This document shows, piece by piece, positions 1-43,702 of a stretch of 43,702 nt of DNA. Both the position numbers and the translations under genes were made by a program. Source of the DNA: Methanoculleus sediminis (GTDB lineage Archaea > Halobacteriota > Methanomicrobia > Methanomicrobiales > Methanoculleaceae); contig NZ_JXOJ01000008.1 of NCBI RefSeq assembly GCF_001017125.1, positions 1 through 43,702 of the forward strand, read 5' to 3'. Numbering within the stretch: position 1 is the first letter of the stretch; every line of letters starts with the position of its first letter. Below the pieces are notes generated by a model. The model ran no database searches, was not told the origin of the DNA, and saw only the letters and a program-made list of their open reading frames with translations.

Positions 1-19
1 CCCTCCCCGTCAGCCCCTC

Positions 20-105
20 CTCGCACCTAACGGTGCTCACGCTCACTGCGTTCGCGCCTCGCACCTTCGGTGCTCGAACTCCACTCCTAGCGGAGTGTCG
101 TTCCC
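20..105. repeat. Hairpin mosaic repeat, locus A
   Basis: Seen directly: a chain of short perfect inverted repeats. GCACC at 23-27 pairs with GGTGC at 32-36, GCACC at 61-65 pairs with GGTGC at 69-73, and ACTCC at 83-87 pairs with GGAGT at 92-96. Between them lies GCTCACTGCGTTCGCGC, close to the GCTCGCTGCGCTCGC part of the tandem repeat at the far end of the window, read on the other strand. The same style of repeat occurs near 10.3-10.8 kb, 22.2 kb and 43.6 kb. It lies beyond the 3' end of the minus-strand gene that ends at 227. Confidence 0.7.
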
Positions 106-175
106 CCAATGGCGATAGCCCATGGGAATCCGTGTCCGGGGATGTAGGACAATGAGTTAAAGAATGGGCGCACCA
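106..175 (+). repeat. Non-hairpin part of a dispersed element (copy 1)
   Basis: Three blocks occur in order: GGCGATA at 111-117, GTGTCCGGGG at 132-141 and GATGT...CAATGAGTT at about 141-158. The same blocks, in the same order and next to the same hairpins, occur on the minus strand at 43518-43592. The second copy has about 30-40 extra bases between blocks two and three. I infer a repeated genomic element; no transposase is visible. Confidence 0.5.
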
Positions 176-226
176 CTCAAAAAATGAGCATCTCAAGAAC
201 CGAAACCGAAGACTGCACCCCCGCAC

Positions 227-1354
227 TCACCCCACCGGCTCCCACCCGGTGCAGACGTCCCGTCCGGGATCGAGGAGCACGTCGTGAGGGAGCCCGATGA
301 GCGAGACCGCCGCGAGCGCCCCGATGACGCCCCGGCCGCCGTGGAGGTGCGCCCCGAACCGCCCGGCGGCTTCCTCGGCCTCTTCCCGGCCGATCACCGA
401 CTCTCTCGCGGTCCTCCCGTATGCCCGGAGCGCGCCGGGAACCCGGAAGCCTTGCCGGACGGCGACGCCCCACTCCGGGGACGCCGCCTCCCCGGCGACG
501 AACCGAACGGCGGCCTCCTCGATCCGCGGCACGAGATCGGGCTCCACCGCGAGTTCGATGCAACTGCACGAGTTCCCGGCCGTCCGGACCTCGAGCCGGG
601 GGTTGAGCATCGCCACGCGGTGGCCGATCGGCATGACGCCGTCGAGTTTCGCGAGGTGCTGGAGGAGGGCCAGGGCGAGGGCGAACGTCGCGCCCTCGGT
701 CCCGGTATCGGTGTCGTCGATCCCGACGGCGACGTAGGCGAGCGCCCGGGTGACCACCTCGCCCTCGACCACCGGCCCTTCGCGGTGGACAGTGACGCCG
801 CAGACGCCTTCGGCGAGGGACATCATATCGGTGAGCGAGTAAGCCGGGCCGCCGATGCACCGGATCTGCTGGCGGATGTAACCGTCCTCGTGGAAGACGC
901 CGACGATCCCGACCGCCGGCGCGGGGTCGAGCCCGACGGCCACCTCCCGCCGCCCGAGGCCTGCCCGCTCGCGGAGCAGCGTCCCGTCACGGCGGACCGA
1001 CTGCAGGGCGCCGCCGGCACGGGCGTGATGGAACTCGCAGAAGGCGGCGCACCCCCCGCTCATGCACTCGTGGTAGATCTCGACCTCGTCCCCGTCGACC
1101 GTGGTGAAGACCCGGCGGCAGGCGCTCTCCGGCATCACGCTGCTCGCCGCATACCGCGCCGCGTGCCGCCCCCGCTGCTCCTCCGTGATCAGGACGCAAC
1201 CCTCCTCGATGAGGCGGTTCACCCAGTCCTGGACGGTGCTCCGGGGGGTGTCGGTCGCCTCCGCGATATCGGCCACCGTGAAGTAGCCACTCTCAAGCGT
1301 CGCCTGACGCATCAGCCGCAGGTACTGTTTTCTCCGCTCAAGAACCCTGGACAT
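227..1354 (-). CDS. HTH domain fused to a TiaS-like (GIDDTD) domain protein
   Basis: About 375 residues. The N-terminal 60 residues look like a winged helix-turn-helix (TVADIAEATDTPRSTVQDWV). A Cys/His-rich stretch follows (CMSGGCAAFCEFHH), then a C-terminal half with VGIDDTDTGTEGATFALAL, NPRLEVRTAGNS and GRGVIGALAAV. The GIDDTD and GxxGALAA motifs are those of the archaeal tRNA-Ile2 agmatinylcytidine synthetase TiaS and of methanogenesis marker protein 11. The TiaS Zn-ribbon and OB-fold region is not visible, so this is probably a paralogue rather than TiaS itself. I infer a DNA-binding regulator with a nucleotide-binding effector domain. The ATG at 1354 is preferred over GTG at 1363; the start overlaps the end of hom by 17 bases, suggesting one transcript. 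The function is not established. Confidence 0.75.
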   Translation of the reverse strand: MSRVLERRKQYLRLMRQATLESGYFTVADIAEATDTPRSTVQDWVNRLIEEGCVLITEEQRGRHAARYAASSVMPESACRRVFTTVDGDEVEIYHECMSGGCAAFCEFHHARAGGALQSVRRDGTLLRERAGLGRREVAVGLDPAPAVGIVGVFHEDGYIRQQIRCIGGPAYSLTDMMSLAEGVCGVTVHREGPVVEGEVVTRALAYVAVGIDDTDTGTEGATFALALALLQHLAKLDGVMPIGHRVAMLNPRLEVRTAGNSCSCIELAVEPDLVPRIEEAAVRFVAGEAASPEWGVAVRQGFRVPGALRAYGRTARESVIGREEAEEAAGRFGAHLHGGRGVIGALAAVSLIGLPHDVLLDPGRDVCTGWEPVG

Positions 1355-2327
1355 GCCGATCACGGATGTAGAGGAGGTCGCCGATCACGGCGCTGGCAGT
1401 CTCGACGGAGCCCGCGCCCTTCCCGATGAACGTCAGGTCCCCGGCGAGATCCGTCTCCACGGTGACCGCGTTGAGCGTCCCTTCGACGACGAGCGGGTGC
1501 GCTTTTGCGACGAGACGCGGCGAGACGCGGAGCACTCCCGCCTCCGGGACGATCTCGCCGATCAGCCGGATGGTGCAGTCCTGGTCCTCCGCAAGCCGCA
1601 GGGCTTCGGGCGTCAGGAGGGTGATCCCCGTCCTCTCCACGTCGTCGAGCGCGGTCCGCATATCGAGGATGGTGTTTGCCAGGATGACCAGCTTAACGCC
1701 AGCGTCGATCCCCTCGACGTCGTAGGTGGGATCGGCTTCGGCATACCCGAGTTCCCGGGCCTCGGCAAGGGCCTGCTCGTAGGTGAGGCTATCCTCGGCC
1801 ATACGGGTGAGGATGTAGTTGCAGGTGCCGTTGAAGACCCCGTAAAGCCGTGAGATGGTGTTGCCCGCGAGGCCCTCCTGCATCGCGTGGATGAGCGGGA
1901 TCGCCCCGCAGACCGTCGCCTCGTACTTCAGGAAGACGCCGTTTGCCGCAGCCAGGTCCCGGAGTTCCGGGTAGGCGAGGGCGATCGGGCCTTTGTTCGA
2001 GGTGACGACGTGCTTGTGCCGCCCGAGGGCTCCCCGGATGTGGCCCAGCGCCGGCTCGCCGTCGTCCACGTTCGTCGGGGTCACCTCCACGAGAACGTCG
2101 TAATCCGCCTTCGCCACCACGTCGGCGGGGCCGACGTCCGGACCGCCGCAGGGGCCGCCGTTCTCCTTCTTGGCAAGCGCCGCCGCGAGGTCGATCCCGG
2201 CCGGATCGATGATCCCGCTCCGCGAGTCGGCAAGGCCGGTGACGGTGATATCGAGGTTTTTTGCAAGGATTGCCCGGGCGATGCCCCGGCCGACGGAGCC
2301 GAATCCCAGGATGGCGATCCGCATCAT
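1338..2327 (-). CDS. hom: Homoserine dehydrogenase
   Basis: 329 residues. It reduces aspartate semialdehyde to homoserine with NAD(P)H, on the path to threonine and methionine. An N-terminal Rossmann motif (LGFGSVGRGIARAI, about residues 7-20) is followed by the conserved SNKGP lysine (K112), the substrate segment GVFNGTCNYILTRM (about 163-176) and GIDAGVKLVILANTIL. The length matches monofunctional archaeal enzymes with no C-terminal ACT domain; that role probably falls to the separate ACT protein just upstream. The start is the first ATG of an ATGATG pair and shares ATGA with the stop of the ACT gene, so translation is likely coupled. Cytoplasmic. Confidence 0.95.
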   Translation of the reverse strand: MMRIAILGFGSVGRGIARAILAKNLDITVTGLADSRSGIIDPAGIDLAAALAKKENGGPCGGPDVGPADVVAKADYDVLVEVTPTNVDDGEPALGHIRGALGRHKHVVTSNKGPIALAYPELRDLAAANGVFLKYEATVCGAIPLIHAMQEGLAGNTISRLYGVFNGTCNYILTRMAEDSLTYEQALAEARELGYAEADPTYDVEGIDAGVKLVILANTILDMRTALDDVERTGITLLTPEALRLAEDQDCTIRLIGEIVPEAGVLRVSPRLVAKAHPLVVEGTLNAVTVETDLAGDLTFIGKGAGSVETASAVIGDLLYIRDRHVQGS

Positions 2328-2812
2328 GCATCCTCCAGGGGCTCGATGATGAGGAGATGCTTCTGCTCCGCAACGCTGCGCAGGATCCGGATCGCTCTCT
2401 TCATCTCGTCGCGGGTGGTCGAACGGATGGTGATACGTGCCGAGGATGGGGAACTGATCGCCGGCATGACGAGAGAGAGTTCCGTCACCTCGGCCGAGCC
2501 GGTCGTATCGATCCGGTCGACCGTGTCCGAGAGATCCGTGTGCATCAGGTGCCCGATCATGATCATTGTGCATTCGTAGAGGAGCCGTTCCTCGCCGATG
2601 CGCACGACGTTGACGCCCTGCTCCCGGAGCAGTTCAAGGAGTTTCTCAAGGCGCCCCTCGGGGAGTTCCAGCACGATCTGGACGTCCAGCGTCTCCGTAG
2701 CCGCCGGCGTCTCCCGCTGGTGGATAACCGCGATGATGTTTCCCCCGACGGCCGAGATCGGCTGGAGGGCTGCGACCAGCTGTCCGGGCTGGTCCCTCAT
2801 CTCGAGCTTCAT
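2324..2812 (-). CDS. ACT domain regulatory protein paired with homoserine dehydrogenase
   Basis: 162 residues. The first 75 form an ACT-type fold (MKLEMRDQPGQLVAALQPIS...GGNIIAVIHQRE), a domain that binds amino acids. The rest is a second alpha/beta module ending in KHLLIIEPLEDA. It overlaps hom by four bases, and in many methanogens a free ACT protein sits directly before hom. I therefore infer that it makes homoserine dehydrogenase responsive to threonine or another end product. The start is ATG at 2812 with AGGT about five bases upstream; a TTG four codons further out is a weaker alternative. An A8 run at 2822-2829, T8 on the coding strand, lies in its leader. Confidence 0.85.
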   Translation of the reverse strand: MKLEMRDQPGQLVAALQPISAVGGNIIAVIHQRETPAATETLDVQIVLELPEGRLEKLLELLREQGVNVVRIGEERLLYECTMIMIGHLMHTDLSDTVDRIDTTGSAEVTELSLVMPAISSPSSARITIRSTTRDEMKRAIRILRSVAEQKHLLIIEPLEDA

Positions 2813-2907
2813 GGATACCTGCAAAAAAAACCACCTGCTGAATAGTTGACCTGCCGGGGTGATAAGCCTTGTACCCGGGAACAGTCCTTCGACGGGAGGT
2901 GTGCCGT

Positions 2908-2913
2908 AAAAAA
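2908..2913 (-). terminator. T-run terminator after the DUF169 gene
   Basis: Six T on the minus strand begin about 18 bases after the stop at 2931. Archaeal terminators are usually simple T-runs like this one. Confidence 0.4.
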
Positions 2914-2930
2914 TGGAGAGGGACGCTTTG

Positions 2931-3647
2931 CTACTTCACCGACCCGGGTGCGGCGGTGACGATCGGAAGCGACCGGGCAAATTCGGGAAGGAACTCGGCG
3001 GGGATGCCCATGACGAGTTCGTCGTCCTCGATCCCCGAGAACCGGCGCGAACCGTCGCACCCGAGCGAGTAGTTGACGTTGCCGGAGAGGTAGGGCAGCG
3101 CGGTCGCGTCCGCACAGACCGACTGGATCCCCGCCATCGTGGACTCGATTCGTCCTCCGAGCAGGTAGAGCGTCGTCTGCGCGAGTTTCAGCATCGCCCG
3201 CGGTTCTGCCACGATGACGACGACGTGCGGATCGAACGGCGTTTTCTCAAGCGGCGCATAGACAGTCGCATACGTCTCGAGTTCCGGGACATGCGGCACC
3301 TGACGGATGGTCCGCATACAGGCGGCCCAGCTCTCGAACTTGCCGAGTTTGTAGTAGAACTCTCCCGAGCGGAGGCTCGGCGTGAGTTCCTTCAGCCCGA
3401 GGGCCCAGCCGCCCCCCATGCAGACGTGCTTGTCGGCGGTCGCGTAGAAGATCTCGCCGTTCAATCGCGCCCTGGTGATCATCTGACAGTGGCGGACGGT
3501 CTCGTCGATCGGCCCGACCCCTTCGGGGATGCCCTCGGGGCTCTTTGCGAGTTTCACCGCGACCGGCGATCCCCGCAGGTCGAGGGATTTCTTCAACGTC
3601 TCCGCGATCTCCGCGTAGGGGATCTCCGTGCGCATCTGGTCTTCCAT
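2931..3647 (-). CDS. DUF169 family protein
   Basis: About 238 residues from the chosen ATG. It matches the DUF169 (COG2043) family, common in methanogens and other anaerobes and of unknown function. Visible features are the opening LRGSPVAVKLAKSPEGIPEG, cysteine-containing segments RHCQM, KHVCMGGG and WAACMRT, and the C-terminal YSLGCDGSRR. The conserved cysteines hint at a metal or cofactor site, but that is inference. The ATG at 3647 has GGAG 11 bases upstream; an in-frame ATG at 3692 would add 15 residues and is a real alternative. It stands alone on the minus strand between hom/ACT and the NAD kinase gene. Confidence 0.85.
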   Translation of the reverse strand: MEDQMRTEIPYAEIAETLKKSLDLRGSPVAVKLAKSPEGIPEGVGPIDETVRHCQMITRARLNGEIFYATADKHVCMGGGWALGLKELTPSLRSGEFYYKLGKFESWAACMRTIRQVPHVPELETYATVYAPLEKTPFDPHVVVIVAEPRAMLKLAQTTLYLLGGRIESTMAGIQSVCADATALPYLSGNVNYSLGCDGSRRFSGIEDDELVMGIPAEFLPEFARSLPIVTAAPGSVK

Positions 3648-3720
3648 AATCGTGCTCACTCCTCTGTGGAGATAGTCCCCGCGGTCACTCATAAAATCTC
3701 TGTTCGAGGTATCGGCAGGG

Positions 3721-4533
3721 TCAGAGGTTGCGCAGTTTACGGTTCACCTTCTCAAAGAAAGGCTTGCCCGTATGGACGAAGAGGGCGGGTTGGTCCGACT
3801 TCTTGACCGTGAGAGTGGCCTCTTTTTCGAGTTCGAACGTGCTCTGCCCATCGATGACGAGGTGCGCCGGTTTCTCGGTCTCGAGGGTGATCTCGAGGTT
3901 CCTCCTGGTGCTGATGAGGTGGGGGCGGGATGAGAGCATATACGGCGCGAGCGGCACGAGAAGGAACCCTTCGATCTGCGGGTCGACGATCGGCCCTCCC
4001 GCACTCATGGCGTATGCGGTCGACCCGGTCGGGGTTGATACGAGCAGGCCATCGGCCCTGAACCGTTCTGCGGGCGTGCCATCGACGTAAACGCCGAACC
4101 GAAGCATCTTCGCCGGTCGGTCGGTGACAACGAGTCCCTCGTTGAGGGCGTCGCCGAGCGGCATCCCGTTGACGGAGAGGCTGACTCGCATCCGGCGCTC
4201 GACATCGAACCCATCCCTGTGGGCGGCGAAGAACGCTCCTGCTTCGTCGGGTTCCAGATCCGCGAGGAATCCCACCTCGCCCCAGTTGATACCGAGGACC
4301 GGAACCTGCTTCTTCATCTGGTGGACGGTGAGGAGAACCGACCCGTCGCCGCCGACGACCACGACCAGGTCGCCGTCGATCTCCTCAAACGAAATACCCT
4401 CTTCCCCGAGGTGTGCCGCCGTGCCCTCTTCGAGAGCGACGTCGTGCCCCAGGCCTTCGAGTTCCCGGGCGAGCGACGCGGTGTAGCGGAGCGCATCCGC
4501 CTCGTCGATACGCGATACAAGGACAATCTTCAT
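3721..4533 (-). CDS. nadK: NAD kinase
   Basis: 270 residues. It phosphorylates NAD(H) to NADP(H) using ATP or polyphosphate. The diagnostic GGDGS motif is at residues 61-65, followed by the conserved NEG segment (ALNEGLVVTDRP) and the glycine-rich LLVSTPTGSTAYAMSAGGPI. The ATG at 4533 has a strong GAGGTGA site that overlaps the stop of the upstream phosphatase gene, only seven bases away, so the two are clearly cotranscribed. In Methanocaldococcus the two activities are joined in one polypeptide (MJ0917, NADP phosphatase/NAD kinase); here they are separate genes in the same order. Cytoplasmic. Confidence 0.96.
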   Translation of the reverse strand: MKIVLVSRIDEADALRYTASLARELEGLGHDVALEEGTAAHLGEEGISFEEIDGDLVVVVGGDGSVLLTVHQMKKQVPVLGINWGEVGFLADLEPDEAGAFFAAHRDGFDVERRMRVSLSVNGMPLGDALNEGLVVTDRPAKMLRFGVYVDGTPAERFRADGLLVSTPTGSTAYAMSAGGPIVDPQIEGFLLVPLAPYMLSSRPHLISTRRNLEITLETEKPAHLVIDGQSTFELEKEATLTVKKSDQPALFVHTGKPFFEKVNRKLRNL

Positions 4534-4540
4534 GCGCGGT

Positions 4541-5317
4541 TCACCTCAGGTACTCGACAACCTTGTTGTGCACGATCCCGTTCGTGGCGACGAGACTCCG
4601 CCCGACGGATACCTCGTCGGGGAAGACAAGCGCGTTTCCTTCGAGATCGGAGACCTTCCCGCCGGCTTCCTCGCAGACCAGCATCCCCGCCGCCGCGTCT
4701 GTGACCCGGAGCGTTCCCCGCACGTCGATGAAACCGTCGATGCGACCGCACCCGACGTAGCAGAGTTCGAGCGCCGATGCGCCGAGGAGGCGCCACCGCC
4801 GGATCTTCCGGCCGATCATCTGGACACGCGTCGGGTCGAACTTCCGGCCGTAGACGCTCATGGCGCTCTCTTCGAGGAGCGATACCCCCGAGACACGGAT
4901 GGGACGCCCGTCGAGGCGGGCGCCCCGGCCCCGGACAGCGTGGAAGGTCTCGCCCGTGGCGAGGTTCTGGACGTATCCCGCCTGAACGACCCCTTCTTCC
5001 GCATATGCGATGGAGAGGGCGTAGAACGGGATTCCGACCACGGCGTTGTAGGTGCCGTCGACCGGGTCGAGGAAGATGGTTCCGTTCTCCCCGCCCATCT
5101 CGGCGCACCCGAGTTCTTCACTGATCAGGCGCCGGCAGAGCGAACGTTCTGCGAAGTGATCCACGATGATATCTTCCGCGACCTGGTCGATCTTCTTCGT
5201 GGGCGTGCCGTCCGCGCCCATCTTGACGTACGCCCCTGCTTCCGGCGTTCCGACCATGCCCGCTATCGCATCGCGTACCGCCCCCGCCACGTCTTCACAC
5301 GCCCGGATGAACTCCAT
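4541..5317 (-). CDS. Inositol monophosphatase-family phosphatase (FBPase/IMPase or NADP phosphatase)
   Basis: 258 residues. The three IMPase-superfamily motifs are present: ISEELG (about 65-70), FLDPVDGTYNAV (about 82-93) and VTDAAAGMLVCEEAGG, which place the Mg ions and catalytic water. Archaeal members dephosphorylate inositol-1-phosphate and fructose-1,6-bisphosphate, and the homologous half of MJ0917 removes the 2'-phosphate of NADP. Because it is directly upstream of nadK, NADP phosphatase activity is a serious possibility. The ATG at 5317 has GGAG five bases upstream; TTG at 5320 is too close to that site. It is transcribed divergently from the eIF5A gene. Confidence 0.9.
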   Translation of the reverse strand: MEFIRACEDVAGAVRDAIAGMVGTPEAGAYVKMGADGTPTKKIDQVAEDIIVDHFAERSLCRRLISEELGCAEMGGENGTIFLDPVDGTYNAVVGIPFYALSIAYAEEGVVQAGYVQNLATGETFHAVRGRGARLDGRPIRVSGVSLLEESAMSVYGRKFDPTRVQMIGRKIRRWRLLGASALELCYVGCGRIDGFIDVRGTLRVTDAAAGMLVCEEAGGKVSDLEGNALVFPDEVSVGRSLVATNGIVHNKVVEYLR

Positions 5318-5350
5318 CAACTCTCCTCGTTCCTTCCCTTGTTCTACGGT

Positions 5351-5360
5351 GTATTTATGT
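5351..5360. promoter_or_regulatory. Shared TATA-like element between eIF5A and phosphatase genes
   Basis: GTATTTATGT on the plus strand reads as ACATAAATAC on the minus strand. It is 47-56 bases before the eIF5A ATG and about 35 bases before the phosphatase ATG. Both distances are suitable for a TATA box, so this one element may serve both directions. No transcription start was mapped. Confidence 0.45.
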
Positions 5361-5406
5361 ACTGTAATCCAGATACATTAATCACGCGTTTACCGAGTGA
5401 GACAAT

Positions 5407-5784
5407 ATGAAGGAACAGACAGAAGTTGGGAAACTAAAAGAGGGACGTTACGTCGTTGTAGAAGATGAGCCTTGCAGGATTGTCTCCATCGCCACCTCCA
5501 AGCCCGGGAAGCATGGAGCGGCAAAGTCCCGAATCGACTGCATCGGCATCTTCGACGGCGTCAAACGCTCGATCGTCCAGCCGGTCTCGGCAAAGACCTA
5601 CGTGCCCGTAGTGGAGCGGAAGATGGCGCAGGTCATCTCGATCGCCGGCACGACCGTCCAGTTCATGGACGTCAAGGACTTCGATATGTTCGAGCTCAAC
5701 GTGACTGAAGAGCAGGCCGCCGGGCTCGAGCCGGGCAAGGAGATCCCGTACATATCATCCCTGGGCAAGAAGAAACTTGAGTGA
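5407..5784 (+). CDS. eif5a: Translation factor IF-5A (hypusine-containing)
   Basis: 125 residues, the normal archaeal length. It binds the ribosomal E site and relieves stalling at polyproline and similar sequences. The hypusine loop is SKPGKHGAAK (residues 31-40), with K35 as the modified lysine. The N-terminal SH3-like domain is followed by an OB-fold domain (about 70-125). The stop overlaps the region where the agmatinase gene begins, so the two are likely cotranscribed. The link makes sense, since agmatinase feeds polyamine synthesis and hypusine is built from a polyamine or agmatine aminobutyl group. Confidence 0.97.
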   Translation: MKEQTEVGKLKEGRYVVVEDEPCRIVSIATSKPGKHGAAKSRIDCIGIFDGVKRSIVQPVSAKTYVPVVERKMAQVISIAGTTVQFMDVKDFDMFELNVTEEQAAGLEPGKEIPYISSLGKKKLE

Positions 5785-5809
5785 CCTTTTCTGGCTTACA
5801 AAAACGGGC

Positions 5810-6661
5810 ATGCACGAGCTCGCCCACCTCCATTTTGCGGATGCGGATGCTTCGTATGAGGATGCCCGCTACGCCGTCTTCGGCGTCCCTTACGACGGTA
5901 CGACGTCGTTTCGGCCTGGTACGCGGTTCGGGCCCCGGGCAATCCGGGAGGTCTCGTTCAACTTCGAGTCCTACGATCCCACGACCAAAATAGACTTTTC
6001 GGAAGTCCCGATCACCGACCTCGGCGACCTCGCGGTCTCCCGGCTGCCCGAGGAGGTCGCCCGCCAGGTGACCGACGTCGCGGGGGATATCGTCCGCGAC
6101 GGCAAGGTGCCGGTGATGCTCGGCGGCGAGCACACCGCTACAATCGGCGCGGTCCGGGCCGTCCGGCCCGATGTCTACGTCGTCTGCGACGCCCACCTGG
6201 ATCTCCGGGACGAACTCGACGGGACGCCCTACAGCCACGGGTGCGTCACCCGGCGCGTCCTCGATACGGTCGAGGACGTCGTCGTCATCGGGGCGCGGAG
6301 CGGCGATCGCGAGCAGTTCGAGATTGCTGCGGAGAGGACGCGCCTCTATACCGCCGATGCGGTGCGCGAACGGGGGATCGGCGCCGTCCTCCGGGAGGTC
6401 CGGGAGTGTATCGGGGAACGGCGGGTCTACCTCTCGATAGACGCCGATGCGATCGACTGCTGCCTCACCCCGGGCCTTGGGACGCCCGAGCCGTTCGGGA
6501 TGACGCCGCTCGATATCCGGGAGGTCGTGCGTGCCCTCGCGCCCGAGGTCGCGGGCTTCGATTACGTGGAGGTCGCGCCGTTCGATACCGGGCAGACGGC
6601 AGCGGTGGCGGCGCAGATCGTGCGGGAGTTCATTGCACGGCATTGGGTTGCCGGGCGGTGA
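5810..6661 (+). CDS. speB: Agmatinase
   Basis: 283 residues from the ATG at 5810. It hydrolyses agmatine to putrescine and urea with a two-Mn centre. The ureohydrolase ligands are visible: GGEHT (H108), DAHLDLRD (D127, H129, D131) and SIDADAID (D211, D213), plus GLGTPEPFG near the active-site rim. An upstream in-frame TTG at 5777 would overlap eIF5A by eight bases; the ATG gives the usual family N-terminus, although neither has a good ribosome binding site. It lies directly behind the eIF5A gene. Confidence 0.93.
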   Translation: MHELAHLHFADADASYEDARYAVFGVPYDGTTSFRPGTRFGPRAIREVSFNFESYDPTTKIDFSEVPITDLGDLAVSRLPEEVARQVTDVAGDIVRDGKVPVMLGGEHTATIGAVRAVRPDVYVVCDAHLDLRDELDGTPYSHGCVTRRVLDTVEDVVVIGARSGDREQFEIAAERTRLYTADAVRERGIGAVLREVRECIGERRVYLSIDADAIDCCLTPGLGTPEPFGMTPLDIREVVRALAPEVAGFDYVEVAPFDTGQTAAVAAQIVREFIARHWVAGR

Positions 6662-6830
6662 AGATCCGGGTTCTTTTTCCTGGCGCTCAGTTTTGTTCTG
6701 GTATCATCGTCGAAGGCTTACAGCCGCGTCGCAACATCGGGGTTCATGGGGATGCAAGAAAGCCCCGGGAGAGTGTCAAATCGACTAAACATGATACCCC
6801 CCGAAACATCGGACCCGGTATCGCCACTAC

Positions 6831-6840
6831 ATTTATTGTA
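6831..6840 (+). promoter_or_regulatory. Candidate TATA box for the hicBA pair
   Basis: ATTTATTGTA lies 40-49 bases before the ATG of the HicB-like gene and is the AT-rich end of an otherwise GC-rich 210-base spacer. Confidence 0.35.
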
Positions 6841-6879
6841 TTAAACCACACACATCTCAACTAATTCGGGGTGAAGGTC

Positions 6880-7176
6880 ATGTTAGTCGAGTTCAAAATA
6901 TTCTATTACGATGGGGGATGGACCGCTCGTGCTACAGATCACGGCATCGTCACCCAGGGAGAAACTATCGGCGAACTCGTCGATAATATCATAGAAGCAA
7001 CAGAACTTTATTTCGAAGAAGAGATCGGATCGGGAGAACAGATCACGATCACCGTTACGACCGAACCCGTGCCTGACTTCATCCTTGAACTCGATGAGAT
7101 CGACGCCGAACCACTTACTCAACAGCTTGAATTGACATTCAAAGTTGATCGCAATGTCAAGGCGACCGGTTGTTAG
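6880..7176 (+). CDS. hicB: HicB-family antitoxin-like protein
   Basis: 98 residues. It has the UPF0150/HicB fold: an opening strand LVEFKIFYYDGGWTARATD, then GIVTQGETIGELVDNIIEA, where the gene-family pattern of a strand, a turn and a helix is clear. No extra ribbon-helix-helix or HTH tail is visible; the C-terminal 40 residues are acidic and strand-rich. It probably binds and neutralises the product of the next gene, whose start lies inside it. The ATG at 6880 follows GGTG; GTG at 6871 is less likely. The AT content is higher than that of the flanking genes, as is common for mobile toxin-antitoxin pairs. Confidence 0.8.
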   Translation: MLVEFKIFYYDGGWTARATDHGIVTQGETIGELVDNIIEATELYFEEEIGSGEQITITVTTEPVPDFILELDEIDAEPLTQQLELTFKVDRNVKATGC

Positions 7177-7396
7177 TGGATTCAAGATCGTTAAATACCT
7201 CGAATCTCTCGGGTACACTTACCTTCGACAAACAGGAAGCCACGTTCAAATGGTTATCCAAAAAGGTGACAAGACATATCATGTTGTCGTTCCCCTGCAC
7301 AACGAACTGAGAGTCGGAACACTATATTCAATACTCGATGAGGTTTCAAAAGCAACGGAGATTCCCCGGAAAGAGTTGATCGCCGCAATAAGGTAA
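7154..7396 (+). CDS. hicA: HicA-family mRNA interferase-like toxin
   Basis: 80 residues. It matches HicA/YcfA: GFKIVKYLESLGYTYLRQ, the catalytic-histidine motif GSHVQM, then VVVPLHNELRVGTLYSIL, the family's HP/VGTL segment. HicA proteins cleave mRNA through a double-stranded RNA-binding-like fold. The ATG at 7154 lies inside the hicB-like gene, overlapping by 23 bases, so translation is coupled. Antitoxin-first order is one of the two known hic arrangements. The toxin appears intact, with the key His present. The sequence alone cannot show activity. Confidence 0.85.
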   Translation: MSRRPVVSGFKIVKYLESLGYTYLRQTGSHVQMVIQKGDKTYHVVVPLHNELRVGTLYSILDEVSKATEIPRKELIAAIR

Positions 7397-7653
7397 TCTC
7401 TCTTTTTCCAGCCCCTCTCGTATGTCCGATCATCTAACAGTGCAAACATCACTTTCTGAATGGACAAACTGGTTGAAATACTCCCCACAACTGCCGGCAA
7501 TACCCGGTTCGCCGATGGAGGCCAGGCATAGACAATCCGGAGGATTCATCTTCCGGGGAAGACTTCAGCAAAGCCCGGATCTTCGGAGTCCATTTCAATC
7601 CTCACCGTCGGTCACCCCACGCGGCACCGTCGACGAACCGTCACGCATCGATC
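7397..7653. other. Intergenic region, nothing recognised
   Basis: 257 bases between the hicA stop and the 3' end of the convergent membrane-protein gene. A CTCTCTTTTTCC tract just after hicA may terminate transcription. I see no RNA gene or intact reading frame. Confidence 0.4.
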
Positions 7654-8322
7654 TTACGTACCCACATACGTCTCCGGCACCTGGATCTTCAAGTGGTAGG
7701 AGTCGATGCGCCGGGTGTTGATGACGAAGTAGTAATCATGATATCCTTCGTAGAAGGTGCTCACCCACCGTTGCTTCTTGAGATCGGGGTTGTCCTTCGC
7801 CCCCAGGAAGTCGGCGAAGTTGAGGGTGACGACCCGGACGAACCGGTTCGGGTCTTCGGCATCCATCACCTGGCAGTTGAAGAACGGGATCTCGTCGTTT
7901 GAGGTCGCGATATCCGAGTAGTCGAGCCGCCACATCGGGAACGGGACCCGGACGATCCCGGTCGTCCCCGACCATTGCCCGTCGATCGTCGCGTAGGTCA
8001 CCCACCGGGTGGTGCCGGGCCCGGTCACGGCCCCCGGCGGAGTGGTCATATTCAGGCGGGTCTCCCCGGTCGGGATCTGGTGGGTGCCCGGGTCGACGAA
8101 CTTGACCGGCCGCGGCTTCCCGTCCCAGGTGGGCACCGGCGTGGGCGTCGGCGCCGCGGTGGGTATCGTGGGCGTCCAGGCCGGGGTTATCGTCGGCTCC
8201 GGCTCCCCGGACCCCCATAAGCCCGGCAGCTCGCCGGTCGCCGCCGGCTTGATGATCAGGGCCATCACAAGGACGACCGCGATTCCCAGAACAACGTAGA
8301 TGAAATCCTGCTTTTTCGTCAT
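7654..8322 (-). CDS. Membrane-anchored extracytoplasmic protein, function unknown
   Basis: 222 residues. An N-terminal signal anchor (DFIYVVLGIAVVLVMALII, about residues 6-24) is followed by a Pro/Thr-rich linker (about 45-70) and a beta-rich domain of about 150 residues that would face outward. I recognise no family motif. The ATG at 8322 follows GGAAGG at a good distance; longer in-frame starts lack a site. A TATA-like AAATATACTG on the minus strand (8401-8410) is about 80 bases upstream. It is divergent from the archaellin genes, so a role at the cell surface is plausible but unproven. Confidence 0.8.
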   Translation of the reverse strand: MTKKQDFIYVVLGIAVVLVMALIIKPAATGELPGLWGSGEPEPTITPAWTPTIPTAAPTPTPVPTWDGKPRPVKFVDPGTHQIPTGETRLNMTTPPGAVTGPGTTRWVTYATIDGQWSGTTGIVRVPFPMWRLDYSDIATSNDEIPFFNCQVMDAEDPNRFVRVVTLNFADFLGAKDNPDLKKQRWVSTFYEGYHDYYFVINTRRIDSYHLKIQVPETYVGT

Positions 8323-8400
8323 ATTCTGTTCCTTCCTCCCTTCGATTGAGACCATCCCGTGCGGCCGATCCGCCTCCCCGTCTCCGGTACCCGGAAAATG

Positions 8401-8410
8401 CAGTATATTT
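8401..8410 (-). promoter_or_regulatory. Candidate TATA box for the membrane-anchored protein gene
   Basis: AAATATACTG on the minus strand, preceded by GGG, lies about 80 bases before the ATG at 8322. Confidence 0.35.
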
Positions 8411-8589
8411 CCCATTTAGAAACATTTTTTCCAAAACGGGGCGGTCATCCGCGTGGTTTTTCGGTACAGGTATCGTTGTACCTCCGGCTACAAATACTTG
8501 TCTGAGACCGATGCGAGCCCGTAAAAGGGATTTTATACGCATTCATTATCAAAAACACCAGTTTTCAAATCTCCTGCAGTTTGAATAAC

Positions 8590-8600
8590 TTTTTATACAG
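8590..8600 (+). promoter_or_regulatory. Candidate archaellin promoter TATA box
   Basis: TTTTTATACAG lies about 80-90 bases before the archaellin ATG at 8681. A second AT-rich box, GCATATATTC, is at 8607-8616. The spacing implies a 5' leader of about 40-60 bases ending in AGGAGG at 8666-8671. Confidence 0.5.
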
Positions 8601-8680
8601 GTTTACGCATATATTCAAAAGAACCGTATTGTTCCGGATGAAACTCTCATTCGGACTCCGGTAACAGGAGGAAACGTTTC

Positions 8681-9274
8681 ATGAGCAAATTGATGAGAAA
8701 CGAAGACGCATTCACCGGCCTTGAGGCAGCGATCGTATTGATCGCGTTCATCGTCGTGGCCGCAGTCTTCTCGTACGTCATTCTCGGTGCCGGGTTCTTC
8801 ACGACCCAGAAGAGCCAGGAGGTTGTGCACACCGGTGTGTCACAGACGAGCTCGACGCTCGAGATATCCGGGCCGGTCATCGCTCAGGCATCGAGTACGG
8901 CCAACCTCGGCAATGTACAGTTCTACCTGCAGATTGCGGCCGGCGGAACGTCGGTCGACATGAGGAAAGTAACCTACACGGTAGCGACAACGGAGCACAT
9001 CGTAACCTACGTCGATCAGGATGGTACCGGTACCCACAAGGTAATACGGACCCCGGTCGGGCAACAGGTCACCGACGACCATATGCTCGAGAAGCACGAG
9101 ATGGTCATGATCACGATCCCGCTGACCGGGACCGGTGAGTTTGTGGGTGATAATATACTCACGCCGAACACCCCGTTCAACATCGATATCAAGCCGGATA
9201 TCGGTGCCGCACTCGGGATGACGAAGGTCGTGCCCCCGGCGTTGCTTACGGACCGCAGCTACGAGCTGTACTGA
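8681..9274 (+). CDS. flaB: Archaellin 1
   Basis: 197 residues; a structural subunit of the archaellum filament. The class III signal peptide is MSKLMRNEDAFTG, cut by the FlaK/PibD peptidase after G13. The hydrophobic filament-core helix LEAAIVLIAFIVVAAVFSYV and the conserved LGAGFFTTQKSQEVVHTGV follow. The outer domain (about 60-197) is strand-rich. No N-X-S/T sequon is present. A strong AGGAGG site precedes the ATG. It is nearly identical to archaellin 2 through the first 57 residues and diverges after, as expected for a duplicated archaellin gene under selection on its surface domain. Confidence 0.97.
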   Translation: MSKLMRNEDAFTGLEAAIVLIAFIVVAAVFSYVILGAGFFTTQKSQEVVHTGVSQTSSTLEISGPVIAQASSTANLGNVQFYLQIAAGGTSVDMRKVTYTVATTEHIVTYVDQDGTGTHKVIRTPVGQQVTDDHMLEKHEMVMITIPLTGTGEFVGDNILTPNTPFNIDIKPDIGAALGMTKVVPPALLTDRSYELY

Positions 9275-9288
9275 GGTGGTGATGAAAC

Positions 9289-9927
9289 ATGAGATCTTTA
9301 ATCAAGCATGATGATGCATTCACCGGGCTCGAGGCGGCGATCGTATTGATCGCGTTCATCGTCGTAGCCGCGGTGTTCTCGTATGTAGTGCTCGGCGCCG
9401 GCTTCTTCACGACCCAGAAGAGTCAGGAAGTCGTCCATACCGGTGTACAGCAGGCAAGTTCCAGCATGGAGGTTATCGGCAACGTCTACGGCGTAGCGAC
9501 GACCGCATCGGAAAACCTGGCATATGTCCAGTTCACCGTCGGCAACACGGCCGGCGGCACCGCGCTTGACGTCAGCAAGATGGTTGTCTCCTACCTCGAT
9601 GGAGCAACAAGGTCCCCGGACGTTCAGTTCGTGGACGACGAAGATGGCGAAACCTTGAAGGCGACGTTGATAGCCGCGAGCGAGGCTATGACGGAAAACC
9701 CCGCGAGCAAGGATGAAATGGGCAAGTGGGGTATCATCGAGAAGGTCAACGCAAACGACAACGATGTCCTTGAACCCGGCGAGCAGTTCGTCATCGGGGT
9801 CTCGACGCCGACGACCCTGACGGCAAACACGCCGTTCTCGGTTAACCTGCAGCCCTCCGTGGGTGCGGTCTTCGCACTGCAGAAGACTCTCCCGCCGGCG
9901 CTCCACAGGGTGAACATTCTCTACTAA
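9289..9927 (+). CDS. flaB: Archaellin 2
   Basis: 212 residues; a second filament subunit in tandem with the first, 14 bases downstream and led by GAGGTGGTGA, a near-ideal ribosome binding site. The signal peptide is MRSLIKHDDAFTG with predicted cleavage after G13, followed by the same core helix as archaellin 1. The outer domain is longer and contains an acidic loop (DDEDGETLK). It also has no N-X-S/T sequon. Followed by a T7 run. Which of the two is the main filament protein cannot be told from sequence. Confidence 0.97.
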   Translation: MRSLIKHDDAFTGLEAAIVLIAFIVVAAVFSYVVLGAGFFTTQKSQEVVHTGVQQASSSMEVIGNVYGVATTASENLAYVQFTVGNTAGGTALDVSKMVVSYLDGATRSPDVQFVDDEDGETLKATLIAASEAMTENPASKDEMGKWGIIEKVNANDNDVLEPGEQFVIGVSTPTTLTANTPFSVNLQPSVGAVFALQKTLPPALHRVNILY

Positions 9928-9931
9928 TCTC

Positions 9932-9938
9932 TTTTTTT
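9932..9938 (+). terminator. T-run terminator of the archaellin operon
   Basis: Seven T starting five bases after the archaellin 2 stop, typical of archaeal termination. Confidence 0.6.
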
Positions 9939-9942
9939 CTTC

Positions 9943-10240
9943 GGGACTCCGATACCGGACGACTCGATCCGGCAACGGCAACCTGTGCACGGGAGATTGG
10001 GCAACGGCCCGCCTTTGCGTATGCGTTGTGTTCGTCACAATATTCACCGATGCCAGGCGATCGCGGTTTGTCCCGGTTTCAGTACTTTGCCAGGACTTCT
10101 GGAGATGCTTTTTTCTGGATGTTCAATCCGTTCGCACTCCGCGTGGATGCTTTGTTGTCATCCCACCGTGCAAGGCGCAAAGCGTGAAGAACGCCTCGAG
10201 GGTGGGTAATACACCTCTTGTATTTTCATGTGAAACGCTG
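9943..10240. other. Gene-free spacer after the archaellins
   Basis: About 300 bases of mixed composition. Some frames are open, but I see no start with a ribosome binding site and no recognisable protein. It leads into the hairpin block. Confidence 0.4.
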
Positions 10241-10840
10241 TTACCGGGAGGGGGAAATCCGCTCGAAGACCTTAGGTCTTCTCAAACTCCCTCCAGTCGC
10301 ACCTCCCCGGACCCTCGAAGAACTTCGTTCTTCTCATGCTCCTGCTCCGGACGTTGTCCGGAGCACCCTTCGGCCAGTCGCACTCCCCGAGGTGCGATAT
10401 GCGATGCGTGCCGAGGGGCAGGAGCACAGAAGAACGACGTTCCACCTGGGAACAGAGTTTGGGCACCGGAGGTGCGAAGGTGCGACTCCCTACGGAAAGC
10501 CGGTTCACCCTTCTTGCTCAGAATGCAGTTCAAATGATAGATACCCGGGAAGTAAGGGCTCCGGTTGGGGTATACCGAAGGTTCGAAAATCTTTCCGGGA
10601 CGACCACGGGGGCATAAGAGGGCATCCCGGAATGCCCTCTACAGGAGGGACACCAATCGCACCTCCGGTGCTCAAACTTGCTGCGCTCGCATTTCGCGTG
10701 AGTTTTCAGCACAGAGGGTGATAGAGCCTCACGCGAAGCCGCGACGAACGACTTTCCCGAAGGGAAAGGAGTTCGAGCACCGCAGGTGCGAAGAGCGATG
10801 GGCGGAACGCGACTGGCCGGAGGGCGAGAGCGTGAGAACC
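10240..10840. repeat. Hairpin mosaic repeat, locus B (large block)
   Basis: About 600 bases dense in perfect short inverted repeats with three- to six-base loops: GAAGACC/GGTCTTC (10265-10281), GAAGAAC/GTTCTTC (10317-10333), GCTCCGGAC/GTCCGGAGC (10344-10364), GCACC/GGTGC (10463-10475), AGAGGGCAT/ATGCCCTCT (10617-10640), GCACC/GGTGC (10659-10671), TTTCCC/GGGAAA (10753-10767) and GCACC/GGTGC (10777-10789). The stems change, but framing motifs such as CTCGAA before and CTCATGCTC or CTCAAACTC after recur. Long open frames here are by-products of the repeats, not genes. It lies between two converging genes. Confidence 0.75.
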
Positions 10841-11070
10841 TGTCCGGGTGTTGCTAACTTCGTTTTAGGTCGTCGCACGAGGCTGCAGTGCTTGACGTCG
10901 GATGTCTAAATTGGCGAAGTACTGAGGCTCATGGCGCGCCCTGTAGAGAATACTCCCCGGAGGGCGCATCGTTTACCATTTCCGTCGATGAATATGCGTC
11001 GCGAGAAGTCCACGTGAGTGTTGACGACCGTCCTTCACATATATCCCAGTTCCAGGTAAAAAGTAATGTT
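10841..11070. other. Intergenic region, nothing recognised
   Basis: 230 bases between the hairpin block and the 3' end of the GT-C membrane-protein gene. I see no gene or clear structure. Confidence 0.4.
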
Positions 11071-12993
11071 TTAGAGGTTTTCCAGCCCGGACACCCCGAT
11101 ATTGTGCTGGAAGAACGTTTCCACGAGGGGTATCCAGAGCGGGTAGCCATTGAACTTCGCCACGGAGTAGAAAAAGACCATCATCAACTGCCACGTGAAC
11201 GGCACGGCGATAAGGAGGAACAGGGCTGCTGCAACCCAGGCGTCCGGGATGCCGAACTGTTTCCTCGCCACGATGAGGATGAGAGTTACGGCAAGCAGTA
11301 CAAACGTGATCTGCGTGAAGAACATGGTGTAACCGGCATACAGGCCGTCGTAGGGCTGGATAAGCATCATGGCGACGAGCAGCGCCGGAGCGGAGACAGC
11401 AACGACGGCGATCTGCCACAGCGTCCTCCGCTTCGGGTCAATAGTCCCGTTCAGGCGCGAGATCGCGTAGACCCCGAGCAGCCCTGCAGGCAGGTAGAAG
11501 GGAGCAAGGTAGCGGATATCCGGGACGATGCCGTGGCTGGCGTTCAGCCCCGGAAGGCTCCGGATGTAGGCGACCCAGACAGCGCAGGCTATGACGAGGA
11601 GGAAGGCCACCACCGCGAGATGGGGCGGGCGCTCCCCCCTCCGGTAGTCCAGGTAGATCATCGGGAGCAGGACGATCGCGAGGATGATCAGCGGCGAGAC
11701 CGCGACGAGGCTCATGTTCCCGGATGCGGGAGCAAAGAGGATGCCGAAGATGTCGCCGGGCAGGGTCGACCACGACGGGGAGAAGTGGTTTGCAAGGACC
11801 GAGAGGAAACCCGAGATCCCTCCAGAAGGCCCCGGAACCGACTGAACGACGCCGTTCACGGCCTCGGCCGCTCCGATGATCTCCTCGCCCGGGGCACCGG
11901 CGACGAGCCGCTTTTCGTAGACGTAGAACGTGGGCACCAGAGGGTTTCCGGTCACAAGGGCGTTGTTTATGAGCAGGGGGATGGCTCCGAGGAGCGTCGC
12001 AAGGGGTATGCAGAGCGCTTTGACCGCATTGAGCGGAGGCATCTGCAGAAGGCCGCGGGAGACCCGGAACCCGACGTAGTAGAGCGCGGCAAAGACAAAG
12101 ACCGTAAACCCGACCTCCGGTCTCGCCCACGCGAGCAGCCCGATGAACGCGAACCCGAGAGCGGCATCCCTGAGCCCCCCGTACCGGATATAGCGCACCA
12201 GGAAAAGGACGACCGCCGCGGTCATCGCTATCAGCAGCATGTGATCCTTCGCGTTCGAGGCCCAGAAGACATATGACGAGCAGGAGATGCAGGCGATCGT
12301 CCCGAAGATCGAGAACCAGGTATCCTCGAAGATGGCCCTGCATGTGAGGTAGATCATCACCGCGAGCGCGGCAAAGAGGAGGTGGTTCGTGAAGATCACC
12401 GCTGCGGTTTCTATAGGCGCGTCCGGTGCGGTCAACGGCCAGGGGTAGTAGAAAGTGAGGTTTGCGAGCAGCCCGATGAACGCAGCGGCGATCACGAGCC
12501 AGGTCCACCGGACCCCGTGCCACCGGGCATATTGCGGGCGATAGGCATCGACCAGCACTGCCATTGCGACCGGAAGGAGCGACCAGAGGAGCACGATAGC
12601 CAGCCTGAACTGGTCGCCGAAGAGGCCGAAGAACCAGAGCGCAGGAAGCGAGAGAACGGGGAGCATCATCGTGTAGCCGAGGAGGTTATGGCGGGCCTGG
12701 AAGTAGGGGCCGGCCGTCCCGTTCAGGAACGTGCCGTACTTTCCCTCGTTTACGGTTACCTGGTGGCCTTCGCCGAGCTGGTGGAGCTGGTTGACGGTGA
12801 TCCATTCGTCGTTCAGGAAGAGCGCCGGATTCGAGAATGTTAATGTAAGGAAGAGTGCAAAGAGGAAGATGAGCACCGGTATGAGGTTTTTACTCAGGAG
12901 GCAGGAGAGCGCCCCCTGTTCCGGCATGTCCCGGATTTCCTCTACCCGATCCGGCTGAGGCTTTGTTGTTGACTTTCGTCGTCGTGAACTCAT
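11071..12993 (-). CDS. Polytopic membrane glycosyltransferase-like protein (GT-C type)
   Basis: 640 residues with about a dozen hydrophobic segments. After a basic N-terminal tail (MSSRRRKSTTKPQ), TM1 is near 45-62. A first external loop with NDEWITVNQLHQL and YFQARHNLLGYTMMLP fits the acidic-residue loop of GT39/GT-C enzymes, which use lipid-linked sugars. The WWDYG motif of the oligosaccharyltransferase AglB is absent, so it is not AglB. The ATG at 12993 is chosen because the sequence before it is AT-rich promoter-like DNA (minus-strand TATA-like element at 13061-13070). It opens a glycan island and is divergent from a GT2 gene. The substrate is unknown. Confidence 0.75.
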   Translation of the reverse strand: MSSRRRKSTTKPQPDRVEEIRDMPEQGALSCLLSKNLIPVLIFLFALFLTLTFSNPALFLNDEWITVNQLHQLGEGHQVTVNEGKYGTFLNGTAGPYFQARHNLLGYTMMLPVLSLPALWFFGLFGDQFRLAIVLLWSLLPVAMAVLVDAYRPQYARWHGVRWTWLVIAAAFIGLLANLTFYYPWPLTAPDAPIETAAVIFTNHLLFAALAVMIYLTCRAIFEDTWFSIFGTIACISCSSYVFWASNAKDHMLLIAMTAAVVLFLVRYIRYGGLRDAALGFAFIGLLAWARPEVGFTVFVFAALYYVGFRVSRGLLQMPPLNAVKALCIPLATLLGAIPLLINNALVTGNPLVPTFYVYEKRLVAGAPGEEIIGAAEAVNGVVQSVPGPSGGISGFLSVLANHFSPSWSTLPGDIFGILFAPASGNMSLVAVSPLIILAIVLLPMIYLDYRRGERPPHLAVVAFLLVIACAVWVAYIRSLPGLNASHGIVPDIRYLAPFYLPAGLLGVYAISRLNGTIDPKRRTLWQIAVVAVSAPALLVAMMLIQPYDGLYAGYTMFFTQITFVLLAVTLILIVARKQFGIPDAWVAAALFLLIAVPFTWQLMMVFFYSVAKFNGYPLWIPLVETFFQHNIGVSGLENL

Positions 12994-13060
12994 GATAACC
13001 GCCCTGATGATGCGTAAAGAGGAGCTGATCTGTGAATTAGTAGTTTTTAGACTCGCCAAT

Positions 13061-13070
13061 TTTAATATCT
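13061..13070 (-). promoter_or_regulatory. Candidate TATA box for the GT-C gene
   Basis: AGATATTAAA on the minus strand, about 70 bases upstream of the ATG at 12993. Confidence 0.4.
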
Positions 13071-13100
13071 TCGTAAAGAACATTTTGCCAAATACGTAAA

Positions 13101-13110
13101 ACATATATCT
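13101..13110 (+). promoter_or_regulatory. Candidate TATA box for a structured RNA or GT2 leader
   Basis: ACATATATCT on the plus strand. Start sites about 25 bases further on would fall near 13131, just before the paired region that begins at 13144. Confidence 0.45.
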
Positions 13111-13129
13111 GAAATAAAGAATAAAAGAG

Positions 13130-13265
13130 GGCGACACAGCGCCGCAATGCTCCCAAGTGATTCCCAAAGAGCGTTGCAAGCTCGCGTGGGGCTCAAGTCA
13201 GGCATCGAAGTGCGTGGAACGCGCGGCACTCCCCGACCAATAATGCCTGACCGCGCTCCAACCAT
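13130..13265 (+). ncRNA. Candidate structured RNA between divergent glycosyltransferase genes
   Basis: Two successive stems are visible. GCAATGCTC (13144-13152) pairs with GAGCGTTGC (13169-13177), nine pairs including one G-U. GTCAGGCAT (13197-13205) pairs perfectly with ATGCCTGAC (13243-13251), enclosing an inner AGTGC...GCACT helix. The tract is GC-rich inside AT-rich flanks and has a TATA-like box 20-30 bases before it. It could be a small RNA gene or a regulatory leader of the GT2 gene that starts 190 bases later. I do not recognise it as tRNA, SRP RNA or RNase P RNA. Confidence 0.4.
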
Positions 13266-13454
13266 CAGCAGGAATCTGAATCGCTAGATCCAGGTGAAAT
13301 ACACCAATTTTCATCAATAGAGAGTTTATAGACATCTTTAGGAAACGATATGATTATCCCTGACTACAAGAGAATATAACAACAAGTGATGCACCCCACA
13401 GCAGCCGGAAATTCTCCGGCACCTGCCCGCGGGTGCAGACGGAGTGCTGTCGTC

Positions 13455-14405
13455 ATGTACCGAGAACACCGGATCGCAGTGGTCGTCCCTGCATACAACG
13501 AGGAACTTCTGATAGGGCCGACGCTCGATACCATGCCGGAGTGCGTGGACCGGGTCTACGTCGTGGACGACTGCTCCACGGACGGGACGTCCGCGGAGAT
13601 CAGAGAACGTTCGGCGCAGAACCCGCGGATCGTCTCCCTCCGGCACGAGGCGAACGCCGGTGTCGGGGCCGCGATCGTCACCGGCTATACTGCTGCGCTT
13701 GCGGACGGGATGGACATCGTCGCCGTCATGGCCGGCGACAACCAGATGGACCCGGCGTTTCTCCCGAGGTTGCTGGATCCGGTCGTCGATGGAAAAGCCG
13801 ACTACGCGGTAGGGAACCGGCTGATCAACCCTGAATACCGTAAGGATATGAGCCGGTGGCGCTTTTTCGGGAACGCGGCACTGACGCTCCTCACGAAGAT
13901 CGCTTCGGGCTACTGGCAGCTGATGGACCCGCAGAACGGTTACACGGCAATCTCACGGCGGGCGCTCGAGACGATACCCCTCGATGCCGTCTACCCGCGG
14001 TACGGCTACTGCAACGACATCCTCGTGCGGCTCAACGTCTACGGGTTCCGGGTGAAGAACGTCCCGCATCCAGCCAGGTACGGGCTCGAGCAATCCGGGA
14101 TCCGGTACGGCCGTTACATCGTGAGGCTCTCCGGGCTCCTCCTGAAAGACTTCCTCTGGAGAATGAAGACAAAGTACGTCCTTATGGGATTCCACCCGCT
14201 GGTGTTCTATTACTTCTTCGGCGCTATCTTTGCGGTTCTCGGGTTGCTGGTTGGGATCTACGCCCTGCACTTTAAGTTTGTCCAGGGCTACCCCATCTTC
14301 GTCCCGGCGGTCATCTCGATCCTGGTCTTCGGCCTGGGAGCGCAGTTCCTGCTCTTTGCGATGCTGTTCGATATGCAGGCTGAGAGGAATGGCGGATGGT
14401 ACTGA
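13455..14405 (+). CDS. Family 2 glycosyltransferase (polyprenyl-phosphate sugar transferase-like)
   Basis: 316 residues. The GT-A fold is clear: IAVVVPAYNEE (about 7-17), VVDDCSTDGT (about 36-45), the metal-binding region VMAGDNQMDP (about 93-102) and DPQNGYTAISRRAL. Two C-terminal TM helices follow (about 245-300). This layout fits enzymes that transfer a sugar from a nucleotide to a polyprenyl phosphate at the inner membrane face, like dolichyl-phosphate glucose synthase. The ATG at 13455 puts the catalytic domain at the usual distance from the N-terminus; an in-frame start at 13386 has no support. It ends just before the DUF354 gene. Confidence 0.9.
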   Translation: MYREHRIAVVVPAYNEELLIGPTLDTMPECVDRVYVVDDCSTDGTSAEIRERSAQNPRIVSLRHEANAGVGAAIVTGYTAALADGMDIVAVMAGDNQMDPAFLPRLLDPVVDGKADYAVGNRLINPEYRKDMSRWRFFGNAALTLLTKIASGYWQLMDPQNGYTAISRRALETIPLDAVYPRYGYCNDILVRLNVYGFRVKNVPHPARYGLEQSGIRYGRYIVRLSGLLLKDFLWRMKTKYVLMGFHPLVFYYFFGAIFAVLGLLVGIYALHFKFVQGYPIFVPAVISILVFGLGAQFLLFAMLFDMQAERNGGWY

Positions 14406-14436
14406 CCGTGACAGATACGGAGTACGGGAGAACTCG

Positions 14437-15531
14437 ATGAGAGTACTTATCGATATGGGCCACCCCGGCCACGTACATCTATTCAAAAATTTCATCCGGG
14501 AGATGAGATACCGAGGGCATGAAGTCAAGATCACTGCAAGGGACAAAGAGATCACGTTGCAACTCCTGCGCAGGTATGGCTTCAACTTTGTACAAACAGG
14601 TAGTGGAAAAGCAGGGGATACAAACCTGATTTGGGAATGGATCTCCCGCGGTATAGAAGTGTTTAAAATTTCCCGTAGATTTCGTCCGGATATTTTGCTT
14701 GGCGTCGGGAACCCTTCTATAGCTCACGCCGCAATGATACTGAGAAAGCCATCTGTGATATTTACCGACACAGAGCATGCAAAATTTGGAAACATGGTCA
14801 CATTTCCCTTCGCAAGTGTCATCTGTACTCCCTCGTGCTACTGTGACGACATCGGCCCGAAGCAGATCCGCTACAATGGCTACCATGAACTCGCCTATCT
14901 CCACCCAAACCGCTTCACCCCGAACCCCGCTGTCCTCACCGAACTCGGTCTTGCCGAGGGCGACCCTTTCATCATCGTTCGTTTCGTCTCATGGCAGGCG
15001 AGCCATGACGCCGGCCAGCACGGCATCCGCGACAGGGTCGGGCTCGTGAAGGCGCTGGAAGAGTATGGCCGGGTCCTGATCACCTCTGAGGGGGCGCTGC
15101 CCCCGGAGTTGCAGCCCAACCAGATCCGGGTCTCCCCGGAGAAGTTGCACGATCTGTTATATTACGCGGCGCTGTACGTGGGGGAGGGGGGCACGACGGC
15201 TTCAGAGGCTGCAATCCTTGGGACACCGTCGATCTATGTCTCTTCCCTTGTTGGTATGATGGGCAACTTCATCGACCTTGAGGAGACGTATGCCCTGCTC
15301 TACAGTTTTACCGATAGTAATGCGGCGCTGGGTAAGGCGATTGAGATCCTGAAGGATCCTGCAAGCAAGGAAAAGTGGAGGGGCAAGCGGGAGCGGTTAC
15401 TGGAGGATAAGATCGATATAACTGTCTTCATGATCTGGTTCATTGAGAATTATCCCCGGAGTTTTACAGAGATGAAGGAACACCCCGCTGTGCAGTATTC
15501 CTGTGCTTCGGTCCCGGGAGATGCATCATGA
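14437..15531 (+). CDS. DUF354 family protein (UDP-GlcNAc 2-epimerase-like fold)
   Basis: 364 residues. It belongs to DUF354 (COG1817), predicted GT-B-fold proteins in archaeal glycan clusters. Seen: MRVLIDMGHPGHVHLFKNF at the N-terminus, then PDILLGVGNPSIAHAA, and the C-terminal nucleotide-binding-like GEGGTTASEAAILGTPSIYV. GGGAG lies five bases before the ATG. The stop shares ATGA with the next gene. GC content drops in its first 400 bases (about 14.5-14.85 kb), then returns to local values, so the gene may be a recombinant. The enzymatic reaction is not known to me. Confidence 0.85.
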   Translation: MRVLIDMGHPGHVHLFKNFIREMRYRGHEVKITARDKEITLQLLRRYGFNFVQTGSGKAGDTNLIWEWISRGIEVFKISRRFRPDILLGVGNPSIAHAAMILRKPSVIFTDTEHAKFGNMVTFPFASVICTPSCYCDDIGPKQIRYNGYHELAYLHPNRFTPNPAVLTELGLAEGDPFIIVRFVSWQASHDAGQHGIRDRVGLVKALEEYGRVLITSEGALPPELQPNQIRVSPEKLHDLLYYAALYVGEGGTTASEAAILGTPSIYVSSLVGMMGNFIDLEETYALLYSFTDSNAALGKAIEILKDPASKEKWRGKRERLLEDKIDITVFMIWFIENYPRSFTEMKEHPAVQYSCASVPGDAS

Positions 15532-16055
15532 GTGCTGCTACACATGCAAGCTCTCCTACCGGTTATCTGTTCTCCCATGCTGCCACGAGATCGCACTACT
15601 TCATCGAAACCTCCGGCGAGATCAACGAGTTCATGAAGATGCACGTCATCAACCTCGCCGAACGTGGCCTCCAGCAGGTCGGCAAGTACCTCTACGGGGC
15701 GAAGATCGCCGTCATGGGTCTCGCCTGCAAGAAGAACATTAACGATCCCCGGGAGTCGCCCGCGATCAAGATCGTCGAGGAGTGTGCAAACCTTGGGGCC
15801 GATGTGCGGGTGTACGACCCGTTCGTCCTCTCCCTTGCGACGAAGGCTGGGGTGTTTGTCTCGGTCGGAAATGTTAAGGAGGCGCTCTCCGGGACGGAGT
15901 GTATGGTCTCCCTCGTGGATCATGACGTGTTCCAGGGAGTCTCTATGGCGACGGTGAAGGAGTTCATGGCCTCGCCGGTGGTCGTAGACGGGAAGAATCC
16001 GTTCGCCGGCGAAGAGGGGGTTGTGTATTTGGGGATTGGGAAAGGGCTGGTCTGA
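15528..16055 (+). pseudogene. C-terminal fragment of UDP-N-acetyl-D-mannosaminuronate dehydrogenase (WecC-like)
   Basis: 175 residues, where intact UDP-glucose/GDP-mannose dehydrogenase family members have 400-450. The fragment starts in the central helix (SGEINEFMKMHVINLAERG) and keeps the C-terminal UDP-binding domain (IAVMGLACKKNINDPRESPA, ADVRVYDPFV, MVSLVDHDVF). The N-terminal NAD-binding domain and the catalytic cysteine region are missing, so it cannot oxidise a sugar alone. The reading frame is intact and its ATG overlaps the upstream stop by four bases, so it may still be translated, perhaps as a partner subunit. I infer a remnant left by recombination in the glycan island. Confidence 0.75.
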
Positions 16056-16061
16056 ATATCG

Positions 16062-17252
16062 ATGGTTGAAATGATAGGCACAAAAGATAACTCCCCGGTG
16101 GGCCTGAAGGATAAGACCCTCCTTATCCTCAGCCCCTCCTACCCCAATGAGGATGAGTCTTTTATCGCAGAGACGTTTGTCAAGTATCAGGTCGCCGAGC
16201 TGAAACAGTACTTCAAAAAAGTCATTATTATTGCGCCGGTACTTCGTTCCTTTGGGTATCTCAAGAAAGACAGACTCTGCAAGGACTATACTTACGACAA
16301 TGTGGAGGTATACTATCCCCGGTGCATCTACATCCCTCTCCTTTGGTTGAGCAAGATCGCGATAGATAACCGACTGCAGGTGGTGGAGCGGTGTATTAAA
16401 GAGCATCATCTTCATTTTGACCTGATCCACGCCCATTTTACCTGGCCTTCCGGCTATATCGGTGTCAGGCTGAAGGAGAAATATGGAAAACCGGTAATCA
16501 CCACCATCCACGAGAACGGCGACTGGTTTGATCAGGAGGTCGGGACGGACCACCCTCTCATCAATACCGCATGGTCTGGTGCCGACGCCCTCATCAGGGT
16601 GAACAGAAAGGATGTTCCCGTTCTGAAGCGATACAATGAGCAGGTCTACTCTATTCCCAATGGGTTTTCTCCGGCCTTCCATCCTATCGACACAGCTGTT
16701 GCCAGGGAGCGACTCGGCCTGCCAAGAGATGCAAAGATCATCTTCACGTTGGGTGGGCTGATCAAAAGGAAGGGTTTCAACTACCTGATCGACGCGACGG
16801 AGCAGGTCTGCAGTCAACGGGACGACGTGCTCTGCTTTATTGGTGGAGCGGGGCCGGAGAGGGGGAGCCTTCAGGGGCAGATCGGCCGGTTGCGCCTCGG
16901 GGAGAAGGTGAAGTTGCTTGGGTCTGTGCCGAGCGACATTCTGCCACTCTGGATGAATGCCTGTGATATTTTTGTCCTGCCGAGTCTTTCGGAGAGTTTT
17001 GGAGTTGTTCAGATCGAGGCTATGGCCTGTGGCAAGCCTGTTATTTCGGCGCGAAACAGGGGGAGCGAGGAGGTTATTGTATCAGATTTGCATGGTCTGC
17101 TGGTCGAGCCCGCCGATTCCGAAGACTTGGCAGAGAAGATCCTGATGGCGCTGGACCGGGAGTGGAATCCGGAGGCGATCCTCGCGTATGCAGAGCGGTA
17201 TACATGGGATAATATCGGGAAGAAGATTGTAGATGTGTACATCAGACTCTAG
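16062..17252 (+). CDS. Family 4 glycosyltransferase
   Basis: 396 residues with the GT-B fold. The N-terminal acceptor domain includes LLILSPSYPNEDESFIAET and DLIHAHFTWPSGYIG. The C-terminal donor domain has IFTLGGLIKRKGFNYLI, GAGPERGSL and the GT4 retaining motif SLSESFGVVQIEAMACGKPV, whose two Glu residues bind the nucleotide sugar. It probably adds a sugar to a lipid-linked glycan on the cytoplasmic side. The ATG at 16062 (GTG-free context, MVEMIG) lies seven bases after the previous stop; an internal ATG four codons in is possible. GC is lower than in the core genes. Confidence 0.9.
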   Translation: MVEMIGTKDNSPVGLKDKTLLILSPSYPNEDESFIAETFVKYQVAELKQYFKKVIIIAPVLRSFGYLKKDRLCKDYTYDNVEVYYPRCIYIPLLWLSKIAIDNRLQVVERCIKEHHLHFDLIHAHFTWPSGYIGVRLKEKYGKPVITTIHENGDWFDQEVGTDHPLINTAWSGADALIRVNRKDVPVLKRYNEQVYSIPNGFSPAFHPIDTAVARERLGLPRDAKIIFTLGGLIKRKGFNYLIDATEQVCSQRDDVLCFIGGAGPERGSLQGQIGRLRLGEKVKLLGSVPSDILPLWMNACDIFVLPSLSESFGVVQIEAMACGKPVISARNRGSEEVIVSDLHGLLVEPADSEDLAEKILMALDREWNPEAILAYAERYTWDNIGKKIVDVYIRL

Positions 17253-17455
17253 ATTAGAGAAGTTTTGCGGATAAAAATATCAGCAGGAACAAGTGCCTCA
17301 TATCCGAATTCGGGAGATGTATCAAAGAGAGGGCAAGAGGACATCAATACAAAGCATGAAATGTCATGGATAAGAGCAGATACAGCCCGAATCTTTTTGA
17401 GGGACGCTCACACAAAACGACAAGTACATAATGAGAGAAGTAATAAAAAATACCA

Positions 17456-18679
17456 ATGATAGCCCTTTTGTTGAATGTAGGGGTTACGAATAAAGGCAAT
17501 GAAGCATTGGTTATTTCGACGAAAAAGATTATCCAGGATTTTAGAGAGGATATAAAATTTATTAATGTAGGAGCAGAAGGCGATGACAAAAACCAAATAG
17601 TCCCCCATATTGCAAGAAACCCAACGAGATCCCCATATCCATGGTTATATCTTATAGAATGCGTGGGGATACGTGCGTTGCGTCGATGTGGTTTTGCTGT
17701 AAGTGTTTCGAAGAAATCAAAATTAAGCATATATAATGAAGCGAATGTTGTAATTAATAGCGGGGGAGACCAGCTAAGCGGAGAGAAAATCATAGGGAGC
17801 AGTTTTCTAAACCTTTTATATCCGCTTTTACTTGACAAACCAGTAGTGTTGTTTGCAGAAAGCCTCGGGTACTATAAGTATTTTATAAATCGCCTGGTGG
17901 GGAGGTACATCTTCAGGAACGCCAAATTGATCTTAGTCCGGGAAGAACTCTCTAAAGAATATCTAATCGATCTTGGTATAGATGCGGGAAAGATATTCGT
18001 GACTGCAGATCCAGCGTTCATTTTACCCCCTGCACCGCTTTCGAGAGTCAATGAAATACTAAGTGTTGAGGGAATATCATGTCTTCCAAACCCGATTGTC
18101 GGGGTAAATCCCAGCGGATTGATAAGCAGATATTTTAATGACCCTGAAAAATCCGAAGACCACTATGTGCAGTCAATAGCGGATGTAATCGATTATCTCA
18201 TCGAAACTAAAGAGGCGAGCGTCCTCTTAATTCCACATGTATACTCAAAAGATGTTGACGATCGAATTGTGATTCAAAAAGTCATGAAAAAGGTACTGAA
18301 CCCGCAAAAGGTTTTCCAGATCGCCAATGAATACTCCGCCACAGAATTGAAAGGAATTATCGGATTATGCGACATGTTTATCGGATCCAGAATGCATGCC
18401 ACGATTGCTGCGACATCCCTCTGCGTACCGACAATAGGAATATCTTACAGCCACAAAATTCATGGAATTGTTGGAAAAACACTTGGCCTGGAACGATATA
18501 TCATAGATATTAATAAATTGGACAGCGATGTCCTGAAGTCAGTAGCTGAAACCGTATGGTCTGATAGAAGTAGCATTAAGAAACACCTTGAAAATGTTAT
18601 TCCAGAAGTAAAAGAAAAATCATTATTGAATGGACACCTGTTTGCGAAGTACCTCGAATCGGATCTATCTCCGATCTAA
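17456..18679 (+). CDS. Polysaccharide pyruvyl transferase family protein
   Basis: 407 residues. The family (PF04230) adds pyruvate ketals to sugars of surface glycans. Seen: NVGVTNKGNEALVISTKKI at the N-terminus, INSGGDQLSGEKI, VLFAESLGYYK, ILVREELSKEYL, and the C-terminal CDMFIGSRMHATIAA, the family's substrate/nucleotide loop. It is clearly AT-richer than its surroundings, as is the 200-base spacer before it, indicating transfer from another genome. The ATG at 17456 has no strong ribosome binding site. It converges with the FrhB-like gene and overlaps it by 15 bases. Confidence 0.85.
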   Translation: MIALLLNVGVTNKGNEALVISTKKIIQDFREDIKFINVGAEGDDKNQIVPHIARNPTRSPYPWLYLIECVGIRALRRCGFAVSVSKKSKLSIYNEANVVINSGGDQLSGEKIIGSSFLNLLYPLLLDKPVVLFAESLGYYKYFINRLVGRYIFRNAKLILVREELSKEYLIDLGIDAGKIFVTADPAFILPPAPLSRVNEILSVEGISCLPNPIVGVNPSGLISRYFNDPEKSEDHYVQSIADVIDYLIETKEASVLLIPHVYSKDVDDRIVIQKVMKKVLNPQKVFQIANEYSATELKGIIGLCDMFIGSRMHATIAATSLCVPTIGISYSHKIHGIVGKTLGLERYIIDINKLDSDVLKSVAETVWSDRSSIKKHLENVIPEVKEKSLLNGHLFAKYLESDLSPI

Positions 18680-20056
18680 TGTTTGCGCCACCAACTCCAG
18701 GCCATAACGAACGGCTCGAAAAGGAAAGCTCAAAAACCTGATTAAACGCAACTGCATGAGATCCCAGTACATTTCACCTTTTAGGGAGCTCACACCGTCC
18801 TTCAGATAACAGCTATTTTTGAGGGTAAATTCCCTGCTCTGCCTCTGCATTGCACAGATTGTTTTGAATTTCCACCTTTCTAGTTCACTGAGGTTGCTGC
18901 TCGAGCGAATTCGTTTTTTTGGGAAAACTTTCCGAAGAAGTTCATCTTGGTACAAACGATATGCAAGATGACTTTTTTTAATTGTAATCACACTCCTCTG
19001 ACTCCGAACAACGCGAGAGATATTGATGGATGCAACGGATATTTTACCGAAAGCACAGCATTCTTCAATCAAATTCAACATCTCACCAGATCGCACTATC
19101 AGCAGGCTGGTACCCCCGGGATCACCGGAGAACTCCGGCAGCCAGGCGTCCATACACGTCACGTCGGCACACTCGGCAAAAACATCATCGCAGTAGTTGC
19201 AGGCCTTCTGCGTGAACCACCGGTTCCCCCAGGTCTCGGCGATCCCCTCGTTCCAGAAGATCTTCCGCTCCTCCCCGTCCGCGGTCGTGAACGAGAAGTA
19301 AAAGTTGTTCGCTGGCTGGTCCGGGCTCTTCCCGCGGTAGCGCACTCCAGTCACCTCCCCCCGCACCCCGGCGAGGGCAGCGACGTAGTCGGTGAAGTGC
19401 CTGCTCTTCAACTGCCCGCAGGTAAGACCGACGGTGACGACGATCCGCTCTCGGAGTTTCTTGTTCCGCTGCTGGGCAAGCCTGATCGCCTTGAGAAAGC
19501 AGGGCAGGCCGGTGACGGCATACCGCCCCGGCACGGTGAGGAGATGTCTGATAGCTCCCGACATCTCCACCGGGTAGTAGGCCGACCCGGCCCCGGCGCG
19601 GACCTCCTCTGGGGTATCAAAGACCTGGAAGGAAAAAAGCCGCTCCGGGTCGCCGGTAGGGGCGACGCAGATGACGTGATCGACGATCCCCTCGGCGAGC
19701 AGCGCCTCAAGGAGCCAGGTCGCCATCCCCCCCGAGGCGCTGGTCGGCCGGTGTCTTTCGGAGTAGCCGACGTACGAGGCGAGGTAGTAGCCTGTCTCGG
19801 AGCGGTGCCGGATGCCCGGGACCGCACCGTAGAGCCGCTTCGCGATGGTGTCTTCGTTCTCCCCGGAGTCCGCAAAGGGGCAGACTTTCAGGCAGAGGCC
19901 ACACTCCGTGGTGCAGAGCGACGTTTCCACGGGGTTATACTCGCCGTAGCAATTCCATTGCATCGTAAGGATGCCCTGTGGGCAAAGAGCAGCGCAGAGG
20001 CCGCAGCCGATGCAGAGATCGTGTTCAACAACGCTTGTAATGACAGGCGATTTCAC
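18665..20056 (-). CDS. Ferredoxin / F420 hydrogenase beta-subunit-like oxidoreductase
   Basis: 463 residues from GTG 20056. Two 4Fe-4S motifs come first (CIGCGLCAALCP from about residue 15, then CTTECGLCLKVCPF). An FrhB/FpoF-type domain follows (SASGGMATWLLEALL, GSAYYPVEMS, VTGLPCFLKAI, CNYCDDVFAECADVTCMDAW), which in relatives binds FAD and F420. Such proteins often sit in polysaccharide clusters beside pyruvyl transferases and flippases. I infer a reductive step on a glycan or its lipid carrier. GTG at 20056 has AGGAG inside the end of the flippase gene; ATG at 20110 would overlap that gene by 50 bases. The last 170 codons are AT-richer than the rest. Confidence 0.8.
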   Translation of the reverse strand: MKSPVITSVVEHDLCIGCGLCAALCPQGILTMQWNCYGEYNPVETSLCTTECGLCLKVCPFADSGENEDTIAKRLYGAVPGIRHRSETGYYLASYVGYSERHRPTSASGGMATWLLEALLAEGIVDHVICVAPTGDPERLFSFQVFDTPEEVRAGAGSAYYPVEMSGAIRHLLTVPGRYAVTGLPCFLKAIRLAQQRNKKLRERIVVTVGLTCGQLKSRHFTDYVAALAGVRGEVTGVRYRGKSPDQPANNFYFSFTTADGEERKIFWNEGIAETWGNRWFTQKACNYCDDVFAECADVTCMDAWLPEFSGDPGGTSLLIVRSGEMLNLIEECCAFGKISVASINISRVVRSQRSVITIKKSHLAYRLYQDELLRKVFPKKRIRSSSNLSELERWKFKTICAMQRQSREFTLKNSCYLKDGVSSLKGEMYWDLMQLRLIRFLSFPFRAVRYGLELVAQTLDRR

Positions 20057-20060
20057 GCAA

Positions 20061-21617
20061 TCATTCTCCTGAGGGCTGAGGGAGGTAGGATTCAAAGAGC
20101 CTCCGTTCATATCCACTGAGGCCGAACGCCCAGACCGTCGAAAGGTAGACGAAGCCGATAGTCGCACCGGCAACGGCGAGCGTAATCAGGGCGGGAAGTT
20201 GGATGACGGCGCCCAGGGTTGCCGCCGCGGCCCCGATGATGACCGTCGCAACGATCCCCGGGAGCATCGACCGGGTAAAGGTGTGGACCTCGACCCCGAG
20301 CACCCTCGTCGCATACCAGGGGGTGAAGAAAGCGTTCTTCAACGTGAGGACAATCGCCCCCGCAGCCGCGACGCCGTAATAGCCCCAGCCTGTCAGAAGC
20401 GGGAGAACGATCGCGAGGACGAAATTCCCGATCCCCATAAAGAATGTCACCTGCCCGGGCACCCGCACCCGGTTGTAGGCGACGTTGACCGAGAAGAGGG
20501 GCAGGACCGCGAGATTGACCGCAAGGTGCACCGTCAGGAGGACCATCAACGGGGCAAGGGAGGCAAATTGCTCCCCCACCCAGATCGTAAGGAGCTGCGG
20601 GGCAAGCCCGCAGACGAGACCGATCGGGAGGGCCATGGCAAGCCCCATCAGTTTGACGGCGCTCTTTGTGGCCCGGATCAGGGTTCCGGTCTGTTCCCGG
20701 GCATAACAGGAGAGGATCGTCGGCGTCAGGACGCCGGAGAGCACTCCGGCGACCGCTCGCAGAAGCACCACCCACTGGAGAGCGATCGCGTACTCCCCGG
20801 CGGACGTCGACCCGAAGAGGAGGTTCACGACGATGAGGTCGATCTGGAGGAAGAGAAGAGAGCCAATCTGGTTGATGACCACCCACCACCCCATCCCACA
20901 GAGATCCTTCACTCTCCTGCGGTCGAAGGAGTGGATCGAAAGCCGAAGATGGGGACAGACCCGGCGGGCGAGGACGAACGAGACCACGGAAGCCACCACC
21001 GCCCCGGTCAGGTACGCGCTGCCGACGAGGCCGAGATCGGGCCCGAACAGAGCGAAGAGGAGGACGATCATCCCGGCCTGGGCTACAACGTTTGTTATAT
21101 TGACGAAGTTCTGCAAGTCGAGACGGTTGTAGGCAAAGAGCTGGACCGTAAAATTTCCACTCCAGGACCTGATTAAGAAAGCGGCAGAGACCCCGAGGAA
21201 GAGGAGAATCACACCGTCCTCCTGCCCGGCCGGAACGTTGAAGATCGAAGGAGCGAAGTAAGCGACCGCGAGGGCGATCGGAACCATCAGAAGAATGACC
21301 GCGGTGAGTCCGAAAAACGCGGTGTTGAAGGTCTTATTCGCGGCTGCATAATCCTCCCGCTGAAGGTCGACGGTAAGGAACCGGGAGACGGCGGCGTTGA
21401 GGGACTGGACGACAATCGCCACGTACCCCGTGATCGAGGTTGCAAGCGGGATGAGCCCATAGGCTGCGACCCCGAGGGTTTCAATAAAGTAGGGAACCAG
21501 GAGAACGCCGATTACAACATTTGCCAGGAAATAGGCGACGTTCCCCGCGAGGTTGCGGGGGAGCTGGGCGGCGAGGCCTCGGGTGGTTGGTGTGTTGTCT
21601 GGGGTGGTGGGCGGCAT
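20061..21617 (-). CDS. Polysaccharide flippase (Wzx/MATE-like)
   Basis: 518 residues with about 14 hydrophobic segments, from GNVAYFLANVVIGVLLVPYF at the N-terminus to GATIGFVYLSTVWAFGLSGY near the end. This is the typical size and layout of MOP-superfamily flippases that move lipid-linked glycans across the membrane. It starts the minus-strand pair with the FrhB-like gene, four bases apart. The ATG at 21617 is the natural start, with GGAGGA-like purines weakly placed. It supports a wholly cytoplasmic assembly of repeat units followed by export. Confidence 0.9.
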   Translation of the reverse strand: MPPTTPDNTPTTRGLAAQLPRNLAGNVAYFLANVVIGVLLVPYFIETLGVAAYGLIPLATSITGYVAIVVQSLNAAVSRFLTVDLQREDYAAANKTFNTAFFGLTAVILLMVPIALAVAYFAPSIFNVPAGQEDGVILLFLGVSAAFLIRSWSGNFTVQLFAYNRLDLQNFVNITNVVAQAGMIVLLFALFGPDLGLVGSAYLTGAVVASVVSFVLARRVCPHLRLSIHSFDRRRVKDLCGMGWWVVINQIGSLLFLQIDLIVVNLLFGSTSAGEYAIALQWVVLLRAVAGVLSGVLTPTILSCYAREQTGTLIRATKSAVKLMGLAMALPIGLVCGLAPQLLTIWVGEQFASLAPLMVLLTVHLAVNLAVLPLFSVNVAYNRVRVPGQVTFFMGIGNFVLAIVLPLLTGWGYYGVAAAGAIVLTLKNAFFTPWYATRVLGVEVHTFTRSMLPGIVATVIIGAAAATLGAVIQLPALITLAVAGATIGFVYLSTVWAFGLSGYERRLFESYLPQPSGE

Positions 21618-22027
21618 GGGTATTCTTCTGGCCAGGATGGTGCCGGTTCCCCGGGGGATTACTCACCTGCGGGGTTTCTTATCTTACAGATTAGTAACGG
21701 CGATATGAAATGCCTGCCGGATTTGCTCTTTAAGGGTGGCCGTTCTTAGATGAGCCGGGACTGCTCTGGGACTATGAGAGGTAACATCGTTGAACGTTTC
21801 TTCCACCGGGATTATGGCGAACAGGAGGATGATTGCACTTTCACCCGGCATACCGTTTGGACACCGTCACTGACCGGGGGAAACAATGGTCGGCTGGTGG
21901 AAGATGCCAGCCCCGCCGGTGACGATGTGGCGCATGAAGAGATTACGTCGAGTGCCTGTTTAAGGGGTTTCCGAATCGAACCGGGATTCCAGTCTGTCCG
22001 AGTAGGAGAGAGCGCGTACCTCCCTCC
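21618..22027. other. Intergenic region without recognised genes
   Basis: 410 bases between the flippase start and a tiny membrane ORF. Open frames have no recognisable family. A short self-complementary tract, GAATC...GATTC near 21973-21987, is too small to interpret. Confidence 0.35.
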
Positions 22028-22192
22028 TCACCCCCCGCCCAGCACCTTCACGATCACCGCCACCACCCCGGCCACGACCCCGCCGGCCCCGGCGCTCACC
22101 GTCGAAACCCTCTTCTCCTCGCCGGCCTTCTCCGCCCGCCACCCCTCCAGCACCCGGAGCCGGCTCTCAAAATCCTCGTCCTGCGCTTCCAT
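22028..22192 (-). CDS. Small coiled-coil/membrane protein, holin- or XhlA-like
   Basis: 54 residues. A charged helix with heptad-like spacing (EDFESRLRVLEGWRAEKAG) precedes one glycine/valine-rich TM segment (GVVAGVVAVIVKVLGGG). The layout resembles hemolysin XhlA and other phage lysis-accessory proteins, but 54 residues are too few for a firm call. No strong ribosome binding site is visible. The DNA encoding its C-terminus (22035-22072) recurs at 23625-23662, which shows that this tract has been duplicated. Confidence 0.4.
   Translation of the reverse strand: MEAQDEDFESRLRVLEGWRAEKAGEEKRVSTVSAGAGGVVAGVVAVIVKVLGGG
22035..22072. repeat. Direct repeat, left copy
   Basis: 31 bases at 22042-22072 match 23632-23662 exactly, and the preceding six bases (CCGCCC) also match after one mismatch. 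The copies have the same orientation, are 1,590 bases apart and bracket the acyltransferase gene. Confidence 0.8.
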
Positions 22193-22194
22193 TC

Positions 22195-22310
22195 GCTGGA
22201 GCGAGTCGCACCTAACAGTGCTCCCGCTCCGGCCCCCGAAAACGCTTCGCATTTTCTCAAGCTCCGGTCCTCCGGACCATCGCACCCTGCGGCCCGTCGC
22301 GCCCGGCAGA
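22195..22310. repeat. Hairpin mosaic repeat, locus C
   Basis: GAAAACGC/GCATTTTC (22238-22256, one mismatch, loop TTC) and GGTCC/GGACC (22266-22278) are hairpins like those of locus B. GCACCTAACAGTGC at 22208-22221 is a decayed form of the GCACC/GGTGC hairpin at 23-36. The framing TCTCAAGCTCC matches TCTCAAACTCC in locus B. It abuts the 3' end of the acyltransferase gene. Confidence 0.65.
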
Positions 22311-22348
22311 TCCACTTCACGTCCCAGTTCGTCTCGTAGACGAGTTCT

Positions 22349-23476
22349 CTACCTGGTGCTACCAATCAAATACTCACTATAGGGGAATTTTTGCAGAACC
22401 TCAACGGAGAGATAACTCATAACGAGAGTTATAATGCTTATCAGGGGATAGAACAGCCAGTTATTCCAATCGAATCCAAAACGCGGGAATGCCAGAACAA
22501 TGATATACAGTACGAATGCATGAATCAGGTAAATCCCGAAAGAATATGCACCAATTTTCTCCAGCCATTTGAGTGCAGTTGATCTACTGGATACGATATT
22601 CAGGGAGATGTAGAAGCAGAGGGCAAAGATGGTCATGTAATAAAATGGGGTTATCATAACGGTAAGCCAGTGCCAGTAACTTCCCATCACAGGCAGGATC
22701 TGCGTTATGTCGAAGTAAAAGTACCTTTGAGCGTAGCCGAAAATGCCAATAACCGTGCAACAGAGCAGGGGAATTGATGCATAACATAGTGATAATTTAG
22801 GCACAGATTTCAGTAGCAGTTCATCGTACCTTCTCCGAATAGTCATCCCCAATACCAAGTAGAACACGTATCCAATGAATTTGGTGGCCACTCCCAGTAT
22901 CTGTGTGGATGTGCCTAGTATGAATATATCCGGAATAGGATATACGTTGTAGAGAACTCCTATGAGGTAAGCTGTAAAGAGGAGTTCTAATAGTCTCCCT
23001 CGTAAATCAAAGTAATTATACAGCCGTAATATTGCGGGATAAAGGAGATACAACTGAATGATCAAGACAAAGAACCAGAGATGGTAAAAACATCCCCCTG
23101 TGAGGTACCGATAAATAATATGCGGGAGGTCGAGGTTGACAGGTCTAGCAAGCACAATCGAGCCTGTGTATGTTGCCGCCAGGTAAAATGTAGAAAAGAT
23201 GAGATATTGTGGAAGAACAGATTTTAGTCTTTTTTTATAGAACCATTTGATATCTATGTCATCAGAATATTTGTTATATAAGACAAAACCTGAGAGAACT
23301 ATGAAGAGCGGGACTGCAAAGTGAGAGAGAACATCAATCGACATGTATAGCGCCCCTAGCCCGTTTATGGCATCCATACGCGTGAAATATGCTGAAACAT
23401 GGATACTTATTACGGCCAGAATTGCAAAAGCTCTCAAAAAATTAATTTCATCAAAATATCTCACCTTATTATCCAT
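22349..23476 (-). CDS. Acyltransferase family 3 membrane protein
   Basis: About 375 residues with ten or so TM helices. The opening NFLRAFAILAVISIHVSAYF carries the catalytic His of acyltransferase-3 enzymes, which transfer acyl groups to surface glycans or lipids. Later landmarks are VPLFIVLSGFVLYNKY and IGAYSFGIYLIHAFVLYI. It is strongly AT-rich against its neighbours and flanked by a direct repeat, so it is probably acquired. The ATG at 23476 fits the usual short N-terminus; ATG at 23503 adds nine residues. Its last codons run into hairpin locus C. Confidence 0.88.
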   Translation of the reverse strand: MDNKVRYFDEINFLRAFAILAVISIHVSAYFTRMDAINGLGALYMSIDVLSHFAVPLFIVLSGFVLYNKYSDDIDIKWFYKKRLKSVLPQYLIFSTFYLAATYTGSIVLARPVNLDLPHIIYRYLTGGCFYHLWFFVLIIQLYLLYPAILRLYNYFDLRGRLLELLFTAYLIGVLYNVYPIPDIFILGTSTQILGVATKFIGYVFYLVLGMTIRRRYDELLLKSVPKLSLCYASIPLLCCTVIGIFGYAQRYFYFDITQILPVMGSYWHWLTVMITPFYYMTIFALCFYISLNIVSSRSTALKWLEKIGAYSFGIYLIHAFVLYIIVLAFPRFGFDWNNWLFYPLISIITLVMSYLSVEVLQKFPYSEYLIGSTR

Positions 23477-23624
23477 TAAATTAAATTGCACAGGTCTAAA
23501 CATATGGCTATCGAAAATAACCTCAGTTTATGGAGCCACTGCAAAGATTTCCTGGGGATAGAAGTTCCTTCTTTCACTCCAGATGTACAAAGTTATATTG
23601 ATCAAGGGGAGAATGGTAGAATGG

Positions 23625-23662
23625 CCGCCCGGCACCTTCACGATCACCGCCACCACCCCGGC
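23625..23662. repeat. Direct repeat, right copy
   Basis: Partner of 22035-22072. Here it encodes only the last 16 or so residues of the small membrane protein (AAGVVAVIVKVPGG), with no intact gene before it on the minus strand. Confidence 0.8.
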
Positions 23663-23694
23663 GGCGCATCCGGCGGACGTAGGCCTGGGTCCAC

Positions 23695-23918
23695 TCAGGG
23701 GTCGTGCACCCGGATCTCCACGCCGGCAGCGAGCGCCGCATCGCGGAACGGCTCCGCTGGCGAGTTCGGGCATCGTCCGGGCCGTTGATAAACACACGGC
23801 CGAGAAACGCGATCGTCGAACCCGCAAGGCCCGACTCCGTCAGGTGAAGCATGTGCCCTAGCACAAACCCATCGAGCCGCGAGGGAAAACGTAAAGAAAC
23901 TCTCCGCCTCCCGGGCAT
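23695..23918 (-). pseudogene. Frameshifted gene remnant, family unknown
   Basis: One frame reads LDGFVLGHMLHLTESGLAGS through FINGPDDA. A shift near 23780 then gives PNSPAEPFRDAALAAGVEIR and HDP before a stop at 23695. Both halves look like ordinary protein while the other frames do not, so a single indel in a former gene is the simplest reading. I do not recognise the family. It lies just upstream of the right direct-repeat copy. Confidence 0.3.
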
Positions 23919-24180
23919 CCCCGCCCCTTCAACCGCGCGTCACCGCCACCACCGCGGCAAACCCGGAGCGCAGGGGCACAACATTCCCCTGGGAATCACC
24001 CGCAACGCCGGCCAACACCCGATTGTGCTACCAGATCCTGTATTCCACCTCACCCCGACGCCGGGGGAACCACACCGTTCGGCAGTCCCCGGCAATATAG
24101 AAGGCATATGCCCCGAACAGGTCCTTGATAGCATCCAGAAGACGATAAGAAGACCGGAAATCGAATATCAACACAAGCAA
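23919..24180. other. Intergenic region before the archaellum motor operon
   Basis: About 260 bases with no recognisable gene. The second half becomes AT-rich towards the flaCE promoter. Confidence 0.35.
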
Positions 24181-24190
24181 CTTTTATTAA
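24181..24190 (+). promoter_or_regulatory. Candidate TATA box of the archaellum motor operon
   Basis: CTTTTATTAA ends 26 bases before the ATG at 24217, so the transcript would be leaderless or nearly so; no ribosome binding site precedes that ATG. A second AT box, GATATAATTT, lies at 24201-24210. Confidence 0.45.
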
Positions 24191-24216
24191 CTATGACACG
24201 GATATAATTTACTATT

Positions 24217-25008
24217 ATGGTGGGGGTAGACCAGGCTCAAATCGACAAAATACTCTCCGGCGCGTCCTCCGAGGACCCGGAGGCACGTCTCGACACTCTC
24301 GAGAAGGAACTGGACTTCGTCAAGACCTCGATCAAGCGGCTGCTCATCGATCTCCGGGAGCGGATGAACGAACTGGACAACCCGTTCACCAGTGCCGCCG
24401 CATCGTATGCAGGGAACCGGTTCGAGCATCCGGATGTCGCCCCGGATAATGAAGATGCGGACGAAGAGATGGCCGTCACGGACGCTCTGCCCGCCGATCT
24501 CGACGACCAGGCGAACACGGCGATAGAGGGGCTTGGCAGCGGACTCTTCCCGGCCGACCTCAAGACAGCCTGCCTCCCGGAAACCGGCACGGCTGCTCTC
24601 CCGCAGGGGAAACCTGCAGGAAAACTCAAACTCCAGAAGGTTCATCGACTCTTCGAGTGGGTGCACCGGGGATGCTCCAGGTACGGGCACGAGCACATGG
24701 CAATCATGATCGACGCCTACCGGTCGATGGGCTACATCACCGAAGAGGTCTCCGACCAGATTGGCGAGATCATGCGGATGGCACCTGAAACCCGGAGAGA
24801 CGTACAGGAGATCGGCCCGAACGAGTTTGTCTCGGAGCTCTACGTCTTGAACCGGATCCTCGACCCCGACGACTCCACACTTGATAGGGACATGATCGAG
24901 GTGCTGATGCTCTCCCGGCGGGATGCGGGCGAGCAGGACGAGGGGAAAACATCTTCACAGGAACGGAATGCCGGTGATGCCTGGATTGAGTTGCTGGATA
25001 GGATATGA
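24217..25008 (+). CDS. flaCE: Archaellum cytosolic-ring protein FlaC/FlaD/FlaE type
   Basis: 263 residues. The N-terminal part (about 10-55) is a coiled coil (LDTLEKELDFVKTSIKRLL). A variable acidic linker of about 100 residues follows, then the FlaD/E domain (KLQKVHRLFEWVHRGCSRYG ... FVSELYVLNRIL). In Euryarchaeota, FlaC/D/E proteins form a cytosolic ring under the motor that receives CheF with CheY-P. It is the first gene of the motor operon. No separate flaC or flaD is present in the window, so this one protein seems to carry the function. Confidence 0.88.
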   Translation: MVGVDQAQIDKILSGASSEDPEARLDTLEKELDFVKTSIKRLLIDLRERMNELDNPFTSAAASYAGNRFEHPDVAPDNEDADEEMAVTDALPADLDDQANTAIEGLGSGLFPADLKTACLPETGTAALPQGKPAGKLKLQKVHRLFEWVHRGCSRYGHEHMAIMIDAYRSMGYITEEVSDQIGEIMRMAPETRRDVQEIGPNEFVSELYVLNRILDPDDSTLDRDMIEVLMLSRRDAGEQDEGKTSSQERNAGDAWIELLDRI

Positions 25009-25011
25009 TGG

Positions 25012-25506
25012 ATGTCGAGCGAAACCTTCACCACAGCAATGTTCCTTATCGCCGCCATCATATCGGCCGGCGTACTCATTAACGCAGTGTTTCCAGTAAT
25101 CTACACGCTCTCGAGCACGATCTCGTCGTCCTCCCACAGCGTGGACGAACGGTTGAGTACGGACGTGAAGATCGTCACGACCTACGCCAGCAGCGGGAAC
25201 CACACCGCCCGGATCTGGCTGAAGAACATCGGCACCGGGAGGGTCCCCGATGCCAGCGTCCAGAGGGCCGACATCTTCCTCGGCAGTCAGGGAGACTTCG
25301 TCCGGCTGACACGGACAACAGAACTCAACCCTGAAACCTGGAGGTACGAGATCCTCGAGGACGCCAACAACTACTGGGATCCCGGCGAGACCCTCTACGT
25401 TGAGGCGATGACCACGAAGGTTCCCGGTAAGGGGGAGATCGTCTACTTCCAGTTCGTCCTCCCCTCCGGCCTCTACCGGTCGACCACCTTCACCGCGAGT
25501 GATTGA
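25012..25506 (+). CDS. flaG: Archaellum stator-like protein FlaG
   Basis: 164 residues. One N-terminal TM helix (MFLIAAIISAGVLINAVFPV, about 10-29) is followed by a beta-sandwich ectodomain (STDVKIVTTYASSGNHTARI, LKNIGTGRVPDASVQ). FlaG and FlaF form a complex in the pseudoperiplasm that binds the S-layer and holds the motor. The RIWLKNIGTG pattern fits FlaG better than FlaF. The start lies four bases after the previous stop. N-X-S/T sequons (e.g. NHT) are present. Confidence 0.85.
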   Translation: MSSETFTTAMFLIAAIISAGVLINAVFPVIYTLSSTISSSSHSVDERLSTDVKIVTTYASSGNHTARIWLKNIGTGRVPDASVQRADIFLGSQGDFVRLTRTTELNPETWRYEILEDANNYWDPGETLYVEAMTTKVPGKGEIVYFQFVLPSGLYRSTTFTASD

Positions 25507-25508
25507 CC

Positions 25509-25976
25509 ATGAGTGCGGGACCCCTCGTCGCATCCGGAATCGGCATCTTTCTCCTGGTCGTCACCGCCTACATCCTGATCGGCGGCACCCTCACCACCAC
25601 CGAGGTGATGGTCGAAGCGCAGAGCAATCTCGCCGCCTACCAGGAGGCCCGGATGCGGACGGCGATCGCGATCCAGAATACGACCCTCGACGGCACGACC
25701 CTCTACGTCGAGGTGAAGAACACCGGGAGCGAACCGATCGTCGAGATCCCGTCCATCGACGTCTATCTCCAGAACGAAAACGAGCCGATCTACGTCCCCT
25801 ACGGGAACTGGAGCACGGTGAGCATAACCCCCGACGGAATCCACCCGGGCCAGCTCGATCCCGGCGAGACCCTCAACCTCTCCGTCACGTGCCGGGAAGA
25901 CGCCAACCTCACGTGGGTTCAGGTCGTCACCGGAAATGGGGTCTCCGGTTCGGCATACATACAGGCAGGTGAATGA
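25509..25976 (+). CDS. flaF: Archaellum S-layer-binding protein FlaF
   Basis: 155 residues. The N-terminal hydrophobic helix (LVASGIGIFLLVVTAYILIG) resembles the archaellin core, then a beta-sandwich domain includes TTLYVEVKNTGSEPIVEIPS. In known systems FlaF binds the S-layer lattice and partners FlaG. Potential N-glycosylation sites NTT, NWS, NLS and NLT are present, consistent with an external domain. It lies two bases after flaG and four before flaH, in the conserved G-F-H-I-J order. Confidence 0.85.
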   Translation: MSAGPLVASGIGIFLLVVTAYILIGGTLTTTEVMVEAQSNLAAYQEARMRTAIAIQNTTLDGTTLYVEVKNTGSEPIVEIPSIDVYLQNENEPIYVPYGNWSTVSITPDGIHPGQLDPGETLNLSVTCREDANLTWVQVVTGNGVSGSAYIQAGE

Positions 25977-25980
25977 CGAA

Positions 25981-26724
25981 ATGGCAACGAGCGAAGAAGC
26001 AAACACCAGTGTTCTCGAAATGCCCGACAAGACGATCCTCTCGACCGGAAACACCGAACTCGACAAGAAGATCGCCGACGGCCTCCCGCTCCAGTCTCTC
26101 ACCCTCATCGAGGGGGAGAACGACACCGGAAAGAGCGTGCTCACCCAGCAGATCATCTGGGGCGCCCTGAAACAGGGGTTCAACGTCGACCTCTTCTCGA
26201 CCGAGAACACGAGCAAGAGTTTCCTCACCCAGATGGAGTCGATGAGCCTCGATGTCTCCGACTACTTCGCCTGGGGCTACTTCCGGGTATTTCCCATGCA
26301 CGTCGTCGGGTTCGAGTGGACGAAAGAGAAGATGCAGGGGACGCTCGAGCGGATGATCCATTACATGGAGCAGAGCAAAGCCCAGGTGATCGTCATCGAC
26401 TCGCTCACGCTCTTCACCGAGTATGCCAAGCAGGACACGGTCCTTACGTTCTTCACGAACTGCAAGAACCTCGTCGACCACGGTAAGACCATCCTCGTAA
26501 CCCTCCACACCTACGCCTTCGTCGAGGACTCCCTCGTCCGGATTCGCTCGATCTGCGACGCCCATCTCTTCATGAAGAAGGCGCTCGTCGGCGGCAAATA
26601 CGTGATGATGCTCGAGGTCGTCAAGGTTCGCGGCGCACGAAAGACCACGGGCAATATCATCAGTTTCGAGGTTCACCCCGGGTACGGCATCAAGATCATC
26701 CCCGTCTCGGTCGCGAAGGTGTGA
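25981..26724 (+). CDS. flaH: Archaellum motor ATP-binding protein FlaH
   Basis: 247 residues with a RecA/KaiC-like fold. Walker A is GENDTGKS (about 45-52) and Walker B-like VIVIDSLTLF is near 137-146. FlaH forms a ring around the FlaI hexamer, binds ATP and regulates FlaI; it usually does not hydrolyse it well. The ATG at 25981 starts MATSEE, five bases after the flaF stop. Next comes flaI, three bases on. Confidence 0.95.
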   Translation: MATSEEANTSVLEMPDKTILSTGNTELDKKIADGLPLQSLTLIEGENDTGKSVLTQQIIWGALKQGFNVDLFSTENTSKSFLTQMESMSLDVSDYFAWGYFRVFPMHVVGFEWTKEKMQGTLERMIHYMEQSKAQVIVIDSLTLFTEYAKQDTVLTFFTNCKNLVDHGKTILVTLHTYAFVEDSLVRIRSICDAHLFMKKALVGGKYVMMLEVVKVRGARKTTGNIISFEVHPGYGIKIIPVSVAKV

Positions 26725-26727
26725 GAG

Positions 26728-28581
26728 ATGGGATCGGCGCTGGAAGCAACGGTAACCCTCCCCTTCGAGCCCGAGTTCATCGACGAGGGGAACGACTGCT
26801 ACAACAACGTGGAGTCCTGCGCACTCTACCGGATGCTCCCGGCAAACGCCCGCGACTACGTCAGGGCAAGCCCTCACCTGCTCGAATACCTCCACATCCT
26901 GCCGGTCAACACCGTCGGTATCCCGCTCTTCCTCTCGGAGTTGAAGCGGGACTTAAAATCGATGGAGAACCCGAACATCATCTACCCGGTGAACGATACG
27001 ACGTTCATTCATATCTTCCCCGACCCGGACGACGTCCGGAACTGGTACATCCCGATCGAGCCGGCGTTTCTCCACTCCGTCAAAGAGATCCTCCCGGTGA
27101 TCGAGGAGAAGTTGATCGATATGATCGATGCCCTCGAGGAGGAGCCGGTGACCGAGCAGGCACGAATCGGCGTGCTGAAGAACTTCATCCAGCAACTCGT
27201 CTACATCAAGAAGCCGGGCGAGGTGATCGACGAATCCCTGCTTGCCGGCGGGAGATCGAAAGACCTCAAACTCCGGATCAAGACCTTCCTCACCTCCGAG
27301 ATCGGCGCGTCGAAGCAACCCCAGACATCGGGGCGCCAGGAACTTGCCGACGGGCGGGTCATCCTCACGCAGCAGGAGTACAAGGCGCTCGAGTACATGA
27401 TCATCCGCGACAAGATCGAGATGGGGACGCTCAAACCGTTTCTTTCCGACAAATATATCGAGGATATCACCTGCGACGGCGTCGGACCGATCTTCATCGA
27501 GCACAAGATCTTCAAGGGGTTAAAATCGGTCATCGGGTTTCGGGATTCGCAGGAACTCGACAACTTCGTCATCAAACTCGCCGAGCGGATCAAACGGCCG
27601 CTGACGTATCGGAACCCCATCGTGGACTCGACCCTCCCCGACGGCTCGCGTATCAACATCGTCTACGGAACCGAGATCAGCAAGCACGGAAGCAACTTCA
27701 CCATCCGTAAGGTGAACGAGGTGCCCCTGAGCATCCTGCAGGTCATCGAGAGCGGGGCGTGCAACTACATGATGGCCGCCTACCTCTGGATCTGCCTCGA
27801 GTACGGGATGTCGATGTTCGTCTCCGGCGAGACCGCGAGCGGCAAGACGACTACTTTGAACGCCCTCACGACCTTCCTCCCGCCCGAGAACAAGATCGTC
27901 ACCATCGAGGACACCCCGGAACTGACCGTCCCCCACAGGAACTGGACACGCGAGGTCGCGAAAGCCAAAGGAAAGGGTGAAGGGGAAGGCTCGGAGGTCA
28001 CGATGTTCGACCTCCTCAAAGCTGCGTTGCGTCAGCGTCCGAACCAGATCCTGGTCGGTGAGATTCGTGGGGTGGAAGGGTCCGTCGCATTCTCCGCAAT
28101 GCAGACCGGTCACCCGGTGATGAGCACCTTCCACGCAGCGTCGGTCGAGAAACTGATCCAGCGTCTCTGCGGCGACCCGATCAACATCCCGAAGACCTAC
28201 GTCGACAACTTAAACCTGGTCATCATCCAGAGTGCGGTCAAACTCCCCCAGGGCGGAACCGTACGGCGGATGCTCAGCGTCAACGAACTCGTGGGCTACG
28301 ACCCCGAGACGCAGGGGTTCTCCTTCATGGCGACGTTCGTCTGGGACCCGGCGACCGATACGTTCACCTTCACCGGGAAAGGAAGCAGCTACCTGCTTGA
28401 AAACAAGATCGCAACGATGCTCGGCATACCCGAGAATCGGCGGACCGAGATCTACGATGAAGTCGATAAACGCGCCAAAATTCTTGAACGGCTTCACAAG
28501 GCGGGGTACACCCAGTTCTGGGACCTCTTCCACATGACCACGAAGATCAAGAAGCAGGGACTGCTCAACATCGAGGTGTAA
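26728..28581 (+). CDS. flaI: Archaellum motor ATPase FlaI
   Basis: 617 residues, a type II/IV secretion-family ATPase that powers both assembly and rotation. Walker A GETASGKTT is at 367-375, and the Asp/His boxes and Walker B region (LRQRPNQILVGEIRG) follow near 430-460. The N-terminal about 200 residues form the mobile domain that contacts FlaH and the membrane platform. An acidic/Gly-rich insertion (AKGKGEGEGSE) is near 415. It is longer than crenarchaeal FlaI (about 510) because of extra N-terminal sequence, which is normal for Euryarchaeota. Confidence 0.97.
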   Translation: MGSALEATVTLPFEPEFIDEGNDCYNNVESCALYRMLPANARDYVRASPHLLEYLHILPVNTVGIPLFLSELKRDLKSMENPNIIYPVNDTTFIHIFPDPDDVRNWYIPIEPAFLHSVKEILPVIEEKLIDMIDALEEEPVTEQARIGVLKNFIQQLVYIKKPGEVIDESLLAGGRSKDLKLRIKTFLTSEIGASKQPQTSGRQELADGRVILTQQEYKALEYMIIRDKIEMGTLKPFLSDKYIEDITCDGVGPIFIEHKIFKGLKSVIGFRDSQELDNFVIKLAERIKRPLTYRNPIVDSTLPDGSRINIVYGTEISKHGSNFTIRKVNEVPLSILQVIESGACNYMMAAYLWICLEYGMSMFVSGETASGKTTTLNALTTFLPPENKIVTIEDTPELTVPHRNWTREVAKAKGKGEGEGSEVTMFDLLKAALRQRPNQILVGEIRGVEGSVAFSAMQTGHPVMSTFHAASVEKLIQRLCGDPINIPKTYVDNLNLVIIQSAVKLPQGGTVRRMLSVNELVGYDPETQGFSFMATFVWDPATDTFTFTGKGSSYLLENKIATMLGIPENRRTEIYDEVDKRAKILERLHKAGYTQFWDLFHMTTKIKKQGLLNIEV

Positions 28582-28584
28582 GCG

Positions 28585-30183
28585 TTGTTTGAGGATGTGA
28601 CCGAACGGCTGCGGGAGGCAAACCAGGGGAAGATCCCGTTCGAGGAGCAGGCTGAAGCTCTCGGCGATCTCCGCTCCACCATCCTCGAGAACAAGAAGAT
28701 GGAGCAGGACCTGCTCTTCATGTACACCTACATGGCCGCGATCACCACATCGACCGTGACCCGGCCGGAGATCTTCCAGTACACCTCCGAGCGGTTCGAG
28801 TACATCCCGTCGCGCTACATAGCAAAGGTGCAGCGCCTGGTCGCCGGGTGGGGTCAGAATTATTCCAACGCCCTCCGGGCGGTCGCGGAGCGGTGCCGGA
28901 ACGGAACCCTCCAGAGCATGCTCAACCGCTACGCCAACTCCATCGACTCCGGTGTCCCGGACGACGATTTCATCACCACGGAACTCTCGAGCATCAGGAG
29001 CATCTACCGGAACTCGTTCGAGCAGGGGATCGAACTTCTGAAGAAGTGGGGCGACGCCTACATCGCGATGCTCCTTTCGGGAGCGCTCGTCGCAATCATC
29101 ATCATGATCTCGGTGGCCATCTACGCCCCCGACGGGATCGAGTCGGCGCTGAACTCATCCTACTTCATCATTCTCGCAATATCGATCTTCGGCCTCGTGA
29201 TCATGTACCGTGCCGTCCCCGACGACCCCCGCACGCACGGCCTTGTCGAGATCTGCTCACGAGAGCAGAGTGTCGTCCGGCGGCTGGAGCGCCTTATCCT
29301 GCCGATAACCGCCGCGATCGGGCTGATGCTCATCCTCGTCGGCGCCAACGCGGGCATCATCTTCCTGCTTGTCGGCCTGCTCCTGATGCCGCTCGGGGTC
29401 ATCGGCTATATCGACGACGCAAACGTCGTCAACCGGGACAACGATTTCGCCACGTTCATCCGGGCCCTCGGGTCGATCATGGGGGGCAAAGGCATCACCA
29501 CCGGCGACGCGCTCCAGGAGGTCGACAGGAAGTCGCTCTTCCACCTGGAGCCGTTCATCAACTCGGTCTCGTCGAAGCTGAACCTGGGGCTCGACGAAGC
29601 CGGGAGCTGGAAGAAGTTCATCGGGGAGTCCGGCAGTTACCTGATCTACAAGTACATGAACATCTTCCGGGACGCGGTGGCTCTCGGCGGGTCGCCCGAC
29701 GCGATCGGAAAGATCGTCGGTTCGTCGATGCTAGAGCAGGTGCTGCTCCGGAGGAAGCGCGACATGATGGTGAAGGGGTTCGTCGTCCTGCTTGTGCCGA
29801 TGCACGGCGCGATGATCGGCATCTTCGTCTTCCTCTTCGAGATCCTCCTCTCGATGTCGCGTGCCGTGACGGAGGTGATGGATCGTTTTGCAGAGTCCTC
29901 GGCGGCACTCACGGGAGGAACGTCATCGATCGGCAGCTCGATGGCAACGTCATTGAACATCTTCGTAAACTTCCCCGAGGACGTAATGCGAACCTACGTG
30001 ATAACGATCCTCTTAATGCTGACCATTGCAAACATGCTTGCAGGAAAGATTGTCATGGGCGGCGACCGATACCTGTACTACTTCTTCGCAAGCCTGCTCT
30101 GCGTGGCAACCGGTGCCATCTACATCATTGCACCGATCGTCGTGAGCGCATTCTTTAACATTCCAGCATTCGTGGAGGTGTGA
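28585..30183 (+). CDS. flaJ: Archaellum membrane platform protein FlaJ
   Basis: 532 residues. A cytoplasmic N-terminal region is followed by TM groups around 165-215, 230-275 and 400-530, with two TadC/GspF-like cytoplasmic domains between. FlaJ is the inner-membrane platform on which FlaI acts. The start is TTG at 28585 with GAGGTG six bases before it; GTG at 28597 is an alternative. The stop shares TGATG with the next gene. The conserved operon order and length leave little doubt. Confidence 0.95.
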   Translation: MFEDVTERLREANQGKIPFEEQAEALGDLRSTILENKKMEQDLLFMYTYMAAITTSTVTRPEIFQYTSERFEYIPSRYIAKVQRLVAGWGQNYSNALRAVAERCRNGTLQSMLNRYANSIDSGVPDDDFITTELSSIRSIYRNSFEQGIELLKKWGDAYIAMLLSGALVAIIIMISVAIYAPDGIESALNSSYFIILAISIFGLVIMYRAVPDDPRTHGLVEICSREQSVVRRLERLILPITAAIGLMLILVGANAGIIFLLVGLLLMPLGVIGYIDDANVVNRDNDFATFIRALGSIMGGKGITTGDALQEVDRKSLFHLEPFINSVSSKLNLGLDEAGSWKKFIGESGSYLIYKYMNIFRDAVALGGSPDAIGKIVGSSMLEQVLLRRKRDMMVKGFVVLLVPMHGAMIGIFVFLFEILLSMSRAVTEVMDRFAESSAALTGGTSSIGSSMATSLNIFVNFPEDVMRTYVITILLMLTIANMLAGKIVMGGDRYLYYFFASLLCVATGAIYIIAPIVVSAFFNIPAFVEV

Positions 30184-31319
30184 TGTTGAGAGAAAATATA
30201 CGTCGTCCGCTTCTGTTTCTGATAACCGTCGGTACCGGCTCGCTAATCATCGTCCTCGACGCAACCGCCGAGGTCGTCATCGCAGGCACCGTGCTCGCAG
30301 GGTTCCTCGCGCTCGTCGTCACCGGGGCGCTCGACCTTGCCGAACTGAAACCGTCGAGGCTGCGCACCGCGCTCCGGGAGCGCGGAAAGAAGGTACAACC
30401 CGATGCGCCGGTCGAAAAACCGGGTGCACCGGCAGAGAGCCCGGTCTCCACCCCAAGACGCCCGTTCTCCGGGATTGATCTCTCCAGCATCTCCGGTATG
30501 CTCGGGACCTTCAAGGCATCGGCCCTGGAAGCGATCGCACATGCCCGCGCTCCTGAACGAGAGAAGAAGAGCAGCATTGAGCAGATTGACGCCATGCTCG
30601 ACCAGACGGTCGAGGGGACGGTGCCCGACCCGGCCATAACCCCTGCCCCGCCGAAGGCCGGCGGAAACACGGCCGATCCCCTTGCTTCGCTCGCAGACCT
30701 CGACATCGACTCGCTGGAGGGGCTCGACATCGACGGCGAATCATCCGGTCCGGGGACGATGTTTGAGCCCGACCAGATCTCCCTGCTCTCGGTGGAGGAT
30801 GCGGATGCCATATCGGATATTCTCAAGTCGCACCAGAGCGAGCTCGAAGACCTCGATATTTCACCCGGCATCGATCTTGCCGGGAATGCAGGCGAATCCG
30901 ATGCCGCCCTCCCGCCGGTAGCAGCAGACGTCCCTGAACTGCCCGGAGACGACGGCGTGCCGGACATGAACGCGCTGAGCGACGAACTCTCCACGCTCGA
31001 CGAACTGGATCTCGACGAGATCGAGATCGAGGGCGAAGAAGAGGAAGAAGATGAGGCCGACGCTGATGAACCCGTCCCGGAAGAAGACATTCTCGGGGAG
31101 ATAGAGGAGGAGACGAAAGAGGACTTCGACATGGTCTCCTTTGCGTCCGGCGGCGCGGTCGAGGACGACCTGATCACCGCACTCAAAGCCGACGCCAAGA
31201 AGAAGAAGTTCGTGGAGGATATCAGCCTGATCCGCGAACTGAAAGGGGAGACGTTCCATGCGAAAGATCTGGCGACGGAACTCGAGGACGTCCTCACGGC
31301 AATGAAATCACAACGATGA
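30183..31319 (+). CDS. Two-helix membrane protein with acidic cytoplasmic tail, archaellum operon
   Basis: 378 residues. Two hydrophobic helices near the N-terminus (LLFLITVGTGSLIIVLD and VIAGTVLAGFLALVVTGALD) are followed by a long low-complexity, strongly acidic region (about 140-315, for example IEIEGEEEEEDEADADE) and a short helical C-terminal domain (EDDLITALKADAKKKKFVED to the end). I do not recognise a family. It is translationally coupled to flaJ through TGATG and followed by cheF, so a linker between the motor platform and the switch machinery is a reasonable guess. Confidence 0.8.
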   Translation: MLRENIRRPLLFLITVGTGSLIIVLDATAEVVIAGTVLAGFLALVVTGALDLAELKPSRLRTALRERGKKVQPDAPVEKPGAPAESPVSTPRRPFSGIDLSSISGMLGTFKASALEAIAHARAPEREKKSSIEQIDAMLDQTVEGTVPDPAITPAPPKAGGNTADPLASLADLDIDSLEGLDIDGESSGPGTMFEPDQISLLSVEDADAISDILKSHQSELEDLDISPGIDLAGNAGESDAALPPVAADVPELPGDDGVPDMNALSDELSTLDELDLDEIEIEGEEEEEDEADADEPVPEEDILGEIEEETKEDFDMVSFASGGAVEDDLITALKADAKKKKFVEDISLIRELKGETFHAKDLATELEDVLTAMKSQR

Positions 31320-31367
31320 TGATAGCGCGCAGAATACAGTAATACAGAGGAGACGAGGGAGGCAAAG

Positions 31368-32174
31368 ATGAAATCAGTTCCAATAAAAGTCGAGCACGAA
31401 GGCAAGTGGATCCCGACGACAATGGGCATCGCTGAGGATCGTTTCCGCATCGATGCCCCTCTCAATCAGGAGATCCCATACAAATCCGTGGTCGATCTCG
31501 AGGAGAAGAAGAACCAGGTGATCATCACCACCGGGGCGAACGGCGAGGGTGTCTACCGTATCGCGTCGGTCGAGAAGGTCCTCCTGGTCTTAAAGAAGTT
31601 CGTCATCACCCAGGCGAGCGCCTACCGGCTGAACGCTTTCTTCATGTCGCCCGCAATCCGCGGGGGGGTGCTCGTCCAGAACGCGCAATGGGAGAAAGGC
31701 GCGATCGCCGTCATGAAGACAGGCATCTGGTTCGTCAGCCAGGAGAAACAGGTCTGCATCCCTCTCGACGAGGTGACCGGTATCGAAGTTACGTCCCGGG
31801 AGATCCAGGAGAAGAATCTCGACGTCGTGAAGATTGACCACCTCATCGAGAACGAACTCGTGACGAGCTTCGTACTCTGCCCGCTGACGACGCTCCAGGT
31901 TCTCTACAACTTCCTCAAAGAGGCGACACGCGATACCGAGGTCAGCGAAGAGATCGATCCCCTGACGGGGCAGGTGGCCATGCTGGTCTACAGCGGGATG
32001 GATTCGAGCGCCATCGAGAACATGCTGAAACTCTCGCACAAAGACCTCGACGTCATCTATGAGAAACTCCTCGGCTCGGGGCTCGCCGAAGTACTCTACG
32101 TCAGAAAAGAAGTACAACTAACCCCAAAAGGCGTCAGATACATATCAGAGTCTGTAAAATCTCCAATGGATTAA
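31368..32174 (+). CDS. cheF: Archaeal chemotaxis adaptor CheF
   Basis: 268 residues, matching the archaea-only CheF family (PF04283, DUF439). CheF binds phosphorylated CheY and passes the signal to FlaC/D/E at the motor base. Seen: a strand-rich N-terminal half with WIPTTMGIAEDRFRID and KTGIWFVSQEKQVCIPLDEV, and a C-terminal winged-helix-like part (SSAIENMLKLSHKDLDVIYE). GGGAGG lies about five bases before the ATG. It sits exactly between the motor operon and cheY, as its role predicts. Confidence 0.92.
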   Translation: MKSVPIKVEHEGKWIPTTMGIAEDRFRIDAPLNQEIPYKSVVDLEEKKNQVIITTGANGEGVYRIASVEKVLLVLKKFVITQASAYRLNAFFMSPAIRGGVLVQNAQWEKGAIAVMKTGIWFVSQEKQVCIPLDEVTGIEVTSREIQEKNLDVVKIDHLIENELVTSFVLCPLTTLQVLYNFLKEATRDTEVSEEIDPLTGQVAMLVYSGMDSSAIENMLKLSHKDLDVIYEKLLGSGLAEVLYVRKEVQLTPKGVRYISESVKSPMD

Positions 32175-32200
32175 AAACTTTCTTTCTTCAAAATGAGAAG

Positions 32201-32210
32201 ATATATATAA
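32201..32210 (+). promoter_or_regulatory. Candidate TATA box of the che operon
   Basis: ATATATATAA lies 34-43 bases before the cheY ATG in an AT-rich 70-base spacer after cheF. It suggests that cheYBACD has its own promoter, apart from the archaellum motor operon. Confidence 0.6.
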
Positions 32211-32243
32211 CTTTTTTATCAAATATTCAATAAGTGGTGTTCG

Positions 32244-32606
32244 ATGGGGAGAATCCTAATCGTCGATGATACAATGTTTATGAGAACGCTGCTGAAGAAC
32301 ATCCTCTTCTCCGGCGGGCACGACATCGTCGGTGAGGCAGCGGACGGGGCGGAAGCCCTCGCCAAATATCAGGAGCTCAAGCCCGACCTCGTTACTATGG
32401 ACGTGGTCATGCCGAAGATGAACGGGATCGAAGCGCTCAAGGCCATCAAAGCAGCCGACCCGGCAGCAAAGGTCGTCATGTGTACGGCGGTCGGCCAGGA
32501 GCAGATGGTCAAACTCGCCGTCAAGAGCGGTGCGAGAGGTTACATCGTCAAACCGTTCCAGGCTCCGAAAGTACTCGAAGAAGTCAAGAGCGTTCTCAGT
32601 GCGTAA
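32244..32606 (+). CDS. cheY: Chemotaxis response regulator CheY
   Basis: 120 residues, a single receiver domain. Acid pocket D8/D9, phospho-acceptor D53 (LVTMDVVMPKMNG), T81 and K103 (YIVKP) are all present. Archaeal CheY-P binds CheF and the archaellum switch rather than FliM. It starts the che operon and is followed two bases later by cheB. Confidence 0.95.
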   Translation: MGRILIVDDTMFMRTLLKNILFSGGHDIVGEAADGAEALAKYQELKPDLVTMDVVMPKMNGIEALKAIKAADPAAKVVMCTAVGQEQMVKLAVKSGARGYIVKPFQAPKVLEEVKSVLSA

Positions 32607-32608
32607 CT

Positions 32609-33643
32609 ATGATACGGGTTCTGATCGTCGACGACTCGCTCTTCATCCGCACGATACTCCGGGATCTGCTCAAAGACAGCCCGGAGATCGAAGTGGTCGG
32701 AACGGCGGTCAACGGCATCGATGCCCTCGAAAAGATATCCGGTCTGAAACCCGACGTCGTCACGCTCGATATCGAGATGCCCCGGATGGGCGGTCTTGAG
32801 GTCCTTGAGGCGCTGCAAAAGGCGGGCACGAAACCGAAAGTGATCGTCCTGAGCACGCTGACTTCCCGTCAGGCCGATATGACCCACCGGGCGCTGCGGC
32901 TCGGAGCGGACGATTTCATGCTCAAACCGAGGGATGTTCCGAACGTCAGGGGCATCGAAAAAGAACTCGTTCAGAAGATCAAAAATCTCGTCGTGCTCCC
33001 GACGATCGTGAAACCCACTGCAGTCAGCCGGAGCGAGGCGGATGCAGTCGTTGTGATAGGCTCTTCTGCCGGGGGTCCGCCGATGCTCGATACGCTCCTC
33101 TCCGCGCTTCCACCGGACCTGCCTGCCGCGGTCGTCGTCACCCAGCACATGCCCGAGGGGTTCACCGCATCGCTCGCCGAGCGCCTGAGCAGAGTCTCCG
33201 CTCTCCCCGTGAAAGAGACCGCGAACGGAGACAGCCTCCGGACCGGAACGGTCCTGGTCTCAAAGGCCGGGTTCCACACCGTCATCTCGGGAGTCGCATC
33301 GAGCAACGGAAAAAACCACGGGCGGATCATCCATTCGACCGCTCCCCGCCTGCACGCGGTTCGGCCTGCCGTCGACAAGACCTTTGCCTCTGCAGCCCGC
33401 GTATTCGGCTCGCGCACAGTCTCCGTGCTCCTCTCGGGGATGGGGAACGACGGCGGCGAGGGGACGCTCGCAGTGAAGACTGCAGGCGGAAGGACGATGG
33501 TATGCACCGAAGAAGACTGTCTCGTATACGGGATGGCACGCTCCGCTCTTGCCAGGAACTGCGTCGATAAGGTGGTTCCGCTCGACGGCCTCGCACGCGA
33601 GATCACGAGAGCAGTCGGTCAACTCGAGGTGAATCATGTTTGA
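32609..33643 (+). CDS. cheB: Chemotaxis methylesterase CheB
   Basis: 344 residues. An N-terminal receiver domain (D54 in VVTLDIEMPRMGG) is joined by a linker to the methylesterase/deamidase domain. The catalytic triad is visible: Ser in VIGSSAGGPP (about 152-153), H180 (VVTQHMPEGF) and D281 (SGMGNDGGEG). It removes methyl groups from chemoreceptors when phosphorylated by CheA. No receptor or cheR gene is in the window. The stop overlaps cheA by eight bases. Confidence 0.96.
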   Translation: MIRVLIVDDSLFIRTILRDLLKDSPEIEVVGTAVNGIDALEKISGLKPDVVTLDIEMPRMGGLEVLEALQKAGTKPKVIVLSTLTSRQADMTHRALRLGADDFMLKPRDVPNVRGIEKELVQKIKNLVVLPTIVKPTAVSRSEADAVVVIGSSAGGPPMLDTLLSALPPDLPAAVVVTQHMPEGFTASLAERLSRVSALPVKETANGDSLRTGTVLVSKAGFHTVISGVASSNGKNHGRIIHSTAPRLHAVRPAVDKTFASAARVFGSRTVSVLLSGMGNDGGEGTLAVKTAGGRTMVCTEEDCLVYGMARSALARNCVDKVVPLDGLAREITRAVGQLEVNHV

Positions 33644-35594
33644 CGAAGAGGGATATCGGAAGCTGTTTGTTGAGGAATCACGGGAGAACCACGAGAACAT
33701 CGTGAACAATCTTCTTGCTCTTGAGAACGGCGATGACCAGCAGGCAGCTATCGATGAGATCTTCCGGTCCGCGCATACGCTCAAGGGGATGTCCGCATCG
33801 ATGGGCTTTGATGCGATGGAACACCTCTGTCACTCGATGGAAGACGTATTCTCGCTCATCCGCAGCGGCCGGCGCGAGGTGACCGCGACGCTCACCGACC
33901 TTCTGCTCACCTGTACCGACGCCATTGAGGCGATGCTGGATGCCATCGAAGCAGGAGAAACGCCGTCCGGGGAGCAGTCCGCAAGTCTGGTGCAGGAGCT
34001 TCAGGCATTTGCCGAAGAAGAGGAGGGGAGCGCGCAGGAGACACCTCCCGCTGCGGCGGCTTCCGCCGGGGTCCCTCCCGAACAGGCAGAAGAAGCCGAA
34101 GAACGCCCGCTGTATACGTTAACGGTCGGCGTCGACCCGTCCAGCACCATGAAGGACGTCCGGGCGATGCTGCTCCTGCAGAACCTGGAAGAGATCGGGA
34201 CGATCCACTCGACGACCCCCTCGCGGGAACTCCTTGAGGACGGAAAGTTCGACGGGCCGTTCGAGATTCTCATCGAGAGCGAGGCCGGGGAGGATGCGCT
34301 CAGGACAATCGCATCCGGTACGGAACTCTCGCTCCTTGCCCTCTCCACACCGCAGTCGCTGCCGGCAGCGAGCGAGGAGGTTCGAGCGCCAGAACCAGCC
34401 CCCTCCGAACCGCAGATCCCGCCGCCGCAGGTTCAGCGGGCGGCGAAAACCGAGAAGAGCCGCGAGATCAAGAATATCCGCGTCGACATCCAGCGGCTCG
34501 ACCGGATGATGAACCTGGTGGAGGATCTGGTCATCAACCGCGGACGGCTCGAGCAGATCGCGAAGAAGCATGGCATCAAGGAGTTCGACGAGGCGCTCTC
34601 CATGGTCGGCCGTTCGGTCTCCGACCTTCAGAACCTCATGATGGGGATCCGGATGATGCCGCTCGAGCGCATCTTCAACCGCCTTCCCCGGGTCGTGCGG
34701 GACGTTGCAAACCACGACGGGAAGGAGGTCGAGTTCTCCATCGAGGGCGGCGAGACCGAACTCGATCGGAGCATGATGGACGGGCTCTCCGACCCGCTCC
34801 TGCACATCATCAGGAACGCCGTGAACCACGGCATCGAGACGCCGGAGATCCGAAACGCCAGCGGTAAATCTCCGAAAGGGTCTCTGCGGCTGACGGCAAG
34901 GAGGGACAAGGACAACGTCATCATCGAGATCGAGGACGACGGTGCCGGCATCGATCCCGAGAGACTCCGGAAGAAGGGCGTTGAGAAAGGCCTCATGACA
35001 CCGGAGGCGGCAGCAAACGCAACGAAAGACGAACTGGTCGGACTGCTCTTCGAGCCCGGGTTCAGCACGGCCGAGACGATCACCGACATCAGCGGCAGGG
35101 GCGTCGGGCTCGATGTGGTCAAGAAGACGATCGAATCGCTCAAAGGATCGATCAAGGTCGAGACGGAGGTCGGCAGGGGAACGAAGTTCGAGCTGGTGCT
35201 CCCCCCGACCATGGCGATCATCGATGTCATGATGGTGCACATCAACGGCATGCGGTGCGCCATCCCGGTCAGCAACGTCGTCGAGGTGGCGCAGACGAGA
35301 CTGGAAGCCATCCACCGGATCGGCAACAGCGAGGCGATCCTGCTCCGCGACCAGACCCTTCCGATGCACCGCCTGGACGATATGTTCGGCCGGGCGGAGA
35401 AGAGCGACACGCTGGTCGTGCTGCAGAACGACGGCAGGAGATGCTGTATCGTCGTCGATTCCGTCGACGGCCAGCAGGAAGTGGTGGTGAAACCGCTTTC
35501 CAGCATTGCAGGCAACTGCCGCGGGATCAGCGGGATCACCATCCCCGGAGACGGCGATGTCGTGCCGGTACTCGACGTAAATACAATGATTTAG
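33636..35594 (+). CDS. cheA: Chemotaxis histidine kinase CheA
   Basis: 652 residues with the full domain order: P1 Hpt (H47 in SAHTLKGM), an acidic linker, a P2-like alpha/beta module (about 164-237), P3 dimerisation helices (VDIQRLDRMMNLVEDLVINR), the P4 ATPase (N box HIIRNAVNHG, G1 box EDDGAGID, G2 region ISGRGVGLDVV) and the P5 CheW-like domain. It autophosphorylates under receptor control and feeds CheY and CheB. It overlaps cheB by eight bases. Confidence 0.97.
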   Translation: MFDEEGYRKLFVEESRENHENIVNNLLALENGDDQQAAIDEIFRSAHTLKGMSASMGFDAMEHLCHSMEDVFSLIRSGRREVTATLTDLLLTCTDAIEAMLDAIEAGETPSGEQSASLVQELQAFAEEEEGSAQETPPAAAASAGVPPEQAEEAEERPLYTLTVGVDPSSTMKDVRAMLLLQNLEEIGTIHSTTPSRELLEDGKFDGPFEILIESEAGEDALRTIASGTELSLLALSTPQSLPAASEEVRAPEPAPSEPQIPPPQVQRAAKTEKSREIKNIRVDIQRLDRMMNLVEDLVINRGRLEQIAKKHGIKEFDEALSMVGRSVSDLQNLMMGIRMMPLERIFNRLPRVVRDVANHDGKEVEFSIEGGETELDRSMMDGLSDPLLHIIRNAVNHGIETPEIRNASGKSPKGSLRLTARRDKDNVIIEIEDDGAGIDPERLRKKGVEKGLMTPEAAANATKDELVGLLFEPGFSTAETITDISGRGVGLDVVKKTIESLKGSIKVETEVGRGTKFELVLPPTMAIIDVMMVHINGMRCAIPVSNVVEVAQTRLEAIHRIGNSEAILLRDQTLPMHRLDDMFGRAEKSDTLVVLQNDGRRCCIVVDSVDGQQEVVVKPLSSIAGNCRGISGITIPGDGDVVPVLDVNTMI

Positions 35595-35606
35595 GAGAGA
35601 TTTTTC

Positions 35607-36221
35607 ATGGAACTGAATCCGTTTCAGAAGGACGCACTGGCAGAGTTTGGGAATATCGGTGCAGCACACGCGGCGACGACCCTGTCGCAGATGCTGATGA
35701 GCCCGATCGAGATGACGGTGCCTGAAGTGCTGGCCATCGATATCGCCGACCTGCACAACCACATCAGCAACGAGATCTCGGCCATGGTCGTCTTCCAGAT
35801 TCAGGGGGAGGTCGCGGACGGCGGGTATGTCGTCGTCAGCATGCCCCGGGAGACCGTCATCCAGCTGACCAACCAGATGCTCGGCACCACCGATACCGAT
35901 CGCGAGATCAACGAGATGGACCAGAGCGCTGCAATCGAGATCGGGAACATCATGATATCGGCGTTCCTTGATGCGACAGCCGAACTGCTGGGTATCGTCA
36001 TGCTGCCGTCTCCCCCGGCGCTGGCCATCGATATGGCGCATGCCGCCTTCGAGTCCATCGTCGCGCAGGTGGCCGGCGACGTGAACGACGTCCTGATCTT
36101 CAACACCGAGCTCACGAGCGAGGCGCCGCCTGTCTACGGGAGCATCTACATGCTCCCGAACGCCGAACTTACGCAGCAGCTCTTCCTCATGCTGGAACGG
36201 ATGATGGAACCGCTCTCATAA
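35607..36221 (+). CDS. cheC: CheY-P phosphatase CheC
   Basis: 204 residues with two CheC repeats, each carrying an E-x2-N type active-site helix (ALAEFGNIGAAHAATTLSQM and AAIEIGNIMISAFLDA). CheC dephosphorylates CheY-P and binds CheD, which raises its activity. GGAGAG precedes the ATG. It is followed 17 bases later by cheD, the usual partner arrangement in archaea and Gram-positive bacteria. Confidence 0.94.
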   Translation: MELNPFQKDALAEFGNIGAAHAATTLSQMLMSPIEMTVPEVLAIDIADLHNHISNEISAMVVFQIQGEVADGGYVVVSMPRETVIQLTNQMLGTTDTDREINEMDQSAAIEIGNIMISAFLDATAELLGIVMLPSPPALAIDMAHAAFESIVAQVAGDVNDVLIFNTELTSEAPPVYGSIYMLPNAELTQQLFLMLERMMEPLS

Positions 36222-36238
36222 CCAGCCTCCGGGGTACC

Positions 36239-36730
36239 ATGGAGAACAATTTTTTTGGCGAAGAGACGGCGATAATCCTGGGTCTGGGCGAACTCCGGGT
36301 CGGGAAGTGCCCGATGGGGACGATCGGGCTTGGTTCCTGCATCGCACTCATCCTGCACGACCAGAGGAGGTCCCTTGCGGGGCTCGCCCACATCATGCTC
36401 CCCGAAAGCCGGGGGGTGACCGATCGTCCCGGGAAGTTCGCAGATACTGCCATGTGCGCTCTCCTCGAAGAGATGGTGGAACTCGGAAGCACGAAATCCT
36501 CGATCACCGCAATCGTGGTCGGCGGTGCAAGCATGTTCGAGTTTTCGGCCAACTCCCTGAATATCGGCGAGCGAAACGCCGCTGTGGTGAAGGAACTGCT
36601 TCAGGAACAGGGCATCAGGATCGAACACGAGGAGACCGGCGGAAAGATCGGGCGATCCGTATACTACTGGCCGGAGGGGAAGGGACGCCTCATCATCAAG
36701 AGGGCGGACGGAACATGCATCGCGCTCTGA
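36239..36730 (+). CDS. cheD: Chemoreceptor glutamine deamidase CheD
   Basis: 163 residues. The papain-like active site is present: C34 (LGSCIALILHD) and H51 (GLAHIMLP), with the family's GGASMF further on. It deamidates receptor glutamines and stimulates CheC. The ATG at 36239 follows a GGGG-containing purine tract. Its end overlaps the next gene by 16 bases. Confidence 0.94.
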   Translation: MENNFFGEETAIILGLGELRVGKCPMGTIGLGSCIALILHDQRRSLAGLAHIMLPESRGVTDRPGKFADTAMCALLEEMVELGSTKSSITAIVVGGASMFEFSANSLNIGERNAAVVKELLQEQGIRIEHEETGGKIGRSVYYWPEGKGRLIIKRADGTCIAL

Positions 36731-37872
36731 TCCTCATTTTAGCCGCGGCATTCCTCTTCAGCCCCCCTGCATCGGCCCTGTACGTCGAGGTGCCCGATTA
36801 TCATTCGGGCATCGCGTCAGCCGGGGTGAAGGACGCAATCAACGGCCGGTATGGAGACGTCATCTTTGCAACCGACAGCGGTATCTCCGTGCACGCGGAG
36901 AACGGCACCTGGTATTCGGTCAACGCAAGGCATCCAAAAGAGACGGCGTATGGCCTGCTCGCACCCCTCGAGAACATGGTCACCGCGGTCGCGCTCGACG
37001 CAAAGGGGCACCTCTGGATCGGGTACCCGAACGGGTTACAGATCGGAGATGGGAAAGGATACCGCGCCATCCAGGATCTGGATTTCCTCAAGAACCTCAA
37101 CGTCAACTGCATTGAGCGGTGGGGGGACGAGATGTGGATCGCCACCGGGCGGGCGGGCCTCCACTGCTGCCACGACGACGACTGGACGTGGTACAAGCCG
37201 GCCGGTCCCGAAGGGCTCGGGTGCCACACCGTCGTGAGCATGGCGGTCGACGCTGCGAGCGATGCGCTCGTCATCGGATCGGAGAACGAAGGTATCCGGG
37301 TGCTCCGGAATCGGACGGGTGAGGTCCGCTTCGAGCGGGTCACCTATCGCGACGACACGCTTCGCGGGGTCTCGGAGGTGCGGGTCGATCCGTTCGGGGG
37401 GGTGTACCTCTTCAACCGCACGATGGTTCTCCATTACGCCCCCGATACCGGGGTTACAGAGGTCCTCGGTGCCGGAGACCTGAGCGCGTTCCCGGTCACG
37501 ATCAACGACGTCGCGGCGACACCGGAAGGGATGCTCTATATCGCATCCGATAACGGGATATACGGGTGGAATTCGTCGGCCGTTGCCCTGCATATCACGT
37601 CCGGAGACGGTATCCGCGCAAACGTCGTCAAGAAACTCTTTGTCGACGGCGACGGCCGGTGCTGGTTCGTCGTTGCCGGAAACGTGGGCTACATCCCGCC
37701 GAGGACGGAGCGGGCCACCCTTGATCTCTCCGCCGTCCCGGTGCCGACACCGGATGCAACGGAGACGCCACTGCCCCCGGCACCGGTGGAGACTCCCGAA
37801 GAGAGTGCCGGGCTGTTTGACGGGGTTTGGGCTTTCTTTGAGGGATTGATCGGCGCGGCGAGCGTCGGGTGA
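36715..37872 (+). CDS. Secreted beta-propeller protein at the end of the che operon
   Basis: 385 residues. A Sec signal peptide (LILILAAAFLFSPPASA, cut near residue 20) is followed by repeated segments of the two-component-regulator propeller type (DVIFATDSGISVHAENGTWY, GHLWIGYPNGLQIGDGKGY, EMWIATGRAGLHCC, GMLYIASDNGIYGWN). Then comes a Pro/Thr-rich linker (about 340-365) and a short amphipathic tail. It resembles the sensor part of hybrid kinases but has no kinase or TM domain. It overlaps cheD by 16 bases, so it is coupled to chemotaxis genes. A ligand-binding surface protein is my inference. Confidence 0.82.
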   Translation: MHRALILILAAAFLFSPPASALYVEVPDYHSGIASAGVKDAINGRYGDVIFATDSGISVHAENGTWYSVNARHPKETAYGLLAPLENMVTAVALDAKGHLWIGYPNGLQIGDGKGYRAIQDLDFLKNLNVNCIERWGDEMWIATGRAGLHCCHDDDWTWYKPAGPEGLGCHTVVSMAVDAASDALVIGSENEGIRVLRNRTGEVRFERVTYRDDTLRGVSEVRVDPFGGVYLFNRTMVLHYAPDTGVTEVLGAGDLSAFPVTINDVAATPEGMLYIASDNGIYGWNSSAVALHITSGDGIRANVVKKLFVDGDGRCWFVVAGNVGYIPPRTERATLDLSAVPVPTPDATETPLPPAPVETPEESAGLFDGVWAFFEGLIGAASVG

Positions 37873-37891
37873 ACGGGGCGTGAGAGTGCGA

Positions 37892-37930
37892 AACAGGGGA
37901 GGGGTCCCCGCTTTTCTTGATCCCCCTGTT
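37892..37930. terminator. Candidate bidirectional terminator between converging genes
   Basis: AACAGGGG at 37892-37899 pairs with CCCCTGTT at 37923-37930. Inside are GGGGTCCCC and a CTTTTCTT tract. It lies 20 bases after the propeller gene stop and within 150 bases of the ABCE1 gene end. Confidence 0.4.
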
Positions 37931-38072
37931 CCCGATCTCCACTATATCGGGCTTTCTCATCGTTCCGAGGTCTGACGAGTTCTTTCAGAAGAAGATCCGA
38001 AACCGTTGTGGACAGGCCCAGAATGCCTGTAACCCCGGAGTTCACGAAAAAGAAGGGATCCGCTGCCGCCGA

Positions 38073-39842
38073 CTACTTCGAGATCTCCGTGTAGTAATAC
38101 TCCCCGGCGGCGATCTGCTCCCGGTCGAGGAACGAGCCGGGCTTGTTGATCCGCGGCCTTCCGCTCTTGTCCCGCCGGAAGGTGATCCCGAGCGCCTCGA
38201 GGAACCGGTTCATGCCCGCCGCCATGTCGAACGGCCCGGCGGCTTTGCCGCGGATGCCCGGCTCGCCCTCGAAGACCAGGATGCGGTCGCTGATCATGTC
38301 GATGACGTAGATGTCGTGGTCGATCACGAGCGTGCTCGCGTCCCGCCCTTCGGCGTGCTTCCTGATCATCCTTGAGATCTTCACCCGCTGCTCGACGTCG
38401 AGGTGAGCGCTCGGCTCGTCCAGGATGTAGAGGTCGGCGTCGCGCGAGAGGCAGATCGCTATCGCCACGCGCTGGAGTTCGCCGCCCGAGAGCGTGTTTA
38501 TGGGTGCCTGGAGGAACTGCGCGAGGGAGAGAGGCTCCAGGATCTCGTGCTGGTAGTACGAGGTGTCGAACTTCGTCGTCGTCTGGCGGAGGACCTCCTC
38601 GACGGTCGCTTCCGTATCGCCTTTGAGGTACTGGGGCTTGTAGGAGATCCGCACCCGGGTGTCCATCGCCCCCGTATCGGGTTCGAGCACCCCGGCAAGG
38701 AGCCCGGCAAACGTGCTCTTCCCGATACCGTTCGCCCCGAGCACCCCGAGAACCTCGCCGCTCCGGATCTCCCCGCCGTCGACGGTGAGCGAGAACTGCG
38801 TAAAGCCTTTCGTCATCGCCGGGAACTCGAGCAGCACCTCCCGGTCCGCGTCGGACGCATGCGCCCGGGTATCGAACGTCACCGCGTACGTCCTGAACCG
38901 GACGTTCTCCTCCGGGAGGAAACCCTCCAGGTACTGGTTGATCCCCACCCGGACGCCTTTCGGGTGGGTGATGACGCCGAAGACCGCCGGTTCACCGTAG
39001 GCGATATGCACGGTATCGGCCAGCATGTCGAGGATGGCGAGGTCGTGCTCGACGATCACGACCGGCCGCTCCTGGGCGAGTTCCCGGATCAGGTTCGCGG
39101 CGGCCATCCGCTGGTAGACGTCGAGGTAGGGCGTGATCTCGTCGAGGAAGTAGAAGTCGGCGTCGCGCGAAAGACAGGCGGCGAGCGCCACTCGCTGGAG
39201 TTCGCCGCCGGAGAGGGTCGCGATAGGCCGGTCGATGACCGCCTTAAGCGTCAGCCGGTCGATGTAGTAGTCGAGTTTGCCGCGCTCGTCCGTCGTCCCA
39301 AGAAGGTCGCGCACCGACCCGGAGAAGACCTTCGGGATCTGGTCGATATACTGCGGTTTTACCGCGACCTTCACGTTCTTCTGCGAGAGGAGCTGGAGGT
39401 AGTCGAAGAGTTCGGTCCCCTGGTAGAGGTCGAGGACCTCCTTCCAGGAGACCTCTTCATCGGTCCTCCCCAGGTTCGGGACGAGCGTGCCCGAGAGGAT
39501 CTTCACCGACGTGCTTTTCCCGATACCGTTCGGACCGAGGATGCCCGTGACTTTCCCCTCGACGGGGATCGGGAGACCGTAGAGGACGAAGCCGTTCTGG
39601 CCGTAGCGGTGGATCGGCTGGTCGAGCTGTTCGGGGAGGTTGACGATGTCGAGCGCCTGGAAGGGGCACTTCTTCACGCAGATACCGCACCCGACACAGA
39701 GTTCTTCGGATATGATGGCCTTCTGGTCTTCGCCGATGACGACGGTCTCATCGCCGGTTCGGACACGGGGGCAGTAGAGGATGCACTCGGTGCCGCACTT
39801 GACGGGGTGACACCGATCACGGTGTACGACAGCAATACGCAT
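38073..39842 (-). CDS. abce1: Ribosome recycling ATPase ABCE1 (RNase L inhibitor homologue)
   Basis: 589 residues. The N-terminal cluster has the ABCE1-specific cysteines (C11, C16, C20, C24) and a ferredoxin-like CVGCGICVKKCPF. Two ABC domains follow, with Walker A GPNGIGKST and GANGIGKST, signatures LSGGELQRVA in both, and Walker B YFLDE and YILDEPSAHLD. With Pelota or aRF1 it splits ribosomes into subunits. It is six bases after the EMC6-like gene on the minus strand, and Pelota, its partner, is close by. Confidence 0.98.
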   Translation of the reverse strand: MRIAVVHRDRCHPVKCGTECILYCPRVRTGDETVVIGEDQKAIISEELCVGCGICVKKCPFQALDIVNLPEQLDQPIHRYGQNGFVLYGLPIPVEGKVTGILGPNGIGKSTSVKILSGTLVPNLGRTDEEVSWKEVLDLYQGTELFDYLQLLSQKNVKVAVKPQYIDQIPKVFSGSVRDLLGTTDERGKLDYYIDRLTLKAVIDRPIATLSGGELQRVALAACLSRDADFYFLDEITPYLDVYQRMAAANLIRELAQERPVVIVEHDLAILDMLADTVHIAYGEPAVFGVITHPKGVRVGINQYLEGFLPEENVRFRTYAVTFDTRAHASDADREVLLEFPAMTKGFTQFSLTVDGGEIRSGEVLGVLGANGIGKSTFAGLLAGVLEPDTGAMDTRVRISYKPQYLKGDTEATVEEVLRQTTTKFDTSYYQHEILEPLSLAQFLQAPINTLSGGELQRVAIAICLSRDADLYILDEPSAHLDVEQRVKISRMIRKHAEGRDASTLVIDHDIYVIDMISDRILVFEGEPGIRGKAAGPFDMAAGMNRFLEALGITFRRDKSGRPRINKPGSFLDREQIAAGEYYYTEISK

Positions 39843-39848
39843 GGGTGA

Positions 39849-40211
39849 TCACAGAACGGTGGTGGTCAGGAGGATCGTCCAGGTCATGAACCAGAGCGCG
39901 AACGTCATGAAACTCTGGTAGAACCAGTCCTTTCCGGTCAGGGCCATGTAGTCAACCCGGATGAGCATGAAGATGTGTTTCTGGAAAACGACGCCCGCCA
40001 TCAGGAGAAGGATGCCGATAATGGCGTTTTCCTGGAGCCCGCTCACCGGGTCGGGGGTGCCGGAGAGGTAGAACGAGAGTCCTCCGGCGAGGATGCCCAT
40101 AAAACAGGCTACAAGCGTCCGCTTTATCCGATTCCTGTGCTCGACCTGTTTCTCGGCACGGGTCCGCGGCCGTGTCTTTTCGACTTCTTCTGCTACCGCA
40201 TTATCGCTCAT
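39849..40211 (-). CDS. EMC6-like archaeal membrane protein
   Basis: 120 residues with three TM helices (about 32-50, 60-78, 98-118) after a charged N-terminal tail (EKTRPRTRAEKQVEHRNRIK). The small size, three-helix layout and C-terminal KDWFYQSFMTFALWFMTWTI fit archaeal homologues of EMC6, a core subunit of the eukaryotic membrane-protein insertase complex. The match is from memory of the family pattern and is moderate. It is cotranscribed with ABCE1. The ATG at 40211 is preferred to an in-frame upstream start without support. Confidence 0.65.
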   Translation of the reverse strand: MSDNAVAEEVEKTRPRTRAEKQVEHRNRIKRTLVACFMGILAGGLSFYLSGTPDPVSGLQENAIIGILLLMAGVVFQKHIFMLIRVDYMALTGKDWFYQSFMTFALWFMTWTILLTTTVL

Positions 40212-40336
40212 CGTGACACCAGTGTTGCGCCATTCCTGAAAGGGAGTCGCTTCGGGGCGGCGGCCCGGCGGGAGCAAACCGACTTCTGGCCACTTCCCGG
40301 GATTGACGGAATTATTACATTATAGGGCGTTCTCCG

Positions 40337-40347
40337 GTTATAAATGA
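40337..40347 (-). promoter_or_regulatory. Candidate TATA box for the EMC6-like/ABCE1 operon
   Basis: CATTTATAACC on the minus strand, about 130 bases before the ATG at 40211; a second box, CTATAATGTAATAATT, follows closely and may be an alternative. Confidence 0.45.
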
Positions 40348-40472
40348 TAGGTACCTGCGGCACGCCGGAACAGGGGCGGCGGCGGATCGGGACGATTTGC
40401 GGCCGCTCTCCACGCGCGGATACGGCAGGAGAGGTATGGGCATGCAGTGCGACATGCTCGGGACACATTCCC

Positions 40473-40479
40473 AAAAAAA
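40473..40479 (-). terminator. T-run terminator after the Pelota gene
   Basis: Seven T on the minus strand within 13 bases of the Pelota stop at 40486. Confidence 0.5.
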
Positions 40480-40485
40480 CCGGTC

Positions 40486-41511
40486 TCACTCAATCTTATA
40501 CCGCAGAAGCGCCGCGGCGCCGCCGATGGCATCAAGCCGCTCCCCGGGCTCGAACTCGGTGCTCAGCACCACGACCGCTGCGTTGACGCGCTCGGCCTGC
40601 TCGATGACGCCCGTAGCCTCATCGTCACGGAGCAGGGTGTCGGCGACCAGCACCGTCTCCGCCGCCCCGTAGGCAACCGCTCTCTGGACTTCGTCGATAC
40701 CGTAGACGACGGCGCCCTCGGTCGCGATCCGGAGCAGGACCTCGTCCATCAGCGCGACCTCCCGTGCAAGGTGCAGGTCGCCGAGCAGCCGGTCAAGGAT
40801 CCCCTGCCCGATGACTTCCTGCACGGCGCCCCGTCCGATGCGCCGGGTCTCGACGGCGACCATCCGGCCGGCGAGGTCGGGGGCACGGGCCTTCACGTAC
40901 TCCGCGAACTCGTCCTTCACGAACCCCGGGCCCGCGACGACGAGAGGGCCGGTGACCGCGGCGACCGCCTCAAGCGTCTTCTCAAAGAGCGCCGACCGGG
41001 TGCCGGTCTCGGCACCCTTGCTGCTCCCGATCGTGATGGTCGTCACCCACTCCGGGCCGAACTGGCGCAGCCGGTAGACCTGCGCCTCCCCCTCCTCGAC
41101 GCTCACGACGTGAACCACGCCGTATGCGGAGGCATCGACGGCACGCCGGATCCGTTCGCAGTCGACGGCCCGCCAGCGTTTGACGACCGAGATCTCGAAC
41201 CCGGCATCGACGTTCAGGGTGTGGTGTGCAGAGACATCCACCCCGCTCTCGATGACGCCGGCGATCCGGAGACGGTTCGTGTGCTGGTGGAACTCCACCT
41301 TCTCGACCCGGATCCCGAGCCGCACCGGCCGCTTCTCGACCTTCTCCGGCCGGAGTTTGTCGGTCGCCGCCTCCACGCTCCGGAAGGTCGTCGCAAAGAC
41401 GAGATCCCCCGGCCCGACCAGGTGGGAGAGGTGCCAGAGGTCGTCGAGCGTCTCCGGGAAGAGACGTATCTCGCCGAACTGCCTCTTCATCTCCCGGACT
41501 TCGGCCTTCAT
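40486..41511 (-). CDS. pelA: Pelota (ribosome rescue factor)
   Basis: 341 residues with the eRF1-like architecture: an N-terminal Sm-like domain (to about 125, ending VSAHHTLNV), a central domain (VVHVVSVEEGEAQVYRL) without the GGQ motif of release factors, and a C-terminal domain (IATEGAVVYGIDEVQRAVAYG, ETVLVADTLL). It enters stalled ribosomes with aEF1A and then recruits ABCE1. The ATG overlaps the RqcH stop by four bases, so the two rescue factors are translationally coupled. Confidence 0.96.
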   Translation of the reverse strand: MKAEVREMKRQFGEIRLFPETLDDLWHLSHLVGPGDLVFATTFRSVEAATDKLRPEKVEKRPVRLGIRVEKVEFHQHTNRLRIAGVIESGVDVSAHHTLNVDAGFEISVVKRWRAVDCERIRRAVDASAYGVVHVVSVEEGEAQVYRLRQFGPEWVTTITIGSSKGAETGTRSALFEKTLEAVAAVTGPLVVAGPGFVKDEFAEYVKARAPDLAGRMVAVETRRIGRGAVQEVIGQGILDRLLGDLHLAREVALMDEVLLRIATEGAVVYGIDEVQRAVAYGAAETVLVADTLLRDDEATGVIEQAERVNAAVVVLSTEFEPGERLDAIGGAAALLRYKIE

Positions 41512-43406
41512 GATTCCACGATATCGGAGCCTCCCGGCGGGACGAAAGCGGCGACCGCTTCGGTGTTCAAGGCGTTTTTGAGCCCTTTCCACTCGTCCTC
41601 CGAGAGTTTCTCCCTGAGTGCCCGGACTACCTTCCTTGCGGTGTCGTTCGGTTCGAACTGGCCGGGACGGAGTTCCACCCACACTTTCGTACGCCCGGTG
41701 ACGGCACCGGGGGGACCGCCGATGACGGCGACCTCGGGTGCTGTCGCAAGACCGATCGCCACCCCGAGCGGCACGTTCCTGAAATACTGCCGCTCGCCGC
41801 GGACGATGAAGGCGCCTCTCGCCACATACTCGCCGGATTCGGCCGTCTTGCTCACCTGGTCGGGCCGGGCGGCATAGACGTCCGCCGTGAAGTGCCCGAC
41901 CTTCCAGGCGTTTGAGTAGGAGGCGGCGAACTGCACGGCCTCGTCAAGGTGCTCGGTCGTGCCCTTCACGATGACGACGCTCCCGCCGTGGACGTCGGCG
42001 TGGACGAAGAGGTCCCCGCCCTCCATGTACTTCTTGACGAGTTCCTCGTTCTGGGAGGCGTCGCGGCCGCCGATGACAAGAATGCCGTCGCTGGTGGTGA
42101 ACCAGCGAAAGCGGTGATACCACCGCTTTTTCAGGAGGGCAAGGTTCCGTTTCGTCCGGGGCTTCTCGGGAACTGTCCGTTCCATCGCCACAAGCGCGCC
42201 TGCCTTCTTCTTCTTGAACTTCTTGATCTGGTCGTAGTAGCGGCCGAGGTTCTGCTCGATCGTCTCGTGGATGTGGATCTTCACCCGCTCCCCCGAGAGA
42301 TCGAGGTCCACCGCCGCATCGGCAGGATGAACTGCCCTGACCATCTTTACCGCAGGGTTATCGCCGTTCGCTTTCAGGATCTGCTCGATCTCCTGCCACG
42401 ACCGGTTTTTGCTCGCCTCATCAAGCGTCGCTATGATCCCGGCAACGTCCGTGTAGTTCTCGTAGATCACCTCCACGATCCGCCCATAGCGCTCGATCTT
42501 CTTCTCGAACCCCTTGATCGCCTCCGCCTGCCGCAGGCGGATCACCTCCGCCTGGGAGAGGCGGGGCTTCTCGGCCGCGGGCCCCTGCTTCTCGCCCGCC
42601 GTCTTCGGGTAGAACGCATCCAGGGCCTCACTGAAGGTCGCAAACCGCTCGCGAACCTCTTCGCCGGCAAGCACCACCGGCCAGCATCCGGACGCCGTTA
42701 TCACCGGCTCACGGCGTCCTCCTACATCGGCCATCAGCCGTTCGAACGCATCCCGGACAGCCTCCGCGTCCACTTCCGCGGCGGCGGCGCTCTTCTCGAC
42801 GCCGGCCACCCGGCAGACCTCTTCGGCATACGCGCCGCCGAGCATGCACCCGACGGCAAGCGTCCTGACGATATCGCGGTCGGACTCTGCAAGCATCGCC
42901 CCGAACGCCTCCGGCGATTGAGACGAACAGTCGGATCCCTCGAAGGCGTAGACCGCGCCGGGAACCACTTCACGGGTCTTGAAACGGTGGTGCCAGAGGG
43001 GCTTGACTATCGTATATTTTTCATCGCAGAGAACGGCGTTCCCCTCGTCGAAGAGCTCGAAGATGAGGTGATAGGTCGTATCCCGCTTCCCGATATCGAG
43101 GCTTACCGTGCGCTCGAGCCCGAGCTGGCGGATGCCGAGCACCTTCCCGCCTTCGAGGTGCTTTCTAAGCAGCATCGCGAAACTCGGCGGGTTCTTTGGA
43201 GGCACAGGAAACTCCGCGGTGAAGTGGGCGCGCCGTCCCGTCTCGACGAGGAGAAAGTACTTCGCCCGGTCTTCACCATTCAGCCTGATGCCGAGGGTCT
43301 TCGCATCGAACTGGTAGATCTTGCCGACCCAGAGCGGAAGGCGATCGGCAGCCTCCGCTGTCAGCGCCCGAAGATCGACCCCGCTCATTCCCTGTAGTGT
43401 CGCCAT
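41508..43406 (-). CDS. rqcH: Ribosome quality control factor RqcH (NEMF/Rqc2 homologue)
   Basis: 632 residues. The NFACT-N domain (SGVDLRALTAEAADRL, to about 185), a helical middle with an HhH-like part and long coiled coil (about 265-400), and the NFACT-R domain (RWFTTSDGILVIGGRDASQN, FVHADVHGGSVVIVKG) are in order. It binds the split 50S with peptidyl-tRNA and may add C-terminal tails. Where the family has an Asp-Arg pair, this protein shows Glu-Arg (GLERTVSLDIG). The ATG at 43406 is used; TATA-like TCTTTAGGTA at 43431-43440 suggests a leaderless mRNA. ATG at 43421 or 43388 is possible. Confidence 0.95.
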   Translation of the reverse strand: MATLQGMSGVDLRALTAEAADRLPLWVGKIYQFDAKTLGIRLNGEDRAKYFLLVETGRRAHFTAEFPVPPKNPPSFAMLLRKHLEGGKVLGIRQLGLERTVSLDIGKRDTTYHLIFELFDEGNAVLCDEKYTIVKPLWHHRFKTREVVPGAVYAFEGSDCSSQSPEAFGAMLAESDRDIVRTLAVGCMLGGAYAEEVCRVAGVEKSAAAAEVDAEAVRDAFERLMADVGGRREPVITASGCWPVVLAGEEVRERFATFSEALDAFYPKTAGEKQGPAAEKPRLSQAEVIRLRQAEAIKGFEKKIERYGRIVEVIYENYTDVAGIIATLDEASKNRSWQEIEQILKANGDNPAVKMVRAVHPADAAVDLDLSGERVKIHIHETIEQNLGRYYDQIKKFKKKKAGALVAMERTVPEKPRTKRNLALLKKRWYHRFRWFTTSDGILVIGGRDASQNEELVKKYMEGGDLFVHADVHGGSVVIVKGTTEHLDEAVQFAASYSNAWKVGHFTADVYAARPDQVSKTAESGEYVARGAFIVRGERQYFRNVPLGVAIGLATAPEVAVIGGPPGAVTGRTKVWVELRPGQFEPNDTARKVVRALREKLSEDEWKGLKNALNTEAVAAFVPPGGSDIVES

Positions 43407-43430
43407 TGATTCAGAATACATTCGGCCCGG

Positions 43431-43440
43431 TACCTAAAGA
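43431..43440 (-). promoter_or_regulatory. Candidate TATA box for rqcH-pelA
   Basis: TCTTTAGGTA on the minus strand lies 25-34 bases before the ATG at 43406, which would make the transcript leaderless. Confidence 0.4.
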
Positions 43441-43479
43441 AGGGTACGGGCCGTTCTGATATTGGAGGGGAGCGGGCGG

Positions 43480-43617
43480 GGGGCAGTCAGAGTCACCACA
43501 CTGGAAAACCCACAAGCAACTCATTGGACATCATAAATTCCCGGTCGGCAGTGAGGTCAAAGCCCCGTACACTGGACCGTGGGGATATCGCCTTAAGGGG
43601 GGTGGGGACAAAGGGGA
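43480..43617 (-). repeat. Non-hairpin part of a dispersed element (copy 2)
   Basis: On the minus strand the order is GGCGATA (43592-43586), GTGTACGGGG (43572-43563), then GATGTCCAATGAGTT (43532-43518), matching blocks at 111-158. One minus-strand frame is open across it and would end in LLVGFPVW before a stop, with in-frame Met codons at 43534-43529. The peptide is too short to call a gene. Confidence 0.5.
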
Positions 43618-43702
43618 GTGCGAGCGCAGCGAGCATGAGAAACTCGAAGAGTTTCGAGGTGCGAGCGCAGCGAGCATGAGAAACTCGAAGAGTTTCGAGG
43701 TG
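43618..43702. repeat. 41-base tandem repeat, hairpin locus D
   Basis: Two exact copies of a 41-base unit at 43618-43658 and 43659-43699, with the first three bases of a third copy cut by the window edge. Each unit begins GTGCGAGCGCAGCGAGCATG and contains the hairpin AAACTCGAAGAGTTT. Read on the other strand, it has the CTCGAA...TCTCATGCTC frame seen in locus B. Confidence 0.9.

Follow-up and report, generated by a model that had tools for sequence, protein, structure and literature searches.

The window analysed here, a 43,702-nucleotide stretch of Methanoculleus sediminis DNA, carries arrays of short hairpins that we judge, on balance, to be members of a BIME-like family of Methanoculleus and its sister genus, copied as DNA and recognised in the form of a folded single strand. 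Stems are interchangeable in these hairpins; what stays constant is the pairing, closure by a C-G pair and a loop of the GNA or GNNA type. The arrays lie between genes, at gene 3' ends. Between species, syntenic sites show arrays appearing, collapsing and trading whole modules.

Read on one strand, the units have the form YGA-hairpin 1-GAGNNYGA-hairpin 2-GA. The stems of hairpin 1 mostly begin with C (CGTTCC, CTGCCG, CTTCCCC, CTGTCC and CGGACG among others), those of hairpin 2 include GCACC, GAAGACC, GAAGCC, GAAACTC and GAAACCC, and the linkers consist mainly of GAG followed by TTC, CAT, TTT, CTT, CGT, CTC or CAC and then GA. When places were picked by the frame alone and pairing was scored afterwards, a perfect hairpin of at least 5 bp directly followed GAGNNYGA at 17.3% of places in the loci of the window's own genome, compared with 0-5% for single-letter variants of the frame. 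The reversed frame AGYNNGAG reached 10.6%, because such strings arise within the arrays themselves, and it was never flanked by hairpins on both sides, against 31 such cases for GAGNNYGA. The arrangement YGA-hairpin-GA occurred in 453 distinct contexts, which share descent and hence represent a smaller effective number of independent events, with 53 kinds of stem, versus 3 contexts in the reversed-frame control; the changing stems in a constant frame described by the earlier note are thus real and can now be quantified. Most arrays have a single orientation (95, against 37 mixed), and no universal array-end motif emerged from 14-mers in the window's genome. Tandem duplications of 41-46 bp occur within the arrays, and runs of N in the genome records fall on these tandem parts (loci L002, L010, L016 and L021).

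Table 1. Hairpins, units and modules in the window, with strand and supporting detail.
Feature	Position	Strand	Detail
Hairpin GCACC-GTTA-GGTGC, in frame	23..36	-	Covariance-model match 19-55, 24.5 bits
Complete two-hairpin unit: CACTCC-GCTA-GGAGTG, linker GAGTTCGA, GCACC-GAA-GGTGC	57..101	-	Covariance model 59.8 bits; hairpins 61-73, 82-97
Hairpin GAAGACC-TAA-GGTCTTC, preceded on the minus strand by linker GAGTTTGA	10265..10281	-	
Hairpin GAAGAAC-GAA-GTTCTTC, in frame, preceded by linker GAGCATGA	10317..10333	-	
10-bp hairpin TGCTCCGGAC-AAC-GTCCGGAGCA, minus-strand 5' neighbour of the 10317..10333 hairpin	10343..10365	-	
Two-hairpin unit: GTTCC...GGAAC, linker, GCACC-GGA-GGTGC	10434..10479	+	Covariance model 42.9 bits
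Hairpin AGAGGGCAT	10617-10640		Outside the recurrent frame
Hairpin GCACC-GGA-GGTGC plus linker	10655..10690	-	Covariance model 33.1 bits
Inverted-repeat module, arms TTTCGCGTGAG (10692-10702) and CTCACGCGAAG (10728-10738)	10692..10738	.	Sequence, k-mers
Complete two-hairpin unit: CTTTCCC-GAA-GGGAAAG, linker GAGTTCGA, GCACC-GCA-GGTGC	10748..10793	+	Covariance model 59.6 bits; CTTTCCC hairpin 10752-10768
Degenerate unit, stem GGTCC/GGACC	22245..22283	-	Covariance model 32.7 bits
In-frame hairpin GAAACTC-GAA-GAGTTTC, preceded by linker GAGCATGA; first copy of 41-bp tandem	43639..43655	+	
Hairpin GAAACTC-GAA-GAGTTTC, second of 41-bp tandem	43680..43696	+	

All of the stems named previously in the window (GAAGACC, GAAGAAC, TGCTCCGGAC, AGAGGGCAT and CTTTCCC) sit where they had been placed, and GCACC/GGTGC does recur five times, with the loops TAAC (23-36), TTC (61-73), GGA (10463-10475), TCC (10659-10671) and GCA (10777-10789). 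The stem TGCTCCGGAC includes GCTCCGGAC, and the AGAGGGCAT hairpin is probably unrelated to the family. The four loci that had been described as hairpin chains (20-105, 10240-10840, 22195-22310 and 43618-43702) were compared with chance: 92 bases of 10240-10840 lie in stems of at least 6 bp, against a mean of 12.2 in 300 dinucleotide shuffles (sd 12.6, max 64); 20-105 equals its shuffle maximum for stems of at least 5 bp (32 bases versus a mean of 4.2); and the stem content of 43590-43702 exceeds that of its own shuffles. The fourth, 22195-22310, has perfect hairpins at chance level (one stem of at least 5 bp) and is a degenerate copy recognised by the covariance model only. Besides the hairpin units there is a second recurrent module, CTTCGCG..CTTCGCGTGAG / CTCACGCGAAGCCGCGAAG, which forms an inverted repeat in or beside arrays, at 10692-10738 of the window and in 20 of 39 loci of the same genome; by k-mers, the CTCACGCGAAG module at this position recurs within arrays across the genome. 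The main array comes after two archaellin-type genes. On the minus strand at 11074-13179 is a 702-residue protein with no Pfam match that is conserved in the genus beside the array; in several species its orthologous frames contain stop codons. The last array runs on beyond the window edge (continuation in locus L010), the contig itself (C14) begins within an array (window 1-105), and many copies in the sister genus also lie at contig ends. These repeats thus break assemblies.

The covariation check was made on 125 distinct 26-mers, picked by the frame and a central GNA with pairing not required, and revealed that pairing is kept across the variable stems. Watson-Crick cells made up 82.7% of the total, compared with a mean of 55.4% and a maximum of 59.6% when the 3' letters were redealt, and 12-43% when partners were slid by 1-2 columns; 155 cells had changed on both sides, against a shuffle maximum of 70. 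Retaining one row per distinct stem gave the same outcome (77.9% versus 51.3%, max 56.8%). The loop is constrained as well: over all contexts, 281 of 331 triloops were GNA, 86 of 122 tetraloops GNNA, and 401 of 453 stems had C at the loop. With the stem fixed as GCACC/GGTGC, 184 of 192 distinct triloop contexts were still GNA with a free middle base, and most tetraloops were GNNA. Loop and closure correspond to those of the stable DNA mini-hairpins (GNA or GNNA, C-G closure, at least two G-C pairs), which are extraordinarily stable and nuclease-resistant (PMC4686876); a title in PMC2984261 reports d(cGNNAg) as a stable DNA tetraloop obtained by in vitro selection. Because C-G-closed GNA and GNNA loops make such stable DNA hairpins, the selected form would be the folded single DNA strand. 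A binding site for a nucleoid or architectural protein on duplex DNA would be consistent with the constant GAGNNYGA frame and the intergenic placement, but a duplex binder would need neither stem pairing nor a GNA/GNNA loop on one strand, which makes this explanation very improbable.

RNA hairpins acting in transcripts, for 3' ends, termination or mRNA stability, were also considered. G.T pairs outnumber A.C pairs when the reading strand is considered (39:11 and 21:6). This excess suggests that the reading strand is the one that folds, and it would suit RNA no less than DNA; energy models likewise made the reading strand the more stable one both as RNA and as DNA. Mapping against gene ends, based on a simple codon-model gene caller rather than curated annotation, placed the arrays at gene 3' ends, in 54 convergent, 44 tandem and 5 divergent regions, so that divergent promoter regions are avoided (p=4e-9), as would be expected of RNA elements too; 19 further arrays overlap gene calls, and some of those calls are probably wrong. 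However, the orientation of arrays relative to genes in tandem regions was not significant (59:46, p=0.24), orthologous genes in sister species have no array, and no Rfam model matched the window at its gathering score. The tetraloops are also mostly not of the GNRA type: in 77 of 89 GNNA loops a pyrimidine occupies position three, and on this ground selection for the RNA GNRA tetraloop is rejected. A UUCG loop on the opposite strand is ruled out by geometry, the letters there giving a TTC triloop with five pairs. The terminator or RNA-stability role raised by the earlier note is therefore weakened, as tandem orientation is not significant and the loop types are not the stable RNA ones; we regard it as unlikely, without discarding it. 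No replichore strand bias appeared in the one genome examined for it (G020), where at best 31 of 48 were consistent, random strands giving a mean of 30.7.

The family is abundant. The 601-bp array of the window has 109 matching pieces, itself included, in its own 2.49-Mb genome, and the exact pattern GAGNNYGAGCACCGNAGGTGCGA has 55 copies there and is found in 27 genomes of the genus. A further 26 genomes from the same family and order gave no match to it, and the pattern read backwards gave none. In a scan of 84,980 species genomes, the matches listed were titled Methanoculleus (M. chikugoensis included), Methanomicrobiales archaeon and Euryarchaeota archaeon. A covariance model built on the two-hairpin unit, the genome-wide search that had been proposed for this family, put the number of units in the window's genome at 139 or more, high counts by this model being lower bounds. 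Copy number is bimodal among the 31 Methanoculleus genomes, with 31 or more units in 22 and fewer than 10 in 9. Low-copy genomes of the genus tend to be smaller. The idea of a family was to be abandoned if no further copies existed or if stems paired no better than in shuffled sequence; copies are many and pairing lies far above the shuffles.

In a sister-genus genome of the same family (G035), the frame was matched 23 times, versus once in the control, and all of these matches except one tRNA-like sequence (L236) keep the grammar, mostly with different stems. Their chief form is CGGTCC-GCA-GGACCG-GAGCATGA-GAAGACC-GAA-GGTCTTC, and many copies have a common right end, CCCTCCCG(T/G)CAGAG..GTTTTGGGATGACCTC, followed by unique DNA. 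This shared end (...GTTTTGGGATGACCTC in L220-L241) suggests a discrete element in that genus. Between Methanoculleus and its sister genus, frame and loop have lasted longer than the stems. Frame matches in other genera were few, and many of them are one conserved tRNA-arm-like sequence without full stem pairing. A single viral contig gave a match (L249:5826-5848), beside a low-complexity GGGACGCCGCC repeat and probably by chance.

Comparison of syntenic sites revealed how arrays change. At the first site (C8:53059), five aligned species have an orthologous array, and in seven others (G004, G033, G028, G011, G032, G005 and G029) the same flanks enclose about 50-110 bp of sequence unrelated to it. 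Where the window's genome (G000) has CCTCCCC...GGGGAGG-GAGCATGA-GCACC-GTCA, G015 has CTTTCCC-GCA-GGGAAA-GAGTTCGA-GCACC-GTTA; stem, linker and loop differ together, so that a whole hairpin-linker-hairpin module has been exchanged. Copying thus accounts for at least some of the apparent compensating changes, which the earlier note had attributed to selection or to a copying mechanism; the constancy of loop and closing pair still calls for selection on the folded strand. The second site (C1:203869) measures about 780 bp in the window's genome; in four species whose left flanks are 92-95% identical it measures 68-70 bp, and the short form retains the family piece CTCACGCGAAGTGCGACGTTC in three of the four, indicating in-situ collapse to a short remnant. 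At the site of the window's own array, 14 relatives with the neighbouring gene have no in-frame hairpins within 1.5 kb, as far as the contig extends, and the nearest relative (G025) has a different, degenerate intergenic sequence. The two syntenic filled and empty sites examined showed neither a target-site duplication nor an insertion with clean boundaries; active transposition is therefore not established, and slippage, unequal recombination or gene conversion could suffice.

These observations bear on a purely passive origin, in which slippage, unequal recombination and quasi-palindrome correction by template switching act alone, with no dedicated protein and no function, and loop constancy reflects the physics of hairpin-primed correction. 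The 41-46 bp duplications within arrays, the collapse at one site, the lack of target-site duplications at both and the fruitless driver searches described below would all be consistent with it. However, the same modules stand at dozens of unlinked sites, which needs copying to new places, near-absolute GNA and GNNA loops with a free N are hard to obtain from correction alone, and copy number is bimodal among species; we consider this origin rather doubtful.

The known driver of bacterial REP elements found no support. The Y1 transposase domain (PF01797) had no match in the window's genome, nor in almost all high-copy species, and among the six genomes of the genus with PF01797 above the cut-off, five have at most 6 units, an inverse association (Mann-Whitney p=0.004). 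Searches with the Y2 transposase domain (PF04986) gave no match in 35 genomes of the genus, a result to be read with the control genomes, which likewise gave none. A classical REP/BIME family once driven by a since-lost RAYT (Y1 HUH) transposase would resemble these repeats in size, abundance, placement between genes, clustering in mosaics and a short invariant flank next to a palindrome that varies (PMC2817692), but with no PF01797 match in the window's genome and matches in the genus tied to low copy number, and with no GTAG or CGTC terminal tag, this derivation is largely refuted and highly improbable. The flanks are instead YGA and GAG/GA with GAGNNYGA linkers, and no cognate Y1 gene flanked by inverted units was found in the window's genome. 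The REP-like character proposed earlier therefore holds for anatomy and genomic habit, namely short (20-40 bp), mainly intergenic, high-copy palindromes in mosaic clusters, and not for tag or transposase; lacking these two defining features, the repeats stand outside the RAYT-REP family, though they work like BIMEs. The terminal inverted repeats with target-site duplication of a MITE were not found at the two syntenic sites. The arrays were rightly set apart from insertion sequences and CRISPR arrays: the single invariant repeat and evenly sized, unique spacers of a CRISPR array are lacking, stems, loops and linkers all vary, and different array sites have modules in common.

For the favoured reading, a family copied as DNA and recognised in folded form, a mechanism can be proposed. 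Hairpins would form where a strand is exposed during replication, repair or transfer, and the modules, whose folded single-stranded form would be recognised or favoured on physical grounds, may then be copied, tandemly duplicated and exchanged through recombination or template switching. A putative trans-acting protein would probably help, reading the frame and loop rather than the stem. In a more specific form, which we advance tentatively, an archaeal enzyme other than a Y1 transposase would read single-stranded DNA by its frame and GNA/GNNA loop, indifferent to the stem, and would copy or swap modules between intergenic sites, making the family a mobile mosaic that is guided by structure and tolerant of sequence.

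Similar architectures are known elsewhere. The double-hairpin elements of Allomyces mtDNA are comparable chains of variable-stem short hairpins in a eukaryotic organelle and are regarded as selfish DNA. The palindromic repeats of Volvox carteri organelles also form intergenic chains of short hairpins in which the stems vary and a short loop (TTTA/TAAA) recurs, are inserted into one another and are regarded as selfish DNA (PMC2670323); these belong to eukaryotic organelles and have other loops and another frame, and no homology is claimed. Bacterial REP/BIME families are tagged by GTAG or CGTC, the CGTC families having no associated transposase gene, and the surveys that describe them cover bacterial families (PMC2817692, PMC3733652). 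Like these, the Methanoculleus repeats are short, high-copy intergenic palindromes in mosaic clusters, with a brief invariant sequence next to a palindrome that can change its bases while complementarity is kept. Unlike them, they are archaeal, untagged, framed by YGA...GAGNNYGA with two hairpins per unit in direct order, fixed in their GNA/GNNA loops and without a detected Y1 transposase in the window's genome. The likeness to d(GNA) and d(GNNA) mini-hairpins (PMC4686876 and references there; for d(cGNNAg), PMC2984261) extends to the G...A loop ends, free middle base or bases and C-G closure, but those are known as oligonucleotides, and our literature search brought up no genome-wide repeat family made of them. 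Two satellites of M. marisnigri, Fam_48_45_4 and Fam_102_51_3 (45 and 51 bp), come from the same genus and lie near the tandem lengths of the arrays; in the accessible part of that catalogue they are listed as satellites only, without hairpin grammar (PMC6749651).

The repeats appear to form a REP-like family of high copy number in archaea, of which we found no earlier description, new in its loop rule, its frame, its archaeal host (as far as found) and its missing Y1 driver. In practical terms, the arrays sit at contig ends, may lead to more false calls of tandem repeats or CRISPRs, and could serve as typing markers for biogas methanogens. The missing Y1 transposase raises the question of what spreads REP-like repeats without a RAYT. 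The family offers a clear example from nature of conserved loop type and frame combined with a free stem, the opposite of an ordinary sequence repeat, and because its loop rule is that of the most stable DNA mini-hairpins, it would provide a direct test of whether cells select folded single-stranded DNA.

Follow-up and report, generated by a model that had tools for sequence, protein, structure and literature searches.

What is the gene that begins on the stop codon of flaJ in Methanoculleus sediminis, and is it part of the archaellum motor? It lies in a window of 43,702 nucleotides (the whole stretch of DNA analysed; contig NZ_JXOJ01000008.1), inside a cluster of archaellum genes and ahead of cheF. 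We call the gene X.

The gene and its protein

A first-pass annotation had placed X between flaJ and cheF, and this is borne out: the ATG at 30183 shares its A with the flaJ stop codon TGA (30181-30183), and cheF starts next, at 31368 (Table 1). A TTG at 30186 (377 aa) would be an equally likely start, because most homologues of the same genus start at the matching codon. X is single copy in its own genome, and a 436-aa minus-strand ORF that overlaps it (30155-31465) is taken as a by-product of composition. In the excerpted text of Desmond et al. 2007 (PMC1914349), fla1 clusters have F before G and fla2 clusters G before F. The window cluster is fla2 because its ArlG-like gene precedes its ArlF-like gene, both names being best NCBIfam matches under the curated cut-offs. 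Elsewhere in the window, the one part of a nucleotide-sugar dehydrogenase matched at 15528-16055 is its C-terminal UDP-binding domain (PF03720), so that this is probably a gene remnant; a glycosyltransferase gene follows next, at 16062.

Table 1. Archaellum cluster of the window and sequence features of gene X
Feature	Position	Strand	Remarks
flaCE/arlCDE-like	24217..25008	+	PF04659, 22.9 bits, cut-off 21
flaG/arlG-like	25012..25506	+	best NCBIfam match NF052591 (ArlG), 37.7 bits, below cut-off 110; PF01917 over cut-off
flaF/arlF-like	25503..25976	+	NF052590, E 2.3e-10, 40.7 bits, below cut-off 110
flaH/arlH	25936..26724	+	start uncertain
flaI/arlI, motor ATPase	26728..28581	+	
flaJ/arlJ, platform protein, arl2 type	28585..30183	+	NF004703, 769 bits
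Shine-Dalgarno-like GGAGGTG	30174..30180	+	end of flaJ, ahead of X start; read from the sequence
X (unnamed gene)	30183..31319	+	378 aa, stop included; ORF open
two hydrophobic segments of X (about aa 9-55)	30207..30347	+	acidic residues between; hydropathy
amphipathic motif of X (about aa 128-146), KIDxxLD-like	30564..30620	+	by eye, in alignments, most members
acidic low-complexity linker of X (aa 150-320)	30630..31142	+	net charge -52
short helix-forming motif inside X linker (aa 204-222)	30792..30848	+	pLDDT block means 73 and 80, aa 201-220
C-terminal helical core domain of X (aa 328-376)	31164..31310	+	part that families have in common, about 50 aa
cheF	31368..32174	+	PF04283; downstream of X

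The protein also has the layout first described for it, namely two N-terminal hydrophobic segments, an acidic stretch and a helical C-terminus, as hydropathy, composition and structure model respectively agree. The hydrophobic segments span about aa 8-29 and 30-55, and the 171 linker residues comprise 32% D+E and 1.8% K+R; the pI of the whole protein is 4.08. Since basic residues flank the hydrophobic pair on both outer sides, both ends are predicted to be cytoplasmic. By hydropathy, X thus has the ArlX-like combination of an N-terminal transmembrane (TM) segment and a cytoplasmic domain, in an orientation deduced from charge. The anchor is not universal, as one member of 139 aa (L101) has no TM segment. 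AlphaFold2 modelled the full-length protein poorly (mean pLDDT 47.8, mostly low in the linker), and for that reason no interface can be argued from the model. Modelled alone, the C-terminal 64 residues reach a mean pLDDT of 65, with block means of 70-80 for residues 21-60, and are predicted to be helices with low to middling confidence.

X is a real, unnamed family, for which look-ups in family databases gave weak matches at best. No Pfam family matched the window protein at E up to 1, PF04283 (CheF) does not match it, and the only NCBIfam match was sub-threshold (E 0.13). FimV models were absent from the NCBIfam matches of X (E up to 1) and of 10 homologues (E up to 5). PF06305, a LapA-type family with two TM segments, matched two of 35 members (best E 2.2e-6) and not the window protein, which we take as generic resemblance between proteins with two TM segments. 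A sequence search of the PDB returned two de novo designs only (E 0.5-0.8). Comparison of the X core by hhalign with FlaCE, FlaG, FlaF, FlaH, FlaI, FlaJ and CheF gave 0.1-1.2%, the value for FlaCE (0.3%) indicating no similarity.

Among the matches listed in a search of open-access full text, no paper was on X by its title or the start of its abstract. Makarova et al. 2016 (PMC4858521), in the sections available, name seven universal archaellum components and survey their conserved neighbours; X is outside these seven and may figure as an unnamed arCOG in the supplementary neighbourhood tables. The genome paper on Archaeoglobus profundus (PMC3035285, in extract) puts the fla cluster of A. fulgidus at AF_1048-AF_1055, eight genes that would stop at flaJ. 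The structure and binding of CheF and the archaellum of Chloroflexota are the subjects of PMC9126983 and PMC12488501, respectively, both likewise in extract.

Distribution of X in and beyond the order

A single-sequence search with X found a homologue in 74 of 100 genomes, its own included. In loci L001-L064 (64 in all), collected by means of the X match itself, FlaJ lies beside X without exception and cheF follows X in 60 (not in L045, L055, L063 and L064). A 35-row X profile, which matches 103 of 390 phylum genomes, was set by hand against a FlaJ search of the same 390; among the 106 genomes of the order, 88 have X and FlaJ, 17 have neither, and one (G406) has no X and, where a contig ends, a fragment of FlaJ. 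The first-pass annotation had set its sights on Methanomicrobiales, and there X is indeed kept behind flaJ across the order, so that the absence from close relatives that would have told against its idea is not what is seen; the same arrangement recurs in other families, however, and the range of X is the wider one of arl2-type archaella.

X is broken in three of the 64 loci. In L009 (also L081) and L043 (also L124), from two genomes, it is split between frames into two overlapping ORFs, by frameshift or sequencing error. In L060 (2447-5640; genome G040) an insert breaks X in the acidic linker, a natural insertion mutant, and carries a 388-aa minus-strand ORF that looks transposase-like by eye.

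Outside the order, the 35-row profile matches 15 genomes, 13 of them in family f9, mostly through a short protein behind FlaJ. A wider profile (A4), run genome-wide, matches 126 of the 390 genomes at E <= 0.01. Four weak matches were set aside (G111, G140, G148 and G184; E 0.005-0.009), of which G140 has no FlaJ match. A strong X match is present in 122 of 390 genomes, and all 122 also have a FlaJ match. G100, one of the 15 genomes matched by the 35-row profile outside the order (E 1.4e-4), was not counted as a holder of X, since its match is broken by seven stop codons and it has neither FlaJ nor an A4 match. X occurs at one place per genome, except in G105 (where two contigs carry one and the same stretch) and G122 (which has another, weak place).

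What the families have in common is the C-terminal core, for which hhalign gave 98.4% (E 6e-15) between members inside and outside the order. An HMM of this domain was seeded from the order and early outside members, with 15 of 48 seed sequences dropped because a motif search missed them, and retrained on its own matches. Searched against 6,247 ORFs from 176 loci (inclusion E < 1e-3), it includes 116 ORFs, 112 of them in the set lying behind FlaJ. The other four are copies of X elsewhere or adjoining: the copy with the insertion (L060), one beside an unscored FlaJ fragment (L074), one between FlaH and FlaI (L078) and a 78-aa ORF under the length limit used (L172). The HMM matches 112 of 138 arl2 loci (98 of the matched loci distinct), and in 105 of the 112 the first possible start of the ORF overlaps FlaJ or lies no more than 40 nt behind it. 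Loci up to L091 were mostly collected by their X match, L092-L176 mainly by FlaJ; among the 49 arl2 loci of the latter set, 25 match.

The misses in that set are L093, L100, L105-L110, L118-L121, L158, L160, L162, L165 and L168-L175. Two of these end inside FlaJ (L120, L121) and L172 has the short copy. The others belong to Methanosarcina-like second clusters, genus g85 and family f10, in which the protein in this slot is diverged and without TM segment (best 19-residue hydropathy at most 0.89 in the Methanosarcina-like second clusters and f10). In fifteen loci (L093, L100, L118, L119, L158, L160, L162, L165, L168-L171, L173-L175), which are Methanosarcina-like second archaellum clusters and g85 clusters, this TM-less protein has a basic, amphipathic-looking N-terminus and a C-terminus that is perhaps related to X. 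The second-cluster proteins are possible relatives of X by sequence comparison (hhalign 80.6% against X from outside the order, 16.3% against all X). The slot proteins of f10 were not counted as X (29.3% against all X, 7.3% against X from outside the order); the weak A4 match in G184 (E 0.005) is such a slot protein, and that in G148 lies elsewhere. In the f10 loci L105-L110 the protein behind FlaJ is acidic, and the next ORF in L105, L106, L108 and L110 is response-regulator-like (Pfam-checked in L105 and L106, with HEAT repeats in L106); five of the six genomes have weak CheF matches elsewhere.

G205 carries X between FlaH and FlaI (L078, 6604-7260), which ties X to the cluster and not to flaJ alone. 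In L066 and L076, from two genomes of family f9, an ORF of 222-230 aa with a lipoprotein-like start, judged by eye, separates FlaJ from X.

X follows the arl2 type of archaellum

In the genomes examined, X belongs to arl2 clusters and is absent without them. Two FlaJ models, NF004703 and NF004704, tell arl1 from arl2. By hand count, an arl2-type FlaJ scores over the NF004703 cut-off in 127 genomes, and X is present in 119 of them. The eight without it (G197, G248, G251, G254, G293, G298, G307, G383) all belong to genera g79 and g85 of family f8, and their FlaJ loci (L100, L118, L119, L168-L170, L173, L174) hold the diverged TM-less protein. The C-terminal HMM matched none of 36 arl1 loci (35 distinct, as L116 and L155 are one place); L112, L113, L116 and L117 are arl1 loci and not another pilus type. 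Five genomes (G239, G123, G129, G170, G233) own both an arl1 and an arl2 cluster; in these, X lies behind the FlaJ of the arl2 cluster and nowhere else.

The contrast also runs through closely related genomes. In family f9, X is present in 16 genomes, 15 with a FlaJ over the cut-off and one (G260) in which a fragment of FlaJ adjoins X, and in none of the 18 with only a low-scoring FlaJ, whose arl1 label partly derives from the low NF004703 score by itself where genomes fall outside the two-model test. The same contrast is seen among the sampled genomes inside genera g57, g61 and g36 of f9 and g56 and g43 of f8. Contrasts that recur inside genera are not easily put down to common descent alone, although related genomes are not independent. 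Makarova et al. 2016 (PMC4858521, in the sections available) describe the replacement of archaellum loci in Archaeoglobales, which would fit the way X tracks arl2 inside genera. Taken together, X goes with the arl2 motor and is missing with arl1 in the genomes examined, and is probably an overlooked motor part. It could serve as a marker to tell arl2 from arl1 machines.

Four arl1 loci of family f13 (L114, L115, L131, L132) have a MinD-like gene directly behind FlaJ; the assignment was Pfam-checked in L114 only, where the product has an acidic stretch near its C-terminus.

X in genomes that lack a CheF match

With the window CheF as query, 93 of 109 tested genomes match (69 of 80 and 24 of 29), a single-protein search by which a diverged CheF could be missed. 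Thirteen of the 16 genomes with no CheF match (called CheF-less here) have X (G041, G048, G056, G061, G066, G071, G090, G113, G128, G205, G207, G327, G414), nine of them at least 90% complete; in G066 it is an N-terminal piece. The remaining three, G184, G197 and G254, have neither a CheF match nor a strong X match. A CheW-domain search in 29 genomes found none in six (G056, G061, G071, G090, G205, G414), of which G056, G205 and G414 are at least 90% complete; the genome of G205 is a single contig. In addition, neither in family f9 nor in Methanosarcina-like genomes is CheF a neighbour of X at its loci. The first-pass annotation had proposed a tether from FlaJ to a FlaCE/CheF ring; with 13 of the 109 tested genomes keeping X and lacking a CheF match, a need for CheF is not borne out.

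Possible functions of X

We see an even chance that X is a membrane-anchored cytoplasmic tether or scaffold, an uncharacterised accessory part of the arl2 (fla2) archaella of the window's phylum, because it joins an anchor, a charged arm and a small helical end in one protein and is strictly tied to the motor cluster. Homology of the core between families and the presence of X in CheF-less genomes also speak for this reading. One or two N-terminal helices would anchor X in the cytoplasmic membrane, and the long, flexible acidic linker would hold the small helical C-terminal domain in the cytoplasm. X could then hold soluble parts (ArlH/ArlI, the ArlCE ring) close to the platform ArlJ, and would provide the ArlCDE ring with the membrane anchor it is missing, a role ascribed to ArlX in Crenarchaeota. 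We infer the cytoplasmic topology, the binding partners and the tether function. According to the passages available of PMC8978795, ArlCDE has no membrane segment like that of ArlX, and on this account its anchor has been proposed to be the polar cap. Against a tether stand the lack of a TM segment in member L101 and in the diverged slot proteins, the poor structure model, and the fact that arl1 archaella manage without X. The more general idea that X is a new component with a link to the base of the archaellum, with which the annotation of X began, is upheld by the arl2 linkage and the position behind flaJ.

On balance we lean against a bolder version, put forward tentatively, in which X would be a core part of euryarchaeal arl2 archaella that has escaped notice, acting as the membrane anchor of the ring or as a stator tether on a flexible acidic arm. 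If true, it would account for the torque resistance of a ring that has no membrane helices, and for the difference between arl2 and arl1 motors. X is a concrete candidate for the anchoring of the euryarchaeal cytosolic ring and for the link between motor and polar cap. It is found in genera for which genetic tools exist, e.g., Methanosarcina.

Bacterial FimV/HubP proteins have a membrane helix, an acidic low-complexity cytoplasmic stretch and a small C-terminal domain. X shares this gross anatomy and might, built like them, act as a polar landmark at which motors (and chemosensory arrays or the polar cap) are collected. We regard such a polar organiser as unlikely. No FimV model was among the NCBIfam matches, and X persists where neither CheF nor CheW is matched. 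In its favour, the parts available of PMC5517150 and PMC8978795 do not name the protein that builds the polar cap in Euryarchaeota; a polar cap is described, however, in the fla1-bearing Pyrococcus, whereas X is limited to arl2. MinD4 affects the positioning of archaella in Haloferax (PMC11588486, in extract), and a MinD-like gene lies behind FlaJ in 4 of the 36 arl1 loci, all of family f13, but this is another gene in another lineage.

Translational coupling would be accounted for if X inserted with the platform protein or stabilised it, and the X ORF does overlap or touch the end of flaJ in most loci; Sulfolobus ArlJ, according to the sections available of PMC8978795, is unstable without ArlX. 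Such an assembly or stability factor for FlaJ seems distinctly improbable in view of the position of X between FlaH and FlaI in G205 and the intervening ORF in L066 and L076, and it is the C-terminus that is kept from family to family, rather than the membrane part.

We give very little credence to CheF/CheY docking, a chemotaxis version of the first-pass idea in which the acidic linker recruits CheF to the motor: CheF lies next to X in 60 of the 64 order loci, themselves fetched through X, and the median D+E fraction of the linker is 0.167 (0.103-0.218) in seven CheF-less order sequences vs 0.29 (0.192-0.411) in 72 others (five split or partial sequences left out, and L184, at 0.192 among the 72, belonging with the seven as it is from the CheF-less G327), but X is kept in 13 CheF-less genomes and unlinked to cheF in other families, the eight CheF-less sequences span four genera, the ranges overlap, CheF-bearing congeners of L184 (L183, L185, L194) are equally low (0.196-0.205), and a profile of the middle segment failed to separate the two groups. 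A less acidic linker where CheF is absent is a weak trend.

Comparison with known systems

Bacterial FimV/HubP resemble X in their TM segment, acidic low-complexity cytoplasmic region and small C-terminal domain, and in their association with type IV pilus-like machines; they differ in being bacterial, and no FimV model is among the NCBIfam matches of X and its homologues. The ArlCDE ring proteins are, like X, cytoplasmic and fast-evolving components of the archaellum, but have no TM segment, and FlaCE scored 0.3% against the X core in hhalign. A further parallel in design is ArlX (FlaX) of Crenarchaeota, which, in the literature extracts available, is a predicted membrane-anchored protein with a cytoplasmic part, is encoded in a fla2-type cluster, and is the counterpart of FlaCDE whose cytosolic domain forms a ring. 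Compared by description, X differs in that it coexists with FlaCE, lies behind flaJ, and has an acidic linker and a small C-terminal domain of its own. Because ArlX is regarded as homologous to FlaCDE (PMC4858521, in the sections available) and X is unlike FlaCE, X would be the counterpart of ArlX by role only, working alongside FlaCE.
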